Source of the DNA: Methanococcus aeolicus Nankai-3
Lineage (GTDB): Archaea; AGJL01; Methanococci; Methanococcales; Methanococcaceae
Reading direction: 5' to 3'
Length of the DNA: 64,000 nt
NCBI RefSeq assembly: GCF_000017185.1
Contig: NC_009635.1
Coordinates: 1,387,189-1,451,188, forward strand
The notes beneath the pieces are model-generated. The model was not told the origin of the DNA and searched no databases. It saw nothing but the letters and a program-made list of their open reading frames with translations. A program made the translations under genes and the position numbers. Of this stretch, positions 1-64,000 are shown piece by piece (position 1 is the stretch's first letter; each line of letters begins with the position of its first letter).

Positions 1-540
1 TGTGTTAGCGAGAAGGCGTGGAAAGTAATAAATGAAACAGAAACAAAATCCTTTTATTTAGATGTAAAAACCTATAAAAAGAAATATGATGATAAAAAGG
101 AAACTCCATTCACCCCATCAGTAACATTAACTTATGCTATGAATGAAGCTTTGGATATTGTGCTAAATGAAGGACTTGAAAACAGATACAAAAGGCATGA
201 AAAATTAGCAAAAGCTACAATAGCAGGATTTGAAGCTATGGGATTAGAATTATTCGCAAAAGAACGAGCAAGGTCAGTAACTGTAACCTCTGTAAAATAT
301 CCAGAGGGAATAGTTGATAAAGAATTTAGGGGAATTATGACCAATAAATACGGTATAAGTTTGGCAGGAGGACAGGCACATCTTGGCGGAAAAATATTTA
401 GAATGGGACATATGGGGGAGGCAAAAGAATACCATATATTGGGAACTTTGGCAGCTATTGAAATGGCATTTAACGAATTGGGCATAGACGCAACAGGCGG
501 AGTAGATGCCGCAAAAAAAGTATTAAATAGCGAAATATAA
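1..540 (+). CDS. Class V aminotransferase, C-terminal part (5' truncated)
   Basis: Open from the first base of the window in frame 1, ending at a TAA at 538-540, so only the last 179 residues are present. The pattern TPFTPSVTLTYAMNEAL, then GISLAGGQAHLGGKIFRMGHMG and a closing helix, is typical of the C-terminal domain of alanine-glyoxylate/serine-pyruvate type PLP aminotransferases; the closest family I recall is MJ0959 of Methanocaldococcus jannaschii. The Schiff-base lysine and most of the PLP site lie upstream of the window. The internal ATG at 139 is not the start, because homology continues upstream of it. The amino donor and acceptor cannot be decided from this fragment. Confidence 0.9.
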   Translation, partial: CVSEKAWKVINETETKSFYLDVKTYKKKYDDKKETPFTPSVTLTYAMNEALDIVLNEGLENRYKRHEKLAKATIAGFEAMGLELFAKERARSVTVTSVKYPEGIVDKEFRGIMTNKYGISLAGGQAHLGGKIFRMGHMGEAKEYHILGTLAAIEMAFNELGIDATGGVDAAKKVLNSEI

Positions 541-856
541 ATAATATTAAGTATTTAATATGTATATATTTAATATATCCATATTCATTTTTTATTTTAA
601 TTTTTTATTTTTTTCACGCGGTAGAAAAATCTACAATATCTTTTGGATATTGAACAAAAGCAAAGCTTTTTTATAATAATATCGATTTGTATAATTGCAA
701 TATTTAAAATGTATTATTTTTAAATACTAATTTATGGAGACATTAAAAGAACAAACTTTACAGATGGACTATAATGCAAAGTGTTCGTCGATTTACTATA
801 TATACTATATAATTATTCAAAATGGTTTAATATTTAATGGTTTCAATGGTGGAATT
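541..856. other. Intergenic region before hemC
   Basis: About 316 bp, very A+T-rich. It holds T-rich tracts (585-613) suited to termination of the aminotransferase mRNA. It also has two small palindromes: an AATATC/GATATT hairpin near 634-652, and AAAAGC-AAA-GCTTTT at 656-670. At 783-800 lies an 18-bp sequence, GTTCGTCGATTTACTATA, whose exact reverse complement recurs at 58747-58764; it looks like a solo end of the TIR-element family. I see no convincing gene here. Confidence 0.5.
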
Positions 857-1762
857 TTGAAAATAATAATAGGAACAAGAGGAAGTAAATTAGCACTTAC
901 TCAAACAAACTATATTAAAGCTCTTTTAGAAAATTTAAATGAAAATATTGATATTGAAGTAAAAATAGTTAAAACCACAGGGGATAAAGACCAATCTTCA
1001 AAATTATCAGAATTGGGGTTGGGAGTATTTACAAAAGAATTGGATTTAAAAATGCTAAATAATGAAATAGATATTGCAGTGCATAGCTTAAAAGATGTCC
1101 CTACGGTTTGGAACGAAAATTTAACAATAGCTTCAACTCCAAAAAGAGAAAGTTATGCCGATTTAATATTGTGGAATAAGGAAGATAATGATATAAATAT
1201 TGAAAAATGCAATGAAAAAGATAATATAATTGTTGGAACATCCAGTATACGAAGACAGGAGTTTTTAAAAATAAAATACCCAAATTTAAAAACCAAGTTA
1301 TTACGGGGGAATGTAGATACTAGATTAAATAAATTAAGAAATAAAGAGTATGACGCCATAATATTGGCAGAAGCAGGTTTAAATAGATTAAAAATGGATT
1401 TATCTGATTTTAACTACGAAAGATTAAATATACTTCCTGCTCCTGCTCAGGGGGTAGTAGGGGTAGCATCACGAACCGACAATAAAGAAGTAATATCCAT
1501 ATTACAAAAAATAAACCATAAAAAGACATTTTTAGAGGCACTAGCTGAACGATATGCACTAAGAGAATATGGTGGTGGATGTCAGGCACCTTTCGGAGCT
1601 CTCTCAAAATATGATGAAGAAAATAAAATATTAAATTTAAAATGTTCCGTAGTAATTGGCAACACAATAAAATCAAAAGAAGAGAATATTAATTGTGATA
1701 TAATGGATATTGAAGGGGCTAAAAATTTAGGCATTAAAATTGGAAAATATATAAAACAATAA
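857..1762 (+). CDS. hemC: Porphobilinogen deaminase (hydroxymethylbilane synthase)
   Basis: Polymerises four porphobilinogen molecules into hydroxymethylbilane, feeding siroheme, cobamide and F430 synthesis in a methanogen. The N-terminus IIIGTRGSKLALTQT, the motif AVHSLKDVPT, the block RGNVDTRLNKL, and the dipyrromethane-cofactor cysteine in EYGGGCQAPFG (about Cys242) identify it. The frame is open further upstream to an ATG at 734, but those extra residues are not family-like. A TTG at 857 preceded by GGTGGA at a normal distance gives a 301-residue protein, the usual family size, so I chose it. cbiF and cfbA elsewhere in the window act in the same tetrapyrrole network. Confidence 0.93.
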   Translation: MKIIIGTRGSKLALTQTNYIKALLENLNENIDIEVKIVKTTGDKDQSSKLSELGLGVFTKELDLKMLNNEIDIAVHSLKDVPTVWNENLTIASTPKRESYADLILWNKEDNDINIEKCNEKDNIIVGTSSIRRQEFLKIKYPNLKTKLLRGNVDTRLNKLRNKEYDAIILAEAGLNRLKMDLSDFNYERLNILPAPAQGVVGVASRTDNKEVISILQKINHKKTFLEALAERYALREYGGGCQAPFGALSKYDEENKILNLKCSVVIGNTIKSKEENINCDIMDIEGAKNLGIKIGKYIKQ

Positions 1763-1858
1763 ACAATATAAAGTATTATAATAAAAACAGTAGATTATAA
1801 TATACTATATAATATATATCTTGCTGCTGTATGTGGTTTATCTTCGGTCGTTTTCATA

Positions 1859-1966
1859 TATAGTATGCGATAATTAAAACGCCAAAATATTATTATATTA
1901 CTAAAAACGAAGTAAATATGCGCGTAATTTAGGACATATAAAAGACATTTAATTGAACTTACTATA
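1859..1966. repeat. TIR intergenic element, copy upstream of alba
   Basis: Left end TATAGTATGCGA and right end TTGAACTTACTATA form imperfect terminal inverted repeats. The reverse complement of the right end starts TATAGTAAGTTCAA, identical over 14 bases to the left end of the copy at 22701. The alba start lies 29 bp downstream, so the element covers the alba promoter region. This is one of the weaker copies. Confidence 0.45.
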
Positions 1967-1994
1967 AATGATACATATAAAATGAGTGATATCT

Positions 1995-2270
1995 ATGGAT
2001 GGCATAATATACATAGGAAATAAGGGCGTAATGAATTATGTTCTTGCAGTTATTACACAAATTAACAATGAAGATATCGATACTAACGAAATAAGGCTTA
2101 AAGCAAGGGGTAGGGCAATAAGTAAGGCGGTAGATGTGGAGGAGATGTTAAAAAATAAATTCATGCCAGAATTAAAACTTAAAGAAGTCATATTTGGAAC
2201 CGAGGAAGTTGAAAATAATGAAGGTAGAAAGGTAAATGTATCTACTATAGAAATAGTATTGTCAAAGTAA
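1995..2270 (+). CDS. albA: DNA/RNA-binding protein Alba
   Basis: Small basic chromatin protein of the Sac10b/Alba family, which coats DNA and RNA as dimers. The N-terminus [19 protein letters not shown] and the basic stretch [15 protein letters not shown] are the family's nucleic-acid-binding face; the C-terminal strand pattern ([10 protein letters not shown]) also fits. It is 91 residues, the normal size. A GTG at 1986 is in frame but overlaps an AGTGAT ribosome binding site; ATG 1995 reproduces the conserved N-terminus. The gene stands alone in a plus-strand unit followed by a small coiled-coil gene. Confidence 0.95.
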
Positions 2271-2352
2271 TAACTAACCAAATATTATATATATTATTAT
2301 ATGTAATACATTAATAATACTTTTTTAAAATAGATAATACTAAGGTGAGGAT

Positions 2353-2529
2353 ATGGAGCTCCAAGACAAAAAAATAAAAAAATTACTTCATACGCTGGCA
2401 CACACAGTAGAACATTTTGAGGATTTAATAAAATCAATAGAAGATTGTGGGCTGAATTCAGGGGAATACACTAAATTAAAAGAAAAATTAAAACAAGAAA
2501 ACGAAAAATTAAAAGAAAAATTGAAATAA
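2353..2529 (+). CDS. Small coiled-coil protein of unknown function
   Basis: A 58-residue ORF with a strong ribosome binding site (AAGGTGAGG) six bases before the ATG. The product begins MELQDKKIKKLLHTLAHTVE and ends in a heptad-like, very lysine/glutamate-rich tail (KLKEKLKQENEKLKEKLK), predicted to be a coiled coil. I do not recognise a family. The good ribosome binding site and the amphipathic helix argue that it is real. Its second and third codons contain one of the GGAGCTCC octamers. It converges with purP. Confidence 0.7.
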   Translation: MELQDKKIKKLLHTLAHTVEHFEDLIKSIEDCGLNSGEYTKLKEKLKQENEKLKEKLK

Positions 2530-2548
2530 TTATATTTATTTTTTTTAT

Positions 2549-3634
2549 TTAATATAATATTTTATCCATCATATCTAATTCCAATGCTAATTTTATCTCT
2601 TTTGCTATTCTTTGTCCCATGCTCAATGGCTCACCAGAGTATAGGCATGAATAGGCACTTCCATTCATAAAGGAGTTTGTTCCTCCATCTATTCTTGCAC
2701 TCATTTCAAATACAACCAATTCAAGGCTATCATTACATAATGATTGAAGACAGAATGGTCCTATCATTCCCGGTGCAACCATTTCCTCTGCCTTTGCTAC
2801 TAATTTATCTCCCATATCAAATACTTGTGGGAGAAGACTTTCCCTTATTACAACTGGGAAGTTTCCACTTATTACATATGATGGATTAATATCTAATTCC
2901 ATCTGGTCTTTTGCAGGAACTCTAACTATTCCATCAATATTACTTTCATATCTGCTGTCTATGCCCATTAATTCAACCTGGTTTTTTAATGGCGAGTAGA
3001 AGTAATGAATACAATAATTTGTTCCAACAACATATTCTTCAATGTGGGCATTACCCACATCCTCATCTGTTAAAATTCCTCTTTCTTTAAATATTTCAAC
3101 TTTTTTCCAAAATTCTTCTGTGGTGGAACATGGGAAATATCCTCTACCTCCCCGAGCCCCAGGGAATTTTACCATAACTGGGCAGTTTATTTCATCTGGG
3201 CTATTGAGTTTTTTAGGTATTCTTAACCCGCTTTCTTTTAATAGTTTTCCTTCTAAATCTCTTTCAGCTTCCCATCTTAATATCTGTCTGTTTCCAAACA
3301 TTGGCACTTTAAAGTTGTTTTCTAAATTATCTAATCCACAATATGCTATAAATGAACCATGAGGAATAATAATTGCATTCATTTCTATTAATTGCTTCTG
3401 TATTTCTTCATTTGATATGTCTGAAAAATTATCTACATAAATATATTTGTCTGCAACTCCAAATCTTTTGTATGGTGTAGCCCTATCTTTTGTTGTAATC
3501 ACTGCTGTTGAAAATCCTTCTAATTTTGCTCCCTTTAATATATGGAGTGATGTATGACTACCAACAGTAACAATTGTTATTTCTTCCTTGTTGTATCCTT
3601 CATATATGCTCAATATTTCCTCTTTTGAAATCAT
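2549..3634 (-). CDS. purP: 5-formaminoimidazole-4-carboxamide ribonucleotide synthetase (FAICAR synthetase)
   Basis: Catalyses the ATP- and formate-dependent conversion of AICAR to FAICAR in archaeal purine synthesis, replacing the folate-dependent PurH transformylase. It is 361 residues, the usual PurP length. The N-terminal motif TVGSHTSLHILKGAKLEGF, the segment VMVKFPGARGGRGYF (ATP-grasp glycine-rich loop) and the C-terminal SARIDGGTNSFMNGSAYS are characteristic. The ATG at 3634 is the only plausible start. It is transcribed convergently to the small coiled-coil gene and appears monocistronic. Confidence 0.95.
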   Translation of the reverse strand: MISKEEILSIYEGYNKEEITIVTVGSHTSLHILKGAKLEGFSTAVITTKDRATPYKRFGVADKYIYVDNFSDISNEEIQKQLIEMNAIIIPHGSFIAYCGLDNLENNFKVPMFGNRQILRWEAERDLEGKLLKESGLRIPKKLNSPDEINCPVMVKFPGARGGRGYFPCSTTEEFWKKVEIFKERGILTDEDVGNAHIEEYVVGTNYCIHYFYSPLKNQVELMGIDSRYESNIDGIVRVPAKDQMELDINPSYVISGNFPVVIRESLLPQVFDMGDKLVAKAEEMVAPGMIGPFCLQSLCNDSLELVVFEMSARIDGGTNSFMNGSAYSCLYSGEPLSMGQRIAKEIKLALELDMMDKILY

Positions 3635-3814
3635 TTATTTCACCTTTTTACGATTTAAATTAACATTGTTATATTATGTCATGAGCCTATATATTATTTA
3701 TTACAAGAACCGAATAGTAAAGAATATATATTATTATAAAATTTAAAAAGCTACTTTAAAAAAGAAAAAATATTTAAAAAAATAGAAATTTATTATATTA
3801 TTCCCCTATTTCGA

Positions 3815-4405
3815 TTATTTTTGGGGTATTGTGATATTTATCAATTTAATATCGAATACCAATGTTTTTCCTGCCATTGGGTGATTAAAATCTAATAATA
3901 CAGTAGTTTCATTTACTTCCGCTATTTTAACGGGAGCTCCCCTAATATATAATCTCATTCCTTTTTTTGGAGTAATATTTGTATTGTTAAATATTTCTAT
4001 TGGATATGGCACGATATAAGATTTATTTATTTCTCCGTATGCTTCATTAGGGGGCAATATTATAGTTTTTTCTTCTCCTTCTGACATATTTAATACGGCA
4101 TTTTCAAATCCTTTAATCATTTGCCCCTTTCCTATTGTGAATTCTATTGGTTTGTAGTTTCTCTGTGGATTGTATATATTTGCCTCTTTTGCAACCTGTT
4201 CAATTGATGTATCAAATATTGTTCCATTTTCGAACTTTCCAATATAATCCACAGATACAATTGTTCCATTTCCATAAGGAAATTCACAAATCTTTGATTG
4301 GGGTGGATTTTCAATGGGAGCTCCTTTATTTGTATTATCCACACAACCCGAAAATCCCAACAATAAAATAATGGATATTAATCCGAATACAGTTAAATTT
4401 TTCAT
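3815..4405 (-). CDS. FKBP-type peptidyl-prolyl isomerase, predicted lipoprotein
   Basis: The N-terminal hydrophobic signal ends in LLGFSGC (Cys21), a lipobox, so the protein should be membrane-anchored outside the cell. The remaining sequence is an FKBP domain of the archaeal long type, with DYIGKFENGTIFDTS, GKGQMIKGFENAVL and NEAYGE, followed by an insert-in-flap region. It is a close paralogue of the cytoplasmic FKBP encoded directly upstream (4492-5007), with many identical blocks, indicating tandem duplication followed by acquisition of a signal peptide. The likely role is prolyl isomerisation and folding help for surface proteins; this is inference. Confidence 0.9.
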   Translation of the reverse strand: MKNLTVFGLISIILLLGFSGCVDNTNKGAPIENPPQSKICEFPYGNGTIVSVDYIGKFENGTIFDTSIEQVAKEANIYNPQRNYKPIEFTIGKGQMIKGFENAVLNMSEGEEKTIILPPNEAYGEINKSYIVPYPIEIFNNTNITPKKGMRLYIRGAPVKIAEVNETTVLLDFNHPMAGKTLVFDIKLINITIPQK

Positions 4406-4491
4406 AAAATATCACACATTAAAATAAAAAAATACAATATGACAATAAAATAATTAATAAAATAAAAAAATAAAAATAATTATAAAATTAA

Positions 4492-5007
4492 TTAATGACA
4501 GTCGCAACCGCAACCATCGCCTTCGCACTCGCAATCTTCTTCGTCATCGCATCCTTCCATTGCATCCAATACTTTAATTGTGAATACCAATGTTTTTCCT
4601 GCCAATTGGTGGTTGAAATCCAACATAACATTTTCATCATCAATTTCTGTTATTGTAGCAGGCGCTCCTCCTGCAAGTATTACCATACCAACTTCTGGCT
4701 CAAAATCTGCACCTTCAAATGCATCTTTTGGAACTTTTTGAATTAATTGTTCATCTCTTTCTCCGTATGCTTCATTAGCAGGTATTGTAACTGTTTTTTC
4801 TTCTCCTACTTCCATTCCAAGAACTGCATCTTCAAATCCTTTTATGAGCTGTCCTTTGCCAAGTTTGAACTCCAATGGTTCGTATGGTCTTTCAGGAGTA
4901 TATAATCCTGCTTCTTTTGCAACACTTTCAATTGATGTATCAAAAATTTCTCCATTTTCTAATTTACCAGTGTAATCTACTTTAACTTTATATCCTTTTT
5001 CTACCAA
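4492..5007 (-). CDS. FKBP-type peptidyl-prolyl isomerase, SlyD-like with metal-binding tail
   Basis: Cytoplasmic FKBP with an insert-in-flap chaperone domain ([43 protein letters not shown]). The last 20 or so residues are extremely Cys/Asp/Glu-rich and end in GCGCDCH, reminiscent of the metal-binding tail of bacterial SlyD. The start is probably TTG 5007 (giving [14 protein letters not shown], as in MJ0278), preceded by GATGTGAT; a GTG at 5016 is in frame but overlaps that ribosome binding site. It lies 86 bp upstream of the lipoprotein paralogue and may be cotranscribed with it. Confidence 0.92.
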
Positions 5008-5200
5008 AAAAATCACATCTTTTTTTTATTTTTTGTATATCTATTTATGTATTATTATATATTATTATACAATTATCTTATAATTATTATACAATTTTTA
5101 TATATAATACCTCTATTATTTTATTATTTTTAATAATATTATATATATCTTTGCATCTATTATTTTATTATCTCTCGTATAATTATAAATTGGTGTTTAA

Positions 5201-5662
5201 ATGTTAAAAAAGGCAACAGTGGTTGTAGGCGGAACATTCGATATATTGCATAAAGGACATAAAAAATTATTAAAATATGCCTCCAATTTTGGAAAATTAT
5301 ATATTGGTATTACCTCCGATAAATTTGCAGGAGCCTATAAAACACATAATATATATCCATTGGAAATTAGGATAAATAATTTAAAAAAATATCTTGATAG
5401 TCACAATATTGAATATGTTATAAAAATAATAGACGATGCTTATGGGGATACCATTGGCAACGATAAATTAGATATAATTGTAGTTACTCCCGAAACGGAA
5501 AATAATGCCAAAAAAATAAATGAAATAAGGGCAAAAAATAAATTAAAACCATTGGAGATTAAAATATATGATTATGTGTTGGGAGAGGATAAAAAACCAA
5601 TATCTACAACAAGAATAAGAAATAAAGAAATAAATGAAAAGGGAGAATTAATTAAAGATTAA
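5201..5662 (+). CDS. coaD: Phosphopantetheine adenylyltransferase, archaeal type
   Basis: Transfers AMP to 4'-phosphopantetheine to form dephospho-CoA. The nucleotidyltransferase signature [15 protein letters not shown] contains the HxGH ATP motif, and [10 protein letters not shown] near the C-terminus corresponds to the family's second nucleotide-binding motif. At 153 residues it matches archaeal CoaD, which is distinct from the bacterial enzyme. The ATG at 5201 is preceded by TTGGTG. It is followed 31 bp later by the AEC permease and may share its transcript. Confidence 0.9.
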
Positions 5663-5693
5663 TTTAAAATTAATATATAATCTGGTGTAAAAA

Positions 5694-6623
5694 ATGGACA
5701 TAATGATTATAATAATTTTATTAATATTAACGGGATATTTATCAAAATATTTAAAAATATTAAAAGAACAGGATAGAACTGTGCTTAATAATATTGTGGT
5801 TTATATTGCCATGCCATCTACCATATTTTTAACAATAATGTCTAATGTTTCGCCCTCTGATTTACCTCAATATATAAAACTTCCATTTTTAATATTTATA
5901 ACATTTGCATTATGTGGGGGTATTGGGTATATTATTGGGAGACTGTTAAAATTAAATAAAGAATCATTAGGGGGGTTAATATTAGTTTGTGGATTGGCTA
6001 ACACTGGATTTTTAGGATATCCTATTATATATGGATTTTATGGTTCGGAGGGGCTATCAAGAGCAATATTTTGCGACATGGGAGGAGTATTCACAAGTTT
6101 ATTGTTTGGAACTTATGTTGGCATAACCTTTGGAAGAAGTAATATTGATAAAAATAAAAATGTTTTAAAATCAGTAATAACGGAGCTCCTAAAATTCCCA
6201 CCGCTAATAACTGCTATGATTAGTGTGCTTTTGATATTGTTGGGCGTATCTATTTCCAATTTACCAGAATATTTTACAAATACATTATCCTATTTATCAA
6301 ATGCCACAATTCCATTAATTATGATTTCATTGGGGCTGTCTTTATCTCCAAGCTCTGCAAAATTTGGAATGAAATTTGGACTTATAGCAACCATTGTAAG
6401 AATGGGGATTGCACCACTAATTATGTTAGGGAGCTCCATTATATTTTCAATGGGCGGATTGGAAAAAAATGTATTATTACTTGAATCAGCTATGCCCTCT
6501 GCAATGATGTCACTTGTATTTGCTGTGCTTTATGATTTAGATGTAAAATTAGTTGCTTCGGCATGTTTCATAACTACTGTTATTTCTTTTGCAATTTTGC
6601 CGATAATATATAGTTTATTATAA
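5694..6623 (+). CDS. Auxin efflux carrier (AEC) family permease
   Basis: A 309-residue integral membrane protein with about 8-10 hydrophobic segments. The conserved AEC features include ANTGFLGYPIIYGFYG in the middle and the C-terminal SAMPSAMMSLVFAVLYDLD. Family members export small organic anions or amino acids; the substrate cannot be told from sequence. The start ATG 5694 has GGTG upstream. It converges with the class III signal peptide gene at 6684. Confidence 0.88.
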   Translation: MDIMIIIILLILTGYLSKYLKILKEQDRTVLNNIVVYIAMPSTIFLTIMSNVSPSDLPQYIKLPFLIFITFALCGGIGYIIGRLLKLNKESLGGLILVCGLANTGFLGYPIIYGFYGSEGLSRAIFCDMGGVFTSLLFGTYVGITFGRSNIDKNKNVLKSVITELLKFPPLITAMISVLLILLGVSISNLPEYFTNTLSYLSNATIPLIMISLGLSLSPSSAKFGMKFGLIATIVRMGIAPLIMLGSSIIFSMGGLEKNVLLLESAMPSAMMSLVFAVLYDLDVKLVASACFITTVISFAILPIIYSLL

Positions 6624-6683
6624 AATAATAAAAAATTTAAGTAAAAAACAGTATAAAAAAATAAAATAAGCTAAAAAAATAAG

Positions 6684-7082
6684 TTATGTCCAATTAATAA
6701 ATATGTCATTTTCATTTCTTGTTAATTCAATGGTAATTCCACCCATGTTTGTAGAATAATTGCCAGTAGAAGTTAAATCTATATCACAAGTTGTAGTTAT
6801 ATTATATCCATTACCTTTTAATATAATATTTCGCCCACTAATCTCCCATTTAGCAGGGGGTGATTTTACAAATACAACTTTTTTACTACCTGCATCTGCA
6901 ACAGATAGCATGTCTATATTTGTTTTTAGCTTCGATAATGCAGCATGCCCCATACTCGCAGAAGAAGTTTCAATTGTTTTTTTATATCCGTACATCCCGG
7001 GAATCATAGTCGACACTATAATTGCCACCAAAAGAGCCAAAAACAAAATAGAAAATTCAAGGGAAATTTGCCCTTTTTTCAT
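6684..7082 (-). CDS. Class III signal peptide (pilin-like) protein
   Basis: The N-terminus MKKGQISLEFSILFLALLVA is a class III signal peptide: a short basic head, cleavage after the glycine, and a Q-x-S-x-E-F start to the hydrophobic helix. In Methanococcus such precursors are cut by the EppA peptidase and assembled into type IV-like pili. The protein is 132 residues. ATG 7082 has a GGTG ribosome binding site; the GTG at 7091 overlaps that site. The neighbours downstream on this strand are secreted and membrane proteins, so a surface structure is likely. Pilin versus minor pilin cannot be resolved. Confidence 0.85.
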   Translation of the reverse strand: MKKGQISLEFSILFLALLVAIIVSTMIPGMYGYKKTIETSSASMGHAALSKLKTNIDMLSVADAGSKKVVFVKSPPAKWEISGRNIILKGNGYNITTTCDIDLTSTGNYSTNMGGITIELTRNENDIFINWT

Positions 7083-7104
7083 AATTAACACCCCGACGCA
7101 TATT

Positions 7105-7236
7105 TAGTATGTTCAAAAAGTTGTTCTTTAATACATCCCATATAGTTTATCGGAACTAATGACAATGTAGATATCAAGAGCATAATATTTTATGGTGCAA
7201 TATTAAGTAAATCAAAGATGTTCTTGAACGAACTAT
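7105..7236. repeat. TIR intergenic element
   Basis: Starts TAGTATGTTCAAAAAGTTG and ends TTCTTGAACGAACTATA, imperfect terminal inverted repeats over about 20 bp; total about 132 bp. It lies just upstream of the class III signal peptide gene. The inner right flank (AAATCAAAGATG) is shared with the copy at 36987-37138. Confidence 0.65.
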
Positions 7237-7266
7237 AAATGATAAGTATTGATATTTTAACTATAA

Positions 7267-8088
7267 TTAAGTATATTTTTCATCCCAATACATAGTATAT
7301 GCAAAATCAATTGGCTGTTTTTCAGATGTTGTGAAAACCATGGCTGGGACATCAAATACATTTAATTCAAGATTCATTCCAAAAGCATTATCCATGTTTG
7401 GAACTAGCGTGTCATCAATTTCATATAATTCAGGATTTTGCTTATGGCTGACTTTGCTGTGTTTGTCCAAATAATTATTGTATGAATCAGTCCATACATC
7501 AATATCTTTTGTCCCCATTATTTTATTAAATTTATAATATCCATCCAATACTAGGGGGCATGGTAATATTAAACTTAATATGTCTGTATCATCTGATTTT
7601 ACCACTGAGCCCCTAACATATAATTTAAATTCATTCAATAATATTCCTTTTTTTCGAGCTTCAAATAGCGTTTTGATATTCATTGTTTCAACTTTATTTA
7701 CAAGCCCTGGCCCCACTACATCATAAGAGTTTGCAGTTCCATCTGAGGATATGATATGTTCTATTTCTTGTCCAAATTTCAACTTAACTGTTGAATAGGG
7801 AGGCATCCAAAAACCTTCTATTCCATTTAGTGTTATGGTGCTTATATCTAACTCAGTATTATTAATTGGATTGCCATTGATAGTTAATAATTCAAAATTA
7901 TTGGATGATTTCAATAATTTATCGGACAATATATCATCTTGCATCGGGGCAATAAATACAGAATATGGATTAGCATTTGTAATTTCGCCAGTTAATGTCC
8001 AGTAGGTATCCATGTTGGCAATGGCGGTTTCCCCATTAACAAGAGGCATAAAAATTATAAAAAATATTATAAAAAATATGTATTTCAT
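7267..8088 (-). CDS. Secreted protein of unknown function
   Basis: A 273-residue protein with a clear N-terminal signal sequence (MKYIFFIIFFIIFMPLVNG, cleavage predicted after this region). The remainder lacks obvious transmembrane helices and shows beta-rich, extracellular-type composition. I recognise no domain. The start is ATG 8088 with AAGGTGA upstream; the in-frame GTG at 8097 overlaps that site. The start region abuts the stop of the upstream DUF515-like gene at 8094, so the two are almost certainly one operon, and the class III signal peptide gene lies downstream. A role in a pilus or surface complex is inferred from context only. Confidence 0.8.
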   Translation of the reverse strand: MKYIFFIIFFIIFMPLVNGETAIANMDTYWTLTGEITNANPYSVFIAPMQDDILSDKLLKSSNNFELLTINGNPINNTELDISTITLNGIEGFWMPPYSTVKLKFGQEIEHIISSDGTANSYDVVGPGLVNKVETMNIKTLFEARKKGILLNEFKLYVRGSVVKSDDTDILSLILPCPLVLDGYYKFNKIMGTKDIDVWTDSYNNYLDKHSKVSHKQNPELYEIDDTLVPNMDNAFGMNLELNVFDVPAMVFTTSEKQPIDFAYTMYWDEKYT

Positions 8089-8093
8089 AATAT

Positions 8094-9251
8094 TCACCTT
8101 GCCTTTACGATGTAGATGTTTTCAGGAGATAATGATATAACCTTGGAAACTGAATCAGATGGAATAGATAGTATTAATACATACTGAACACTATCATCAA
8201 ATATTTGGGTGTCTTCACTTATCTCGTTTAACTTTACCCCATAATTTCCAAATTTATCTTTTATTTTATTTTGGTCAAGTTTATCAACTGCGGTTGCATG
8301 TAATATTCCATTTATATTATTCAAATTATAGTTTATTGAGGAGGAACTTGAAGCTGAAGTAGAATCCCCTCCGCCATCAGTAATGGAACTTGAAGTTGAT
8401 TTTGATTCGGAATATGAAATATCCTTTGCTATTATATATGAAGAATTTACAATTCCTTTTATCGGCGTATTATTTGAATTACTTTTATCATATAGGTATA
8501 TTAAATCCCCTTTAAGTGGCATCTTTCCACACTGGGTGGCACCAACAATCATGGTAATTTTATTAAATGACATGGGCGTTGTTAATTCAAACGATTTTAA
8601 TTGTAATAAACTCAGTTTTGAAATATATTCGGACAATTCTTTTTTTGACATTATTTTTGATGTACCTCCTATCTTTATCTCAAAATTATCTCCCTCTTCA
8701 CTAGTTTCTATCGTACTTAATATATTGTTTAAATAATATTTTCTAGCATCTTCTTCAATATTTGCATTATTTAGTATATTATTTATTTCATCGCTGGATT
8801 GTGCGTTTTCTATTTTATTGATTAGTGATTGGGCATAAAGGCTTTCACGGTAATATTTTCCATAGGTATTTTTTATTAAATTAACACTATTAACCTTATA
8901 ATTTTTAAATTCCATATATTTTTTTGCATCGTTTAATATATTATTTATTTCATCAGAACTTTTGGCATTTTTAATTTGTGTTAGATATAAAGCTTTATTT
9001 GGGTCATTAGGGTATGCAGAAAACATTTGATTTATTCCATTTATTCCATTTTCTTTGCTGTCTGTAAATTTTTGTGCCTCTTGTAGTTTTTTTGCATTAA
9101 TCGTATTATATGCCATATATCCAATAGATATTAAACCGATAGCAACAATGGCAATAAAAATATATTTAACATATTTGGATTTATCTGCGGAGCTCCGCTT
9201 AGTTTTTGATTTTAATTTTTTTAACCTGCCCACATATTCTTCCTTGGCCAT
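8094..9251 (-). CDS. DUF515-like membrane protein
   Basis: A 385-residue protein with a basic N-terminus, one transmembrane helix at about residues 27-46 (YIFIAIVAIGLISIGYMAY) and a long, probably external C-terminal part. It holds two copies of a SSDEINNILN(D/N)A motif about 65 residues apart and a serine-rich linker after residue 290. The overall plan resembles the DUF515 family of methanococci, as I recall it. The start is ATG 9251, preceded by GAGGGAT; the extra 27 upstream codons look non-coding. It overlaps or abuts the next secreted-protein gene, indicating coupled expression. Confidence 0.75.
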   Translation of the reverse strand: MAKEEYVGRLKKLKSKTKRSSADKSKYVKYIFIAIVAIGLISIGYMAYNTINAKKLQEAQKFTDSKENGINGINQMFSAYPNDPNKALYLTQIKNAKSSDEINNILNDAKKYMEFKNYKVNSVNLIKNTYGKYYRESLYAQSLINKIENAQSSDEINNILNNANIEEDARKYYLNNILSTIETSEEGDNFEIKIGGTSKIMSKKELSEYISKLSLLQLKSFELTTPMSFNKITMIVGATQCGKMPLKGDLIYLYDKSNSNNTPIKGIVNSSYIIAKDISYSESKSTSSSITDGGGDSTSASSSSSINYNLNNINGILHATAVDKLDQNKIKDKFGNYGVKLNEISEDTQIFDDSVQYVLILSIPSDSVSKVISLSPENIYIVKAR

Positions 9252-9437
9252 TTTATCCCTCTTAACATAATAAACATATATCATTATATAGATTATTAAT
9301 TTATATTTATATTTATTTCTCGGCTCGTTCAAATTTATATATTATATATTCTAAAATAGTATAATTAATTAACCCACATGTCGTGTGGAATTATAGAAAT
9401 TTATTATTAAATGGGGCCCCCGAACACATTTTACATA

Positions 9438-10154
9438 TTAGTGTTCAACAATTTCTCCATCTTTCATATTTATAATTCTAGATGCATATTTGGCAAATTC
9501 TGGTTCATGCGTAACCATTATAACAGTTATCCCCTCTTTTTCATTGAGTTCCTTTAAAATATCCATAACTTCCCTGCTATTTTTACTATCTAAATTTCCG
9601 GTGGGTTCATCTGCAAATATAATTTTTGGATTATTTGATAGCGCTCTTGCTATTGCCACCCTTTGTTGCTGACCACCACTCAGCTGGTTTGGGTAATAAT
9701 TTTCTCGATGCCCTAAATTAATAATTTTCAATAATTTTTTTGCTTTTTTTATTCTATAATTTTTATTTTTTTCATCTAGCACCAATGGGAGCTCCACATT
9801 TTCCAATGCTGTAAGTGTATTTATTAAGTTAAATTGTTGAAATATAAAACCACTTATTTTTCTTCTAAATACTGCCCTATCATTTTCGCTAAACATTGTG
9901 GTTTTTTTACCTTTGATATATACCATTCCTTTATTGGGAACATCAAGAAGCCCCAAAATATTTAATAATGTTGATTTTCCGCACCCGCTGGGGCCCATTA
10001 TTGCAACAAATTCTCCCTCTTTAATTTTTAAATTTATTCCCCTTAGAACTACTGTTTTAGCCTCTCCTCCCCCATATATTTTCCATATATTTTTAGCTTC
10101 AATTAATTCTTTTTTTTCTATTTTATTTTCTATTTTATTTTCGTTTTGCCCCAT
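9438..10154 (-). CDS. ABC transporter ATP-binding protein (MacB/LolD type)
   Basis: A 238-residue ATPase with Walker A GPSGCGKST, signature LSGGQQQRVAIARAL, Walker B IIFADEPTGNLDS and a switch histidine in VTHEP. The DEPTGNLDS form is typical of the MacB/LolD group that energises lipoprotein or peptide export. I chose ATG 10154, which follows the permease stop by one base and has a GGGGCG ribosome binding site inside the permease gene; an upstream GTG at 10199 would overlap the permease by 44 bp. It pairs with the permease at 10156. Confidence 0.93.
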   Translation of the reverse strand: MGQNENKIENKIEKKELIEAKNIWKIYGGGEAKTVVLRGINLKIKEGEFVAIMGPSGCGKSTLLNILGLLDVPNKGMVYIKGKKTTMFSENDRAVFRRKISGFIFQQFNLINTLTALENVELPLVLDEKNKNYRIKKAKKLLKIINLGHRENYYPNQLSGGQQQRVAIARALSNNPKIIFADEPTGNLDSKNSREVMDILKELNEKEGITVIMVTHEPEFAKYASRIINMKDGEIVEH

Positions 10155-10155
10155 T

Positions 10156-11343
10156 TTATTCGCCCCGTAATGTATCAATGGGATTAAGTTTTGCCCCACT
10201 TCGTGCAGGTAAATATCCGCTTATTACTCCCATCATAAATGAAAATATCAAAACACCAACTATTAATTCCCAAGATATCCATGCATTAACCATTAAATAA
10301 CCAGAGGCATGGGCGATATTTTCAATAATTTTTGCCGCAATTATTCCAAATATAATTCCAACTATCCCACCAAATAATCCTAAAAATCCAGATTCTACAA
10401 TAAAAATTGCCAATATGTCCGTAGTCTCTGCACCAAGTGATTTTAATATTCCGATATCTTTTTTTCTTTGTAATATGCTCATATGAGTGGTGTTGGATAT
10501 ACCAACAGCCCCCACCAATAAAGATATTCCTGCAACTCCTGATATAAATAATGTCAAAACGCTTAATACGCCACCAATGGTTTCAGCCAACTGTTCAGCC
10601 GAAAGAACTGAAAATTCAGTATCTCCGAATGATTTTTCAAGTTTGTTTGATATTTCGTTTGATATTTTTGCCATATCTGCACCATCTTTAACTACAACGG
10701 TGATAAAGTTATATTCATTTTTCTTGTCAAAAATGTTTTCTCCCACAGAAATTGGAATCATAATTATATTATCATCTTGCTGGTTTCCAACCTGCCCCAT
10801 AATTCCAACTACTTTAAATTTTTTGTCCTTTACAATTATTCTATCTCCTATTTTTACATTTTTATTAAATAGGCTATGGGCTACACCATATCCTATATTG
10901 CATTTATATGTATCACTGTTGGATAACCATCTACCTTCTTCAATATTATATCCTGTTTCAGAATATACTTTTTTAATATTGTTTGGAGCTCCGTAGAAAT
11001 AACCAACATATTTTTTTTCGTTATTATATTCAATATCTGTTCCACCGTACCAACCATATACCACGGAATCCACTCCCCTAATATTGTGAATTGCCTTAAT
11101 ATCTTTATCTGTAAAAAAATGAGTGGGAGGAATACCAAATTGTTTAATTGGCAATATTGTTAATTTATTTCCCCCCATTTTCATCATTTCGCCGTGCATA
11201 TATTCTTCAACACCATATCCAATAGATACTAAACTAACAATAGCAAAAATCCCTATGACAATTCCCATCATAGTAAGCATACTTTGAGTTTTTTTTTGTT
11301 TTATATTATTAAATGCAAACGAAATTATATCTAATGGTTTCAT
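10156..11343 (-). CDS. ABC transporter permease (MacB/FtsX-like)
   Basis: A 395-residue protein with the MacB architecture: an N-terminal TM helix (MMGIVIGIFAIVSLVSIGYG), a large periplasm-type core domain of about 200 residues, then three C-terminal helices of the FtsX domain (including SLLVGAVGISNTTHMSILQRKKDIG). It forms a complex with the ATPase encoded immediately downstream. Such mechanotransmission transporters in archaea often sit beside S-layer-like extracellular proteins, as here with the divergent gene at 11500. The substrate is unknown. Confidence 0.92.
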   Translation of the reverse strand: MKPLDIISFAFNNIKQKKTQSMLTMMGIVIGIFAIVSLVSIGYGVEEYMHGEMMKMGGNKLTILPIKQFGIPPTHFFTDKDIKAIHNIRGVDSVVYGWYGGTDIEYNNEKKYVGYFYGAPNNIKKVYSETGYNIEEGRWLSNSDTYKCNIGYGVAHSLFNKNVKIGDRIIVKDKKFKVVGIMGQVGNQQDDNIIMIPISVGENIFDKKNEYNFITVVVKDGADMAKISNEISNKLEKSFGDTEFSVLSAEQLAETIGGVLSVLTLFISGVAGISLLVGAVGISNTTHMSILQRKKDIGILKSLGAETTDILAIFIVESGFLGLFGGIVGIIFGIIAAKIIENIAHASGYLMVNAWISWELIVGVLIFSFMMGVISGYLPARSGAKLNPIDTLRGE

Positions 11344-11499
11344 AATTAGCCCCGATATATTAGATTATTTCGACATATTATTATTATTATTATTATTATT
11401 AATATAATAGAATATATTAATAACTATAAATATATATAATATTGGGATCCAATATTATTTAAATAATATTACTTGTTATTAATAAAAACAGGGGTTGTT

Positions 11500-12786
11500 A
11501 TGAAGTATATTATTAATAAAAATAGTAAAAGAACAAAAAATAACAAATATAACTTTTTTGGCGTTGTTCTTGGTGTAATTTCCTTGATATTGTTAATTAT
11601 GCCAGTTAGTGCTATGCAAATTGATAGCCCGCAATATCGAGTAGATAAATTAACACCAGACGAAACATATCCTCAAATTATCCATCCCGGGGATACCGTA
11701 GATATATGGTTTAAAATAACAAATGACGACGATGACAATGTAAAAGATGTGAAAATAACAGTATCTCCCAATTATCCATTTGAACTAAAACAGGTAAATC
11801 CCATAGAAGGAACAGCAGAAATATCTCATTTAAATGGAGGGGAAAGTGATAATGCCTATTTTAAATTCCATATCAATGACAATACACAATCTGGAACATA
11901 CAGAATTAATGTCAATTTAATGGCAACAAAATATAAAAAAGAAGATGGAGAAATTGTAGAATCTCAAATCAATTTTACAAAAATATACTATATTAATATT
12001 TACAGTGTTGCAAAATTTGAATTAAATAGTAATAAAGATACCATATCTTCTCCAGATGCCAACGATATACAGTTATATATTAAAAATAAAGGAAATGGAA
12101 ATGCAAAAGCCGTAGTAGTTAATTTTAGGGGTTCAGATAATGTAAATATTGTAGGACCTACGACATTTTATTTAAATTCAATAAATTCTAAGATTAATAA
12201 AGTAATATCTACACAACTGTATGTCACACCAAAAGCAGAGGATAAGGTATATCCAATAACTGCATCTATTTCATGGGTTGGAGAAGATGGAGCTCCCTAC
12301 AATTCCACAATTCCAATAAATATTAAAGTTATTAAAACCATACCAAATAATACAGTATTGTTGTATGTGGATAGTTATAAATACAATCCGCAGGGTTCGG
12401 AAATAACCATTGGGGTTGCAAATAGGGGGGCAACCACAGTAAAGCACTGTATTTTAAAAATAGACGGGATAAAAGAATTAAATAATAACTACATAAAATA
12501 TATTGGAGATTTAGAGGAAGACGATTACGATACAGTAACATTTGATGTAAATGTACATCCTAATGAGTCCATTCCAATAACCGTGGAGCTCCGATATTTT
12601 GATAATTATAATAATGAATATATTATTTCTAAAACCCACGCAGTTACATTTGAAGAGGAATTAAAAGAGCAAAGTGAGGTTTATTATGCCATAATTATAA
12701 TATTGTTGGTGACAATATTATTGGCATATTATCTATATAAAAGAAATAAAAGAAAAAAATTAGAAAAAGGTTTTGAAGAAGAATAA
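11500..12786 (+). CDS. S-layer-like (COG1361-type) membrane-anchored extracellular protein
   Basis: A 428-residue protein with an N-terminal signal (FFGVVLGVISLILLIMPVSA), about 330 residues of beta-sandwich, CARDB/NEW3-like repeats (for example HPGDTVDIWFKITNDDDDN), and a C-terminal TM helix (YYAIIIILLVTILLAYYLY) followed by a basic stop-transfer tail. The ATG at 11500 follows AGGGGTTGTT and is preferred over the TTG-like start at 11473. It is divergent from the MacB-type ABC pair; similar pairings occur in other archaea, suggesting a joint export or sensing function (inference). Confidence 0.82.
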   Translation: MKYIINKNSKRTKNNKYNFFGVVLGVISLILLIMPVSAMQIDSPQYRVDKLTPDETYPQIIHPGDTVDIWFKITNDDDDNVKDVKITVSPNYPFELKQVNPIEGTAEISHLNGGESDNAYFKFHINDNTQSGTYRINVNLMATKYKKEDGEIVESQINFTKIYYINIYSVAKFELNSNKDTISSPDANDIQLYIKNKGNGNAKAVVVNFRGSDNVNIVGPTTFYLNSINSKINKVISTQLYVTPKAEDKVYPITASISWVGEDGAPYNSTIPINIKVIKTIPNNTVLLYVDSYKYNPQGSEITIGVANRGATTVKHCILKIDGIKELNNNYIKYIGDLEEDDYDTVTFDVNVHPNESIPITVELRYFDNYNNEYIISKTHAVTFEEELKEQSEVYYAIIIILLVTILLAYYLYKRNKRKKLEKGFEEE

Positions 12787-12828
12787 TAAATAATATAAAA
12801 TATTTATTATTTTTTTATTTAAAAAAAA

Positions 12829-13215
12829 TTATTCATTAATTAATATAGCATTAACTATTCCGCTTTGTCCAGGTCTTGATGTAACTTTTGCTTTACCCAT
12901 TTCTGTTTCAATGATTGCTCCTTTTGTAATGATGTTTCTTCTGATGTAGTGTTTGTTAGCATCGTTTCCAACTACATTTGAGATTGAAACTTTTTTACAT
13001 GTGTTTGTTTTTGGGTCCATAACATTTGCGTAGTTAGTTCTTAATAATTTAACTTTTTTGTTTCCACCAGCAACTCTTACGATTTTTATTTTTGTATCGT
13101 CTGTTAAGTGAGTTTCTGCGGATTCTCTTCCCATTTCTTTTTTATGTTTTTTAACAACTATTTTGTATTTTCCACCAGTTGCTTTTCTTCTGCTTTGTCC
13201 TTGCCAAATTCCCAT
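12829..13215 (-). CDS. rps8e: 30S ribosomal protein S8e
   Basis: A 128-residue basic protein of the S8e family, present in archaeal and eukaryotic small subunits. The start MGIWQGQSRRKATGGKYK and the C-terminal ITKGAIIETEMGKAKVTSRP are diagnostic. An AAAAGGTGAAAAT leader precedes ATG 13215. It is convergent with the S-layer-like gene and appears monocistronic. Confidence 0.97.
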   Translation of the reverse strand: MGIWQGQSRRKATGGKYKIVVKKHKKEMGRESAETHLTDDTKIKIVRVAGGNKKVKLLRTNYANVMDPKTNTCKKVSISNVVGNDANKHYIRRNIITKGAIIETEMGKAKVTSRPGQSGIVNAILINE

Positions 13216-13233
13216 ATTTTCACCTTTTTGTTA

Positions 13234-13249
13234 TAATTTTTATATTTAT
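13234..13249 (-). promoter_or_regulatory. Probable archaeal TATA box of rps8e
   Basis: On the minus strand the sequence reads GATTATATAAATAT about 20-30 bp upstream of the start codon, with an A-rich BRE-like stretch before it. The distance implies a very short leader that includes the AGGTGA ribosome binding site. Read by eye only. Confidence 0.4.
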
Positions 13250-13367
13250 ATAATCTCTATAATTATTCGTTTTTCAATAATTATTAATATAAGTCCAATT
13301 TTGAGAGAGTCATGCGAGTAGTTATAAAATATTAATAATAATATATATACTTAACTATGGCATTATA

Positions 13368-14312
13368 TTATATTTCAGATTTTTTATTTTTATTTTTTTC
13401 ATTTAATATTTTTAAAATAGCCATTCTTACCGGCACACCATAAAATGACTGTTTAAAATATTTTGCTTGAGGGAGCTCATCAACAGAAATATCAATTTCA
13501 TCTACTCGTGGAAGTGGGTGCATTATAATTAAATCTTTATCTTCCACATGTTCTCTGGTTAATTTGTATGTTCCTTTTACTTTCTGGTATTCGCTTAAAT
13601 CTGGAAACCGTTCTTTCTGTATTCTTGTCATATAAACTACATCCATACCAGTTAAATCAATATCGCCTGTTTCCGAATATTTTATATTGTTGTTGTATAG
13701 TTTATTTTTATTGTCTAAATCATCGGTTATTTCTTTTGGAATTTTGAGCTCTTTTGGGGCTATAAATACAATTTCAATGTTCTCAAAAAATGATAAAGCA
13801 TGACATAATGAATGAACAGTCCGCCCATACTTTAAATCCCCGATAAAAGCTATTTTTATATTATCTATATGTCCAATTTCTCGTTTAATTGTGTATAGAT
13901 CCAACATTGTTTGGGAGGGGTGTTGATTGCTTCCATCTCCTGCATTAATTATGGGTATATTTGAGTATTCACATGCCAACCTTGGAGCTCCATCGGAGGG
14001 ATGTCTCATAACAATTAAATCGGCATAGCCGTTAATTACCTTTATTGTATCGGGCAAGGTCTCCCCTTTCATAACTGAGGTATTTGCTATGTCTGTAAAT
14101 CCCACTACGGTTCCCCCCAATCTTTTCATGGCAGTTTCAAAGGATAATCTAGTTCTAGTTGATGGTTCGTAAAATAATGTGGCAAGTATTTTTCCATTCA
14201 TTATATTAGAATGTTTTTCTGAATTTAGGAGCTCCTCCATTTTTTCAGCTTCTTCCAATATATTTAATATTTCTTTTTTCCCGATGTCTCTTATAGATAT
14301 AAAGTGCTCCAT
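13368..14312 (-). CDS. pyrB: Aspartate carbamoyltransferase catalytic subunit
   Basis: Condenses carbamoyl phosphate with aspartate in pyrimidine synthesis. It is 314 residues with the carbamoyl-phosphate loop EPSTRTRLSFE, the QHPSQTMLDLYTI segment, the aspartate-binding region around IQKERF, and HPLPRVDEID near the C-terminus. It will need the PyrI regulatory subunit, which is not in the window. ATG 14312 is preceded by GGTGAT. pyrK at 48687 belongs to the same pathway. Confidence 0.96.
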   Translation of the reverse strand: MEHFISIRDIGKKEILNILEEAEKMEELLNSEKHSNIMNGKILATLFYEPSTRTRLSFETAMKRLGGTVVGFTDIANTSVMKGETLPDTIKVINGYADLIVMRHPSDGAPRLACEYSNIPIINAGDGSNQHPSQTMLDLYTIKREIGHIDNIKIAFIGDLKYGRTVHSLCHALSFFENIEIVFIAPKELKIPKEITDDLDNKNKLYNNNIKYSETGDIDLTGMDVVYMTRIQKERFPDLSEYQKVKGTYKLTREHVEDKDLIIMHPLPRVDEIDISVDELPQAKYFKQSFYGVPVRMAILKILNEKNKNKKSEI

Positions 14313-14368
14313 TTAATCACCAATAATAATGATTTATATATTTTAACTGTCATTATATTAACGATATT

Positions 14369-14491
14369 TAGTATGTTCAAAAAATTGTTCCTGTTTGTCA
14401 AAAGATTATATATGCCGAGATACACTAAATATTTATGATTATTATGCTTACGGTTTTATTGCTGTAATGTGTTTTTATTTAACATACTATA
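14369..14491. repeat. TIR intergenic element between pyrB and a DUF2304 gene
   Basis: Begins TAGTATGTTCAAAAAATTG and ends AACATACTATA; the outermost 10-12 bases are inverted repeats. About 123 bp, occupying the divergent promoter region between pyrB and the plus-strand gene at 14613. Confidence 0.65.
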
Positions 14492-14612
14492 AATAATAAT
14501 TTAATATGATATTGTGGTCAAAGGTTATATATTTATTACTTTACAGACATATATTATATAATTAAATCATATTAAAATTAATATATTTATATGATAAATG
14601 GCGGTGGGCAAA

Positions 14613-14969
14613 ATGGAATTTATTCAAATAATTGCTATTGTACTTGCAGTTTTTGCACTATCTCGAATCATACTTCAAGTTAAAAATAGCAACATGACAT
14701 TCGATGCGGCATTATTTTGGGTATTTATATGGATTTCAATATTGACCTCTGTGATATTCCCCTCCATGTTGGGTAAGTTGGCTATATTAACAGGAGTTGG
14801 CAGGGGTGTAGATGTTATTATATATCTTAGTATAATGATGCTGTTTTATCTATTGTATAGGACATATGTTAAAATGGAAAATATGGAGCGAGAAATTACA
14901 AAATTAGTAAGAGAAATTGCCATAAATGAGCGTGAAGAAAATAAAACAGTAAATAAAGTAAAAAAATAA
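14613..14969 (+). CDS. DUF2304-like membrane protein
   Basis: A 118-residue protein with three predicted hydrophobic helices and a charged C-terminal coiled-coil-like tail (YVKMENMEREITKLVREIA). This plan, including MTFDAALFWVFIWISI, matches DUF2304 proteins, which often accompany glycosyltransferases; no glycosyltransferase is nearby here. ATG 14613 is preceded by GGCGGTGGGC and is preferred to the ATG at 14598, which lies upstream of that ribosome binding site. The next gene starts 14 bp after its stop. Confidence 0.8.
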   Translation: MEFIQIIAIVLAVFALSRIILQVKNSNMTFDAALFWVFIWISILTSVIFPSMLGKLAILTGVGRGVDVIIYLSIMMLFYLLYRTYVKMENMEREITKLVREIAINEREENKTVNKVKK

Positions 14970-14983
14970 TATAAGGGGATAAT

Positions 14984-15175
14984 ATGGATAAAGACATGCA
15001 ACATGAAATATTAATGAAAATTGCACCCTATGTATCTAATATTGAATTTTTAAGGGAGCTCCTTATTAATTCTGAAAATATTGAAGATTTAAAAAATAAA
15101 TTAAATAATTTGATTGAAAATGAAGAAGATATCATAAAGAAAACAGATCTAAGAATAATATTGGACAAAATATAA
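14984..15175 (+). CDS. Small hypothetical protein
   Basis: A 63-residue, acidic, mainly helical protein (starting MDKDMQHEILMKIAPYVSNI) with no transmembrane segment. AAGGGGATAAT upstream of the ATG is a good ribosome binding site, and the 14-bp gap to the DUF2304-like gene implies an operon. I recognise no family. It converges with cbiF. Confidence 0.7.
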   Translation: MDKDMQHEILMKIAPYVSNIEFLRELLINSENIEDLKNKLNNLIENEEDIIKKTDLRIILDKI

Positions 15176-15190
15176 AATAAAATATATTAT

Positions 15191-15955
15191 TTATTTTTCT
15201 GCTTTTCTATATTCGGTTTCAAAAGTTTTATCATATAACTTAGAGTATTCATACCGTTTAGGGTCTAAAACCTCACCTACAATTATAAGTGCTGTTTTTG
15301 TAATTCCTTCCTCTTTTACCTTTTTAGCTATGTTTTTTAATGTTCCTCTGATTATTTTTTCATCTTCCCATGTTGCATGATAAACTACGGCAACAGGAGT
15401 ATCCAACTCATAACCTTCCAATAGCTCATTTACAACCTTATCAATCATGCCAACGCCCAAATAAATAGCCATTGTGGCCTTATGTTTTGCCAAATCGCTT
15501 ATTTTTTCGGATTGTGGTTTTGGGGTTCTACCTTCTGGTCGAGTTATTATGATGGTTTGGGAAACATCTGGAAGTGTTAATTCTGCCTGTAATGAGCTCA
15601 TAGCACCAAATAGGGAAGATACACCGGGAACAATATCTACGCCAATATCATATTTTTTTAATTCGTCCATTTGTTCTTTAATTGCCCCATAAATTGAGGG
15701 GTCTCCAGTATGCACCCTAACAACATTTAAACCATTATTTACTCCATCTACTATTACGCCAATTACTTCCCCAAGATGCATTGTAGCACTGTTGTAGATT
15801 TTGGCATTTTTTTTATTGTAGTTTAAAACTTCTTTATTTACCAAAGAACCAGCATAAATAATTATGTCTGCATTTTCAATAGCTTTTGCTCCTCTTACAG
15901 TTATTAAATCGGGAGCTCCTGAACCAGCTCCAACTATTGTAATTTTTCTATTCAT
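15191..15955 (-). CDS. cbiF: Cobalt-precorrin-4 C11-methyltransferase
   Basis: SAM-dependent methyltransferase of anaerobic cobamide synthesis. The 254-residue protein has the tetrapyrrole-methylase fold signatures VGAGSGAPDLITVRGA (N-terminal glycine-rich loop), RVHTGDPSIYGAI and PGVSSLFGAMSSLQAELT, which distinguish CbiF/CobM from other family members. Its start overlaps the 3' end of the PAPS-reductase-like gene by 8 bp (15948-15955), so the two are translationally coupled. The product would support the corrinoid used by the methyl-H4MPT:coenzyme M methyltransferase. Confidence 0.94.
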   Translation of the reverse strand: MNRKITIVGAGSGAPDLITVRGAKAIENADIIIYAGSLVNKEVLNYNKKNAKIYNSATMHLGEVIGVIVDGVNNGLNVVRVHTGDPSIYGAIKEQMDELKKYDIGVDIVPGVSSLFGAMSSLQAELTLPDVSQTIIITRPEGRTPKPQSEKISDLAKHKATMAIYLGVGMIDKVVNELLEGYELDTPVAVVYHATWEDEKIIRGTLKNIAKKVKEEGITKTALIIVGEVLDPKRYEYSKLYDKTFETEYRKAEK

Positions 15956-17273
15956 TAGTCACACACCTTTTTTCTATATTTCTTCTAAGTTCTCTCATTT
16001 TAGGGGGGAGTTCGTCCCATCTCCAAAATCCCCTTAATATTTCTTCTTCGTCATAGTCTTCTTTTCTTAACTGGCATGCCCACTTATCCCATAATTTTGG
16101 GTGGAGCTCCTTTACTCTTAAAAATTCACTATTAAGTGCCGCTGGACACATATAACAACCAATTCTTTCAAATCCTTCTTCATACATTGGATTATACAAT
16201 ACATCATTTAAAAATATGTAGCTCCAAATGTCAATAGAATTCCAATCAAGAATTGGGAATAAATTGGTTTGGGCATCAATAAATCCGCTCTGTCTTGTAT
16301 ATTCTAAATTTGCCCGTGCAAAACTTTCTAATTTTCGGGAGCCGTCTATTGTCAATATTTTTTTGTTTGGGTAATGTTCCTCAAAGAATTCTTCCAATGG
16401 TATCAATTTACATGTGCTATTGCACCATCTATCGTCTTTTGTTGGTATGCCTTCTTCATCCACTTCATCCCAGAAATTATCTCCATCTATTGTATGTAAA
16501 TTTAAATCATATTTTTTTGCGAAATCTTTTACATATTGGTTGGTTTCTGGATATTCAAGCCCTGTATCTATAAATAATACATCCATATCCTCCATAATTT
16601 CGGTAGCTAATAAAGTTGATACGGCACTATCCTTTCCACCACTAAAAGATACATTTATTACATAATTTTTATTTTCGTATTTTTGAATATATTCTACAAG
16701 AATATCTTTTGAATGTTGAACAAGTTTATTTATTCTTTCTTTGTTATCTTGTAGGTAGTTTTCTATTTTTTTAATTCTTATTTCATCATTTTTCTTTTGG
16801 AGGTCTTTTACTTTAATTCTGTTATCTCTTTTTATTCCCACTCCCAAAAATTTCCCCATATCAATACCAACAAAATAGTCCGTATTTTCTACAATGGTTT
16901 TATATTCATCAATATTTTCAATATATTCTTCTTTTAAATATTTTCCTTTTAATCTTCTTTTTGTTGGCACCAATTTTAATTTTGGACTTTCAAGATAATA
17001 ATAATATGGCGAAGGTGTAAATTTCCATTCTAAATCTAATAAATCGAACTCCATAGTTCCTATTTGAACATTTTCGTCCAAATAAACTCTTTTTCTATAA
17101 TCATCTCCTGCCAATTTCTCCAATAATATTAAATCATCATAATTGAAGTTTTTATTTGTTAATTTATTTAATATATCAATTTCATATTTTGATGCAAATT
17201 TTGTATCCTCTTTAAATTTTGAGAACATTGTTTTATCCATATTGTTATCATTATTATTGTAATCACTATACAT
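15948..17273 (-). CDS. PAPS reductase-family (PP-loop) protein with N-terminal extension
   Basis: A 441-residue protein. The C-terminal half carries the PP-loop SFSGGKDSAVSTLL, the LFIDTGLEYPET segment and a GCYMCPAA cysteine pair typical of archaeal phosphoadenosine phosphosulfate reductase-like proteins (MJ0066-type). The N-terminal 170 residues are an archaeal extension. Methanogens of this group generally do not use sulfate, so real PAPS reduction is uncertain; a sulfur-transfer or nucleotide-activation role is possible. ATG 17273 has AGTGAT upstream. It is coupled to cbiF. Confidence 0.85.
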   Translation of the reverse strand: MYSDYNNNDNNMDKTMFSKFKEDTKFASKYEIDILNKLTNKNFNYDDLILLEKLAGDDYRKRVYLDENVQIGTMEFDLLDLEWKFTPSPYYYYLESPKLKLVPTKRRLKGKYLKEEYIENIDEYKTIVENTDYFVGIDMGKFLGVGIKRDNRIKVKDLQKKNDEIRIKKIENYLQDNKERINKLVQHSKDILVEYIQKYENKNYVINVSFSGGKDSAVSTLLATEIMEDMDVLFIDTGLEYPETNQYVKDFAKKYDLNLHTIDGDNFWDEVDEEGIPTKDDRWCNSTCKLIPLEEFFEEHYPNKKILTIDGSRKLESFARANLEYTRQSGFIDAQTNLFPILDWNSIDIWSYIFLNDVLYNPMYEEGFERIGCYMCPAALNSEFLRVKELHPKLWDKWACQLRKEDYDEEEILRGFWRWDELPPKMRELRRNIEKRCVTNE

Positions 17274-17328
17274 TTTTTATCACTTTAATTAACTCTAATT
17301 TTATCGCCCTATCAAGATGTAGGTCATA

Positions 17329-17870
17329 AAACCGAAAGGTTTTTGTTTTTTATTTGGGTAAAAAGATTTGCATTATCTCTTCTGTTCTTTTATTATGTAG
17401 AGATATATTTAATTTCTTTTTATTTAACTTATTCCGCAAGAAGTCCCCTTCCGTAAGGGAGGGGATGAATTATGATAAAAACCTTCGGTTTTTATATATT
17501 TCCTTCGCTTCGCTCGGAAATGCGGGCAAAACATTTATATGGTGGTATTATCACATATAACTATGTAGTTGTAGAGGCATCTACACTATTATCATCTGAG
17601 AAGGCTGAGAGTGCTACTCAGATGATAATCTACTTTATACCAATTCTTTTTGAGTTCTCTACAACGGTATTAAGTCAGGGCTTGAACAAAATCCTTCGGA
17701 TTTTGTAGTTCGCAAATCAAAGATTTGCGATGGGAGAGTCCGTTGTGCCTGCGGAGGGGAAACCTCTACCCAGAGTTATACCTTATATAAAGGTAATCTT
17801 TGGGCAAGTATCCCCTATGAGTCAGGAAGCCCCTCCCGTAAGAAGGGGTAATTCACTTGTATTTCTATGT
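17329..17870 (+). mobile_element. Decayed IS200/IS605-like remnant with structured right end
   Basis: The 666-bp gap between two minus-strand genes is more G+C-rich than its surroundings and full of hairpins. There is a CCCCTTCC/GGGAGGGG stem at 17445-17464 followed by ATGAATT, and a matching CCCCT...AGGGG stem at 17830-17848 followed by TAATTCAC, the latter resembling IS605-type right ends. A plus-strand reading frame from 17730 encodes MSQEAPPVRRG close to this end, which resembles the C-terminus of TnpB proteins as I recall them. No TnpB catalytic region or TnpA remains. A degraded element or a TnpB-derived solo end is the likeliest reading. Confidence 0.55.
17568..17665 (+). ncRNA. Possible structured RNA (omega-RNA-like or other) inside the IS remnant
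   Basis: GTTGTAGAG (17568-17576) pairs perfectly with CTCTACAAC (17657-17665). Inside that outer stem a perfect 13-bp stem joins ATTATCATCTGAG (17588-17600) to CTCAGATGATAAT (17617-17629), and TGTAGA/TCTACA is an alternative small hairpin at 17571-17584. TnpB guide RNAs lie at the 3' end of tnpB next to the right end, which is where this sits. Transcription is not shown by the sequence. Confidence 0.35.
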
Positions 17871-17939
17871 CTCATAATATTAATATTTCTGCTTTTTCTA
17901 TTTTTTCTGTTAGGATGCATTTAAATTTTCCATATTCCA

Positions 17940-19346
17940 CTACACTCTACATTCAAGATGTTTTATAAAATCTCCTTTTTCTGGTATATATGCACCACAG
18001 GCGAATTTATGTCCTCCACCACTACCGCCCATTTTTTTAGATGCATAATTTATAGCATCGGCGAGATTTATATCTTCGGCAAATGATAATAATTTTGGAC
18101 ATCGTGCAGAAACTTTATATCCATTATCCAATTCCCCCAATGCAAATATGGGCTTTTTCCAATCGACTTCCTCTATTGAATAACTCATTCCAGCAACAAT
18201 ACCAATAATATGCCCTTCAATCATACCTTTTTCTACTTCAAAATATTGAAATTTGCTTGTCTGAATTATTTCAACTTCGTCTTTAATATATTGAAGTGAT
18301 TTTGAGAGATTTCTTTTATGGTTATTTAATCTTGTTATCATTTTAGAATAATATTTGTCCCTATCTCCATTTAATACTTGTAGTGGTGTTTCATAATCTC
18401 CATATCTCGAACAAGCATTAATACAGGTAGAAAACTCCTCCAAATTCCTAAATGGTGTTTTTATTTCCTCCTGTTTAAACTCGTAGCTATTACCAAATAT
18501 AACTTTTGGAAGGAATTTCGCCCATGAATTGGGAACATATTTATTGCATTTATTTAAAAATTCACTTCCCAATATTCTTTTTTCCTCAAATGTTAAATCG
18601 CATAAACTTTCTTTTGCTACAATATTTAAATTATGTTTTCTATTTATATTATTTATAAAATTGATAATTCTCGAATCATTATTTAATAAATCAGTCCTAA
18701 CATCTGAAAAATACTTTATTGATGCGAATAATGGTTTAGTATGCTTTCCGTAAAATTGTAAATCTGGAAATGCCACTATGTCCCCCAATTCAATGGCATC
18801 TTTTAATATTGTTTCATTTAATCCATTTAATTTGCCTTCTAAATTCTGAACATCTCCAACAGCTCCTAAAATGGCATATTTCGCTAAATCTGTATATCGT
18901 GGATTACATGTTTTAGCAAATAAATAGCACACACCAGCACCGCAAATCTCTTTTCCTCCATCTATATTATTATTCCAAGGATTTACATTTATTATATTTT
19001 CTGGTATTTGCGTTTTTGCTGTTATATGATGGTCTAAAATTATTATATGGGGAATTTTGGTTTTTTCGTTTTTTAATTTCTCTTTAATTAAATTAATTTG
19101 CCCACTTCCTAAATCTGCAAAAATAATTAAATCATAATCATTAAAAGGAATTTCATTTATTGTATCTGTTCCCAACTGCTTTAAAAATCTGAATTCTGCG
19201 TTTATATTTAATTTATTCATTAATTCCTCTAAAATTACTCTGGAAGTTATGCCATCTGTATCAATATGTGTATATACTAATATATTATTGTTTCTATTTT
19301 TTCTTAATATTTTGACTGCCAATTTTAAATTTTTAAGGAGCTCCAT
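17940..19346 (-). CDS. RecJ-like DHH/DHHA1 family phosphoesterase
   Basis: A 468-residue protein with the DHH phosphoesterase motifs [19 protein letters not shown] and IILDHH, and the C-terminal DHHA1 glycine-rich [13 protein letters not shown]. This is the archaeal RecJ/GAN group, which provides single-strand exonuclease activity at replication forks or in repair. It lacks the longer C-terminal domains of bacterial RecJ. ATG 19346 is preceded by AGGTGTAATT. Its 3' end abuts the IS remnant. Confidence 0.88.
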
Positions 19347-19511
19347 AATTACACCTACTAATCATAATAAATCAACAATTACAACATCAAATCTATGGGT
19401 TGTTTCGTTGATTTACTATAAAGTATCCTAAATTATGAAGTTAAACTATATAAAAATTAGCAATGAAAAAATAAAAAAATAATGAAAAAATAATAATAAA
19501 AAATTATTTAT

Positions 19512-20378
19512 TTAATTTATGGGTAAAAATCCTTTATTTACTATGATTTTTTGCCCTTCTGGGCTTAATATATAATCAATATATTCTTTAACGATGGGTT
19601 CTGGTTTTCCGTTTGTAATTAATATTAATGGTCTATATACTTTATAGTCTCCTTTTTTAATATTTTCTTTTGTTGGACTAACTCCATCTAATGCCACAGG
19701 TTTTACAGATTCGTCAATATATCCAACAGAGATATAACCAATTCCGTTTTTATCTGCTGAAACCTTTGCTTTCATTTCTCCATTTGAAGCCACTACAAGA
19801 GCTTTATCTGATATATTATTCTTATTTAGTGCCAATTTCCAGAATGTATCTCTGGTTCCGCTTAATTCATCTCGAGTATATGTATTTATTGGTTCATCAT
19901 TTCCTCCAACTTCTTTCCAGTTGGTAATTGTTTTAGAGTATATTTTTTGTAGCTGTTCTGTTGTTAAATTATTTATTATATTTTCTTTATTAACCACTAG
20001 GGCAACACCATCAACGGCTATTTTGTAAGCTATTAAGTCAGGGTATTTCTCCATTTCGCTACTTTTTATATTTCTTCCAGCCATTCCTATATCTATTCTT
20101 TTTTCTCCAATTTCGTTTATTCCAAATCCTGAACCTCCTCCAACTACTTCTATTTTAACATTGGGATTGGACTTCATAAATATTTTGGCTGTTTCCTGTG
20201 CAATTGGGACAACAGCAGTTCCCCCTGCCATAGATATTGATATTTCGGTTGTTGTATGCATTGTATTGTCTGGATTGTCCATGTTTATATTGGCATCATT
20301 TGAATTAACACAGCCACTAAATAGTAGCATCGAACTTATAATTAATAATCCAATAATATATTTATAATTTGTATTGAT
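19512..20378 (-). CDS. pstS: Phosphate ABC transporter substrate-binding protein (lipoprotein), non-canonical start
   Basis: Binds phosphate outside the cell for the Pst uptake system. The mature part has SISMAGGTAVVPIAQ, SGTRDTFW and GYISVGYID, all typical of PstS. The first ATG (20330) would leave only six residues before the lipobox cysteine (LLFSGC). Extending the open frame upstream gives a full signal peptide, INTNYKYIIGLLIISSMLLF, beginning at an ATC (20376-20378) that sits exactly where a start is expected after AGTGAAATT. So the start is either ATC or a mutated ATG. PstCAB are not in the window. Confidence 0.85.
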   Translation of the reverse strand: MNTNYKYIIGLLIISSMLLFSGCVNSNDANINMDNPDNTMHTTTEISISMAGGTAVVPIAQETAKIFMKSNPNVKIEVVGGGSGFGINEIGEKRIDIGMAGRNIKSSEMEKYPDLIAYKIAVDGVALVVNKENIINNLTTEQLQKIYSKTITNWKEVGGNDEPINTYTRDELSGTRDTFWKLALNKNNISDKALVVASNGEMKAKVSADKNGIGYISVGYIDESVKPVALDGVSPTKENIKKGDYKVYRPLILITNGKPEPIVKEYIDYILSPEGQKIIVNKGFLPIN

Positions 20379-20438
20379 AATTTCACTTTGATATTAAATA
20401 AATAATAATTAATAAAATAGAATAAAATAAATAATATT

Positions 20439-21557
20439 TTAAATCATTTCAATAAATGCTTCCAATCGTGTTTTAAGCTGTTCTTTATCGCTTTCAGAAT
20501 AATCAGTTTCAATTCTTATTATTGGAATATTTTCTTCTTTCAATTCCTTTTCTATTTTGGCCCCCTCTACATTGAATGTATGGCAGTATTGAAGTGTATA
20601 ATATACAACACCATCGACATTTAATTCTTTAACTAATTCTTTAATTCTTTTAATTCTTTCTTCATTTTTGTATGCCACTGCACAAGGGATTTTAAAGTAT
20701 CTTTCAGCCAAATCTTTTACAGTATATCCTTCTACAAGATTTTCAAATTGCCTTGTTCCCGTACAACTTTCTTCCCCTACGACAATACCATTACATTCTT
20801 CAATTAAATCTACTATTTTTGTATTTCCTGCCACCATCGGGCAACCTGTTATCAATATTCTTTTTCCTGTGTATCCTTCCTTATTATTTACTCTATCTTC
20901 CAATTCAGGAATTAATTCTTCTAAAACTTCAATTGTATCATTAATATCTAATAAATAAGCAAATTGGAATAATTTTAATGTATCGCTACCTTTTATTGGT
21001 GATGGGTGATTTGCTCGTAAATCATATATCTTATAAAATAATTTTCTCATTTTATTTACTTTATCAACTGCTTCTTTTAATGCTTCTTCTGTTATGGTGT
21101 TTCCACTTTCCTTTTCAATAAGTTCTTTTAATTCCTCTACTTCACTTATCCATAAATTTAATGATTTTTCATCTTTAAAATGGGGAAGTTGCATAACATG
21201 GGTATTAACAAGGTTTTCCAATAATTCAAACATTTTCTTTTTTGCATCGCATGTGGTTTCTCCAATAACTACATCAGCAGCTTCAAAATATGGGCATGAT
21301 TTTGCCTTTTTAAATCCATAGGAAGATTTTACAAGGGGACAAATATTTCTTGGCAAATCTTCTTCAGCTATTGCTATTGTATCATTTTTCCCACCACATA
21401 ATCCAACAGGGATTGAATTTGATGCTAAAACTAATTCAATAGGAACAAATGAGCAAAAAAGACCAAATACTTTTTTACCTTCTTCTTTTTCTCCATATAA
21501 TTGATTTTTTCTATTTGAAAATTTAGTCATTAAATTATTCATGGCCTTTAATTCCAT
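20439..21557 (-). CDS. 2-hydroxyacyl-CoA dehydratase-like protein (HgdB/FldB family)
   Basis: A 372-residue protein of the 2-hydroxyglutaryl-CoA dehydratase D-component family (MJ0007-like). The cysteines in [38 protein letters not shown] and LQYCHTF are the expected ligands or conserved positions for a [4Fe-4S] cluster. Single-subunit archaeal members have unknown substrates. An ATP-dependent activase of the matching family is encoded upstream on the same strand (21947). Two identical 17-bp palindromes lie just before this gene, suggesting regulated expression. Confidence 0.85.
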
Positions 21558-21612
21558 AGTTTCACCAAACCAAAAATCATTTATTTATTATTTAATTCAA
21601 CTGTATATTGTA

Positions 21613-21629
21613 TATTAGATTTTCTAATA
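21613..21629. promoter_or_regulatory. Operator-like palindrome, copy 1
   Basis: TATTAGA-TTT-TCTAATA, a perfect inverted repeat with a 3-bp centre (19 bp counting the flanking A/T), 56 bp upstream of the dehydratase-like start codon. An identical copy lies 111 bp farther upstream. Confidence 0.6.
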
Positions 21630-21723
21630 TGCAATATTTTTGAAATATTTATTATTTTATTGAAAAATAATATTTACCATTAAACATAACATATGATAAT
21701 TATGGTTATATATAACTTTTTTT

Positions 21724-21740
21724 TATTAGATTTTCTAATA
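21724..21740. promoter_or_regulatory. Operator-like palindrome, copy 2
   Basis: Exact second copy of TATTAGA-TTT-TCTAATA in the same intergenic region. Two identical palindromes in one promoter region suggest cooperative binding of a dimeric regulator, possibly with looping. No other copy was noticed in the window by eye. Confidence 0.6.
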
Positions 21741-21770
21741 TCATTAAATTAAACAATACTGGTAAAATTG

Positions 21771-21892
21771 ATATGTTCGAAAAGTAGGTTTGTTAGGGGT
21801 CAAAAAGATTAAATGTGATATACTAAAAAAACACTCGTAATAATTTCTAAGTACAACATTTATTACTGTACATAGTTCTCTAACATACTATG
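21771..21892. repeat. TIR intergenic element within the dehydratase/activase gap
   Basis: Starts ATATGTTCGAAAAG and ends AACATACTATG; 122 bp with inverted ends. Together with the two palindromes it fills the 389-bp gap between the dehydratase-like gene and its presumed activase. Confidence 0.6.
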
Positions 21893-21946
21893 AATTAACA
21901 CGGATAAAAAATAAAATAATAAAATATATTATAATAAAATTAAGTA

Positions 21947-22687
21947 TTAAATCATTAAACAAGCCCCCGTACAACAAACAATTTGTGGATTTTCAGGAAT
22001 TAAAAGTTTTTTATTTAGTTTGTTTTCTAAAACGCCCGCTAAAATATTATTTTTTGCAACACCTCCACTAAATACGATGTTGTTTATTTTTAATTTGTTT
22101 GCCATTGGTGTAATTCTATTTGCAATACTATTATAAACACCCATTAAAATATCTTCTTTTGGCGTTTTTTTAGACAATAGCGATATTATTTCACTTTCTG
22201 CAAAAACTACACACATAGAGGATATATCTACAATATTATCAGAATAATAATTGTTTAAATCGTCCTGTATATTTAGTATATTTAGACACTTTTCCATAAA
22301 TTTGCCAGTTCCTGCGGCACATTTATCTGATAATATAAAATCAACTACTTTTCCTTTGTCATTTACTTTTAAAACTTTGCAATCCTGACCCCCGATATCT
22401 ATAACTCCGTCAATGTCCTTAAAAAAGTAATTTGCACCAGCTCCCAACGCTAAAACTTCGGGAACTATTTTATCTGCAAAAGATAATTTATGTCTCCCAT
22501 ATCCTGTTGCTACTATTTTATCTATTGAATATTTTTTTTCAAACTCTTTTATTTCATTTATAATGTCATTTTCTTCAATAATTACGCCCATATTTCTTAC
22601 TAAATGGGTTATTATTTTATTATTGTCAGAATTATCCATTAAAACTAATTTGGTTGTTGTAGAACCAATATCTATGCCTAAAATCAT
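21947..22687 (-). CDS. Acyl-CoA dehydratase activase (BcrAD/BadFG ATPase family)
   Basis: A 246-residue ASKHA-fold ATPase like HgdC/FldI (MJ0004-like). The phosphate-binding DIGSTTTKLVLMD, ATGYGRHKL, VIDIGGQDCKVL and SDKCAAGTGKFME are all present; the cysteine in DKCAAG and the CCTGAC near the C-terminus are the usual ligands of the bridging [4Fe-4S] cluster. It delivers low-potential electrons with ATP hydrolysis to a dehydratase, presumably the product of the next gene downstream. ATG 22687 follows GGTGAT; the GTG at 22699 overlaps that site. Confidence 0.9.
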   Translation of the reverse strand: MILGIDIGSTTTKLVLMDNSDNNKIITHLVRNMGVIIEENDIINEIKEFEKKYSIDKIVATGYGRHKLSFADKIVPEVLALGAGANYFFKDIDGVIDIGGQDCKVLKVNDKGKVVDFILSDKCAAGTGKFMEKCLNILNIQDDLNNYYSDNIVDISSMCVVFAESEIISLLSKKTPKEDILMGVYNSIANRITPMANKLKINNIVFSGGVAKNNILAGVLENKLNKKLLIPENPQIVCCTGACLMI

Positions 22688-22700
22688 ATTTATCACCAAT

Positions 22701-22820
22701 TATAGTAAGTTCAAAAACTGTCCCATTAGTCCAAAATAATTAAGTGGAATGGATTATAATTATGAATATGGTTTTGTTTTCGCCACCATATGGTGTGAAA
22801 CAGTTCGAAGATTGACTATA
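22701..22820. repeat. TIR intergenic element upstream of the activase
   Basis: Left end TATAGTAAGTTCAAAAACTG; right end CAGTTCGAAGATTGACTATA. The ends are inverted repeats with about 15 of 20 positions matching, over a total of 120 bp. It also contains a small palindrome CACCATATGGTG at about 22781-22792. Confidence 0.7.
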
Positions 22821-22837
22821 AATAAAAAATATTGTAA

Positions 22838-24010
22838 TTATGTATTAAATACCTCTGAATATACTTCAACAGATTTGAAATTATCGCCATATAATACACA
22901 TTTGATTTGAGTAGTTTTTCCTCTTGGTATTCTTAAAACTGCATAAGCTTCGCCGGAGCTCCCTTCTGGATAATTTTTCAAATCAATGGTATAATCTGGT
23001 TTCCATATATATCCCTCTCCCTCATCAAGTGCCAAGGCACAAATATATAGCTTTGGATTTTTGGCAGTTCCTGAACCGATATTTTTAATATTGCAAGATA
23101 TATTATAATAAACATAATATCTATCATAATCAATATAATCTCCCTTAAATGAAATCTCCATGTTGGGTATCTGAATCATTGGTCTAATTATTGCATTTTT
23201 ATTTTTATATTCTTCTGGAATTGTTCCAATATCCCAACCTGTGTTTGTGGTCTCTAAATAATAATATTTTTTGTTGTTGTATAAATAGTATGTTCCAGTT
23301 ATGTCATCTCCCCCAGCAATACCTACGGCCATATGTTGTGGGAGCTCCACTAATACTATATCATAACCTAATTCGGATAATAATGCGGCTGTTAATATTG
23401 CCGTATCTTCACAATCTCCACCTTCATCTATGAGGGTTTCCACCGGATAACGAGGATATTCATCATAACCTGTCGTGGTGCTATCCGAGGTATATTTTAG
23501 GGATTGAACAAATGATACTATAAACATCACAGTATCATAATCAGAATATCCATTTTTAGAGGAGGCCTCTTTAAAACCTTCAACCATTGAATCTAAATAT
23601 GGTCTATCATAATCTGATAAAGCATATTGGGCATAATTTTCTTCTCTATTATGTGGTTTATTTTTATAATATTCATGGAGCTCCACAGGTATTGATAAAT
23701 CCCAACTCCAAGAATCTCCTTTATATTTCCAATTATATGACCTAGTGTAGTAGTCTGTTTTAGAATATTCATTATTATTTGAAGTGTTATGTATTATATT
23801 ATAATTATTTATGGCGTCTTTGTTGTTTGTTATGTCAATTTTATCATCATCATTTGAAATCTGTTCGTTATTATTATCGTAGTTATCATAGTCAATAGTA
23901 AAATTATCATCTGAATAATTATCATCTGCTCCATCATAAAAATCATAAATATCTATACAACCTGAAAAACATATAAAAATACAAAATAATACAACAAATA
24001 GCTTTTTCAT
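22838..24010 (-). CDS. Transglutaminase-like domain lipoprotein
   Basis: A 390-residue protein with signal and lipobox FICFSGC (Cys18), then about 80 low-complexity Asn/Asp/Tyr-rich residues that probably form an extracellular spacer. A transglutaminase-like core follows, with the catalytic cysteine in EGGDCEDTAILTAALL and the histidine in PQHMAVGI. The last 110 residues look like a beta-sandwich. A surface peptidase or cross-linking role is possible. ATG 24010 is clear. It stands downstream of the geranylgeranyl reductase gene on the same strand. Confidence 0.85.
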   Translation of the reverse strand: MKKLFVVLFCIFICFSGCIDIYDFYDGADDNYSDDNFTIDYDNYDNNNEQISNDDDKIDITNNKDAINNYNIIHNTSNNNEYSKTDYYTRSYNWKYKGDSWSWDLSIPVELHEYYKNKPHNREENYAQYALSDYDRPYLDSMVEGFKEASSKNGYSDYDTVMFIVSFVQSLKYTSDSTTTGYDEYPRYPVETLIDEGGDCEDTAILTAALLSELGYDIVLVELPQHMAVGIAGGDDITGTYYLYNNKKYYYLETTNTGWDIGTIPEEYKNKNAIIRPMIQIPNMEISFKGDYIDYDRYYVYYNISCNIKNIGSGTAKNPKLYICALALDEGEGYIWKPDYTIDLKNYPEGSSGEAYAVLRIPRGKTTQIKCVLYGDNFKSVEVYSEVFNT

Positions 24011-24073
24011 ACTATTATCACCAATATTTATATTTTAATACATATGGTAATATCAGATATATAAAAATAGTAA

Positions 24074-25252
24074 TTATATTTTAAATCCTATTTTGGAGCT
24101 AATTATTTCATTTAAAATAGTCGAAGGTCTGTCCATATCCCCATTGTCATTTATGAAATTTATTAAATCATTTTGGATTATGAATTCTAATATTTTATCC
24201 AATGAGTTATTGTTCATATTATACAGTATCTTTCTAAATTTTATCCCAAAATCTATTTCTCTTTTAAATTGTTGTTTCCACTGTTTATCATAATTTTTTA
24301 AATAATTAACAGGGAGCTCCTCGGAAAGATAATTTGTAATAATTTCTCCACATATTTTGGCACTTTTTGCACCATAATATAATCCCCCTCCACTAATGGG
24401 TTTTATTTGTCCGGCGGAATCTCCTACAAGCATTAAATTATTTTTTACAGATGATTTATTATATCCTATTGGAAGTGTTCCCACTGAAAACTCTATTGGA
24501 ACGGCATTTTTTAATAAATTTGATGCTATGGGATGATTATTTATAAAATTTAATAATTTGTTGTATGAATTAGAGCTATCGCATAATCCTACCCTAACTC
24601 TATCTTTTCCCATCGGAATTATCCAAATAAAAAAATCTTTACAATATCTATTGTCTATAAATACATGGACAAAATCGGTATCAATATCCACATTAGCCAT
24701 TTCCAGCTGTGCCCCTGCTAATATCTCTCTTTTTTTAACAATATTTGCCGATTTCCCAATAAATGATTTTGCCCCATCTGCACCAACTATTATTTTTGGA
24801 AAAGCATTATATTTGTTTCCGTCGTGGTTTATTGATAATCCATAATTATTATTTTTATTAAAAAATCTCGATTTATTTTTATTTTTATCCTCGATTATTT
24901 GACCATGAGCTTTTAATAAAATATCTACATTTTTATTTTTAGACGCTCTTATGGCTATATCTTTGTCCATAACTTTTCTTTCATATACTTTTGCCCTTAT
25001 TTTATTATTCCCAACTTTTATGACCTTATTTTGGGAATATATGTATGCTCCTTTAATATCATTTACACAACCCCTGGGAGCTCCAAGTTCTTTAACTCCG
25101 TTTGTGCTGATTAATCCTGCACATTGCAATGGGGTTCCGATACATTGGTGTTCTTCAATTATTAAAACTTTATGATTTTTTATATTTTCCCCAGTTATGC
25201 ATCCCGCAGGACCTCCTCCGACTATAATAACATCATAATTGTCAATATCCAT
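24074..25252 (-). CDS. Geranylgeranyl reductase family FAD-dependent protein
   Basis: A 392-residue flavoprotein with the Rossmann FAD motif DVIIVGGGPAGCITGENI, the cysteine motif PLQCAGLIS, and GDSAGQIKPISGGGLYYGAKSA, which define the GGR/digeranylgeranylglycerophospholipid reductase family. Family members saturate isoprenoid chains of archaeal membrane lipids. Several paralogues usually occur per methanogen, so assignment to the main lipid reductase is not certain. Its ATG at 25252 is preceded by GGGGATATT. Confidence 0.88.
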   Translation of the reverse strand: MDIDNYDVIIVGGGPAGCITGENIKNHKVLIIEEHQCIGTPLQCAGLISTNGVKELGAPRGCVNDIKGAYIYSQNKVIKVGNNKIRAKVYERKVMDKDIAIRASKNKNVDILLKAHGQIIEDKNKNKSRFFNKNNNYGLSINHDGNKYNAFPKIIVGADGAKSFIGKSANIVKKREILAGAQLEMANVDIDTDFVHVFIDNRYCKDFFIWIIPMGKDRVRVGLCDSSNSYNKLLNFINNHPIASNLLKNAVPIEFSVGTLPIGYNKSSVKNNLMLVGDSAGQIKPISGGGLYYGAKSAKICGEIITNYLSEELPVNYLKNYDKQWKQQFKREIDFGIKFRKILYNMNNNSLDKILEFIIQNDLINFINDNGDMDRPSTILNEIISSKIGFKI

Positions 25253-25361
25253 AATATCCCCAAAATAAAACCAATAATATATGAAATTAAATAAAATATA
25301 ATATATGGAGTATAATCGTATAATATAACAAACAAAATTAAAAAATTAAAAAATAGGAATG

Positions 25362-27473
25362 TTAATAATCAAATACAATTGGTATAATCTCGCCAAGTGT
25401 TTTGGCAGGTATTACTTCAATTCCTTCAACATCAATTACATCAATCATATTGGATTGGGGAACTATTACTCTTTTAAACCCATATTCTTTGGCAGCATTT
25501 ATTTTTTCATTAACTCCGCCTATTGCCAATATATCCCCATTTAAATCAAGGCTTCCAGTAATGGCAAAATCTTGTTTTAGTGGGATTTTTAAAAGTGAAG
25601 ATAATATACATAAACATACCGCAGTTGTGGCACTATCTCCATCAATTTTTGAATATGACTGGCTGAATTGGATAAATATGTCTTTTGTATCTAAATCAAG
25701 GTCTTCTTCGGAAGCAGTAGATATTGGAAGTTTCCCTTCTGATGCCAATTTTCTAGATAGGGCAGATGCCAGCGTAATGCTGTGTTTTGCCAAATCTCCA
25801 CTTATGTTTAATAAGCTGGTATTGGGTGTTTTTGAATTTATTACTTCTGTTATTATTTTGGTTACATCACCCATACCATCGGCACCCAATACCGCAAGAC
25901 CATGAATTACTCCAATTTTTGAGGGAGAATTTGGGCTTATGTGTTTATATCTTTTGAAGTTTTTCAAATAATCAATAGATACCTGTTTATGTAGGCTGTA
26001 TATTCCTGTATCTATTATAGTTTTAACATGGCTGACATCTATAAGTTTAGTTTTTTTATCTTTATTTTCTTTTTTATTTTCACTGTTTATGGTTAATGGG
26101 AGCTCCTCTATTTTCGGCATTTCGTTTTTATTACTATTGTTTGTTTTATTCTTTTTATTTTTATTTCCGAATATTTTAACAATATTTATCGGACCTATTT
26201 TTTTAACCGATACATTTTCGGGTTTTTTATTTGTTATGTTTTTTTCGATTTCCTTAATATCTTCTTCTTTTATGTCCATTTCTTTAATCATTTTGGCTAT
26301 GTCTTTGCCCTCGGCAATATCACTTGCCATTTTTATTATATTTGATAATAATCTTAATCTAAGTGTTAATTTGTCCTTTGAACCTGCCAATTTTTGGGCT
26401 AATTTCACAATTTCACAACATGCCTCATATGACATAGGATTTAAATTGTTGTTTTTAATTTCTTGAGTTATGAATTGTAATAATTTATCTCTATTTTCTT
26501 GATTATTTTTTATTTTATTTTTAAGAACAATTTTATAATCTATCCTATCCAATAGTGGAGCTCTTAAATTATTTACATCATCCATATTGCCCGACATTAT
26601 TAATGTAAAATCACAAGGTATTTCATTTGTTTCAACTGTTGCACCGCTTGAATTTGGATTTCTACCACTTATCGATAATTTTTTATCCTGCAATGCTGAA
26701 AGAATATAGTCTTGAACTTCTAATGGCATGGTTTTTATTTCATCCACATATAAAACTCCCTTATGGGCTTCATGAACTGCCCCCAATATAATTCTTTTAT
26801 GGGGTGGAGTTCCAAGTGGCGGTTTTCCACCAAGAGGACAATGTTTTATATCCCCCAACAATTTTGTTGTATTGTATGCACTTGCCCTAATAAGGGGTCT
26901 TTTTTTGCACTCATATAATACTACAGGTCTTAAATCTAATGGATTTGTACCTCCTCCCATCTGTCCTTTTGCAGCTCCAAATACTGTCATAAATATTATT
27001 ACAAATGCTAGGGCAAATGCCACAATTGAAGTGATTGCAACTACTCCCAGTAATTTCACATCTGGCATGGCTCTGGTAATATATGAAGTAATTATTGTAA
27101 ATATTAACATAAATATAATTAAAGTTATAAAACTTGGCGGCTCTTTAATCATATTTGTTTTTACTGGCTCTATCTGTTCTTTATACTCTCCATCTATGGA
27201 TTCAACAATTGGTTTTTCGGAGTTTCTAAAATTTGGTTTTGCCAATAGTGTATATGGTGAAAAATCTGCCGTAGATTTCTCCACAAGGTCTCCAACTGCT
27301 TTAACCATCATAGATTTACCAACGCCGGGGTCACCTAAAAGAAGGGCATGTCTTTTATTTTTAATGGCACTTAAAACTATTTCAAGTGCTTCATCCTGTC
27401 CAATTATTTGGTCGATTAGTCGAGGGGAAGGTTCAGGAATCTCTGCTGTTGTTTTAAATTTCTTAGAAAACAT
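25362..27473 (-). CDS. lonB: Membrane-anchored ATP-dependent protease LonB
   Basis: A 703-residue archaeal Lon. It has an AAA+ domain with Walker A LGDPGVGKSM near residue 50, split by an insert with two TM helices (about residues 118-170), then Walker B VLYVDEIKTM. A charged Lys/Asn-rich linker leads to the C-terminal S16 protease domain. The catalytic serine lies in KIDGDSATTAV and the lysine in GGVNEKINAAKEYG. It degrades unfolded membrane and soluble proteins at the cytoplasmic face. ATG 27473 has AAGGTGAATTA upstream. Confidence 0.96.
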   Translation of the reverse strand: MFSKKFKTTAEIPEPSPRLIDQIIGQDEALEIVLSAIKNKRHALLLGDPGVGKSMMVKAVGDLVEKSTADFSPYTLLAKPNFRNSEKPIVESIDGEYKEQIEPVKTNMIKEPPSFITLIIFMLIFTIITSYITRAMPDVKLLGVVAITSIVAFALAFVIIFMTVFGAAKGQMGGGTNPLDLRPVVLYECKKRPLIRASAYNTTKLLGDIKHCPLGGKPPLGTPPHKRIILGAVHEAHKGVLYVDEIKTMPLEVQDYILSALQDKKLSISGRNPNSSGATVETNEIPCDFTLIMSGNMDDVNNLRAPLLDRIDYKIVLKNKIKNNQENRDKLLQFITQEIKNNNLNPMSYEACCEIVKLAQKLAGSKDKLTLRLRLLSNIIKMASDIAEGKDIAKMIKEMDIKEEDIKEIEKNITNKKPENVSVKKIGPINIVKIFGNKNKKNKTNNSNKNEMPKIEELPLTINSENKKENKDKKTKLIDVSHVKTIIDTGIYSLHKQVSIDYLKNFKRYKHISPNSPSKIGVIHGLAVLGADGMGDVTKIITEVINSKTPNTSLLNISGDLAKHSITLASALSRKLASEGKLPISTASEEDLDLDTKDIFIQFSQSYSKIDGDSATTAVCLCILSSLLKIPLKQDFAITGSLDLNGDILAIGGVNEKINAAKEYGFKRVIVPQSNMIDVIDVEGIEVIPAKTLGEIIPIVFDY

Positions 27474-27539
27474 TAATTCACCTTAATTTAATTGTAATAT
27501 CGTTTAATTTAAGTTTTAATCCTTATTTTTATTTAAAAC

Positions 27540-28094
27540 TTATTTTTCATCTAAAAAAGAATTTATTATTTCGGTCATCATTTTTGTAAATTCTATATTT
27601 TTGTCGTAAATTGTTTTTGAAAGAGGAGCTCCCAACTCTATCTGTTCTGGTTCAATACCTATTATAAGTATATCAGTATCTATATGATGCCTTATATATT
27701 TAACTATTATACTCATAGGTAATGCATGCGTGGAAAATCCTGTTGTGACTATATCCTCTGGATTTATTATTTTTATGGTGCCAACTTCTTCCCCCATTAG
27801 TGCCGCATCCACTATAATTATATGGCTTGGCTTTTCCGTTTTTAATACGGCCGTAAAGTTTTCTGGTACCACTCCACAATTTAAAAATAATAGTTTGTCC
27901 TGTATTTTGTTGATTTCAGTATTGTTTAAATTTTCCTCTGGAAAATTTAGGGATTTAATTAGGTCATTAATAAAAACTATGCCAACACCATCGTCTCCTT
28001 TTATAATATTCCCTACGCCCATTATTGCCAATTTTTTACAGTCTTTAAGATATTCTTCCAATATATATTTGATGTTTGAAATATAAACCACCAT
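27540..28094 (-). CDS. Hydrogenase maturation protease (HycI/HyaD family)
   Basis: Trims the C-terminus of a NiFe-hydrogenase large subunit after metal insertion. The 184-residue protein has MGVGNIIKGDDGVG (first Ni-sensing acidic residue), IIVDAALMGEEVG and FSTHALPMS (the histidine). It is divergent from the ehb operon 186 bp away, which suggests the Ehb large subunit as its substrate. The start is uncertain: ATG 28094 gives the family N-terminus, but a TATA-like TTTATATATTT (28099-28110) is so close that translation may begin at a later codon. Confidence 0.88.
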   Translation of the reverse strand: MVVYISNIKYILEEYLKDCKKLAIMGVGNIIKGDDGVGIVFINDLIKSLNFPEENLNNTEINKIQDKLLFLNCGVVPENFTAVLKTEKPSHIIIVDAALMGEEVGTIKIINPEDIVTTGFSTHALPMSIIVKYIRHHIDTDILIIGIEPEQIELGAPLSKTIYDKNIEFTKMMTEIINSFLDEK

Positions 28095-28280
28095 AATCTT
28101 TATATATTTTGTATTTATCATTATAATTAATGACAAATCATATTTTATATATTGTTTATCCTCCCTAATATTAATATGCCTATTAGTAATTATAATATTT
28201 ATATGTTTAGTATTCGCATGTCAATTGGTGAATCGTATATCGTATTGTGGATACTATTCATTACCTATATTGGTGATTTT

Positions 28281-28652
28281 ATGAATTTGATTATTGATTT
28301 ACAGCTTGCATCTTTCATAACAGCAGGAATTTTAACCATTATTGGATTATATGGTGTTTTCTTTGTAGATAATGTTGTAAAAAAAGTAATAGCTTTATCG
28401 GTGCTGGGTAATGGTATAAATTTAACCCTCATAGCAATGAGTTATAAAATGGGCGGGATTGTCCCTATAAAGGTTCCAGATATGGAATTAGAATTATTCT
28501 CTCAAACCGCAGTATATCCTTTGGCACATGCTCTTGTTCTCACAAACATTGTAATTGGTGCCTCTATGCTTGCCATTATGTTGTCTTTATCTATTGTGTT
28601 ATATAAAAAATATAAAACACTTAAAGGTTCCGTTTTACTAGGAGAGGATTAA
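28281..28652 (+). CDS. ehbE: Energy-converting hydrogenase B subunit E (NuoK/MrpC-like)
   Basis: A 123-residue membrane protein with three hydrophobic helices and the NuoK/MnhC pattern GLYGVFFVDNVVKKVIALSVLGNGINLTLI, plus PLAHALVLTNIVIGAS. In Ehb it is part of the ion-translocating membrane arm. The longer open frame upstream to 28152 is discarded because ATG 28281 follows TTGGTGATTTT. It is the first gene of the nine-gene ehb unit; Ehb uses ion-motive force to reduce ferredoxin with H2 for CO2 assimilation. Confidence 0.85.
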   Translation: MNLIIDLQLASFITAGILTIIGLYGVFFVDNVVKKVIALSVLGNGINLTLIAMSYKMGGIVPIKVPDMELELFSQTAVYPLAHALVLTNIVIGASMLAIMLSLSIVLYKKYKTLKGSVLLGED

Positions 28653-28806
28653 AGTTATTTAAATTATAGTTATTTTGTGGTTATACTATTATCATTATTA
28701 TTCATATTATTAATCTATTAATCTATTATGTCTTAGTCAATTGGCAGATATAGCAAATTAGCATATTCATCATGAACTACTATTATTAAGTATATGCGGT
28801 GAAATT

Positions 28807-30252
28807 ATGAATTTACTTCCTTTAATTGTGGTGTATCCCCTCATTCTTGCAATAATATTTAATTTTCTATATAAAAATAGATTTATAAAAATATTTGTAT
28901 TATTAACGGCAATTTCCTTATTGACACTTCCGTTTTTAGGGGATTTTGGTACATATTTTTTCTCAAATCATGGAGTTATAAATGGGTTGGTATCAGGAAT
29001 ATCTTATATATATAATCCTGCAAAACAGGTTATGGTATTTACATTGATGTTAATTGCTTCCCTTGTTCTTATATCAATGGCAGGAGAGAAAAAACTAAAC
29101 GGATTAATTGCTTCCCTTGTATTGATGGGTCTTGCCAGTGTTTCTGCAATACTTCTCGCCGATGACCTGTTTAATATATATGTATTTTATGAAATTGCAG
29201 CAATTGCTCAAACAGGACTTGTTATAGCATCAGGAACAGAATCAGCATATAAATCAGCCTTTAAATATATGATTGTGGGCACTGTGGCAGGTTCTTTGTT
29301 GTTGTTGGGTATTGCATTCTTACTTTCGGCAACTGGAACGCTGAATATAACAGATATGCATAATTATTTGGCAAATAATCCAGCAACTCCCCCAATATAC
29401 GGTGGTTTGTTGATGCTAATAATCGGACTTGGGTATGGTAGTGGCCTTCCACCCTTTCATACAGTTAAAGCTGATATGTATGCAAAGGCAAAGCCATTTA
29501 TTTCTGCAATACTTCAAACATACTCTAAATTTATACTTGTGGCAATGATGCTTGCCATATTTAAATTATTTGGAGGACTTTCTTACTTTGCACCAACACA
29601 AGGAATAATCATGGCCCTTTCAATATTTGCAATGGTATTTGGTGTAGTTATGGCATTATTACAAAGTGATTATAAAAAATTACTATCTTACCATGCCATA
29701 AGTCAAGGTGGATATGTTGCAGCAGGTCTTGCAATAGGAACTCCTCTTGGTATTGTAGCAGGAATTTTCCATGCTATTAACCATGTTATCTATAAAAGTG
29801 CGTTATTTTTGGGGGCTCACCTTGTAGCACAAAAAAAGTCTAATAATTTATCAAAACTCGGGGGACTACTTCCAGTTATGCCAGTGGTAGCTTTTATGAT
29901 ATTATGTGCAAAATTGGCAATTAGTGGAGTTCCACCATTTAATGGATTTCAAAGTAAAATATTATTGGCACAATCCGCCATGGCTGTAAATATGCCTGAA
30001 CTTGCCATAATTATGATATTTGTAAGTATTGGGACATTTGTTTCAATGATGAAGGCATTTTATTTGATATTCTTAAAACCTTGTAGCGAAGAACAGCTTA
30101 ATGAATATAAAAATACCAAAGTCTCAAAATATTCCATATTTTCCCTTGCAATATTGACAATTTTATGTGTGATTTTGGGAATATATCCTGACATAGTAAT
30201 TAATCAAATAACGCCTTATGCAACTGAAATCGGGAGAATTTGGAGTTTATAA
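28807..30252 (+). CDS. ehbF: Energy-converting hydrogenase B subunit F (NuoN/MrpD-like)
   Basis: A 481-residue polytopic protein of the proton-conducting membrane transporter family (NuoL/M/N, MrpA/D), with about 14 hydrophobic helices. Conserved charged residues in helices are visible in YEIAAIAQTGLV, FHTVKADMYAKAKPF and SYHAISQGGYVAAGL, the last being the classical lysine/histidine helix. It forms an ion channel in the membrane arm. The ATG at 28807 follows GCGGTGAAATT. A 154-bp A+T-rich gap separates it from ehbE. Confidence 0.9.
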   Translation: MNLLPLIVVYPLILAIIFNFLYKNRFIKIFVLLTAISLLTLPFLGDFGTYFFSNHGVINGLVSGISYIYNPAKQVMVFTLMLIASLVLISMAGEKKLNGLIASLVLMGLASVSAILLADDLFNIYVFYEIAAIAQTGLVIASGTESAYKSAFKYMIVGTVAGSLLLLGIAFLLSATGTLNITDMHNYLANNPATPPIYGGLLMLIIGLGYGSGLPPFHTVKADMYAKAKPFISAILQTYSKFILVAMMLAIFKLFGGLSYFAPTQGIIMALSIFAMVFGVVMALLQSDYKKLLSYHAISQGGYVAAGLAIGTPLGIVAGIFHAINHVIYKSALFLGAHLVAQKKSNNLSKLGGLLPVMPVVAFMILCAKLAISGVPPFNGFQSKILLAQSAMAVNMPELAIIMIFVSIGTFVSMMKAFYLIFLKPCSEEQLNEYKNTKVSKYSIFSLAILTILCVILGIYPDIVINQITPYATEIGRIWSL

Positions 30253-30329
30253 TTTGATTAATATATATTAATTAATATTATTATGATTATTACTATTATT
30301 AATTTTATTTTTAATTATTGGTGTTATTT

Positions 30330-30638
30330 ATGAAATATGACGAATTTCAAAAAACAATGGAACAAAAGAAACACGGGGACGGAATATCTGTTGGAGCTGG
30401 TTTAACTGGCGAATTAACACTATATGGTAGTTTGGTAATGTGTTTTATATTATTATTTAGGGTATATAGTGAGGTATTATTTGCATTTATGGGAGTTTCG
30501 ATAATTGGATTGGGTCTTTCGGTCATGCCACTATTATTTAAATTTGATAAAGAAAACTCAAACTCAATAAATATGCAAATGTTTTGGATTTCAATATTTA
30601 CGGGATTACTGTCCGTAATTATATTCTTTGCTAAATAA
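30330..30638 (+). CDS. ehbG: Energy-converting hydrogenase B subunit G
   Basis: A 102-residue protein with a soluble charged N-terminus (MKYDEFQKTMEQKKHGDG) followed by two or three hydrophobic helices (LYGSLVMCFILLFRVYSEVL; LLSVIIFFAK). The assignment rests mainly on position between EhbF and EhbHI. ATG 30330 follows TTGGTGTTATTT; the GTG at 30318 overlaps that ribosome binding site. Confidence 0.7.
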   Translation: MKYDEFQKTMEQKKHGDGISVGAGLTGELTLYGSLVMCFILLFRVYSEVLFAFMGVSIIGLGLSVMPLLFKFDKENSNSINMQMFWISIFTGLLSVIIFFAK

Positions 30639-30687
30639 CACATTATATTATAGTACATTAATTGCATTGCATCATATTGGTGATATT

Positions 30688-31506
30688 ATGGATAATAATA
30701 TGAGTAGAGAAGTTGCCGTTGGATTGTCATTTATGTTTTTTGGCACTGCAATACTTTATTCTTTATATGGATTGAGTGTATCGGAGGGAGTAAATGCTAT
30801 TTATTTGAGTAGTAGCAATTACATAATTCCAAATTTAGTTAGTGCTGTGTTATTTGATTGGAGAAGTTTTGATACTTTGGGAGAATGTTTAATATTGGTA
30901 AATTCTGTAATTGTGGTTGGAATGGTATTTGGTAGGGGATTATTTAGTTTAGAATTCCTTAAAGAAGCATATGGTAAAAAACAAGATAATAAAGAACAGC
31001 AAAAACAGGAAGAAGAATTTGAAAAAACTCATACTATTGATTATGGATTTACTCCATTAATCAAAGTTTTGGCAATGCCCATGAGTATTATATTAATGGT
31101 ATTGGGCGTAATCGTGATATTGGGGGGGCATATAACTCCAGGAGGAGGATTTCAGGGTGGAGCACTAATTGCTGCGGCATATATTCTTGCAATATTGGGA
31201 TATGGAACAAAAAATTGCCCTATAAATTTCAGCCATCATTATTTAGAAAGTCTTGAAACATTCGGAGCTCTTGCATTTATGATATTGGGATTAGTTGGAA
31301 TGGTAATTTCAGGTTCTTATCTGTTTAATTTCAATGAATTATTTGGAATGAATATATTCCCATCACCTGCAGGGCTTGAATCTGTTGGAATAATTCCATA
31401 TCTAAATACTGCTGTTGGTTTAAAGGTATTAGCTGGATTATCTACTATTACATTTCTATTAACTGGTGAAAAAGTTATTTTGGGCAATATTAAGGACGAT
31501 AATTAG
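30688..31506 (+). CDS. Energy-converting hydrogenase B subunit HI (MbhE-like plus MrpB-like fusion)
   Basis: A 272-residue protein that joins two modules. The N-terminal part has PNLVSAVLFDWRSFDTLGE, as in MbhE and the C-terminal portion of MrpA; the C-terminal part has VIVILGGHITPGGGFQGGAL, as in MrpB/MnhB. A charged linker (KKQDNKEQQKQEEEFEKTH) separates them. Nine genes here cover ten expected letters (E-M and O), consistent with a fused EhbH-EhbI, as I recall from M. maripaludis. ATG 30688 follows TTGGTGATATT. Confidence 0.8.
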   Translation: MDNNMSREVAVGLSFMFFGTAILYSLYGLSVSEGVNAIYLSSSNYIIPNLVSAVLFDWRSFDTLGECLILVNSVIVVGMVFGRGLFSLEFLKEAYGKKQDNKEQQKQEEEFEKTHTIDYGFTPLIKVLAMPMSIILMVLGVIVILGGHITPGGGFQGGALIAAAYILAILGYGTKNCPINFSHHYLESLETFGALAFMILGLVGMVISGSYLFNFNELFGMNIFPSPAGLESVGIIPYLNTAVGLKVLAGLSTITFLLTGEKVILGNIKDDN

Positions 31507-31602
31507 ACATATTACAATAAAAATAATTAAAATTGATAAAATAATAAGATAATAAATATAAAATAATAAAATAAGGTTTAATAATATACATATGGTGATA
31601 AT

Positions 31603-31851
31603 ATGTTAGTTTTTCCAGTTATTACCTTTAACACTATCTTTTTATCTCTTATCGGGGCATTTGTTGGAGTGTTGTTGGGTATAAAAATAAATGCAAAATT
31701 AAATTTATTATTTTATGTTGTGGTTGGTGTGGGTGTAGCATATTTACTTGGAGCATTTCCATATTATGAGCTCCCTATGTCATTTTCATTTTTGCTATCT
31801 TTGGGCGGATTATTAATTGGGGCTTTGATAAATAGAATATTTAAAAAGTGA
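31603..31851 (+). CDS. ehbJ: Energy-converting hydrogenase B subunit J
   Basis: An 82-residue membrane protein with three hydrophobic segments (VITFNTIFLSLIGAFVGVLL; LFYVVVGVGVAYLLGAFPYY; SFLLSLGGLLIGALI). Identity is by position in the operon. ATG 31603 is preceded by GGTGATAAT. Its stop (31849-31851) overlaps the ribosome binding site of ehbK, indicating tight coupling. Confidence 0.7.
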   Translation: MLVFPVITFNTIFLSLIGAFVGVLLGIKINAKLNLLFYVVVGVGVAYLLGAFPYYELPMSFSFLLSLGGLLIGALINRIFKK

Positions 31852-31855
31852 TATT

Positions 31856-33364
31856 ATGATAATAACAGATGTGGAAAATTGTCGGGCTATGGATAAATGC
31901 AAAAAATGTTCATTTGAACAGGAATCAAAATGTATGAATGTATGTCCTACTAATGCTATAAAACTTATAGACAATAAAGCCTTTTCATGCATAACTTGCG
32001 GAATGTGTGCTAAAAACTGCCCAAACAATGCTATAAAAAAGAATGAGTTTGGGGGTTATTATGTGGATAGAGTTAGATGCAATGGCTGTGGAACATGTGA
32101 AAAGGTATGTCCTGTTAAAATAATTAAAATGAAAAAATGGATAATCAAAGAAAAAAATGGAATGGAAAGAAGCGTATATTATCCAGATGGAATATGTGTG
32201 ATGTGTGGATTATGTGTGGAGGCCTGCGAACATAATGCCAGAATGTATTTTGAGATTAATGATTTAAAAAGTGCAAAAAATAGGCTAATGGCTGAAAGAT
32301 ATTTAAAAATATTTGGGACATCTTCTTTTTCTTCGCAGACAGAACAGAAAACCCCTCAAATTCAATTATTGAAATCCACAACAATAGAAAAAGGAAATAT
32401 TAATAGAATGTTCAGGACTTCAATAGAAATTGATGCCGAAAAATGCAGGGACTGTGGAAAATGTATATTTTTATGTCCTAAAAATACCATATTGGAAAAA
32501 GAAGAAGTTGATGGATGCACAGGCTGTAATATTTGTAAAGATTATTGTCCAGTTGATGCAATAGATAAAGGTGCTGTAAATTACAATAAATGTATATTAT
32601 GTAATAACTGCATAATAAAATGTCCAAAAGATGCCTTAAAAATTGAGAATTACAAGGTAATTAAAATAAAAGAGGACATACCAACCACTCCACTAAAACA
32701 CTGTATCAACTGCGGATTATGCGCTGATAAATGTCCTAATAATGCTTTAAAATTAGTAGATGGTAAAATATATTATAATCCAGAAGACTGCCTATTATGC
32801 AATGTTTGTGTAAAAATATGCCCTAATGAAGTAAGAATCAATAAAGAAACATGCATTGATGGGGGTTGTGTATTATGTGGTATATGTGTGAAAGAATGTC
32901 CAGAAGATGCCATTGAAATAAAGGAGCTCCCCAAATTTGAAGTAATTAATGACGACAATTGTATAGCTTGTGGAACTTGTTCTACCGTTTGCCCAAATAA
33001 TGCAATAGTTGTAAAAATTAATAAATTTAAAAATAAATTAAGTCCTAAAATATTACGGGAAGTAATTTTCAATAATGATTGTGTAATGTGCGAAAACTGT
33101 GCCATACACTGCCCAAGAGATATAATACCAAATACCACAGGATATAAAAAAATAGTTGACAAAGCAAATTCATTTATAAGGACCGATTTAAATTATTGTG
33201 TATTTTGTGGATTATGCAATAAAATTTGTCCGCAACAGGCAATAGATGAAGGAAAAATAAACTTAAATGATTGTGAATATTGTTCAGCATGCGTAAATAT
33301 CTGCCCTGCTCATGCCATATCAATATACCGAGATTGGAAAACAGAAAAAGAAACAGAACAATAA
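31856..33364 (+). CDS. ehbK: Polyferredoxin EhbK
   Basis: A 502-residue electron-transfer protein made almost entirely of ferredoxin repeats. By eye it has 14 CxxCxxCxxxC-type motifs (for example CITCGMCAKNCP, CVFCGLCNKICP); the first is variant, with a longer spacing between the second and third cysteine. This would hold about 14 [4Fe-4S] clusters wiring the hydrogenase to ferredoxin-using oxidoreductases. Between motifs 4 and 5 is a Ser/Thr/Gln-rich linker. ATG 31856 lies four bases after ehbJ. Confidence 0.92.
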   Translation: MIITDVENCRAMDKCKKCSFEQESKCMNVCPTNAIKLIDNKAFSCITCGMCAKNCPNNAIKKNEFGGYYVDRVRCNGCGTCEKVCPVKIIKMKKWIIKEKNGMERSVYYPDGICVMCGLCVEACEHNARMYFEINDLKSAKNRLMAERYLKIFGTSSFSSQTEQKTPQIQLLKSTTIEKGNINRMFRTSIEIDAEKCRDCGKCIFLCPKNTILEKEEVDGCTGCNICKDYCPVDAIDKGAVNYNKCILCNNCIIKCPKDALKIENYKVIKIKEDIPTTPLKHCINCGLCADKCPNNALKLVDGKIYYNPEDCLLCNVCVKICPNEVRINKETCIDGGCVLCGICVKECPEDAIEIKELPKFEVINDDNCIACGTCSTVCPNNAIVVKINKFKNKLSPKILREVIFNNDCVMCENCAIHCPRDIIPNTTGYKKIVDKANSFIRTDLNYCVFCGLCNKICPQQAIDEGKINLNDCEYCSACVNICPAHAISIYRDWKTEKETEQ

Positions 33365-33390
33365 AAAATAAAAATTATAAAGTGATTGTT

Positions 33391-33921
33391 ATGGAAAGTC
33401 CATCATTAAAAAATTTTGCAAGAATTATAGTATCGGGCATATACGAAAATCTCGAAAGAGTGGTATTTGGAACAGATAGTTATACTTCTGTTGAAATGAC
33501 AAATAATATTTTATCTGGGGTGGAGCTCCCAAACATGGTATTTAAAGAATTATGTATTGGATGCGAAGGTTGTGCAAATATTTGCCCCACAAAAGCCATA
33601 GAAATGGTAGAAACTGAACCTGTTCAATTAACTAAAACATACACTAAAAATAGTATTCCTAAAATAGATGCCGAACAATGTGTTTTCTGCCTATACTGCA
33701 ATGATTTTTGCCCTGTGTTCTCGGTGTTTAATGAAATATCGCCAATACATCCCAGACATGTCGGAGATTATAATGAAGACGGAACGCTATCTGTGGCCGT
33801 AGATTTAAAAAAATTGTTGGAAAGACCAGTGGATATTCCAGAGGAACAACTTAAAAAAATATCAACTATTCTTTCTGTAAATCTTTCAAAAATGGTTAAA
33901 TCGGAAAAAAACAACGAATAA
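33391..33921 (+). CDS. ehbL: Ferredoxin-domain subunit EhbL
   Basis: A 176-residue protein with two [4Fe-4S] motifs, CIGCEGCANICP and CVFCLYCNDFCPVF, an arrangement like the NuoI/MbhN-type subunit that bridges the small subunit to the electron partner. The start is ATG 33391 after AAGTGATTGTT; the upstream-extended frame overlaps ehbK and is not coding. The C-terminal 50 residues are helical and charged. Confidence 0.85.
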   Translation: MESPSLKNFARIIVSGIYENLERVVFGTDSYTSVEMTNNILSGVELPNMVFKELCIGCEGCANICPTKAIEMVETEPVQLTKTYTKNSIPKIDAEQCVFCLYCNDFCPVFSVFNEISPIHPRHVGDYNEDGTLSVAVDLKKLLERPVDIPEEQLKKISTILSVNLSKMVKSEKNNE

Positions 33922-34019
33922 CTATTATACATATATTATTTTAATATTTAATGGTCATATTTGATATTGTATTAAAAATAATAGAAATAATAATAAAATA
34001 AAAATAAAGGAGGTGCGTT

Positions 34020-34460
34020 ATGATAGAAAAAACTGCCCGTAAAAAAAATATACATATTATGGTGGCATACACAGGAGGCTGTAATGGCTGTGATATAGAT
34101 ATTGTAAATTGTGTTTTGTCTCCATTTTATGATGCCGAACAATACAATGTATTTTTAACATGGAATCCCAGGGAGGCAGATATTTTATTGGTTAGTGGCT
34201 GTGTAACAAAGGTAATGACAGAACCCCTTAAAGAAATATATGAGGCAATACCTGAACCAAAGGCAGTAGTTGCAGTAGGTTGCTGTGCCTTGATGGGTGG
34301 AGTATATGCTAATATCGGGGGAGATTTGGGAACTTCTGATTTCATAGACGGGCCTGTTAAAAATATAATTCCTGTTGATATAAATGTTCCGGGCTGTTCT
34401 CCAAGACCAGAGGACATAATACAGGGAATAGTTCAAGCTTTACCGAAGATTTTAGAATAA
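34020..34460 (+). CDS. ehbM: Energy-converting hydrogenase B small subunit
   Basis: A 146-residue NuoB/small-subunit homologue holding the proximal [4Fe-4S] cluster: [32 protein letters not shown] and [12 protein letters not shown] give the four ligands. It has an unusually strong ribosome binding site, AAAGGAGGTGC. The partner large subunit (EhbN) is not encoded in this window, in line with the split ehb loci of Methanococcus. Confidence 0.92.
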
Positions 34461-34496
34461 TATGGGAAAATATATTTAGTGAATATTGGTGATTTT

Positions 34497-35495
34497 ATGA
34501 TTGCTTATAATATGTCATATCTTTATGGAATAGAATTAATACTGTCAATAGTAGGAATTCCATTAATAGCTTTTGCTGTATCTACGCTAATTCCCGGAAT
34601 TCAAAGGAAGATTCAAGCACGAATTCAGCAAAGAAAAGGACCTTCAATATTATCGCCGGGTTTTTGGGCATTGTTTAAGTTTTTGGCAAAGAAAAACAAA
34701 GAACCACATAGTATTATGCCAAAATTGTATAAATTTATGCCTGTTGTTAGTTTTGTTGTTATTTGGTGTCTTCTTGCATCCACTACAATACCAAATATGG
34801 GGGTATTGTCAAATGTGATAGTTTTAGCTGGACTGTTAAAAATAGAGGAATTAGTATATATTGTGATGGGCTCATTATCCAGCTCTGTAATGGGGATTAG
34901 GATGCCGTTTATTGATGATTGTAAGGGGGCAAAATCATTAAGTGCGGTAAAAATGACATTAGAACAGTTGGGAGCAGTTAGGGCATTTAAACTTATATCT
35001 GTTGGTTCATTTCCTTTTTATGTGGCTGTAATGATTCCATTTATTCAGCAAAAAAGTATATATCTTGATTCGATTTCTGGACAAAATATATTATTCACTG
35101 TTGGGGGATTGCTTGGAGCTATTGCATATTTTGTGGGTTTTATGATTATGATAAAAGATTATCCGTTTTCAATTATGCACACTAAGGCAGATGTAATTGA
35201 AGGTCCAACAATGGAATATTCTGGAACTTATAGGGCAATTTATTTATCTGTAAAGGAGCTCCTTATGATTACTCTGGGAAGTTTATTTGCTACGCTGTAT
35301 TTGGGCATTTATCCAGATGTAAATAATCCTATTACTATAATAATGAATTTTGCCGTTGCCTTTGTGTTTCCAATATTGGGTGCTGTTATAAGTGCTTTTA
35401 CACCAGTATTAACATTTAGGCAGGTTTATCCAATATCATTATATACAACCATTATAGCCTTTGTGGGAGTTATATTGGCCTTAATGGGAATTTAA
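34497..35495 (+). CDS. ehbO: Energy-converting hydrogenase B subunit O (NuoH/HycD-like)
   Basis: A 332-residue membrane protein with eight or so helices. The NuoH signatures PGIQRKIQARIQQRKGPSIL (quinone-site region in complex I) and a second conserved block, MHTKADVIEGPTMEYSGTYR, are present. It anchors the hydrogenase small and large subunits to the membrane. ATG 34497 follows TTGGTGATTTT. It is the last gene of the operon; a T-rich tract and a GGAGCTCC octamer follow. Confidence 0.92.
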   Translation: MIAYNMSYLYGIELILSIVGIPLIAFAVSTLIPGIQRKIQARIQQRKGPSILSPGFWALFKFLAKKNKEPHSIMPKLYKFMPVVSFVVIWCLLASTTIPNMGVLSNVIVLAGLLKIEELVYIVMGSLSSSVMGIRMPFIDDCKGAKSLSAVKMTLEQLGAVRAFKLISVGSFPFYVAVMIPFIQQKSIYLDSISGQNILFTVGGLLGAIAYFVGFMIMIKDYPFSIMHTKADVIEGPTMEYSGTYRAIYLSVKELLMITLGSLFATLYLGIYPDVNNPITIIMNFAVAFVFPILGAVISAFTPVLTFRQVYPISLYTTIIAFVGVILALMGI

Positions 35496-35520
35496 TTTAT
35501 TTTTTTATATATTTTATATG

Positions 35521-35528
35521 GGAGCTCC
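35521..35528. repeat. GGAGCTCC octamer in non-coding DNA
   Basis: One of the few copies of the over-represented palindrome that lies between genes, here in the 49-bp gap between the convergent ehbO and rfcL. It extends to GGGAGCTCCC and could form a short hairpin, but the coding copies show that this is not its general role. Confidence 0.8.
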
Positions 35529-35544
35529 CAAAAAATTTATAAAA

Positions 35545-36969
35545 TTAGAAAAATGATTCCAATGTCATTTGTTTTTTAGGTTCTTTTTTCTCTGATTTTT
35601 GTTTTTCTATTTGTTTTTTAGGTTCTTTAACTTCTTCTTTTTTTGGAGTTTCTTTAATTTCTTTAATCTTTTTAGTGGTATTTTTGGTTTTATTTTCTTT
35701 TCCTTTTTTATTATTGGTTTTTTTATCATCTCCCTTCATTAATTTAATTATTTTTTTGGCAATTGTTTTGTTTGTTAAATATTCAATATCTTCTTTTGTA
35801 AATTCGTAAAATTCGCATAATTTTGCCCCCATTTCGGCATCATTTTTTAAAATATATTCTAAATATAAAATATCCTCCCGCGCCCTTCTTTTTGATACAT
35901 GAGATTTTAAACTTATTTTTTCAAGCACTTTATTCACTGCCCCCCGTTTTCCCTTACTTCTTGACATTTTTGTAAATATTGTAGGTCTCATATATGAAAA
36001 AAATCCCCTATATTTTTCATCTTTTGCCAATGATACTCCTGCACTCATTAATGCCGAAGCATATCTCCAAAGCCCATAATACTGCCTTTTATACACTCTG
36101 CCTAAAAATATATCTGCTTTTGATAAATTATCATATGCTAAACATATTTCTTTTCCTTTTTTATATTCTCTTGGCACATTTTCGGCTATCCATTCCTGAA
36201 CCGTTCCTATATCCTCTTTTAAATCTCGTGTAGCTTCTAATGATATATCGTAGTGGGTAGTTTTAAATATAATTCTTATGGCATCAAAAATACTTTTATC
36301 TGTGTCTCTGTCAGGGAGCTCCCTTACATTATCTTCATCGAAAGTATTCCCCATAGCAAGAGATTCCAAGTCGTTAATGGCACTTCTAACATCTCCCCCT
36401 GCATGTTTTGCTATAATTTTTAATATTTTGTCATCTACTTCAAAGCCTTCTTTTAAAGATATTCTCCGCAATACTGGAACAATGGAATTTGTATGAACTG
36501 AACCGATTTTTACAATATTACATACGGTTCTTAAAGACATCAAAGATGGTTTATATATATCATTTGCAGTTAAAATTATTGGATTTTTTGCATTTTTTAT
36601 TATTTTTATTATTTCGCTAACTCCTCCCCTGTCACTGTTTCCAGAAAGTCCGTCAACTTCATCTAATACTATTAATACTCTTTTACCTGTTATGGATTTT
36701 GAGGAAGAGGCACCGCCCACAATTTGGCGGATTATATCTTTATTTCTTTTATCACTTGCATTTAATTCAATTAATTCAAATCCATAATCATTTGCAAGGG
36801 CATTAGTAAGTGTGGTTTTACCACATCCTGGCGGACCAACCAATAAAACAGGTTTTGGGATTTCATTATGCAATATTTCTTCTATCCAGTTTTTTAGTTC
36901 TTCTTTAATTTTATTATTTCCAACAATTTCTGACATTGTTTTTGGTCGGTATTTTTCAACCCAATTCAT
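35545..36969 (-). CDS. rfcL: Replication factor C large subunit
   Basis: A 474-residue clamp-loader ATPase. The N-terminal WVEKYRPKTMSEIVGN, Walker A VGPPGCGKTT, and Walker B VLIVLDEVDGL are standard. A long lysine/glutamate-rich tail ends in QMTLESFF, a typical PIP-box for binding PCNA. It works with RfcS, not encoded here, to load PCNA at primer ends. ATG 36969 follows GGTGATTTA. Confidence 0.97.
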   Translation of the reverse strand: MNWVEKYRPKTMSEIVGNNKIKEELKNWIEEILHNEIPKPVLLVGPPGCGKTTLTNALANDYGFELIELNASDKRNKDIIRQIVGGASSSKSITGKRVLIVLDEVDGLSGNSDRGGVSEIIKIIKNAKNPIILTANDIYKPSLMSLRTVCNIVKIGSVHTNSIVPVLRRISLKEGFEVDDKILKIIAKHAGGDVRSAINDLESLAMGNTFDEDNVRELPDRDTDKSIFDAIRIIFKTTHYDISLEATRDLKEDIGTVQEWIAENVPREYKKGKEICLAYDNLSKADIFLGRVYKRQYYGLWRYASALMSAGVSLAKDEKYRGFFSYMRPTIFTKMSRSKGKRGAVNKVLEKISLKSHVSKRRAREDILYLEYILKNDAEMGAKLCEFYEFTKEDIEYLTNKTIAKKIIKLMKGDDKKTNNKKGKENKTKNTTKKIKEIKETPKKEEVKEPKKQIEKQKSEKKEPKKQMTLESFF

Positions 36970-36986
36970 TAAATCACCATTTATTG

Positions 36987-37138
36987 TAGTATGTTCAAAA
37001 AATTGTTTTTGAATGCCATAATAGTTTTTATCGTTTTATATCGTTTTATATCATTAAATAACTCTACTGTATATTTGGCATATGTAGTGTAAAGTTAGCC
37101 AAAAATTACCAAATCAAAGATGCTCATGAATATACTAT
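36987..37138. repeat. TIR intergenic element between rfcL and an HTH gene
   Basis: Begins TAGTATGTTCAAAAAATTG, identical over 19 bases to the copy at 14369. It ends with AAATCAAAGATGCTCATGAATATACTATA, a near match to the right end of the copy at 7105. About 152 bp; contains TATCGTTTTA twice near 37030-37050. It fills the divergent promoter region. Confidence 0.65.
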
Positions 37139-37257
37139 ATATGCTAAATCCCAACATAAAATATTAATAATATATATTATATTTATATAAGATGTGTGGA
37201 AATATATACTATGATTTCAGAAGGAGATTATTGAATTTTCTCCCAAAGGTCGAAAAT

Positions 37258-37572
37258 ATGGAGCAAAATAAACAAAATAATAACAGTAATATAAATATTG
37301 ATTTTTGGACATTTTTAGAACAATGCTATAATAATAATGTAAAAATAGATTTAGGGCATTTAAAAATTTTAACTGCATTATTGCATTCTAACTCTAATTA
37401 TGTATCGGGGGAATATTTAAAAAAATGTATTGATAGAGATAGCAGGGGTGCAGTCCATAAACGGATAAGGGATTTGAAAATATTGGGATTTGAAATAGTT
37501 ACAAAATCGGGTAATTTTGGAGGGTATAAACTTATAAAAATTCCCGAATGGTTTAAACTAAGTGGATATTAA
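37258..37572 (+). CDS. BirA-type HTH domain protein
   Basis: A 104-residue protein: a low-complexity Asn/Gln start, then an HTH that matches the N-terminal domain of biotin operon repressors (LKILTALLHSNSNYVSGEYL, DSRGAVHKRIRDLKILGFEI, GGYKLIKIP). There is no biotin ligase domain, so it is a free-standing DNA-binding module or regulator. A TATA-like TTTATATA at 37177-37184 places the transcript start near 37205, so ATG 37258 (after AAAGGTCG) is preferred to the ATG at 37192. Confidence 0.75.
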   Translation: MEQNKQNNNSNINIDFWTFLEQCYNNNVKIDLGHLKILTALLHSNSNYVSGEYLKKCIDRDSRGAVHKRIRDLKILGFEIVTKSGNFGGYKLIKIPEWFKLSGY

Positions 37573-37632
37573 TAATGGAGTATAATAATTTAAATATATA
37601 TAATTAAATACAATAAAACAGATAATCAAAAA

Positions 37633-37938
37633 TTAATCAAAAATCTTTTTTATATATGGTTCAAATGGAATTATTTCATCTCTTTTACGAGGACTTATTG
37701 AAGCTATTTTTAATATCTTTTTTTCAGGAGATATTCCAATAGTTAAAGTTCCAGGTGTTAAGGTGATGCTTGATGCAAGTAAAACTTGACCCATTAAACT
37801 ATTTATTTTTGTGTCTATTTCTATAATTTCAGGGTTTATATCTCCATTTAAGCTTCTTTTTATTACATCAATCCAAGCTTCCGCCAACGCCTTTATAAAT
37901 ACAATAGAATAACCAAAAATGCCGAAAACACTAGCCAT
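37633..37938 (-). CDS. MnhE/MrpE-like subunit, candidate EhbA
   Basis: A 101-residue protein with an N-terminal hydrophobic helix and the MrpE-type sequence [21 protein letters not shown], preceded by AWIDVIKRS. In the Ehb complex, subunit A is the MrpE-like one, and no other MrpE homologue occurs in the window, so this orphan 2 kb from the ehb operon is a good EhbA candidate. The start is ATG 37938 after TTGGTGAAATAT. It converges with the HTH gene. Confidence 0.72.
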
Positions 37939-38081
37939 ATATTTCACCAACATATTTATGTAATATTATTGTATTTTCATATTTTCTATACAATAATTTA
38001 TAATTATTAATAATTACAAATAGGTATATATATGTTTGTATCCTATATAAATCAATAAAAATAATAATTATTGGTGAAAAT

Positions 38082-38516
38082 ATGAATGAAGAATTACAAC
38101 AACAATATTATCAGTTGGAAATGTATGGGCAACAAGTTCAAAAACTTCAAGAAGAACTTGAAAAAATAGAGTTAATGAAAATGGAGCTCCTAAAATCAAT
38201 AGATTCAATGGAAGGATTAAAAGATTCCGAGGATATATTAATACCTCTTGGAGGCGGCGCATTTATAAAGGCAAAAGCAATGGATACCAAAAAAGTAATT
38301 ATGGGGGCCGGTGCAGATGTATTCCTTGAAAAAGATATTTCAGATGTTGTAGTAGATTTCAATAAATCTATTGAAGACTTGGATAAAGCTGGAAGTATGA
38401 TTATTGCTAAAATAGAAGAAACTGCAAAAGTTGCAGAACAAATGCAGAAAGATTTGGAGGAAAAAGTTCAGGCCATGGAGGGTCAAATGGGCGGAGCTCC
38501 AACACTTCAAATGTAA
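38082..38516 (+). CDS. pfdA: Prefoldin alpha subunit
   Basis: A 144-residue chaperone subunit. N- and C-terminal coiled coils flank a central beta-hairpin region (ILIPLGGGAFIKAKAMDTKKV; VIMGAGADVFLEKDISDVV), as in archaeal prefoldin alpha. The hexamer with prefoldin beta delivers unfolded proteins to the thermosome. ATG 38082 follows TTGGTGAAAAT. A TATA-like TATATATATG at about 38023 fits as promoter. Its 3' end is close to a repeat-rich gap. Confidence 0.95.
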   Translation: MNEELQQQYYQLEMYGQQVQKLQEELEKIELMKMELLKSIDSMEGLKDSEDILIPLGGGAFIKAKAMDTKKVIMGAGADVFLEKDISDVVVDFNKSIEDLDKAGSMIIAKIEETAKVAEQMQKDLEEKVQAMEGQMGGAPTLQM

Positions 38517-39182
38517 AAAATACATAAAATCGGAGATTTTGAATTTTCCACGCTGTGAAAAAATAGGATAAACTATATATACCATATATGATGATAAGTA
38601 TAACTATATTACTTAACTCATTATATTGTTAATTTCATACTATTTTTATGGTCATAGCAGGGAAGGCTAATATTCCTGATGTTTTTAATAAATTTAAAAA
38701 TTACGGCGTATTCATTAAATCACATCAAAGATGTGAGCCATAAAAACTCGAAGAGTTTTTATTTAATTTAAAGTATTATTGTAATGTCTTATTATAATAA
38801 TTTTTATGACCATATAGTTGAAACATATGGAATTATGGTGTGTTTAAAAAGGTTCTTATTAAAGTCCAAAATAAAAGGCTTTAAATATTCTCAATAGTAA
38901 ATCAACAGACATCACAGCGAAGCGTGGATTAAACAGAACCGTAGGTTTTATTTAATCGTATTGAATATTTATGATATTAAACTGTCGATTCACTATATCA
39001 TTGCAAGGAGCTCTTGATACACCACATATATAATTATTTATAATTTGATTTTGTTTTTGAGGTCTTATATATAATTATATTTTAATATAATGATATTTAA
39101 TATGGACGATGCTATTTCAGGCATAAATAACATAAAATAAGAAATGTTAAACGGATAAATAAATTAATAAAAGGTTGATTAA
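38517..39182. other. Repeat-rich intergenic region before the DEAD-box helicase
   Basis: 666 bp without a convincing ORF. It holds two modular palindromes back to back, TCACATC-AAA-GATGTGA (38720-38736) and AAAAACTC-GAA-GAGTTTTT (38742-38760). A TIR-like element (38894-38997) follows. The region between 39000 and 39180 is plain and could be the long leader of the helicase mRNA. No RNA gene was recognised. Confidence 0.5.
38894..38997. repeat. TIR intergenic element, ATAGTAAATCAACAG variant
   Basis: Left end ATAGTAAATCAACAGAC; the reverse complement of the right end reads TATAGTGAATCGACAGTTT, so about 13 of 16 positions pair. About 104 bp. Inside is a CAC-GC hairpin with GAA loop (ACAGCGAAGCGTG). 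A TATGTTC-like half element (TGTTTAAAAAGGTTC) starts farther left at 38841. Confidence 0.5.
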
Positions 39183-40772
39183 ATGACTATGACAGAATTT
39201 TTAGAATTAGGATTATGTGAAAATACAGTAGAAGCACTCGAAAAAAAAGGATTTAAACACCCAACACCAATACAAAAAAAGGCAATCCCAATGTTATTGG
39301 ACGGGGATTATGATGTTGTTGGACAGGCGCAAACAGGAACAGGAAAAACAGCGGCATTCGGGCTTCCAATTATTGAAAAATTGGAAAATACTGACAAAGA
39401 AGTTCAAGCTATCATACTTACACCAACAAGAGAGCTGGCTTTACAGGTATCTGATGAGCTTAACTCATTAAGAGGAAGCAAAAATTTAAAAATTGTGGCA
39501 ATGTATGGGGGACAGCCAATACAAGAGCAAATAAGACAGTTGAAAAAAGGAGTAAATGTTGTAGTGGGAACACCGGGAAGAATTATGGACCACTTAAAAA
39601 GGGGAACACTAAGATTACACACAATAAAATACTTTGTTCTTGATGAAGCCGATGAAATGCTTGATATGGGATTCATTGACGATATTGAAGATATACTTAG
39701 ATACACAAACCCAGATAAAAAAATGTTGTTATTCTCTGCAACACTTCCAAGAAGAATTATGGGATTGGCAAAAAGATATATGGGTAAATATAAGGTAATA
39801 AGTGTTAAATCAGAAAATTTAACAACAGATATGGTTGAACAAGTTTATTATGAAGTTAGGAGCTCCGATAAATTTGAAGCACTATGTAGAGTAATTGATA
39901 TAAACAAGGAATTCTATGGAATTGTGTTTTGTAAGACAAGAGCAGAAGTAAATGATATTGCTAACAAATTATCTGCTAAAGGATACTTTGCAGAAGGTCT
40001 TCACGGAGATATAGCTCAAAACCAGAGAGAAAAAATATTAAACAGATTTAAAGCTAAAAGAACAAAAATACTTGTAGCTACCGATGTTGCAGCAAGAGGA
40101 ATTGATGTAACTGATTTAACCCATGTTGTAAATTATGATATTCCACAAAACCCAGAAGCTTATGTTCATAGGATTGGAAGAACTGGTAGAGCTGGAAAAA
40201 GAGGAACGGCAATTACTTTTGTTCAACCTGATGAATTCAGAAGATTAAAGGACATAAAAAGAACGGCAAAAACAGAGATAGCTAAAAAAGATGTTCCATC
40301 AATTGAAGAAATTAAAGAAGTTAAAAAAACTGCTGTAATGGATAAAATATATAATATCATAGAAGCAGAAGATTGCGAAGGATATTTGGACCTTGCAGAA
40401 GGATTGTTGGAGAACAATGAAGACCCTAAAACAGTAGTAGCTTCACTTTTAAAACATGCGTTCCATGATGAATTAAATAAAAAATATGGAAAAATGAAAC
40501 AAGTCAGAAATGTAAAAGAAGTTAAAAGTGGACAAAATAGGTTATTTGTTGCCCAAGGAAAAAGAGATGGAATGAACCCTAAAAAATTAGTGGATTACAT
40601 TGAAGAGGAAACTGGCGTAAGAAGTAGATTTATCGACGATGTTACAGTGCTTGAAAACTTCGCATATATTACAGTATCCTCAAGAGATGCGGACAAAATC
40701 ATAAGGGCATTAGGAATAAATCCAAGAAATGGAAAGCCAATGGCAGAAAAAGCTAAGCAAAGAAGAGGATAA
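39183..40772 (+). CDS. deaD: DEAD-box ATP-dependent RNA helicase
   Basis: A 529-residue RNA helicase with a Q motif (FKHPTPIQKKAIP), motif I AQTGTGKTAA, motif II VLDEADEM, motif III SAT and motif VI HRIGRTGRAG. The C-terminal extension (about residues 375-529) includes a DbpA-type RNA-binding domain around RLFVAQGKRDGMNPKKLV, as in the CshA/DeaD group used in ribosome assembly and cold adaptation. ATG 39183 is preceded by AAAAGGTTGATTA. A long upstream non-coding region could be a regulatory leader (inference). Confidence 0.95.
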   Translation: MTMTEFLELGLCENTVEALEKKGFKHPTPIQKKAIPMLLDGDYDVVGQAQTGTGKTAAFGLPIIEKLENTDKEVQAIILTPTRELALQVSDELNSLRGSKNLKIVAMYGGQPIQEQIRQLKKGVNVVVGTPGRIMDHLKRGTLRLHTIKYFVLDEADEMLDMGFIDDIEDILRYTNPDKKMLLFSATLPRRIMGLAKRYMGKYKVISVKSENLTTDMVEQVYYEVRSSDKFEALCRVIDINKEFYGIVFCKTRAEVNDIANKLSAKGYFAEGLHGDIAQNQREKILNRFKAKRTKILVATDVAARGIDVTDLTHVVNYDIPQNPEAYVHRIGRTGRAGKRGTAITFVQPDEFRRLKDIKRTAKTEIAKKDVPSIEEIKEVKKTAVMDKIYNIIEAEDCEGYLDLAEGLLENNEDPKTVVASLLKHAFHDELNKKYGKMKQVRNVKEVKSGQNRLFVAQGKRDGMNPKKLVDYIEEETGVRSRFIDDVTVLENFAYITVSSRDADKIIRALGINPRNGKPMAEKAKQRRG

Positions 40773-40779
40773 TTAACAA

Positions 40780-40810
40780 TATATTTTTTTTATTTTTATT
40801 TTTATTTTTG
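40780..40810 (+). terminator. T-rich terminator after the DEAD-box gene
   Basis: Runs of T interrupted by single A bases (TTTTTTTTATTTTTATTTTTATTTTT), the usual archaeal terminator form. It is followed directly by the octamer at 40811. Confidence 0.5.
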
Positions 40811-40818
40811 GGAGCTCC
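40811..40818. repeat. GGAGCTCC octamer in non-coding DNA
   Basis: Non-coding copy, extended to GGGAGCTCCCG, directly after the T-rich terminator of the helicase gene. Confidence 0.8.
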
Positions 40819-40969
40819 CGCATACAAGATATTATTTTTGAGAACTTTATGCAAAATGCCCTATCTTTATAAACAATTTACAATTTTTCAATTACAATAT
40901 ATTTTTCCCATAATATTAAATATATTTAAAACAACCATATTTTAAGAAAAAAATATATGTTGTGTAATT

Positions 40970-42238
40970 ATGGAAAAAATAGAAAAAGGAAAAAAAGTAA
41001 TGGTTGTAAGTGCCATATTAACATTATTTGTAGCAATTTTAAAAGGAATTATTGGGTATATTTCTGGAAGTGTTGCACTTATTGCAGATGCATTGCATTC
41101 TTTATCTGATGTATTGGGCCCTATTGCAGTGTATGTGGGGCTAAAAATTTCCCAGAAAAAACCAAATATGAAATTTCCATATGGGTATAGTAGGGCGGAA
41201 ACTCTTGCATCTCTATTTGTGTCATTTATAATATTTTTAACGGGAGTAGAAACGCTAAGGCAATCTATTGATAAATTTTTTAATCCGTCTCCAATATCTC
41301 ATTATGGTGCAGTAATTATAGTAGTATTAATTTCTATTGGTATCACATATTATTTATACAAATATAAGACAAAAGTAGGTGTCGAAATAGGTTCCGATGC
41401 CATGATTGGCGAAGGAGCTCACTCTTTGGTGGATGCATATACCACAGTTGCCATATTATTTGCTGTTGCTGGTTCTTATATGGGATATTATATAGTGGAA
41501 CCAATTGTTGGAGGAATAATAAGTTTTATAGTAATAGGATTGGGCTTAAAAATGGTTAAAAATGATATTTATACCTTAATGGATTTTTGTGATGGGGAAA
41601 CCATCAACGAAATAAAAAAAATAACATTAAGTGTTAAGGGGGTCGAGGGAGCTCACAATATAAAGGCACGAAAATCTGGACCATTTATTCATTGTGATAT
41701 GCACATTGAAGTAGATGAGGAGCTCCCTTTTAAAGTGGCACATGAAATTTCGGAAACCGTTGAAAAAGAGATAAAGAATAATATACAGAATATTAACGGC
41801 ATTATTATTCATACAGACCCAATAATGAAAAAAGATGCCATAATAGCAATTCCAATAATGGTAAATGATAATGAAGTAAATTTAATGGAAACCAACAATG
41901 GCATAAATAAAACCACAATAACCAATTCACACATGGAAAAGGCATTTAATTACAAAATAAATGACAAATTTGCCACTGCAAAATATTTTTTAATTATTGA
42001 AATGGATTGTGATATTATCAACGGATATAGAATTATAGAAAATACATTGAATAAATTGAATAGAAAAAAAGCCATGGCAATTTTTGATTTATTATATTCG
42101 TATGATGTAAATACCGTCATTGTTAAAAATATCGGGGCCGGCATGGATAATACTCTTAGAAGTAGAGGTATTAAAATTATTAAAACCGATAAAGATACAC
42201 CAAAAGATGCATTATTGGATATCAAAAAAATAAAATAA
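40970..42238 (+). CDS. Cation diffusion facilitator fused to a NifX/NafY-like domain
   Basis: A 422-residue protein. Residues 1-200 contain the six-helix CDF transporter with metal-site motifs DALHSLSDVLG and GEGAHSLVDAYTT, and residues 200-285 the cytoplasmic CDF dimer domain (CDMHIEVDEELPF). The last 130 residues match the dinitrogenase iron-molybdenum cofactor-binding fold (AIPIMVNDNEVN; HMEKAFNYKIN; TVIVKNIGAGMDNTLRSRGI). Export of Fe, Zn or Mn with a metal-sensing or metallocluster-binding module is plausible. The ATG at 40970 is clear. Confidence 0.88.
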   Translation: MEKIEKGKKVMVVSAILTLFVAILKGIIGYISGSVALIADALHSLSDVLGPIAVYVGLKISQKKPNMKFPYGYSRAETLASLFVSFIIFLTGVETLRQSIDKFFNPSPISHYGAVIIVVLISIGITYYLYKYKTKVGVEIGSDAMIGEGAHSLVDAYTTVAILFAVAGSYMGYYIVEPIVGGIISFIVIGLGLKMVKNDIYTLMDFCDGETINEIKKITLSVKGVEGAHNIKARKSGPFIHCDMHIEVDEELPFKVAHEISETVEKEIKNNIQNINGIIIHTDPIMKKDAIIAIPIMVNDNEVNLMETNNGINKTTITNSHMEKAFNYKINDKFATAKYFLIIEMDCDIINGYRIIENTLNKLNRKKAMAIFDLLYSYDVNTVIVKNIGAGMDNTLRSRGIKIIKTDKDTPKDALLDIKKIK

Positions 42239-42281
42239 AATAATAATAAAGATATAAAATAAAAATAATATATTTTTATGG

Positions 42282-43115
42282 TTATTCTGGTTTTTCCATT
42301 AATTTGGTTTTATTTAATCTTTTTCCATCTGCTCCGTGTGGTTTTCTGCTTACACTATCGGTAGCTTTTTCTAATTCTCTTGCTTCATCTACTAATTTAG
42401 CTGCTGTTCTTATCATTTCATGAGCTGATGCTACTATGGGAATATATTTTTCCATTTCTTTTGTCATAAAGCATCCTTTAACATCAATGTTAGCAACCTG
42501 TTCGGCCATTGCAAATGCTGCCATTGCCTTAGCTTTTGCATATGGGTTTGAGAATTCTGCTGCTGCAACAGATTTTGCATCTGTTACTACTATTTTTGGC
42601 AATTCGATTTCATTTCCAGCTTCAATTGCTTCAACTATGTCATCAATAGCATTTTGAACAACTCTTGCAGCTCCTGTTCCCGCCAATACTCTTATTACAT
42701 CTGCATTAAACATTGCCATTTCAACAGGGTCTAAAAATTGTCTTCTTGCCCCTATCATTGGGTCGCACTTAATTAAAATGTATCCTAATCCCTCTTCTGC
42801 CATTTTATCTTTTGCTTTAATCCCTGGAGCATCTCCTATTATAACTGATGGAATATCACTTGCACTTAAAATTTCTCTTGCTTTTGCAGGCCCTGGTGCC
42901 GCTGGGTTTGGTCCAACATATATTATGAAATCTGGTTTTATATCCTCTACCATTTTTGTAGTTACTTCTACTACTTGATTAGGCCCCATTTTTGCCCCAC
43001 TTCCGATTGATATTACATCAATGTTGGTCCGGTCTGCTCTTTCGTCTAATGCTAAATCAATTAATGGAGACATTCCTATATTCCCACATTTTATAATTCC
43101 TATTTTTACAACCAT
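42282..43115 (-). CDS. mtd: F420-dependent methylenetetrahydromethanopterin dehydrogenase
   Basis: Reversibly reduces methenyl-H4MPT with F420H2, a central step in CO2 reduction to methane. The 277-residue sequence (IGIIKCGNIGMSPLIDLALD, VGPNPAAPGPAKAREIL, GDAPGIKAKD, CDPMIGARRQFLDPVEM) is the archaea-specific Mtd family. ATG 43115 follows CGGTGATAAA. Gene density and the TATA box upstream suggest a strongly expressed single-gene unit. Its presence is firm evidence for a methanogen. Confidence 0.97.
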   Translation of the reverse strand: MVVKIGIIKCGNIGMSPLIDLALDERADRTNIDVISIGSGAKMGPNQVVEVTTKMVEDIKPDFIIYVGPNPAAPGPAKAREILSASDIPSVIIGDAPGIKAKDKMAEEGLGYILIKCDPMIGARRQFLDPVEMAMFNADVIRVLAGTGAARVVQNAIDDIVEAIEAGNEIELPKIVVTDAKSVAAAEFSNPYAKAKAMAAFAMAEQVANIDVKGCFMTKEMEKYIPIVASAHEMIRTAAKLVDEARELEKATDSVSRKPHGADGKRLNKTKLMEKPE

Positions 43116-43182
43116 TTTATCACCGTTGTTGTTTATGTAGTATTACAATATGCATTACATAGCACTTATATTTATTAGTTGC

Positions 43183-43194
43183 TATTTTATATGC
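43183..43194 (-). promoter_or_regulatory. Probable TATA box of mtd
   Basis: GCATATAAAAT on the minus strand, about 70-80 bp upstream of the ATG. This would give a leader of roughly 45 nt. Confidence 0.4.
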
Positions 43195-43268
43195 TAATAT
43201 GGGGTATTAGATTATATAATATAAAAAATAAAATAAAATAAAAAATTTCAGAAAATTTATACGGCCTC

Positions 43269-43322
43269 AAAATCTCTTCGAGATTTTCACGATGGTAAAA
43301 TTTCCTTTGCAATTTGAGGTGT
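43269..43322. repeat. Modular palindrome cluster upstream of mtd
   Basis: AAAATCTC-TTC-GAGATTTT (43269-43287) is base-for-base the same as the hairpin at 58832-58850. It is followed by a decayed AAATTTC/GCAATTT palindrome. The preceding ATTTATACGGCCT also has a counterpart (ATTTATACGACCT) before the cluster at 58965, so the two loci share more than one module. Confidence 0.6.
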
Positions 43323-43373
43323 TGCAAATGGATAATATTATAGATATTGGGAGTTAAATATTTCTCTTAATCA

Positions 43374-44606
43374 CTATAATTCAAATTCCCCTTTTTCAAT
43401 TCTTCTTTTTAAATCTCGGGCAAGTTTTAAAGCTCTGTCTCTGTCTGACTGTCTGCAAGTTATCGGGGTTCCACAGATGCTATTTCTTTTCATTGAGAAT
43501 ATGCCATATGGACAACCTTCGACACAAACGCCACAACCAAAACAATCTTCATTTGGTAATCTCCTATTTCCTAAATGTTTTATTGGCTTAATTGCATTTG
43601 TGGGGCATAACCTTTGAGCTATACAAACATCGCACATTCTACATCTTTCAACATTTACTTTGGGTCTTAATTCGCAATCTTTCCATACTTCGGAATAGGT
43701 TCCCATTCCAACAGGAATTCTTCCCAGTACATCTGTGAGAGTTAATGGTATGTCATCATCAAGGGTTTTTAAATATTCTTTATTTTCTTTATTTACTTCT
43801 ATTGGAATGGCTATTGTAGTATAAATCTCAACTCCTCCTGAAGTTACAAATCCCCCTACGAAATGGGCATCCATTTCTTTAATGTCGGCCGAAATCATAA
43901 TATTGGGTCTTTCTGCTGAGTGCCTTGTGCCGTATCCTAATATAATACCTTCTGCACCATTGTATAAAATTTTTTTTCCAAGGAGCTCCTTTTCAGCCTC
44001 CTTTATATTACTACTTAATTTCATATTTTGAAGTGGATTTATTTCCCCACAACCTGAAAAAGATGCCTCTCCTTTTTTTAATCTTCTTCTGTGGAATATA
44101 GTTTTTATGGACTCTTCCTTTTCCCCTGTGTTTGTGAGGGCAACATAATTTTTAAAGGCCGTTCTAGTTCCAATCATTTTTGCCGTGGGAATGTCATCAA
44201 TTGTTATGGTTTTATTGTAGGTTTTGCCGTTGCTAATAGCCTCTACGGCTACTTCTTTTTTGGAGATGAGGTCTTTAAATAAAAAGCCTCCTCCATAATT
44301 GCCAGTATAGTTGGTTCCATATACAGTAATATCAACAGTTCCTAAAAATTCATTGGGGCAAGGCCCTACATATCCTTCTACCCCATTTAAATAAACCTTT
44401 TCGGCTTTTCTAAATGATTTAGGCTCTGCAACAGGGATATGGAAAATACCCATAGTCCCAGACATAATACCACAAGTTGCCGTAGTAATTATGTCTATTT
44501 CATCAATCTTATCTTCTTCGTTATTTCTAATCATTTGTTTTAATTTATCAACTGTGATTACTACTTTCTCACTATTGGATTTAGTTGGTTTGTCGGAGCT
44601 CCCCAA
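43374..44606 (-). CDS. Methanogenesis marker 16-like metalloprotein (HcyBio/DUF39 plus two [4Fe-4S])
   Basis: A 410-residue protein. Residues 1-320 match the HcyBio (DUF39) fold, including ITTATCGIMSGTMGIFHIP, GVEGYVGPCPNEFLGT and FSGCGEINPLQN. The C-terminal 90 residues hold two ferredoxin motifs (CRMCDVCIAQRLCP, CFGCGVCVEGCP). DUF39 relatives act in homocysteine synthesis from aspartate semialdehyde, and the divergent neighbour is asd, which makes that compound. The start is probably TTG 44606 after GGTGATAATT; ATG 44618 overlaps that ribosome binding site. Whether it is the sulfurtransferase itself is not certain. Confidence 0.82.
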   Translation of the reverse strand: MGSSDKPTKSNSEKVVITVDKLKQMIRNNEEDKIDEIDIITTATCGIMSGTMGIFHIPVAEPKSFRKAEKVYLNGVEGYVGPCPNEFLGTVDITVYGTNYTGNYGGGFLFKDLISKKEVAVEAISNGKTYNKTITIDDIPTAKMIGTRTAFKNYVALTNTGEKEESIKTIFHRRRLKKGEASFSGCGEINPLQNMKLSSNIKEAEKELLGKKILYNGAEGIILGYGTRHSAERPNIMISADIKEMDAHFVGGFVTSGGVEIYTTIAIPIEVNKENKEYLKTLDDDIPLTLTDVLGRIPVGMGTYSEVWKDCELRPKVNVERCRMCDVCIAQRLCPTNAIKPIKHLGNRRLPNEDCFGCGVCVEGCPYGIFSMKRNSICGTPITCRQSDRDRALKLARDLKRRIEKGEFEL

Positions 44607-44653
44607 AATTATCACCATAATATAAATAATAAAGATTACTATAAATAAAAAAA

Positions 44654-44778
44654 TATAGTTAATCTTCGGACATTTTCACTAAATTATACTATAAAAAGCT
44701 AATCTATATTATATTAAATAATAAAGAGATTTTAATAATATGGAACAGATAAGGAACATTTATTGAAGATTAACTATA
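44654..44778. repeat. TIR element with TATAGTTAATCTTC ends
   Basis: The ends TATAGTTAATCTTC (44654) and GAAGATTAACTATA (ending 44778) are perfect 14-bp inverted repeats; total 125 bp. It fills the divergent promoter region between the marker-16-like gene and asd. Confidence 0.75.
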
Positions 44779-44883
44779 ATAAAGATTATTATAAATAATA
44801 GTATAAATAACATAATAGAATTAATAAAATTATAATATATAATATAATAAAATTATAATATATATAATATACCCGGTGATAAA

Positions 44884-45933
44884 ATGATAAAAGTAGGAGT
44901 TTTAGGAGCTACTGGAAATGTGGGACAAAGATTTATGCAAATGCTTGAAAACCACCCCATATTTGAATTAGAAGTATTGGGAGCATCATCAAGGAGTGCA
45001 GGTAAAAAATATGCTGACGCTTGTTATTGGTATCAAACAGAGCCAATTCCTGAAGAATATGCAAATAAAATGGTGCAAACAACCGACCCAACAGACAAAG
45101 CTTATGAGGATGTAGATATAGTATTTTCAGCATTACCTTCCGATTTAGCAAAAAAATTAGAACCAGAATTCGCAAAAGAGGGAAAATTAGTTTTCTCAAA
45201 CGCATCAGCTATGAGAATGGAAAATGATGTTCCGTTAATGATTCCAGAAGTAAACTATGACCATTTCGAGATGCTGGACATACAAAGAGAAAATAGAAAT
45301 TATGATGGTGCAATAATTACAAATCCAAATTGTTCGACAATATGTGCCGTAATTACGCTAAAACCAATTATGGATAAATTTGGTATTGATTTGGTTAATA
45401 TTACCACAATGCAGGCAATAAGTGGGGCAGGGTATAATGGAGTTCCATCTATGGCAATAATTGATAATCTTGTGCCTTACATCGGTAGTGAAGAGGAAAA
45501 GATGCAAACTGAAAGTTTAAAACTATTAGGGGCAATAGATAAAGAAAATAATAAATTTACAGACGCAAACTTTAAAATTGGAGTATCCTGTAATAGGGTT
45601 TCAGTAATTGATGGGCATACGGAAAGTATATTCGTAAAAACAACAGAAGAAGCTACGCCAGAAGAAATTAAAAAAGTTATGGACAAATTCGACCCATTAA
45701 AAGAATACAACCTTCCAACCTATGCAAAACCTATTGTTATTAGGGAAGAGATGGACAGACCACAGCCAAGATTGGATAGGGATGCAGGAAATGGTATGAG
45801 TATAAGTGTAGGGAGAATTAGGGAAGATCCAGTATTTGGCATAAAATATACGGCATTGGAACACAACACCATAAGGGGGGCTGCTGGTGCAAGTGTTTTA
45901 AATGCTGAGTTGTATGTTAAAAAATATCTTTAA
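44884..45933 (+). CDS. asd: Aspartate-semialdehyde dehydrogenase
   Basis: NADP-dependent reduction of aspartyl phosphate to aspartate semialdehyde, leading to threonine, methionine, lysine and homocysteine. The 349-residue protein has the Rossmann start [18 protein letters not shown], the catalytic cysteine in [17 protein letters not shown], and the C-terminal histidine-containing [13 protein letters not shown], of the archaeal/fungal type. ATG 44884 follows CCGGTGATAAA. It is divergent from the HcyBio gene and likely coregulated with it. Confidence 0.96.
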
Positions 45934-46065
45934 AATTATATTTAAAGCATAATTAAAGCATAATTAAAATATTATACAATAATTAAATAATATTAAAAAA
46001 CCAAATAATTTATTTTTTCATATCTATTTTTTATATTTTTTAATTTCAATTTTATTGGTGAAATA

Positions 46066-47325
46066 ATGGATAATTATGATATTGGAGATTTAATTACAAT
46101 AGAAACAGAAAATACTACATATACAGGCACTATTATGCCGTCATTAAATGATAACATAATAGTTATTAAAATGAAAAGTGGATATAATGCAGGAATAGAT
46201 AAAAATAAAATAAAATTAATAAAATTAATAAATAAAGGAGAAAAACCAAATTATAAAATTCCGCCGTTAAAAATATCAGAAAATAATAATTTAAAAAATA
46301 TATCTATTCTATCAACGGGGGGGACAGTAGCTTCAAGAGTGGATTATAACACTGGTGCAGTTCATCCGGCTTTCACAGCAGATGATTTAATAAGGGCAGT
46401 GCCTGAATTATTGGATATTGCAAATATAAATGGTAAGGTGGTTTTAAACATATTAAGCGAAAATATGACACCAACCTATTGGAAAATGATAGCTGAAGAA
46501 ATAGAAAAAGAAGTAAAAAACGGCGCAGATGGTATTGTAATAGCTCATGGAACTGATACTATGCACTATACGGCATGTGCCTTATCATTCATGGTTGATG
46601 CTGATATTCCAATAGTTCTTGTTGGGGCTCAGCGAAGTAGTGATAGACCTTCTTCAGACGCGGCACTAAATTTAATAAGTGCTACAATGTGCGCAACAGA
46701 GCAAATAAAAGGAGTTTTCGTAGTTATGCACGGTGAAAGCGGGGATACAGTTTGCCATCTCCATAGGGGCGTAAAAGTTAGGAAATCCCATTCAACTAGG
46801 AGAGATGCCTTTAAATCCATAAACTCTATTCCGGTGGCAGAAATAAACCCATTTAAAAAACAAATAAAATATTTGACAGAATTGGAAAAAACAAATAAAA
46901 ATAATATTAAAATAAACACAAATTTGGAGGAAAAAGTAGCTTTAATAAAGATATATCCAGGAATAGATGGAAATGTCATAAATTATTATGTAGATAATGG
47001 ATACAAAGGAATAATAATTGAAGGGACAGGATTGGGACACACACCAGAAACAATATTTGAAAATATAAAATATGCAACAGATAAAGGAGTTTTAGTGGCA
47101 ATGACTACCCAGACAATAAATGGAAGAGTAAATATGAATGTTTATTCAAACGGCAGGGAGCTCCAAAAATTAGGGGTAATTAGCTGTGAAGATATGCTTC
47201 CAGAAGTGGCATTAGTTAAAATGATGCATTTACTGGGCAACTACGACACAGAAAAGGCAAAAGAGTTGATGAATAAAAATTTAGTAGGGGAAATAACAGA
47301 AATTAGCAGATTTGACAGTTATTAA
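46066..47325 (+). CDS. gatD: Glutamyl-tRNA(Gln) amidotransferase subunit D
   Basis: The asparaginase-like half of the archaeal GatDE enzyme, which converts Glu-tRNA(Gln) to Gln-tRNA(Gln). It is 419 residues: an N-terminal beta-barrel AnsB-like extension (about residues 1-80), then the L-asparaginase fold with catalytic threonines in [14 protein letters not shown] and [12 protein letters not shown], plus [13 protein letters not shown]. GatE is not in the window. ATG 46066 follows TTGGTGAAATA. Confidence 0.96.
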
Positions 47326-47327
47326 GA

Positions 47328-47352
47328 TTTTTATTTTTATTTTTATTTTTTC
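47328..47352 (+). terminator. T-rich tract after gatD
   Basis: TTTTTATTTTTATTTTTATTTTTT between convergent gatD and uppP, a plausible terminator for the gatD transcript. Confidence 0.45.
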
Positions 47353-47354
47353 CG

Positions 47355-48122
47355 TTATCTAACAAAAAACATCAATAAAATAACTCCAAATAATATTCTA
47401 TATATTCCAAATGGCACAAAATTATATTTTTCAATATATTTTAAAAACAATCTAATTGTTATCAACGCCATGAAGAAAGATACAATAAACCCAACAACTA
47501 AATTGGATATATCTCCACTTCCAAGCTCACTGTGGTGTTTAACTATATCAAACAACGATGCCGCTAACATAACAGGGAGAGCTCCTAAAAATGAAAATTC
47601 TGTTGCGGTTTTTCTATTTAAATTACATAACATGCCCCCAACAATTGTAGCACCAGAACGGGAAGTTCCGGGAATTAACGAGAATGCTTGGGCAATACCT
47701 ATTAAAAGGGATTGTTTATACGATATATCTTTTAAATCTTTTATATTGTGCTCTTTTTCTTTATAATATTTTTCAACTATTAAAAATATAATTCCTCCGA
47801 CTATAAATGCAGTAGCCACGATTTGAACTGTAAATAATTGATATACTATTTTATGGAAAAGTAATCCCATTATACCAACAGGTATAAATGATATTATTAT
47901 TTTTTTCCAGAGCTCCAAATTATTATAAAATTTTTCCCTATATTCATAACATACCGCAAATATTGAAGCTAATTGTATGGTTATTTCAAAATTAGTTTGA
48001 ACTGCATTTTGAGCTAAATTCATTAAGTTAGATACTATAATTAAATGACCAGTTGAAGAAATTGGTAAAAACTCCGTAATTCCTTCTATTATGCTTAATA
48101 CAATTACTTGAATTATGTCCAT
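47355..48122 (-). CDS. uppP: Undecaprenyl-diphosphatase family (UppP/BacA)
   Basis: A 255-residue membrane phosphatase with the two signatures EGITEFLPISSTGHLI and PGTSRSGATIVGG. In a wall-less archaeon it probably recycles polyprenyl diphosphate carriers for glycan or S-layer glycoprotein assembly rather than for peptidoglycan. About seven or eight hydrophobic helices are visible. The ATG at 48122 starts MDIIQVIVLSIIEG. Confidence 0.93.
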   Translation of the reverse strand: MDIIQVIVLSIIEGITEFLPISSTGHLIIVSNLMNLAQNAVQTNFEITIQLASIFAVCYEYREKFYNNLELWKKIIISFIPVGIMGLLFHKIVYQLFTVQIVATAFIVGGIIFLIVEKYYKEKEHNIKDLKDISYKQSLLIGIAQAFSLIPGTSRSGATIVGGMLCNLNRKTATEFSFLGALPVMLAASLFDIVKHHSELGSGDISNLVVGFIVSFFMALITIRLFLKYIEKYNFVPFGIYRILFGVILLMFFVR

Positions 48123-48163
48123 ATTATACCCTTTTTATCTATTGTTATATGACGAATAAAATT

Positions 48164-48646
48164 TTATTCCGTTTTATTTTTTTCATTATATATTCCTTCA
48201 TATTCTCCATTTACGCTACTGCATTCAATATAAACTATTTGGGCAATTCTTGCATCATTATATATTGTAATGGGATTGAAAACTTGTAATAAATAAGTGG
48301 GAGCTCCCTCATATCCGGGGTCATGAACTGCTGTATAAATTGTAGCTCCCATTCTTAACAGGGAGCTTCTCGGGTATGCAAAACCTGCCATATTATTTGG
48401 TATTTTTACTTTGTCTGCTATTTGAACAGTGTATATTCCTTCTTTTAATATTATTTTGTTGTCTTTGTCTGAATTAAATATTTCTATTTGGTCGGGGAGC
48501 TCCCTTTTTTCATTGGTATAGTCCAGAGCTCCATCACCATTTAATTTAAATATTTTTCCAACTCTTAAATCAATTCCGCATTGCTGGATTTGTGCATCAT
48601 CTTTTATATTTACGAAGTTTTTTGAAATATTTGCCCCTATTATCAT
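48164..48646 (-). CDS. dut: dUTP diphosphatase, archaeal DCD/DUT type
   Basis: A 160-residue trimeric-fold enzyme closely resembling MJ1102. The motifs QQCGIDLRVGKIF, AYPRSSLLRMGATIY and HDPGYEG are conserved, and the C-terminus lacks the glycine-rich arm of bacterial dUTPases. It hydrolyses dUTP (some relatives also deaminate dCTP), keeping uracil out of DNA. The start is ATG 48646. It lies 40 bp downstream of pyrK on the same strand, so the two may be cotranscribed in a pyrimidine unit. Confidence 0.92.
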   Translation of the reverse strand: MIIGANISKNFVNIKDDAQIQQCGIDLRVGKIFKLNGDGALDYTNEKRELPDQIEIFNSDKDNKIILKEGIYTVQIADKVKIPNNMAGFAYPRSSLLRMGATIYTAVHDPGYEGAPTYLLQVFNPITIYNDARIAQIVYIECSSVNGEYEGIYNEKNKTE

Positions 48647-48686
48647 ATTTTCCCATATTTATTATTGTTTTTTTATCATTATTTTT

Positions 48687-49463
48687 TTATTTAACAATGG
48701 CACCGCTTCCATCTCTTCTGTAATTTCCAAATTCTTCTTTAATATATTTTAATTCATCTCCAAAAAATACTGGACCATCTTTACATACACAAAGACCTTC
48801 ACCATCAACGGCACATTGCCCGCATATTCCAATACCGCATTTCATAAATCTTTCTAATGAAACTTGAACAGGTATATTATATTTATTTGCAATTTCTACA
48901 ACCTTTTTCATCATTATTTCAGGTCCGCAGGTAATTATTAAATCAAATTTTTTATTTTCGGTTTTCAATATCTCTTCCATTTTTGTTGTTGTAAAACCAT
49001 TATATCCATAACTTCCGTCATCTGTGCAAGAGTATAATTTTCCGCATTTTTCAAATCTATCCTTAAATAATAATTCTTCTTTTGTTCTTCCTCCCAATAT
49101 TGTAGTAATTTCAATATTTTCTGAGAAATTTTCCACAGCACTAATTATTGGTGCAGAGCCAATTCCACCAGCCACGGCAAGTATTTTATAGCCCATTGGT
49201 TTAAATGAAGTTCCATAAGGTCCTCTAACTCCAATTAAATCTCCTTCTTTTAAATTATGTAGTGCTTCTGTGAATCTTCCAACTTTTGCCACACTAAAAG
49301 AATTTTTTGAGACAAATCCAAAAGGTTTTTCATCTATTTCAGGAATCCATATCATAGCAAATTGCCCAGGCTTAAAATCAAACTCTTTATTTAATATGAA
49401 TGTTTTTACTGTTGGACTTTCTTCTACTATTTTTTTTATTTTACAAATGGTAGGTTTTTCCAT
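48687..49463 (-). CDS. pyrK: Dihydroorotate dehydrogenase electron transfer subunit
   Basis: A 258-residue FAD/[2Fe-2S] protein that transfers electrons between PyrD and its acceptor. The ferredoxin-reductase fold shows FKPGQFAMIWIP (FAD), VAGGIGSAPIISAVE (NAD-type pocket), and a C-terminal [2Fe-2S] cluster in ERFMKCGIGICGQCAV with CVCKDGPVF. ATG 49463 follows AAAGGTGGCATT. The leader contains tandem duplicated hairpins (49471-49570). PyrD is not in the window. Confidence 0.92.
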   Translation of the reverse strand: MEKPTICKIKKIVEESPTVKTFILNKEFDFKPGQFAMIWIPEIDEKPFGFVSKNSFSVAKVGRFTEALHNLKEGDLIGVRGPYGTSFKPMGYKILAVAGGIGSAPIISAVENFSENIEITTILGGRTKEELLFKDRFEKCGKLYSCTDDGSYGYNGFTTTKMEEILKTENKKFDLIITCGPEIMMKKVVEIANKYNIPVQVSLERFMKCGIGICGQCAVDGEGLCVCKDGPVFFGDELKYIKEEFGNYRRDGSGAIVK

Positions 49464-49470
49464 AATGCCA

Positions 49471-49570
49471 CCTTTTTTTATTTCTGTGGTTTAGCTAATC
49501 TCTGATTAGCTTAACCTTTTTTTATTTCTGTGGTTTAGCTAATCTCTGATTAGCTTAACCTTTTTTTATT
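49471..49570 (-). repeat. Tandemly duplicated 44-bp hairpin unit in the pyrK leader
   Basis: Two exact 44-bp copies (49471-49514, 49515-49558) and a 12-base third start. Each contains the hairpin TAGCTAATC-TCT-GATTAGCT and, on the minus strand, an A7GGT stretch that matches the actual pyrK ribosome binding site. It lies directly between pyrK and the upstream gene. A leader regulator or a terminator for the upstream gene are both possible. Confidence 0.85.
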
Positions 49571-49580
49571 ATCTTTTTTT

Positions 49581-51479
49581 CTATTTATTCGCATAATAGC
49601 CTATAAATATACCGCAAATTAATCCCATAATCAATGCAACCATAAATATTATTGGGTTTTTGAATTTACTGTTTGATATTATGGTTATAATTGTATTATT
49701 ATTACTATTATTATTACCATTATTTTGTTTAGAATTATGGTTAATTAAAATTTGGTTGTTGTCAACTGTATTAATTATATCATTAGTTAATTGGGCATAA
49801 TATATAGAATATTTTAAATAATATACTTCCGACATTTTATCGTCCATTGAGGAAGAATATTCATAATAACTTAATGCAGATATTGGAATAACCCCGCGAG
49901 CTCCAACTTGATTTATTTTATTGTATGATATGTTTCTTAAATAATCAACATCACCCATATAATTGAAATAAGTAGTAGAAGAAACCATAGCGACAATACT
50001 TTTTGAGATGGACAATAAATATTCGCCTTTATCATAATAGTTTTTAGCTTCAATTAAGTTGGATTGGGCATCAATTAGCATTTCTGGCGGGAGCTCCGTA
50101 GATGCATGAACTACAAGATTATTTGAATCCCCCATATATCTAATAGCAAGACCCTTAAAATCATTTTCATTTAATACCTTATTTTGATTTAAAATATTAT
50201 TGGTTGGAGTATTATATATAGTTTCGCCCGTAGTAATATCTTTTTCCAGCGATAGCCACCACATGCCACTATTGGCTCTTAATTTTGCATAAGATGCATA
50301 ATTTAATGATTTTAATAAATTTCCTTTATTGTATTCAATCCATGCCTTTTCCATGGTTTTATTTGATTCGTAGAGCCTACTTTTTGAAGCAATAATTATT
50401 TCAATGTTATTTTTGGTTATTGCCTTGTTATTTACCAATTTTATATCATAATCAATATTATTTTGAACTTCTGAAAGATAATTTTTAGTATATTCTTCTT
50501 TTTTTGTTTTATTTGGGCTGTTATGGTAGGTTAATATAGTTTCAATATTTTCAAGAATTATTAAAGCACCAAATGCTTTTGAAGTGGCAGAATAATAACT
50601 TTTATTTAAATAAAGGTCTTTTGATTTATCAATATTTATTTTTGAAGAATTCAATTTATTTTTTAAATCTTGGAGCTCCGAGTTATTTAAATTATTATTT
50701 TGTAGATATAATTTATATTCTAATTCTTTGTATTTATTTTCGGATAAATTTAAGGCATTGTCAGACAATTTTTTCATTATATTGTTGTATTTTATTTTAA
50801 TTAATGGATTTTCTTTATATACTGTTTTATTTATTTTATAGTTTGTGAAATGATATAATGCCTCGTCAATGCTTTTTACTTCTATTACTGTTATTCCTAA
50901 TTTTTTTCCATATTCTATGACATCAACAGTATCATTGGTATCATTGGTGTTGTTGTTATATGGGAGCTCCACGAATCGTTCTCCCGAAGGAATTAAAAAA
51001 CAGGATATGTTTTTTGAATGAGATGCATTTATTTTTTCCAAAATCCCTCCCACTTTGCCTATACTACCATCTGGATTTATACTACCGGTCATCATAACAC
51101 TGCGGTTTAATTTCCAACCATTTAATTCTGCAATTGTGGCAACACATAAAGAAGCTCCTGCGGAAGGTCCGCCTATTATTGGGGCATCAGAATGCACGAT
51201 ATAATATATATTATAATTATTTTGGTTTTTTTCAGTTATCTCGAAAGCCTTTTTTGATGCAATTTGTGCTGAGCTTTGTATATCCATTTCGGTTAATGGG
51301 TTGGTGTCCATAAATACATGCCCTTCACCATTCGAAGCTTTAATTGTTATATCCACAGTAGTTCCGACAAAACCATTTTCGGATGAGGCAACAGCTGGGG
51401 CTATTATTGAAGTATCTGCAATATTCATTGGAATTGTTAAAAATAATGCTAAAAACAGAATTAATAAACGATTTTTCAT
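49581..51479 (-). CDS. Secreted Lon-like (S16) protease without ATPase, COG1750 type
   Basis: A 632-residue protein with an N-terminal signal peptide (MKNRLLILFLALFLTIPMNI), an S16-type protease domain with serine in IGGPSAGASLCVATI and lysine in GKVGGILEKINAS, then about 350 helical residues rich in Asn/Tyr/Lys. A C-terminal TM helix (IIFMVALIMGLICGIFIGYY) anchors it outside. It has no AAA+ domain, so it degrades or processes surface proteins independently of ATP. It may be cotranscribed with pyrK, although the tandem hairpins lie between. Confidence 0.9.
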   Translation of the reverse strand: MKNRLLILFLALFLTIPMNIADTSIIAPAVASSENGFVGTTVDITIKASNGEGHVFMDTNPLTEMDIQSSAQIASKKAFEITEKNQNNYNIYYIVHSDAPIIGGPSAGASLCVATIAELNGWKLNRSVMMTGSINPDGSIGKVGGILEKINASHSKNISCFLIPSGERFVELPYNNNTNDTNDTVDVIEYGKKLGITVIEVKSIDEALYHFTNYKINKTVYKENPLIKIKYNNIMKKLSDNALNLSENKYKELEYKLYLQNNNLNNSELQDLKNKLNSSKINIDKSKDLYLNKSYYSATSKAFGALIILENIETILTYHNSPNKTKKEEYTKNYLSEVQNNIDYDIKLVNNKAITKNNIEIIIASKSRLYESNKTMEKAWIEYNKGNLLKSLNYASYAKLRANSGMWWLSLEKDITTGETIYNTPTNNILNQNKVLNENDFKGLAIRYMGDSNNLVVHASTELPPEMLIDAQSNLIEAKNYYDKGEYLLSISKSIVAMVSSTTYFNYMGDVDYLRNISYNKINQVGARGVIPISALSYYEYSSSMDDKMSEVYYLKYSIYYAQLTNDIINTVDNNQILINHNSKQNNGNNNSNNNTIITIISNSKFKNPIIFMVALIMGLICGIFIGYYANK

Positions 51480-51594
51480 AATACACCATTTTAGTTTTAG
51501 TGGTAGATAAAAAATAATTAAAATAAAAATAAAGAATGTTTTATTATTATATTGTGCTGGTTTTATTTTTATAATGCTTATTTATCATCATTAT

Positions 51595-52188
51595 TTATTT
51601 TTTAACTGCTATTTTAATATTTCCTTTTGTATTGTTAATTAATTTGTTTTTAATTTCTTCAACGGCTTCTGTTTTAATTCCAACTGTTAATTTTACGGTT
51701 TCTGAATATTCTTCATTTAATATAGTTTCGTTTTGCAATATCTTCTTTACAGTATTTAACAAATTGTAGGAGATTATAATTTCAAAATATTCCTTTTCAA
51801 ATATTTCGATTATTTCGCCGTTGTCAATAGCCTCCTTAGCCGTATCCCCATAGGCTTTTACCAATCCCCCATAACCTAATTTAGTTCCGCCATAATAACG
51901 AACTACAACCACAACAATATCTTTTAGATTTTTTCGTTCTATTATATTTATTATGGGTTTCCCTGAGCTCCCTGCTGGTTCTCCATCATCACAATATTTC
52001 ATGGCAAAATTGGATTTGATTAGGTAGGCATAAACTACATGTGTGGCATCGTTATAGTTGGATTTTATGGAATTTATAACCGTTTTTGCTTCTTCTTCAC
52101 TATTTATTGGTGAAGCATATCCCAAAAATATTGAATTTTTAAATATTTTTTCTGAGTTTCCCAATTTTTTAATTGTTTTATATTTCAT
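51595..52188 (-). CDS. YigZ/IMPACT family protein (UPF0029)
   Basis: A 197-residue protein with the family core YLIKSNFAMKYCDDGEPAGSSGKPII and VVVVRYYGGTKLGYGGLVKAY, followed by a small ferredoxin-like second domain (DUF1949-like). Relatives bind translation factors or peptides, but the exact function is unknown. The ATG 52188 lies a few bases after the cysS stop (52190), indicating a two-gene operon. Confidence 0.9.
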   Translation of the reverse strand: MKYKTIKKLGNSEKIFKNSIFLGYASPINSEEEAKTVINSIKSNYNDATHVVYAYLIKSNFAMKYCDDGEPAGSSGKPIINIIERKNLKDIVVVVVRYYGGTKLGYGGLVKAYGDTAKEAIDNGEIIEIFEKEYFEIIISYNLLNTVKKILQNETILNEEYSETVKLTVGIKTEAVEEIKNKLINNTKGNIKIAVKK

Positions 52189-52189
52189 T

Positions 52190-53629
52190 TTATGCCTTTT
52201 TCCAAATTGTTCCCTTTGGACTATCCTCTAAAATAATATCCATTTCTTTTAATTTATCCCTTATTTTGTCGGATAAATTATAATTTTTTTCTTTTTTTAA
52301 ATCTGCACGGAGCTCCATCAAAATATTTATTAAATTTTCCTCTGCGATATTTGTATTTGTTGCAGTGTTTATGGTGGAGCTCCCAAATATGCCAAATATT
52401 TCCCCAACCATTTTAAAAAATTCATAGGATTTTAATATTATGCTGTAATTTGGCAATTCATCGGAATTAGCATAATTATTTATATATTTATTTATGGCAG
52501 TAGATACTTCAAAAACATATTTAAGAGCCTGAGCGGTGTTAAAATTATCGTCCATGGCAGTATAAAATTTTTCTGTGCAATTATGTATTGTTTCAATTGT
52601 ATTTTTATCTATTTCATTTAATTTATATTTTATTTCTGAATTTCTAAATGCTACGGTTATATTTTGTATGGTATTATATAATTTGTCCAAATTATTTTTG
52701 GAGTGATTTATGGCGTCCTCTGTATAATCCAGTGGGGAGCTGTAATGCCGTTCTAATAGGAAAAATCTAATTAATTCAGCAGAATATTTTTCAAATAAAT
52801 CTTTAAGAGTAGAGAAATTCCCCAAACTTTTGCTCATTTTTTCATTATTTACCATCACAAATCCCGTATGGATCCAATAATTTACCCATTTTTTATCAGT
52901 ATAACATTCACTTTGTGCCTTTTCGTTTTCGTGGTGGGGGAATATTAAATCACATCCTCCGCCGTGAATGTCAAAATTATCCCCCAAATACTTTAAACTC
53001 ATAGCAGAGCATTCAATATGCCACGCAGGTCTTCCTTCTCCCCATGGGCTATCCCATTTTGGCTCATCTGGTTTGGCAAATTTCCAAAGGGCAAAATCTC
53101 GTTGATTTTTTTTATTTATATTTATATTTTTTTGTTCGGAAGTCTCTTCTTTGATGTTTATTTTTCGGAGCTCCCCATATTTTTCATATTTTGAGGTATC
53201 AAAATAAACTCCATCGGCTGTGGCGTAGGCATATCCTTTTTTTTCAAGAACTTTTATAAATTCAATTATCTCATTTATATGTTCTGAAACTCTTGGGTAT
53301 ATTAAGGCAGGTTTAACATTCAATTTTTCCATATCCTCTAAAAAGGAGTTTATAAATTTATCCGATAATTCTTTAATGGTTGTTCCCTGTTCATTTGCAC
53401 GATTTATAATTTTATCATCAATATCTGTAAAATTTATAATTAATTGAACAATATAATTTTTATGTTCTAAATATCTTCTAATTATGTCAAAAGCTACATA
53501 AGTTCGCCCATGTCCTAAATGGGCATGGTCATATACAGTAGGTCCGCAAACATACATTTTTATTAGTTTTTTATTATTGATAGTTTTAAATGTTTCCTTA
53601 TTTTTTGATGCAGTGTTGTAAATTTTCAT
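52190..53629 (-). CDS. cysS: Cysteinyl-tRNA synthetase
   Basis: A 479-residue class I synthetase. The HIGH-like sequence VYDHAHLGHGRTYVAFD, the zinc-binding WHIECSAMSLKYLG and HGGGCDLIFPHHEN, and KMSKSLGNF are present. The start is ATG 53629 (MKIYNTASK) after GGGGAAATT; the frame extends upstream without coding character. Some methanogens lack CysRS and rely on SepRS/SepCysS, so its presence is informative for this lineage. It is cotranscribed with the IMPACT gene. Confidence 0.95.
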   Translation of the reverse strand: MKIYNTASKNKETFKTINNKKLIKMYVCGPTVYDHAHLGHGRTYVAFDIIRRYLEHKNYIVQLIINFTDIDDKIINRANEQGTTIKELSDKFINSFLEDMEKLNVKPALIYPRVSEHINEIIEFIKVLEKKGYAYATADGVYFDTSKYEKYGELRKINIKEETSEQKNININKKNQRDFALWKFAKPDEPKWDSPWGEGRPAWHIECSAMSLKYLGDNFDIHGGGCDLIFPHHENEKAQSECYTDKKWVNYWIHTGFVMVNNEKMSKSLGNFSTLKDLFEKYSAELIRFFLLERHYSSPLDYTEDAINHSKNNLDKLYNTIQNITVAFRNSEIKYKLNEIDKNTIETIHNCTEKFYTAMDDNFNTAQALKYVFEVSTAINKYINNYANSDELPNYSIILKSYEFFKMVGEIFGIFGSSTINTATNTNIAEENLINILMELRADLKKEKNYNLSDKIRDKLKEMDIILEDSPKGTIWKKA

Positions 53630-53866
53630 AATTTCCCCGATAATATTATAAAATGATATATGATAATATATAATAGTATGGATAATATATAATATAGATA
53701 ACATAAAATACATATATATAAATTATAATTGTGATATTGATATTACTATATTATAAACTTATTATTATAATATTAATTATCAATATTATTAAAAATTATT
53801 AAGTTGATTAGAATTATTAAATATTTATAACTATTAAATTATTAAATTATTATATATGGTGATATA

Positions 53867-55531
53867 GTGCCTACAATAAATGTTAATAAAATAGACCTTG
53901 AAAAACTTATAAACATGTCGTTATCGGACAAAACCATAGACCATAAATTTCCAATGATGGGGGTGGAAGTTGAGGAAATATTTGAAGAAAATAATCAAAA
54001 AATTGTTCAATTTTCAATAAATCCAGATAGGCCAGATTATTTAAGTGTGGAAGGGTTGGCACGAGGATTCAGGGGATTTATCGGAATAGATGCAGGATTA
54101 CCAAAATATGATATCTATGCCTCTGATTTAGAAGTTTATGTTGAAAATGTTAAATCTCGCCCATACTGCGGATTTGCCATAATAAAAAATATAATTATAG
54201 ACGATTTAGTGCTTGAAAGTATTATAAATCTCCAAGAAAAATTGCATTGGAGTATAGGAAGAGATAGAAAAAAAATGGCAATTGGAATTCACGATTTGGA
54301 TAAAATTGAAGCACCATTTTATTATAAAGAAATAAATGGCGATGAAATTGAGTTTGAACCATTGGGACATAATGAATTAATGACACCAAAAGAAGTGCTT
54401 GAAAAACACGAAAAAGGAGTAAAATATGCCCATTTATTACGGGGAGATAAATTTCCAATAATTGTTGATAAAAATAATGCTGTAATATCTATGCCACCAA
54501 TAATAAACGGAAATTTAACAAAGGTAGGGACAGAAACACGAAATTTATTGGTAGAAATCACTGGAACGGACAAAAATGCAGTAGAAAACACTTTAAATAT
54601 AATAGTTTGTGCTTTGGCAGATAGAAGAGGAACAATATTTTCTTTAAAATTAATAAATAATGGGAACGAAACAATATCGCCAGATTTAACCCCAGATAGT
54701 GCCGAAATAACGATAGATGAAATAAATACAAGATTGGGGCTAAATCTCAATGCTGGGGAAATTATAGCCTGTCTTAAAAAAGCAAGATATGATGCTCAAT
54801 ACAGTTATGAGGACGAAAATATAAAAATAACAATTCCGGCATATAGGACGGATATATTAAATAATATGGATATTATTAAAGATGTTGCTATTAATTATGG
54901 TTATGAAAACTTTAACGGAAATCTTCCAGTCGTTGCGACTATTGGGGAAAAACATGATATCGAAAAGAAATTTGAGTTTATAAGAAATACAATGATTGGG
55001 TATGGATTATTTGAAGTTATGAATTTAACATTATCTAACCAAGATGTTTTATTTAATAAAATGAACGAAAATATTGAAGATAATGAATATGTGGAGGTAT
55101 TAAAACCTGCTTCAATAGAGCATAGGGTAGTTAGACCTACAATATTGCCTTTATTGCTTGAAACTTTGGCCAACAACAAACACAATGAATTACCACAAAA
55201 AATATTTGAAGTTGGAGATTGTGTTGTAATTGATGAGAAAGACGAGACACTATATACACACTGTAAAAATGTTCCAAAAGTTTCCGCCGTAATTACTCAC
55301 CACAATGCAAACTTTAACGAAATAAAAGGACTTGTAGAGGGATTGATAAGAGAAATGAACATAGAATATTCAATAGATAATTATAAACATCCATCATTTA
55401 TAGAAGGAAGATGTGCAAAAATAATTGTAGATGATGAAATAGTTGGGTATTTTGGGGAGCTCCATCCCGAAGTTATATTAAACTTTGAATTGGGCTATCC
55501 TGTTGTTGGGTTTGAAATGGAAATAAAATAA
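53867..55531 (+). CDS. pheT: Phenylalanyl-tRNA synthetase beta subunit
   Basis: A 554-residue archaeal-type beta subunit. It lacks the bacterial N-terminal tRNA-binding extension, and contains the B3/B4-like editing region (RDRKKMAIGIHDLDKI) and a C-terminal catalytic-like core (VEVLKPASIEHRVVRPTILP; GYFGELHPEVI). The start codon is GTG 53867 after ATATGGTGATATA. The alpha subunit pheS is not in the window. It is divergent from cysS over an A+T-rich 237-bp gap. Confidence 0.95.
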   Translation: MPTINVNKIDLEKLINMSLSDKTIDHKFPMMGVEVEEIFEENNQKIVQFSINPDRPDYLSVEGLARGFRGFIGIDAGLPKYDIYASDLEVYVENVKSRPYCGFAIIKNIIIDDLVLESIINLQEKLHWSIGRDRKKMAIGIHDLDKIEAPFYYKEINGDEIEFEPLGHNELMTPKEVLEKHEKGVKYAHLLRGDKFPIIVDKNNAVISMPPIINGNLTKVGTETRNLLVEITGTDKNAVENTLNIIVCALADRRGTIFSLKLINNGNETISPDLTPDSAEITIDEINTRLGLNLNAGEIIACLKKARYDAQYSYEDENIKITIPAYRTDILNNMDIIKDVAINYGYENFNGNLPVVATIGEKHDIEKKFEFIRNTMIGYGLFEVMNLTLSNQDVLFNKMNENIEDNEYVEVLKPASIEHRVVRPTILPLLLETLANNKHNELPQKIFEVGDCVVIDEKDETLYTHCKNVPKVSAVITHHNANFNEIKGLVEGLIREMNIEYSIDNYKHPSFIEGRCAKIIVDDEIVGYFGELHPEVILNFELGYPVVGFEMEIK

Positions 55532-55563
55532 ATAAATTTTTAATATTTATTATTTTATTCATT

Positions 55564-56292
55564 TTATAATTTAACAAAATCCTTATACGACAAATAACAA
55601 ATTAACAGACCAGATACAACAGCTCCGCTTAATATCATCCACATTATAACAATTTGGATAGTTGCGGCATAAATTGGGTCAGCTCCTCCTATTATCATAC
55701 CAGTCATAGCACCAGGGATAAATATTATACCTGCTGTTTTTGTTCTATTCATTTGCGGAATTATGGCTGAATTAACACCAGATTTTATAAATGGTTTTGT
55801 TGCCTGAAAATCCGTAGCACCTAATGCCACATATCCCCAAAGTTCATCTTTACGGGATTTAACCTCATCTATGATTTTGTCTAATGTTAAGTGTGCCGTA
55901 TTTAATGAATTTCCTATTACCATTCCCATAAGTGGTATAAGATATTGCGGTTCATATGGAACAACATTTGAAAACACAAGAATAAGCAACGAAATTATTG
56001 CAGTTCCCAAAAATGTAATAAATAAATTGAGAAATAGCTTTTTTTTATTTGGTATTTTTATTTTTTTATAAACCATAAACGAAGCTGCAATTATCATTAT
56101 CATCATTAATAAATAAGCCACAGCTATTCCATATGAAAATATGGTTATTAATATATATCCCAATATAAACAGTTGAATAAGAGCCAAAATAGAAGTATAA
56201 ACTATTTCTTTTTCTATTCCTAATTTTTCTTTAAATGCCAATGCCAATGCCAACAGCACAAAACTAAAAGAATATATTAAATTTTCAAACAT
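55564..56292 (-). CDS. Iron-export permease FetB-like (UPF0014)
   Basis: A 242-residue membrane protein with about seven helices. [35 protein letters not shown] and [23 protein letters not shown] are signatures of the FetB/UPF0014 family, which pairs with a FetA ATPase; no such ATPase is adjacent. A GGAGCTCC octamer overlaps the region immediately before the start (reading GGAGCTCCATG), where its GGAG could serve as part of the ribosome binding site. Confidence 0.88.
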
Positions 56293-56352
56293 GGAGCTCC
56301 CCCATTATTAATTTTTCCATTATTATTTTTATATTGTTATATGGTATATTAC

Positions 56353-57210
56353 TCATATCTTTTTATAATTAATTAAACATTTTGCTATTTTTTTATCTAC
56401 ATTAATTCCCAATTCTCTAAATCCTTTGGTTCCCGGTGCTGTGTTGGTTTCTAATACTTTATATCCCTCTTTTGAGGGCAATATGTCCACTCCAACTATT
56501 TGCCCATCGATAGCTTCGGCACTTTTTAGAGCTATTTCTGATAATTCATCATTTATTTTTAGGAGCTCCACCTTATTCCCTTGATGTAGATTAGTTATAA
56601 AATTGGAGCTCACTCTTCTATATCCTCCCACAACTTCACCATCTACAACTAATATCCTAATATCTTTATATATTCCATTATTTCCAAATTCAACATATTC
56701 TTGAATTGTAGTTCCATACCACATGGCATTTTTTGAAGCTTCTTTTAATTCGGCATCATTTTTTATTAATTTTACTCCATTTCCACATTTTGAAAAGCAA
56801 TTTTTTATAATTACAGGATAATTTATATTATTTTTTGACATAAACAATTTTGCATCGTTATAATCTCTTATTAATCCCGTTTTTGGAGTTTCTATATTAT
56901 TTTTAGATAATAATTTAATGGTTTTAAATTTATCCGCTGAATTATATATCGTTTTCAATGAATTAATAAAAATATGGTTTTCGACTTCAAGGACATTCAA
57001 TATCTGCCAAGAAAAAAGAGTTAATTTATCAAGATATTCACCAATACCGCATCGGGAATGAATAATATCACTATCTATATTAAACGATTGGTCTATCTGC
57101 AAATTATCGTCTGATAAAAATAGTATTTCGCATTTTTCTCCCAATTCTTCTATTGATTTTTTTAGGCTGTTTATTGAGGAACCGCCTTCTGCACAAATTA
57201 TTGTAATCAT
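56353..57210 (-). CDS. RimK-like ATP-grasp alpha-glutamate ligase
   Basis: A 285-residue ATP-grasp enzyme with TPKTGLIRDYNDA, PVIIKNCFSKCGNGVKLI (glycine-rich lid), TIQEYVEFG, DIRILVVDGEVVGGYRR, GVDILPSKEGYKVLETNTAPG. It belongs to the group with MptN (tetrahydromethanopterin glutamate ligase) and CofF (F420 glutamate ligase); the sequence alone does not decide between them. The start is ATG 57210 after AAAGGTGCTATT, discarding a hydrophobic upstream extension. Confidence 0.85.
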   Translation of the reverse strand: MITIICAEGGSSINSLKKSIEELGEKCEILFLSDDNLQIDQSFNIDSDIIHSRCGIGEYLDKLTLFSWQILNVLEVENHIFINSLKTIYNSADKFKTIKLLSKNNIETPKTGLIRDYNDAKLFMSKNNINYPVIIKNCFSKCGNGVKLIKNDAELKEASKNAMWYGTTIQEYVEFGNNGIYKDIRILVVDGEVVGGYRRVSSNFITNLHQGNKVELLKINDELSEIALKSAEAIDGQIVGVDILPSKEGYKVLETNTAPGTKGFRELGINVDKKIAKCLINYKKI

Positions 57211-57272
57211 AATAGCACCTTTATTTGGGAAAAATAATAAAATAACATACATAAAAATAATATATATCAATA

Positions 57273-58439
57273 TTACATAAATGAATATGCCATTGATATA
57301 AATATTAATCCCCAAACCATTAAACTAATTGAGGTTAAGCTTCTTTCATTTATTAAGTATTCTGTAATCATTGAAATCTTATTTAATAATTTATTATCCT
57401 TTCTTAAATCTCTTATCAATTCTGGTAGTGCGTTCCAAATATGGAATCCATCAAGGGGCAGTGCTGGAAGCAAATTAAAAAATCCAAGCATTAAATTTAA
57501 CATGCTAGTCCAATACAGAGTTTGAAGTATAAACGATATACCCGCTGATGCTTCGGCATTTATTCCGATTAATCCATCTGTTGAGGTAGTAATTGAGTTT
57601 ATGGTTATCAATTTGTTATTTCTTAATATTGTTATTTTAATTTTTTCATTTGGTTTAATATCCTTTACGGCATTTTGAAAACTAGTTAAAGAGTTTATTT
57701 TGTGGTCGTTAATTGAATATATTACATCTCCCTTTAATAATACTCCCTGTGCAGGATAATCCTCTGCCACATTTGATATGGTTATCGGAGAATCCATATT
57801 CATTGCAAAAGGCATTGCAAATATTGCTATAACAAATATTATTACATTTGCAATTGGTCCAGCTGATGCAACTGCACCCCTAATTTTGTTATTGGTATCT
57901 TTAAATTCATCGCTTAATTCTACAAAGGCACCCAATGGAATACCCAAGCCCAACAATAAACCTGTGCTTTTTATTTTTAAATTATATGCCCTAGCAACTA
58001 TACCATGTGCTAATTCGTGAAGCGTTATTCCTATGATTAATGCCACAATTCCGGGAATCCATGGTATTAAATTTCCAAATAAAAATATAATTGGTTTAGA
58101 TGTCTCTTTGGAGACTGTTCCAGAAAATAAATTAATCGTGGAATTTATAAACATATACAGCGTTAATATAGATATTATCATACAGATAGGAATTAACCAT
58201 AGGCTTAATTTTCGCCAAAATTTGTATTTTCCAACTTTATCTATTATTTTTAATCCTGCTGAGGTCCTTAATATTCCAAATAATCCATAATATATTTTTA
58301 ATCCCATTTGTGAGGTTTCGTATTCATTTTCGCCATTATCTGATTTTTTTTCGAGTTTCTGCTTTTTAGTATTTATTATATATATTATTGACCAAATTAT
58401 TAAAAATACCATTAATATATTTGTTGAAGTTATTTCCAC
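57273..58439 (-). CDS. Site-2 protease-like membrane metalloprotease (M50) with PDZ domain
   Basis: A 388-residue polytopic protease. The zinc site HELAHGIVAR lies in a membrane helix and the second motif NLLPALPLDGFH carries the aspartate. A PDZ-like insert (VLLKGDVIYSINDHKINSLTSF) lies between. Family members cut transmembrane substrates in regulated intramembrane proteolysis; the substrate here is unknown. The start is GTG 58439 after TGGTGAAATC. Confidence 0.9.
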   Translation of the reverse strand: MEITSTNILMVFLIIWSIIYIINTKKQKLEKKSDNGENEYETSQMGLKIYYGLFGILRTSAGLKIIDKVGKYKFWRKLSLWLIPICMIISILTLYMFINSTINLFSGTVSKETSKPIIFLFGNLIPWIPGIVALIIGITLHELAHGIVARAYNLKIKSTGLLLGLGIPLGAFVELSDEFKDTNNKIRGAVASAGPIANVIIFVIAIFAMPFAMNMDSPITISNVAEDYPAQGVLLKGDVIYSINDHKINSLTSFQNAVKDIKPNEKIKITILRNNKLITINSITTSTDGLIGINAEASAGISFILQTLYWTSMLNLMLGFFNLLPALPLDGFHIWNALPELIRDLRKDNKLLNKISMITEYLINERSLTSISLMVWGLIFISMAYSFM

Positions 58440-58492
58440 GATTTCACCAGATAATATGTTTATGTCATAATGTATTTGGGCTTAGCATATTG

Positions 58493-58500
58493 GGAGCTCC
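58493..58500. repeat. GGAGCTCC octamer in non-coding DNA
   Basis: Non-coding copy about 50 bp upstream of the S2P protease start, within the repeat-rich region described next. Confidence 0.8.
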
Positions 58501-58784
58501 GTAAATACTAATTACAAATATGCCGTTCCATAAAATGTCTAAATATCTTAAATTACCTCTATAAATGCCTATATCAATAAGATTTGAAAATTATAATAAT
58601 ATTAAATATATTGATACAAAAGTTTGAGCGAAATACATATTCTGAATATAATTAGAAAACTATATATACTTTTATAAAAAATACTATTTTGGATATCGTA
58701 ATACTAATTATGTAAAAAATAATATTAAAATTAGATATATTAAAAATATAGTAAATCGACGAACAACCTGCATAATTCCCAATA

Positions 58785-59075
58785 TATAGTTAATCTTCAA
58801 TAATTGTCCCTTATCCGGCTTATTATTAAATAAAATCTCTTCGAGATTTTATACAAAATCGAAGATTTTGTAAACAAATTTCTTCATTTATTTGTAATGT
58901 AGTAAGTGATTTTAGCTTTTAATAGCATCTCTAAATTTTTCTCTGAAAAATTTATACGACCTTAAAAATTCCTCCGGAATTTTGGGTCGTAAAAACTCCT
59001 TCGGAGTTTTGAGATCGTAAAAATCGCTTTGCGATTTTGAGATGGTTTAGCGAAAAAGACCGAAGATTGACTATA
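58785..59075. repeat. Long TIR element carrying internal modular palindromes
   Basis: The ends TATAGTTAATCTTC and GAAGATTGACTATA match the 14-bp ends of the copy at 44654 (one mismatch). At 291 bp it is more than twice the usual length because it holds at least five internal hairpins of the modular kind (58832-58850, 58854-58870, 58965-58983, 58992-59010, 59020-59038). A solo left end (TATAGTAAATCGACGAAC) lies just before it at 58747. Confidence 0.7.
58832..59038. repeat. Cluster of modular palindromes
   Basis: Five palindromes in 207 bp: AAAATCTC-TTC-GAGATTTT, CAAAATC-GAA-GATTTTG, AAAATTCC-TCC-GGAATTTT, AAAACTCC-TTC-GGAGTTTT and AAAATCGC-TTT-GCGATTTT. All have a 3-base centre; stems differ in the inner bases but share the outer AAAA/TTTT. 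The last three are joined by related spacers (GGGTCGT, GAGATCGT). Confidence 0.75.
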
Positions 59076-59152
59076 AATATAATCTTGCGATTATGAAATA
59101 TGGAGATGCAAAAAGTTTGAGCGAACTATAATAAAAAAATTAGAGGTATAAT

Positions 59153-59584
59153 ATGGAAGCATTAGTTTTGTTAGGTCATGGAAGTAGATTACCTTATTCA
59201 AAAGAAATAGTTGGAAAAGTTGCAGAAAAGATAAAAGAAAAAAATATTTATGATATTGTAGAAATTGGAATGATGGAATTCAATGAGCCAACCATACCTC
59301 AAACAATTAATAAAGTTATAGCAGAAGGAGCTAAAAAAATTATAATTGTGCCTGTATTTTTAGCACATGGAAACCATACAAAAAGAGATATTCCACAAAT
59401 ATTGGGATTAATCGAATGTGAGGAGCATCACCACGAGGGGGAAGGGGGACATCACCACCATCACCACCATCACCATGGTGAAAAAATAGAGGTGCCAGAG
59501 GGCGTTGAGATAATATACAGAGACCCAATGGGTGCAGACGATAGAGTTGTTGATATTGTTTTAGATAGGGCAAAAGGAAATTAA
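59153..59584 (+). CDS. cfbA: Sirohydrochlorin nickelo/cobaltochelatase, small CbiX type
   Basis: Inserts nickel into sirohydrochlorin as the first step of coenzyme F430 synthesis in methanogens (also cobalt for cobamide). The 143-residue small form dimerises. LLGHGSRLPYSKEIV and VFLAHGNHTKRDIPQIL carry the two conserved metal-binding histidines. A histidine-rich insert (three plus nine histidines, about residues 92-111) may store or deliver nickel; it occurs in some family members. ATG 59153 follows GAGGTATAAT. Confidence 0.93.
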   Translation: MEALVLLGHGSRLPYSKEIVGKVAEKIKEKNIYDIVEIGMMEFNEPTIPQTINKVIAEGAKKIIIVPVFLAHGNHTKRDIPQILGLIECEEHHHEGEGGHHHHHHHHHGEKIEVPEGVEIIYRDPMGADDRVVDIVLDRAKGN

Positions 59585-60003
59585 CTTATGTCGGCGAGAA
59601 GTCAGATGAAAAACCGCATATATGTTTTTCATTAACCCTGTTAAAATATATTAGATAAATTTATATATTCTTTTTTGATATTATTTTTTTTAGAACCTAT
59701 GGCTTGTTTAATAGTTTGTTTATAATGTTGTAAAAGATTAATTTATTATATGATGCCATGCCATGGGATAGGTATATCGAAATTAATTATTAAAATAGTT
59801 CCAGAACATACTATAATCAATAGTTTCATTTTTTAGCGGTATTATTGATATATGGTAGTGTATATTTTATATTATTGGTATTTTTTGTTTAATATTTTAA
59901 AATATAGTATGGTTAATAATGGGCATTTTGTAATAATGTCATAGAAATATTTAACGGACAAACTTTTCTCAAATAACTATATTAAGAAAATGGGGCGGTT
60001 ATT
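59585..60003. other. Intergenic region between cfbA and the DUF389 gene
   Basis: 419 bp, A+T-rich and without an ORF I would defend. A TIR-like element (59711-59815) sits in the middle. The remainder contains a T-rich tract at about 59670-59692 that could terminate cfbA. I see nothing else. Confidence 0.4.
59711..59815. repeat. TIR intergenic element, diverged
   Basis: Left ATAGTTTGTTTATAA and right GAACATACTATA; about 105 bp. The right end is the standard form, the left end diverged, so this is a lower-confidence copy. Confidence 0.4.
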
Positions 60004-61008
60004 TTGAAATTAAGATTAATAGAATGTTTTATTCCAAAACATATTTTTGTAGGCCTTGACAACATAGTTGATGAATACAAAAAAAATATTGTCTGGCACA
60101 ATGTTTCGGAATTGGGGAGCTCCATGGTAATAAGAATACTGGCTACACTAAATGCCACTGAAGCTATTGTTGATATGTTAAACAAAGAGTATGGCGGTTC
60201 TAATTTTAGAATAATCGTATTTGAACCCACTACAACGGTTCCGACAATAACAGAAGAAAAAAAGGAAGAAAATATATTGGATAGTGAAGAGGTAAAAAAA
60301 GGAAGGCATAGATTATCGAGACATGAAATATATGATAAATTATTTAGTGTTATGAATTCACCCAACGAATATTATTTAATGTTAATTATATCTACAATTG
60401 TAGCTTCAATAGGGCTTTTGAGAAATGATGTGACCATAATAATTGCATCTATGATTATCGCACCACTATTAAGTCCAAATATATCTCTTTCATTTTCTAT
60501 CGGTGTTGCAGATTGGGAGTTGGCAAAAAAATCATTGCATAATTTATTTTTTGGAATTGGGCTGGCATTGGTATTTTCCATATTGTTGGGATTTCTTGCC
60601 CCCATATCGATAGATAATCCTCAAATATCATCGCGATTATCAATAGGTTTGATGGATGTTGTTATAGCATTGTGTGCGGGGGTTGTCGGTGCTGTTTCTA
60701 CGGCTTCGGGCATATCTTCTGTGGCTATTGGTGTTATGATAGCCGTGGCATTACTGCCCCCATTGGTGGCGTTTGGATTAATGGTAGGTTCTGGACATGC
60801 TATTGAGGCAATTCCAATATTATTATTATTTGTTATAAATATAATTGGAGTAAATTTGTCCTCCATATTGGTATTTTATGCATATGGTATATCCCCATAT
60901 AAATGGTGGAAAAAAGAAAAAGCTAAAAATTTAACAATTATTTCAGTTATGTTATGGTTTTTGCTTTTATTTTTGGTGGTTATGCTAATATCATATTTAA
61001 AATATTAA
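60004..61008 (+). CDS. DUF389 (TIGR00341-like) membrane protein
   Basis: A 334-residue protein. An N-terminal soluble part of about 115 residues resembling a ferredoxin-like domain (KLRLIECFIPKHIF; VIRILATLNATEAIVDML) precedes six hydrophobic helices with the DUF389 core IIASMIIAPLLSPNISLSF and GVVGAVSTASGISSVAIGVMIA. Function is unknown. The start is TTG 60004 after GGGGCGGTTATT. Confidence 0.85.
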   Translation: MKLRLIECFIPKHIFVGLDNIVDEYKKNIVWHNVSELGSSMVIRILATLNATEAIVDMLNKEYGGSNFRIIVFEPTTTVPTITEEKKEENILDSEEVKKGRHRLSRHEIYDKLFSVMNSPNEYYLMLIISTIVASIGLLRNDVTIIIASMIIAPLLSPNISLSFSIGVADWELAKKSLHNLFFGIGLALVFSILLGFLAPISIDNPQISSRLSIGLMDVVIALCAGVVGAVSTASGISSVAIGVMIAVALLPPLVAFGLMVGSGHAIEAIPILLLFVINIIGVNLSSILVFYAYGISPYKWWKKEKAKNLTIISVMLWFLLLFLVVMLISYLKY

Positions 61009-61080
61009 TGTTTTATATTATTATGATTATAATATTATACATATTATAATTAATACTAATTTATCATTGGTGGTGAAACT

Positions 61081-61935
61081 ATGGGAGTAAGAAATCCTGT
61101 TGTGGCTGGTGCATTTTATCCATCAGACCCAAATGAATTAATTGAAATAATAGAATACTGTTATTTTCATAAATTGGGGCCTAACACAATCCCAATAGGT
61201 GGAGAATATAAAAAGCCTGTTGGAGTGATTGCCCCTCATGCAGGTTATATTTATTCGGGAGCTCCTGCTGCATATTCATATAGTGCTATTTCGGAAAGAG
61301 TTAGCGGGGATATCACGGCAATAATAATTGGCCCAAATCATACTGGATTAGGTGAAGGAGTTTCAGTTATGGACGGCATATGGAAAACTCCTTTGGGAGA
61401 TGTTTCCACAGATACAGAATTTATCGATAAATTATGGAAGGAATGCGATGTAGTAGAATTAGATGAACTGGCACATAGTAGGGAACATTCCATAGAAATT
61501 CAACTACCATTTTTACAGCATATTGCATTAAGACAAAGCGTAAAATTTAAAATTGTTCCAATTTGTATGGCTATGCAGGACTATGAAACTTCAATGGATG
61601 TTGGGTATTTTATAGCAAAAATAGCTAAGGAATTAAATAGAAATGTAATAATTATAGCATCCACTGATTTTAGTCATTATGAGCCACAGGAAAATGCTTC
61701 AAAAAAAGATGCTTTAATCATAAAAAATATATTGGCAATGGATGAAAAAAGTTTATATTCTGATGCCATAACCTACAATATATCTATGTGTGGATATGGC
61801 CCCACCATGGCAATGATTAGGGCAATGAAGGAGCTTGGTGCAACTACCTCAAAATTGTTATCCTACTGCACTTCGGGAGATATTACTGGGGATTATTCTT
61901 CTGTTGTAGGATATGGTTCGCTTTTAATAGAGTAA
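61081..61935 (+). CDS. MEMO1 family protein (AmmeMemoRadiSam system protein B)
   Basis: A 284-residue protein of the MEMO family: [16 protein letters not shown] at the N-terminus, then [45 protein letters not shown], and the final [18 protein letters not shown]. The fold resembles a non-haem iron dioxygenase with conserved histidines. The family's partner proteins (AMMECR1, a radical SAM protein) are not adjacent here. ATG 61081 follows GGTGGTGAAACT. Confidence 0.93.
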
Positions 61936-62038
61936 ATTATATAATTATAATATAATTATATTAATATACATATATAAATATATAATTATTTTAAAAAAAT
62001 AATATTCAAAAAAATAACTTACAACAAAAAAAATAATA

Positions 62039-62153
62039 TGGGGATACTGGGATTTGAACCCAGGTCTAGGGATTTCTCCTGCATTAGGTTTTAGTCCAAA
62101 TCCATATAGGCACTTGGAGTCCCCAATGATAGGCCAGGCTACACCATATCCCC
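62039..62153 (-). tRNA. tRNA-Trp (CCA anticodon) with a 40-nt intron
   Basis: On the minus strand the acceptor GGGGATA pairs with TATCCCC, and CTGGGTTCAAATCCCAG is the T arm. Removing 40 bases (62074-62113) from between positions 37 and 38 gives the anticodon arm GGGGA-CTCCAAA-TCCCT, anticodon CCA. The mature length is 75 nt, without an encoded CCA end. The intron position is the standard archaeal 37/38 site and can fold into a bulge-helix-bulge. It lies between the MEMO and mfnE genes on the opposite strand. Confidence 0.93.
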
Positions 62154-62252
62154 GAAAACAAATATAATTAAAACAATTATCAATTAATACAATTGTATTA
62201 AACATTATTATAGAACCAATAAGATATATATATACTTTTCGGATGGAATATT

Positions 62253-62915
62253 ATGAACGACAAAAATAATAACATAAATATTATAAAAATAGGCGGTAGT
62301 TTAACATATTCGGTAAATGAATTATTGAATAAATTAAAAGATTTTTGCAACACAAGTGGTAAAAAAATAATAATTGTTCCCGGAGGAGGGCAGTTTGCAA
62401 ATGTTGTCAGGGAGCTCCATGAAAAAACAGAATTAAATGAGGATGGCGCCCACATGCTTGCCACAAAATCAACTGATTTAATTGGGCTTTATTTTTCAGA
62501 AATATCTGGAATCACAGCAGTAGATAATTTATATGATGCTAAAAAAATATTAAATAAAGAAAATATTGTAATAATACTACCTTCAAAAATTGTATTGGCC
62601 ACCGAGGAGCTCCCCCATTCATGGGAATTAACCTCCGATTCAATATCTGCATATATTGCCAAATGTTTGGATATTCATAGCATAATTATAGCTACTGATG
62701 TAGATGGTATATATACAACATATCCTGAAGGAAAACTATTAAATACTATAAATGTTAAAACCCTTAAAGGCTTTACTTCTGTTGATAGTTATATATCGAC
62801 AATGTTATTGAAACACAATATTGAGTGCTTTGTAGTTAATGGGAAGCACCCAATGAGAATAATAAATATTTTAAAAAACAACAGTGATATATGCACAAAA
62901 ATTACAATTGATTAA
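62253..62915 (+). CDS. mfnE: Methanofuran biosynthesis kinase MfnE
   Basis: An amino acid kinase-fold protein of 220 residues, resembling MJ0458, which phosphorylates 5-(aminomethyl)furan-3-methanol phosphate in methanofuran synthesis. IIKIGGSLTYSVNELLNKL, IIIVPGGGQFANVVRELH, TDLIGLYF and IIATDVDGIYTTYPEG are the family blocks. ATG 62253 follows GATGGAATATT. It is not adjacent to other methanofuran genes. Moderate certainty between MfnE and other small members of this fold. Confidence 0.85.
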   Translation: MNDKNNNINIIKIGGSLTYSVNELLNKLKDFCNTSGKKIIIVPGGGQFANVVRELHEKTELNEDGAHMLATKSTDLIGLYFSEISGITAVDNLYDAKKILNKENIVIILPSKIVLATEELPHSWELTSDSISAYIAKCLDIHSIIIATDVDGIYTTYPEGKLLNTINVKTLKGFTSVDSYISTMLLKHNIECFVVNGKHPMRIINILKNNSDICTKITID

Positions 62916-63106
62916 CATAAATTAATCGGGTAATTATCATATATGTTGTTATATAATTGTGCATATGTCAGGGACATAAAACACACTATAAATTAACTTA
63001 TTTGCTCGTTAGTAGTATGTCTATTGATGATTACGAACTATAAAATATACATAAATATATCTAACATATTGATATAAAAAATATAAAAAATACCATTGGT
63101 GATTAT

Positions 63107-63271
63107 ATGAAATATAAATGCACATCTTGTCATGCAGAGATTGCTCCAAGGGAACATGCCGCAAGGTTTTTATGCCCGAACTGTGGAGAAGTAGAATTAG
63201 TAAGATGCGAAAAATGTAGAAAATTAAGTAATCCATATAAATGTGGAAAATGTGGATACGAAGGACCATAA
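63107..63271 (+). CDS. Small zinc-ribbon protein
   Basis: A 54-residue protein with four CxxC pairs (CTSC, CPNC, CEKC, CGKC) and a final GYEGP, like the archaeal DUF1610/HVO_2753-type zinc-finger proteins, which associate with translation. ATG 63107 follows TTGGTGATTAT. It lies 84 bp upstream of the EF-1 beta gene, the usual arrangement in methanogens, suggesting one operon. Confidence 0.9.
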
Positions 63272-63355
63272 AATAGAGAAATGGGATATTTAATAAAATG
63301 GATATAATAATATTAAATATATTGTCGATATTGAAATAACTTAGATGGTGAAAAC

Positions 63356-63625
63356 ATGGGAATTGTTATGGTAAAATTAAAAGTAATGCCTGTAAGTCCA
63401 GAAGTAAATAAAGATGAATTGTCTGCTAAAATAAAAGAAACCGTAGAAAGCATGGATATAATATGTAGAAACATAGAGGTAGAACCATTGGCTTTCGGAT
63501 TATATGCAGTATTTCCACTTATAGAAATGGAAGAAAAAGAAGGGGGAACAGAACCTGTTGAGGAAGCACTGGCTAACTTAGATGATGTTGAAAGTGTAGA
63601 ATCTGTGGAAGTTTCATTAGTATAA
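63356..63625 (+). CDS. ef1b: Elongation factor 1-beta
   Basis: An 89-residue guanine nucleotide exchange factor for EF-1 alpha. The archaeal pattern GIVMVKLKVMPVSPEV, then IEVEPLAFGLYAVFPLI and the C-terminal LANLDDVESVESVEVSLV, is clear. ATG 63356 follows GGTGAAAAC. It is downstream of the zinc-ribbon gene. Confidence 0.96.
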   Translation: MGIVMVKLKVMPVSPEVNKDELSAKIKETVESMDIICRNIEVEPLAFGLYAVFPLIEMEEKEGGTEPVEEALANLDDVESVESVEVSLV

Positions 63626-63812
63626 TTTTAAAATTAAAATTTGCATATTTGTAGTCTATGGTTTTTTATTGGATATATTAATATTTTATTAAAAAATTAT
63701 AATTCGAAACATTTATTCTAAATCTGTAATTATATGTGGTGTTTGCCATTATACTACTATTTAGCACTATATATGATATAATAACTCATTATATTAACCA
63801 TATAGGAAAAAT

Positions 63813-64000
63813 ATGATAACACATATAAACAAGATTGAGCATATAAAAGAAGTTGTTAAATTTGTGGAAAATAGTGGATACACCATAAATATCCATACAA
63901 ATAATAAACTAATTATGGAGATTGGGACTGATAGGCCTGATTTTCTATCAAAAAACACGATAGGGAATGTAAAAATTCACTATATAAACAGCACCAAATT
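63813..64000 (+). CDS. Unknown protein, 5' part only
   Basis: Open from ATG 63813 to the window edge, 62 codons visible. The product starts MITHINKIEHIKEVVKFVEN and has no recognisable domain. AGGAAAAAT upstream is a weak ribosome binding site, and the codon use is somewhat less A+T-rich than neighbours. A real gene is likely but not proven, since the C-terminus is outside the window. Confidence 0.5.
   Translation, partial: MITHINKIEHIKEVVKFVENSGYTINIHTNNKLIMEIGTDRPDFLSKNTIGNVKIHYINSTK

Follow-up and report, generated by a model that had tools for sequence, protein, structure and literature searches.

Within the window analysed here, a 64,000-nucleotide stretch of Methanococcus aeolicus Nankai-3 DNA, positions 17428–17856 of the plus strand are occupied by a single, protein-free copy of an element that is almost certainly a non-autonomous member of the IS200/IS605 group, of the kind known as PATE or MITE. 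Its cargo is probably a stand-alone TnpB guide RNA, served by TnpB, and for mobility by TnpA, acting in trans. At the level of sequence this reading is supported by ends that match those of full elements, a TTTAA site and a TTCAC terminus, a TATA-like box and stem-loop that take the place of tnpB, a retained omega-RNA (reRNA) module, dispersed copies, and TnpB proteins encoded in the same genome.

A preliminary description of the locus had proposed an IS605/TnpB derivative lacking a transposase. This proposal is borne out, as the ends match those of resident TnpB elements and neither an intact transposase nor TnpB lies inside; the ends shared with full elements equally bear out its suggestion of a MITE. 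The two terminal hairpins and the outer 9-bp and inner 13-bp stems that it listed are all found at the positions given. The extent of 17329–17870 has to be redrawn: the element begins directly after TTTAA and finishes with TTCAC, because copies in its own genome share these ends (Table 1).

Table 1. Features of the family-1 element, its surroundings and its relatives in the M. aeolicus genome (G000); positions refer to the window except where G000 is named.
Feature	Position	Strand	Remark
PAPS-reductase-domain protein gene, flanking	15948–17273	-	syntenic in relatives without the element
TTTAA target, presumptive TAM	17423–17427	+	outside the element; TTTAA/TTAA 5' of the printed copies, solo as well as full
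Whole family-1 element	17428–17856	+	ends common to five full TnpB elements of its own genome and to solo copies in three genomes
Left end (LE), near-terminal hairpin 17445–17464	17428–17537	+	similar to LE of tnpA-tnpB element
TATA-like box TTTATATG	17534–17541	+	TTTATAT invariant in 8 of 8 family-1 copies
Conserved 5' RNA domain in place of tnpB	17564–17667	+	not tnpB-derived
Main 5' stem-loop	17588–17629	+	13-bp stem, 2-nt bulge, inner GGC..GCT hairpin, loop motif GGCTGAGAG (17603–17611)
Omega-RNA module, homologous to tnpB 3' end and RE	17668–17856	+	interrupted at 17682–17730
49-bp insertion, two micro-palindromes, in loop of omega hairpin 1	17682–17730	+	not present in G0_1378k or in either G011 copy
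Residual tnpB C-terminal frame (GESVVPAEGKP...SQEAPPVRRG)	17733–17853	+	not a functional gene
Right-end (RE) hairpin and terminal TTCAC	17830–17856	+	
Flanking DNA in guide position, TTGTATTTCTATGTCTCATA	17857–17876	+	position after UUCAC, following PMC11043419
DHH-family protein gene, flanking	17940–19346	-	syntenic in relatives without the element
Full TnpB elements, G000	317.9–319.7k; 479.6–481.0k; 627.5–629.0k; 42.6–44.1k; 949.4–950.9k		
Second family-1 copy, G000	1378.6–1378.9k		
Family-2 copies, G000:C1	588787–588990; 92010–92400 (588.8k, 92.3k)		L037, L038; further copies L119, L120, L122, L123, L125

Subterminal palindromes, a trait of full IS605-type elements, lie near both ends and form the terminal hairpins CCCCTTCCGTAAGGGAGGGG (17445–17464) and CCCCTCCCGTAAGAAGGGG (17830–17848). 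TTCAC is the right terminus of nearly all copies, and in those printed the left end follows directly on TTTAA or TTAA. The precedent is TnpB7 of Sulfolobus islandicus, for which TTTAA has been shown experimentally to be the TAM, NTTAA being tolerated, and whose guide starts directly after the UUCAC that closes the reRNA (PMC11043419). The fit of the window element to this scheme is one of position alone, with TTTAA at the left end and TTCAC followed by flanking DNA at the right. No Rfam family fits the element in either gathering or E-value mode.

A search of the genome for related IS605/TnpB elements, as the preliminary description had proposed, returned 25 DNA matches to the window element, which resolve into five tnpB-bearing elements, one more copy of the window element and two copies of a second family. 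The five full elements measure ∼1.45–1.74 kb and carry the same left and right ends on either side of a tnpB gene. Identity to the window element reaches 98% at the left end and 95% at the right, and 90–98% over the ends as a whole; the 98% figure is attained by the left end (17423–17537) against the tnpA-tnpB element at 317.9–319.7k. The TnpB frame is open in three of the five, with 424, about 402 and 365 amino acids. The longest scores 314 bits, above the cut-off, with the guided_TnpB profile and, when aligned to solved TnpB structures, shows the catalytic residues D, E and D. The only tnpA of the genome is frame-broken, split over two frames; no intact copy is present in G000, no tnpA turned up in G011 or G012, and G003 holds only a fragment at a contig end. 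The preliminary description had made its reading depend on kin in other Methanococcales, and related solo elements are indeed found in other genomes of this order. Family-1 solo copies number two in G000 and, in two sister species, two in G011 and four clear ones in G003 (Methanothermococcus sp. MAG S013_52), all with different flanks and a fixed target motif. When the exact 21-mer of the loop was searched over GTDB contigs, matches were found only in the Methanothermococcus MAG.

In place of tnpB, the interior of the element carries the TATA-like box, from which archaeal promoter spacing predicts a transcription start near 17564, and a 5' domain of ∼100 nucleotides that at the level of the model is confined to three genomes. 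The inner stem of this domain, ATTATCATCTGAG (17588–17600) with CTCAGATGATAAT (17617–17629), is the conserved one; the outer 9-bp stem, GTTGTAGAG (17568–17576) with CTCTACAAC (17657–17665), is peculiar to the window copy. The inner stem is the sole perfect stem of at least 13 bp with a loop of 3–20 nucleotides in the 64 kb, and one such stem occurs in 10 first-order Markov shuffles. Folding of the RNA 17550–17870 yields z = -4.7 relative to dinucleotide shuffles, and the hairpin alone z = -4.9. Descent of the interior from tnpB was considered and rejected, since the matches are short and weak, of 30 nucleotides only. The notion of a bare decayed remnant, put forward in the preliminary description, is not supported: the interior consists of the conserved promoter-like box and stem-loop of a dispersed family, not of leftover tnpB. 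The stem-loop probably defines or protects the 5' end of the RNA.

Homology to the last ∼138 nucleotides of the tnpB elements begins at ∼17668, ∼138 nucleotides before TTCAC. The reRNA of ISDra2 is ∼150 nucleotides long, including a guide of ∼16 nucleotides, and the module thus has the size of that reRNA scaffold (PMC8612924). A covariance model, R1, was trained on seven sequences, among them the window copy minus its 49-bp insertion, and gives this copy, itself part of the training set, 139 bits over 17719–17856. The omega-RNA-like fold of the preliminary description is upheld by this score and by the alignment of the module to resident tnpB genes at their 3' end. In G000, R1 also recovers the five full elements and four solo copies; in distant archaea it finds further cases, some linked to TnpB and some solo. 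Two-sided changes occur at 36 of 41 omega pairs among 31 distinct sequences, in an alignment fitted to the model, and none of 500 shuffles reaches the scores; sliding the pairing partners destroys the pairing. Within family 1 and the resident elements alone, no pair is changed on both sides. Family-1 copies from different species share bases, TTAAGTC and GGGGAAACC, that are unlike those of the resident full elements, a point against simple gene conversion.

The window copy may be an inactive, decaying member of its family, as suggested by the 49-bp insertion and by a 3' hairpin that is imperfect here and intact in other copies. The open frame that had been noted from 17730 does match the C-terminus of TnpB (78% over 41 amino acids); it overruns into the flank as far as 17924, and its ATG was created by the palindromic insertion.

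Family 2 consists of ∼200-bp elements, longer where micro-palindromes have inserted, and is represented by two copies in G000, by copies in G011 and G012, and by several in G003. Its layout comprises the same type of left end, a TATA-like box, a 6-bp hairpin ∼25 nucleotides downstream, a compact omega core and TTCAC. Between G000 and G012, genomes of different genera, the 148-bp body shows 100% identity and the flanks differ. Judged by these sequences, family 2 has spread recently and carries nothing but an omega RNA behind a presumptive promoter. No TnpB-linked parent of this family is present in 36 Methanococcales genomes. Terminal-only elements of ∼40–50 bp were also observed (L121, G012:C1:∼167032–167090; L124, G000:C1:∼41700–41744), in which a left-end hairpin is fused to the right end or a right-end hairpin stands alone after TTTAA; they resemble the 52-bp terminal-only PATEs of Haloquadratum.

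If the cargo is a guide RNA, a transcript would start near 17564, cross the omega module and run into flanking DNA, so that the first ∼16–20 nucleotides after TTCAC would serve as guide. TnpB made by the full elements would bind this RNA in trans, and TnpA, likewise made in trans, would peel the element out. The rejoined site, TTTAA plus guide, would then be a target for TnpB, to be cut and repaired from a sister copy still bearing the element; by this cut and repair the MITE would exploit the peel-paste-cut-copy cycle without encoding any protein. Whereas the 5' end of TnpB-linked reRNA in full elements arises through processing of the tnpB mRNA, the window element has no tnpB and a separate presumptive promoter, and here the stem-loop probably stands in.

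A simpler account, to which a modest probability is attached, sees a plain PATE or MITE: an IS605 element with an internal deletion, moved by TnpA acting in trans, with the omega module as passive right-end baggage and the interior as neutral filler. PATEs derived from IS605 elements are known, such as the core-deleted haloarchaeal HqIRS71 of Haloquadratum, which keeps a segment of the tnpB 3' end (PMC3119063). TnpA requires the ends alone, the window copy is partly degenerate, and retention of the right end could partly reflect transposase recognition or descent. However, the layout of promoter, stem-loop and omega recurs across families whose interiors are otherwise unrelated, and the interior is not leftover tnpB. 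Omega and stem-loop are ∼95% identical between species and the linkers 82–88% (window copy against G11a), a modest difference over short stretches. Moreover, terminal-only copies without omega exist, as at 167.0k in G012, and the ends alone are accordingly separable from omega.

It is improbable that the 5' domain has an unrelated function, for example as an antisense or regulatory RNA in TnpA/TnpB dosage control or as a decoy drawing TnpB away from the full elements. Among the copies examined, only solo elements have the domain, and it is linked to a promoter-like box; the omega RNAs of the full elements would also face competition for TnpB from a solo omega RNA whose guide is not theirs. Most copies, however, keep an intact omega core, which is no less consistent with use than with titration. 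Least probable is a domesticated guide-like RNA with a host function at this locus, such as repression of a target gene, which the preliminary description had entertained and to which the preserved stems of the 5' domain lend some colour. The DHH and PAPS-reductase genes adjoin in G003, G011 and others, separated by a short spacer and with the element absent. The window copy is therefore not a conserved host RNA, and an orthologous domesticated RNA is rejected on account of the empty syntenic site. In addition, other copies sit in unrelated flanks, the copy itself shows decay, and for the flank in guide position G000 yields no further TAM-linked match with up to 2 mismatches over the 20 fixed bases searched.

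The 5' stem-loop extends beyond the Methanococcales. In G037, a distant archaeon, four solo omega elements carry an AAGGCTGARAG stem-loop upstream of the omega core, and the sole TnpB match above the Pfam cut-off is a short fragment; these solo omega RNAs (L085, L091, L097, L107) are possibly orphaned guide-RNA elements. A further element, ∼320 bp long, carries the related motif GGCTGTAAGAGCT; it occurs on two plasmids of Sulfolobus, pARN4 and pHVE14, as well as in Acidianus tailed spindle virus. On the plasmids it displays TTTAA, a TATA-like box, a 5' stem-loop with GGCTGTAAGAGCT, an omega module (26.7 bits with R1) and the end TAGTTCAC, and its left-end hairpin is identical to that of the window element at 29 of 30 positions. 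From its size and host, the plasmid and virus element is most likely SMN1, a 320-bp nonautonomous element of S. islandicus whose mobilisation by the ISC1733 transposase has been observed, as cited from Berkner & Lipps 2007 in PMC3718332. The viral copy (KU645528, 17252–17565; L210) is partly annotated as hypothetical protein D57, and an SMN1-like element lies at a second place in the same record too.

In an alignment of the stem-loop core registered by hand and by eye, 92% of cells pair and 6 of 9 pairs show two-sided changes. A motif-plus-stem filter finds seven of the eight family-1 copies (the eighth, G3_C19a, has a diverged loop and falls outside it), two of the four G037 copies and the SMN1-like copies; the GGCUGNRAG stem-loop passes this filter in none of seven full elements, and 0.9 Mb yields a handful of unrelated weak matches. 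The window family thus shares the SMN1-type layout of GGCUGNRAG stem-loop, omega module and TTTAA/TTCAC. Homology to the SMN1-like element is not full-length, being confined by blastn to 30 bp of the left end, with the remainder recognised via the structure model only and the interior sequence otherwise diverged; the window element is therefore described as SMN1-like in layout, not as a member. This kinship of layout had escaped the preliminary description, as had the resident TnpB elements, the second solo family and the TTTAA target. Pattern scans of viral contigs gave 46 stretches, none an omega RNA by R1, and were attributed to chance. Haloarchaeal plasmid matches to the family-2 core are omega cores, several beside unannotated C-terminal remnants of tnpB, and were not counted as solo. 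It is conceivable, at somewhat less than even chances, that small IS605-type MITEs of archaea, ranging from Methanococci to Sulfolobales and including those of one virus, constitute a class of promoter-driven solo omega-RNA genes, defined by GGCUGNRAG, that hijack TnpB. Such a class would comprise RNA-only selfish elements held at their site by TnpB in trans, with a stem-loop absent from tnpB-linked omega RNAs.

The window element resembles haloarchaeal PATEs in its near-terminal palindromes, lack of transposase, IS605-type origin and targeted insertion (PMC3119063, PMC10544981). It differs in lineage, and the accessible parts of these papers describe no defined promoter, 5' stem-loop and omega layout for those elements. 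The PATE of virus HRTV-DL1 is strongly transcribed (PMC10544981); it was not located within the stretch of that virus inspected. In position, length and a hairpin preceding the guide, the omega module is like the reRNAs of ISDra2 and S. islandicus TnpB7 and the sotRNAs of Halobacterium (PMC8612924, PMC11043419), and TnpB7 additionally shares the TTCAC end and TTTAA TAM (PMC11043419). The accessible literature, which does not include the original paper, does not describe SMN1 as a guide-RNA gene. Nor does it describe a layout of promoter, stem-loop and solo omega; most subscription papers lay outside the search, and a prior description is possible. A trans-encoded omega RNA, stand-alone and separate from its nuclease, serves IscB of Ktedonobacter racemifer, which belongs to the IscB/Cas9 lineage and not to TnpB. 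These omega RNAs are not known to be carried on a MITE.

Close relatives occur in other methanogens, and Sulfolobus plasmids and a virus hold an element laid out in the same way; many 'miniature transposons' of archaea may accordingly be genes for guide RNAs that depend on proteins made by other elements. If so, the persistence and spread of very short IS605-derived MITEs and PATEs where intact TnpA is scarce would be explained: a MITE that kept its own guide RNA could be copied back after excision by the TnpB of its larger relatives. On this reading, methanogens and Sulfolobus should make omega RNAs that act in trans and whose guides and TAM are known. It would also tie the SMN1-type element, familiar for a long time, to guide-RNA biology of TnpB, and it makes the 5' stem-loop a signature by which more such elements could be found.

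Two further observations concern the window at large. Micro-palindromes with stems of 7–10 bp, varied arms and mostly 3-nt loops (TTC, GAA or AAA) number 17, compared with 5–13 in shuffles, and include those at 17475–17495, 17686–17706, 17710–17730, 38720–38762 and 58830–59038 (five there). They sit in the loops of IS605 ends, left and right (L031–L050, L119–L125), cluster in intergenic DNA and resemble small dispersed palindromes. Finally, a 115-nt Rfam tRNA match on the minus strand at 62039–62153 was missed by ARAGORN; its length suggests an intron-containing tRNA.
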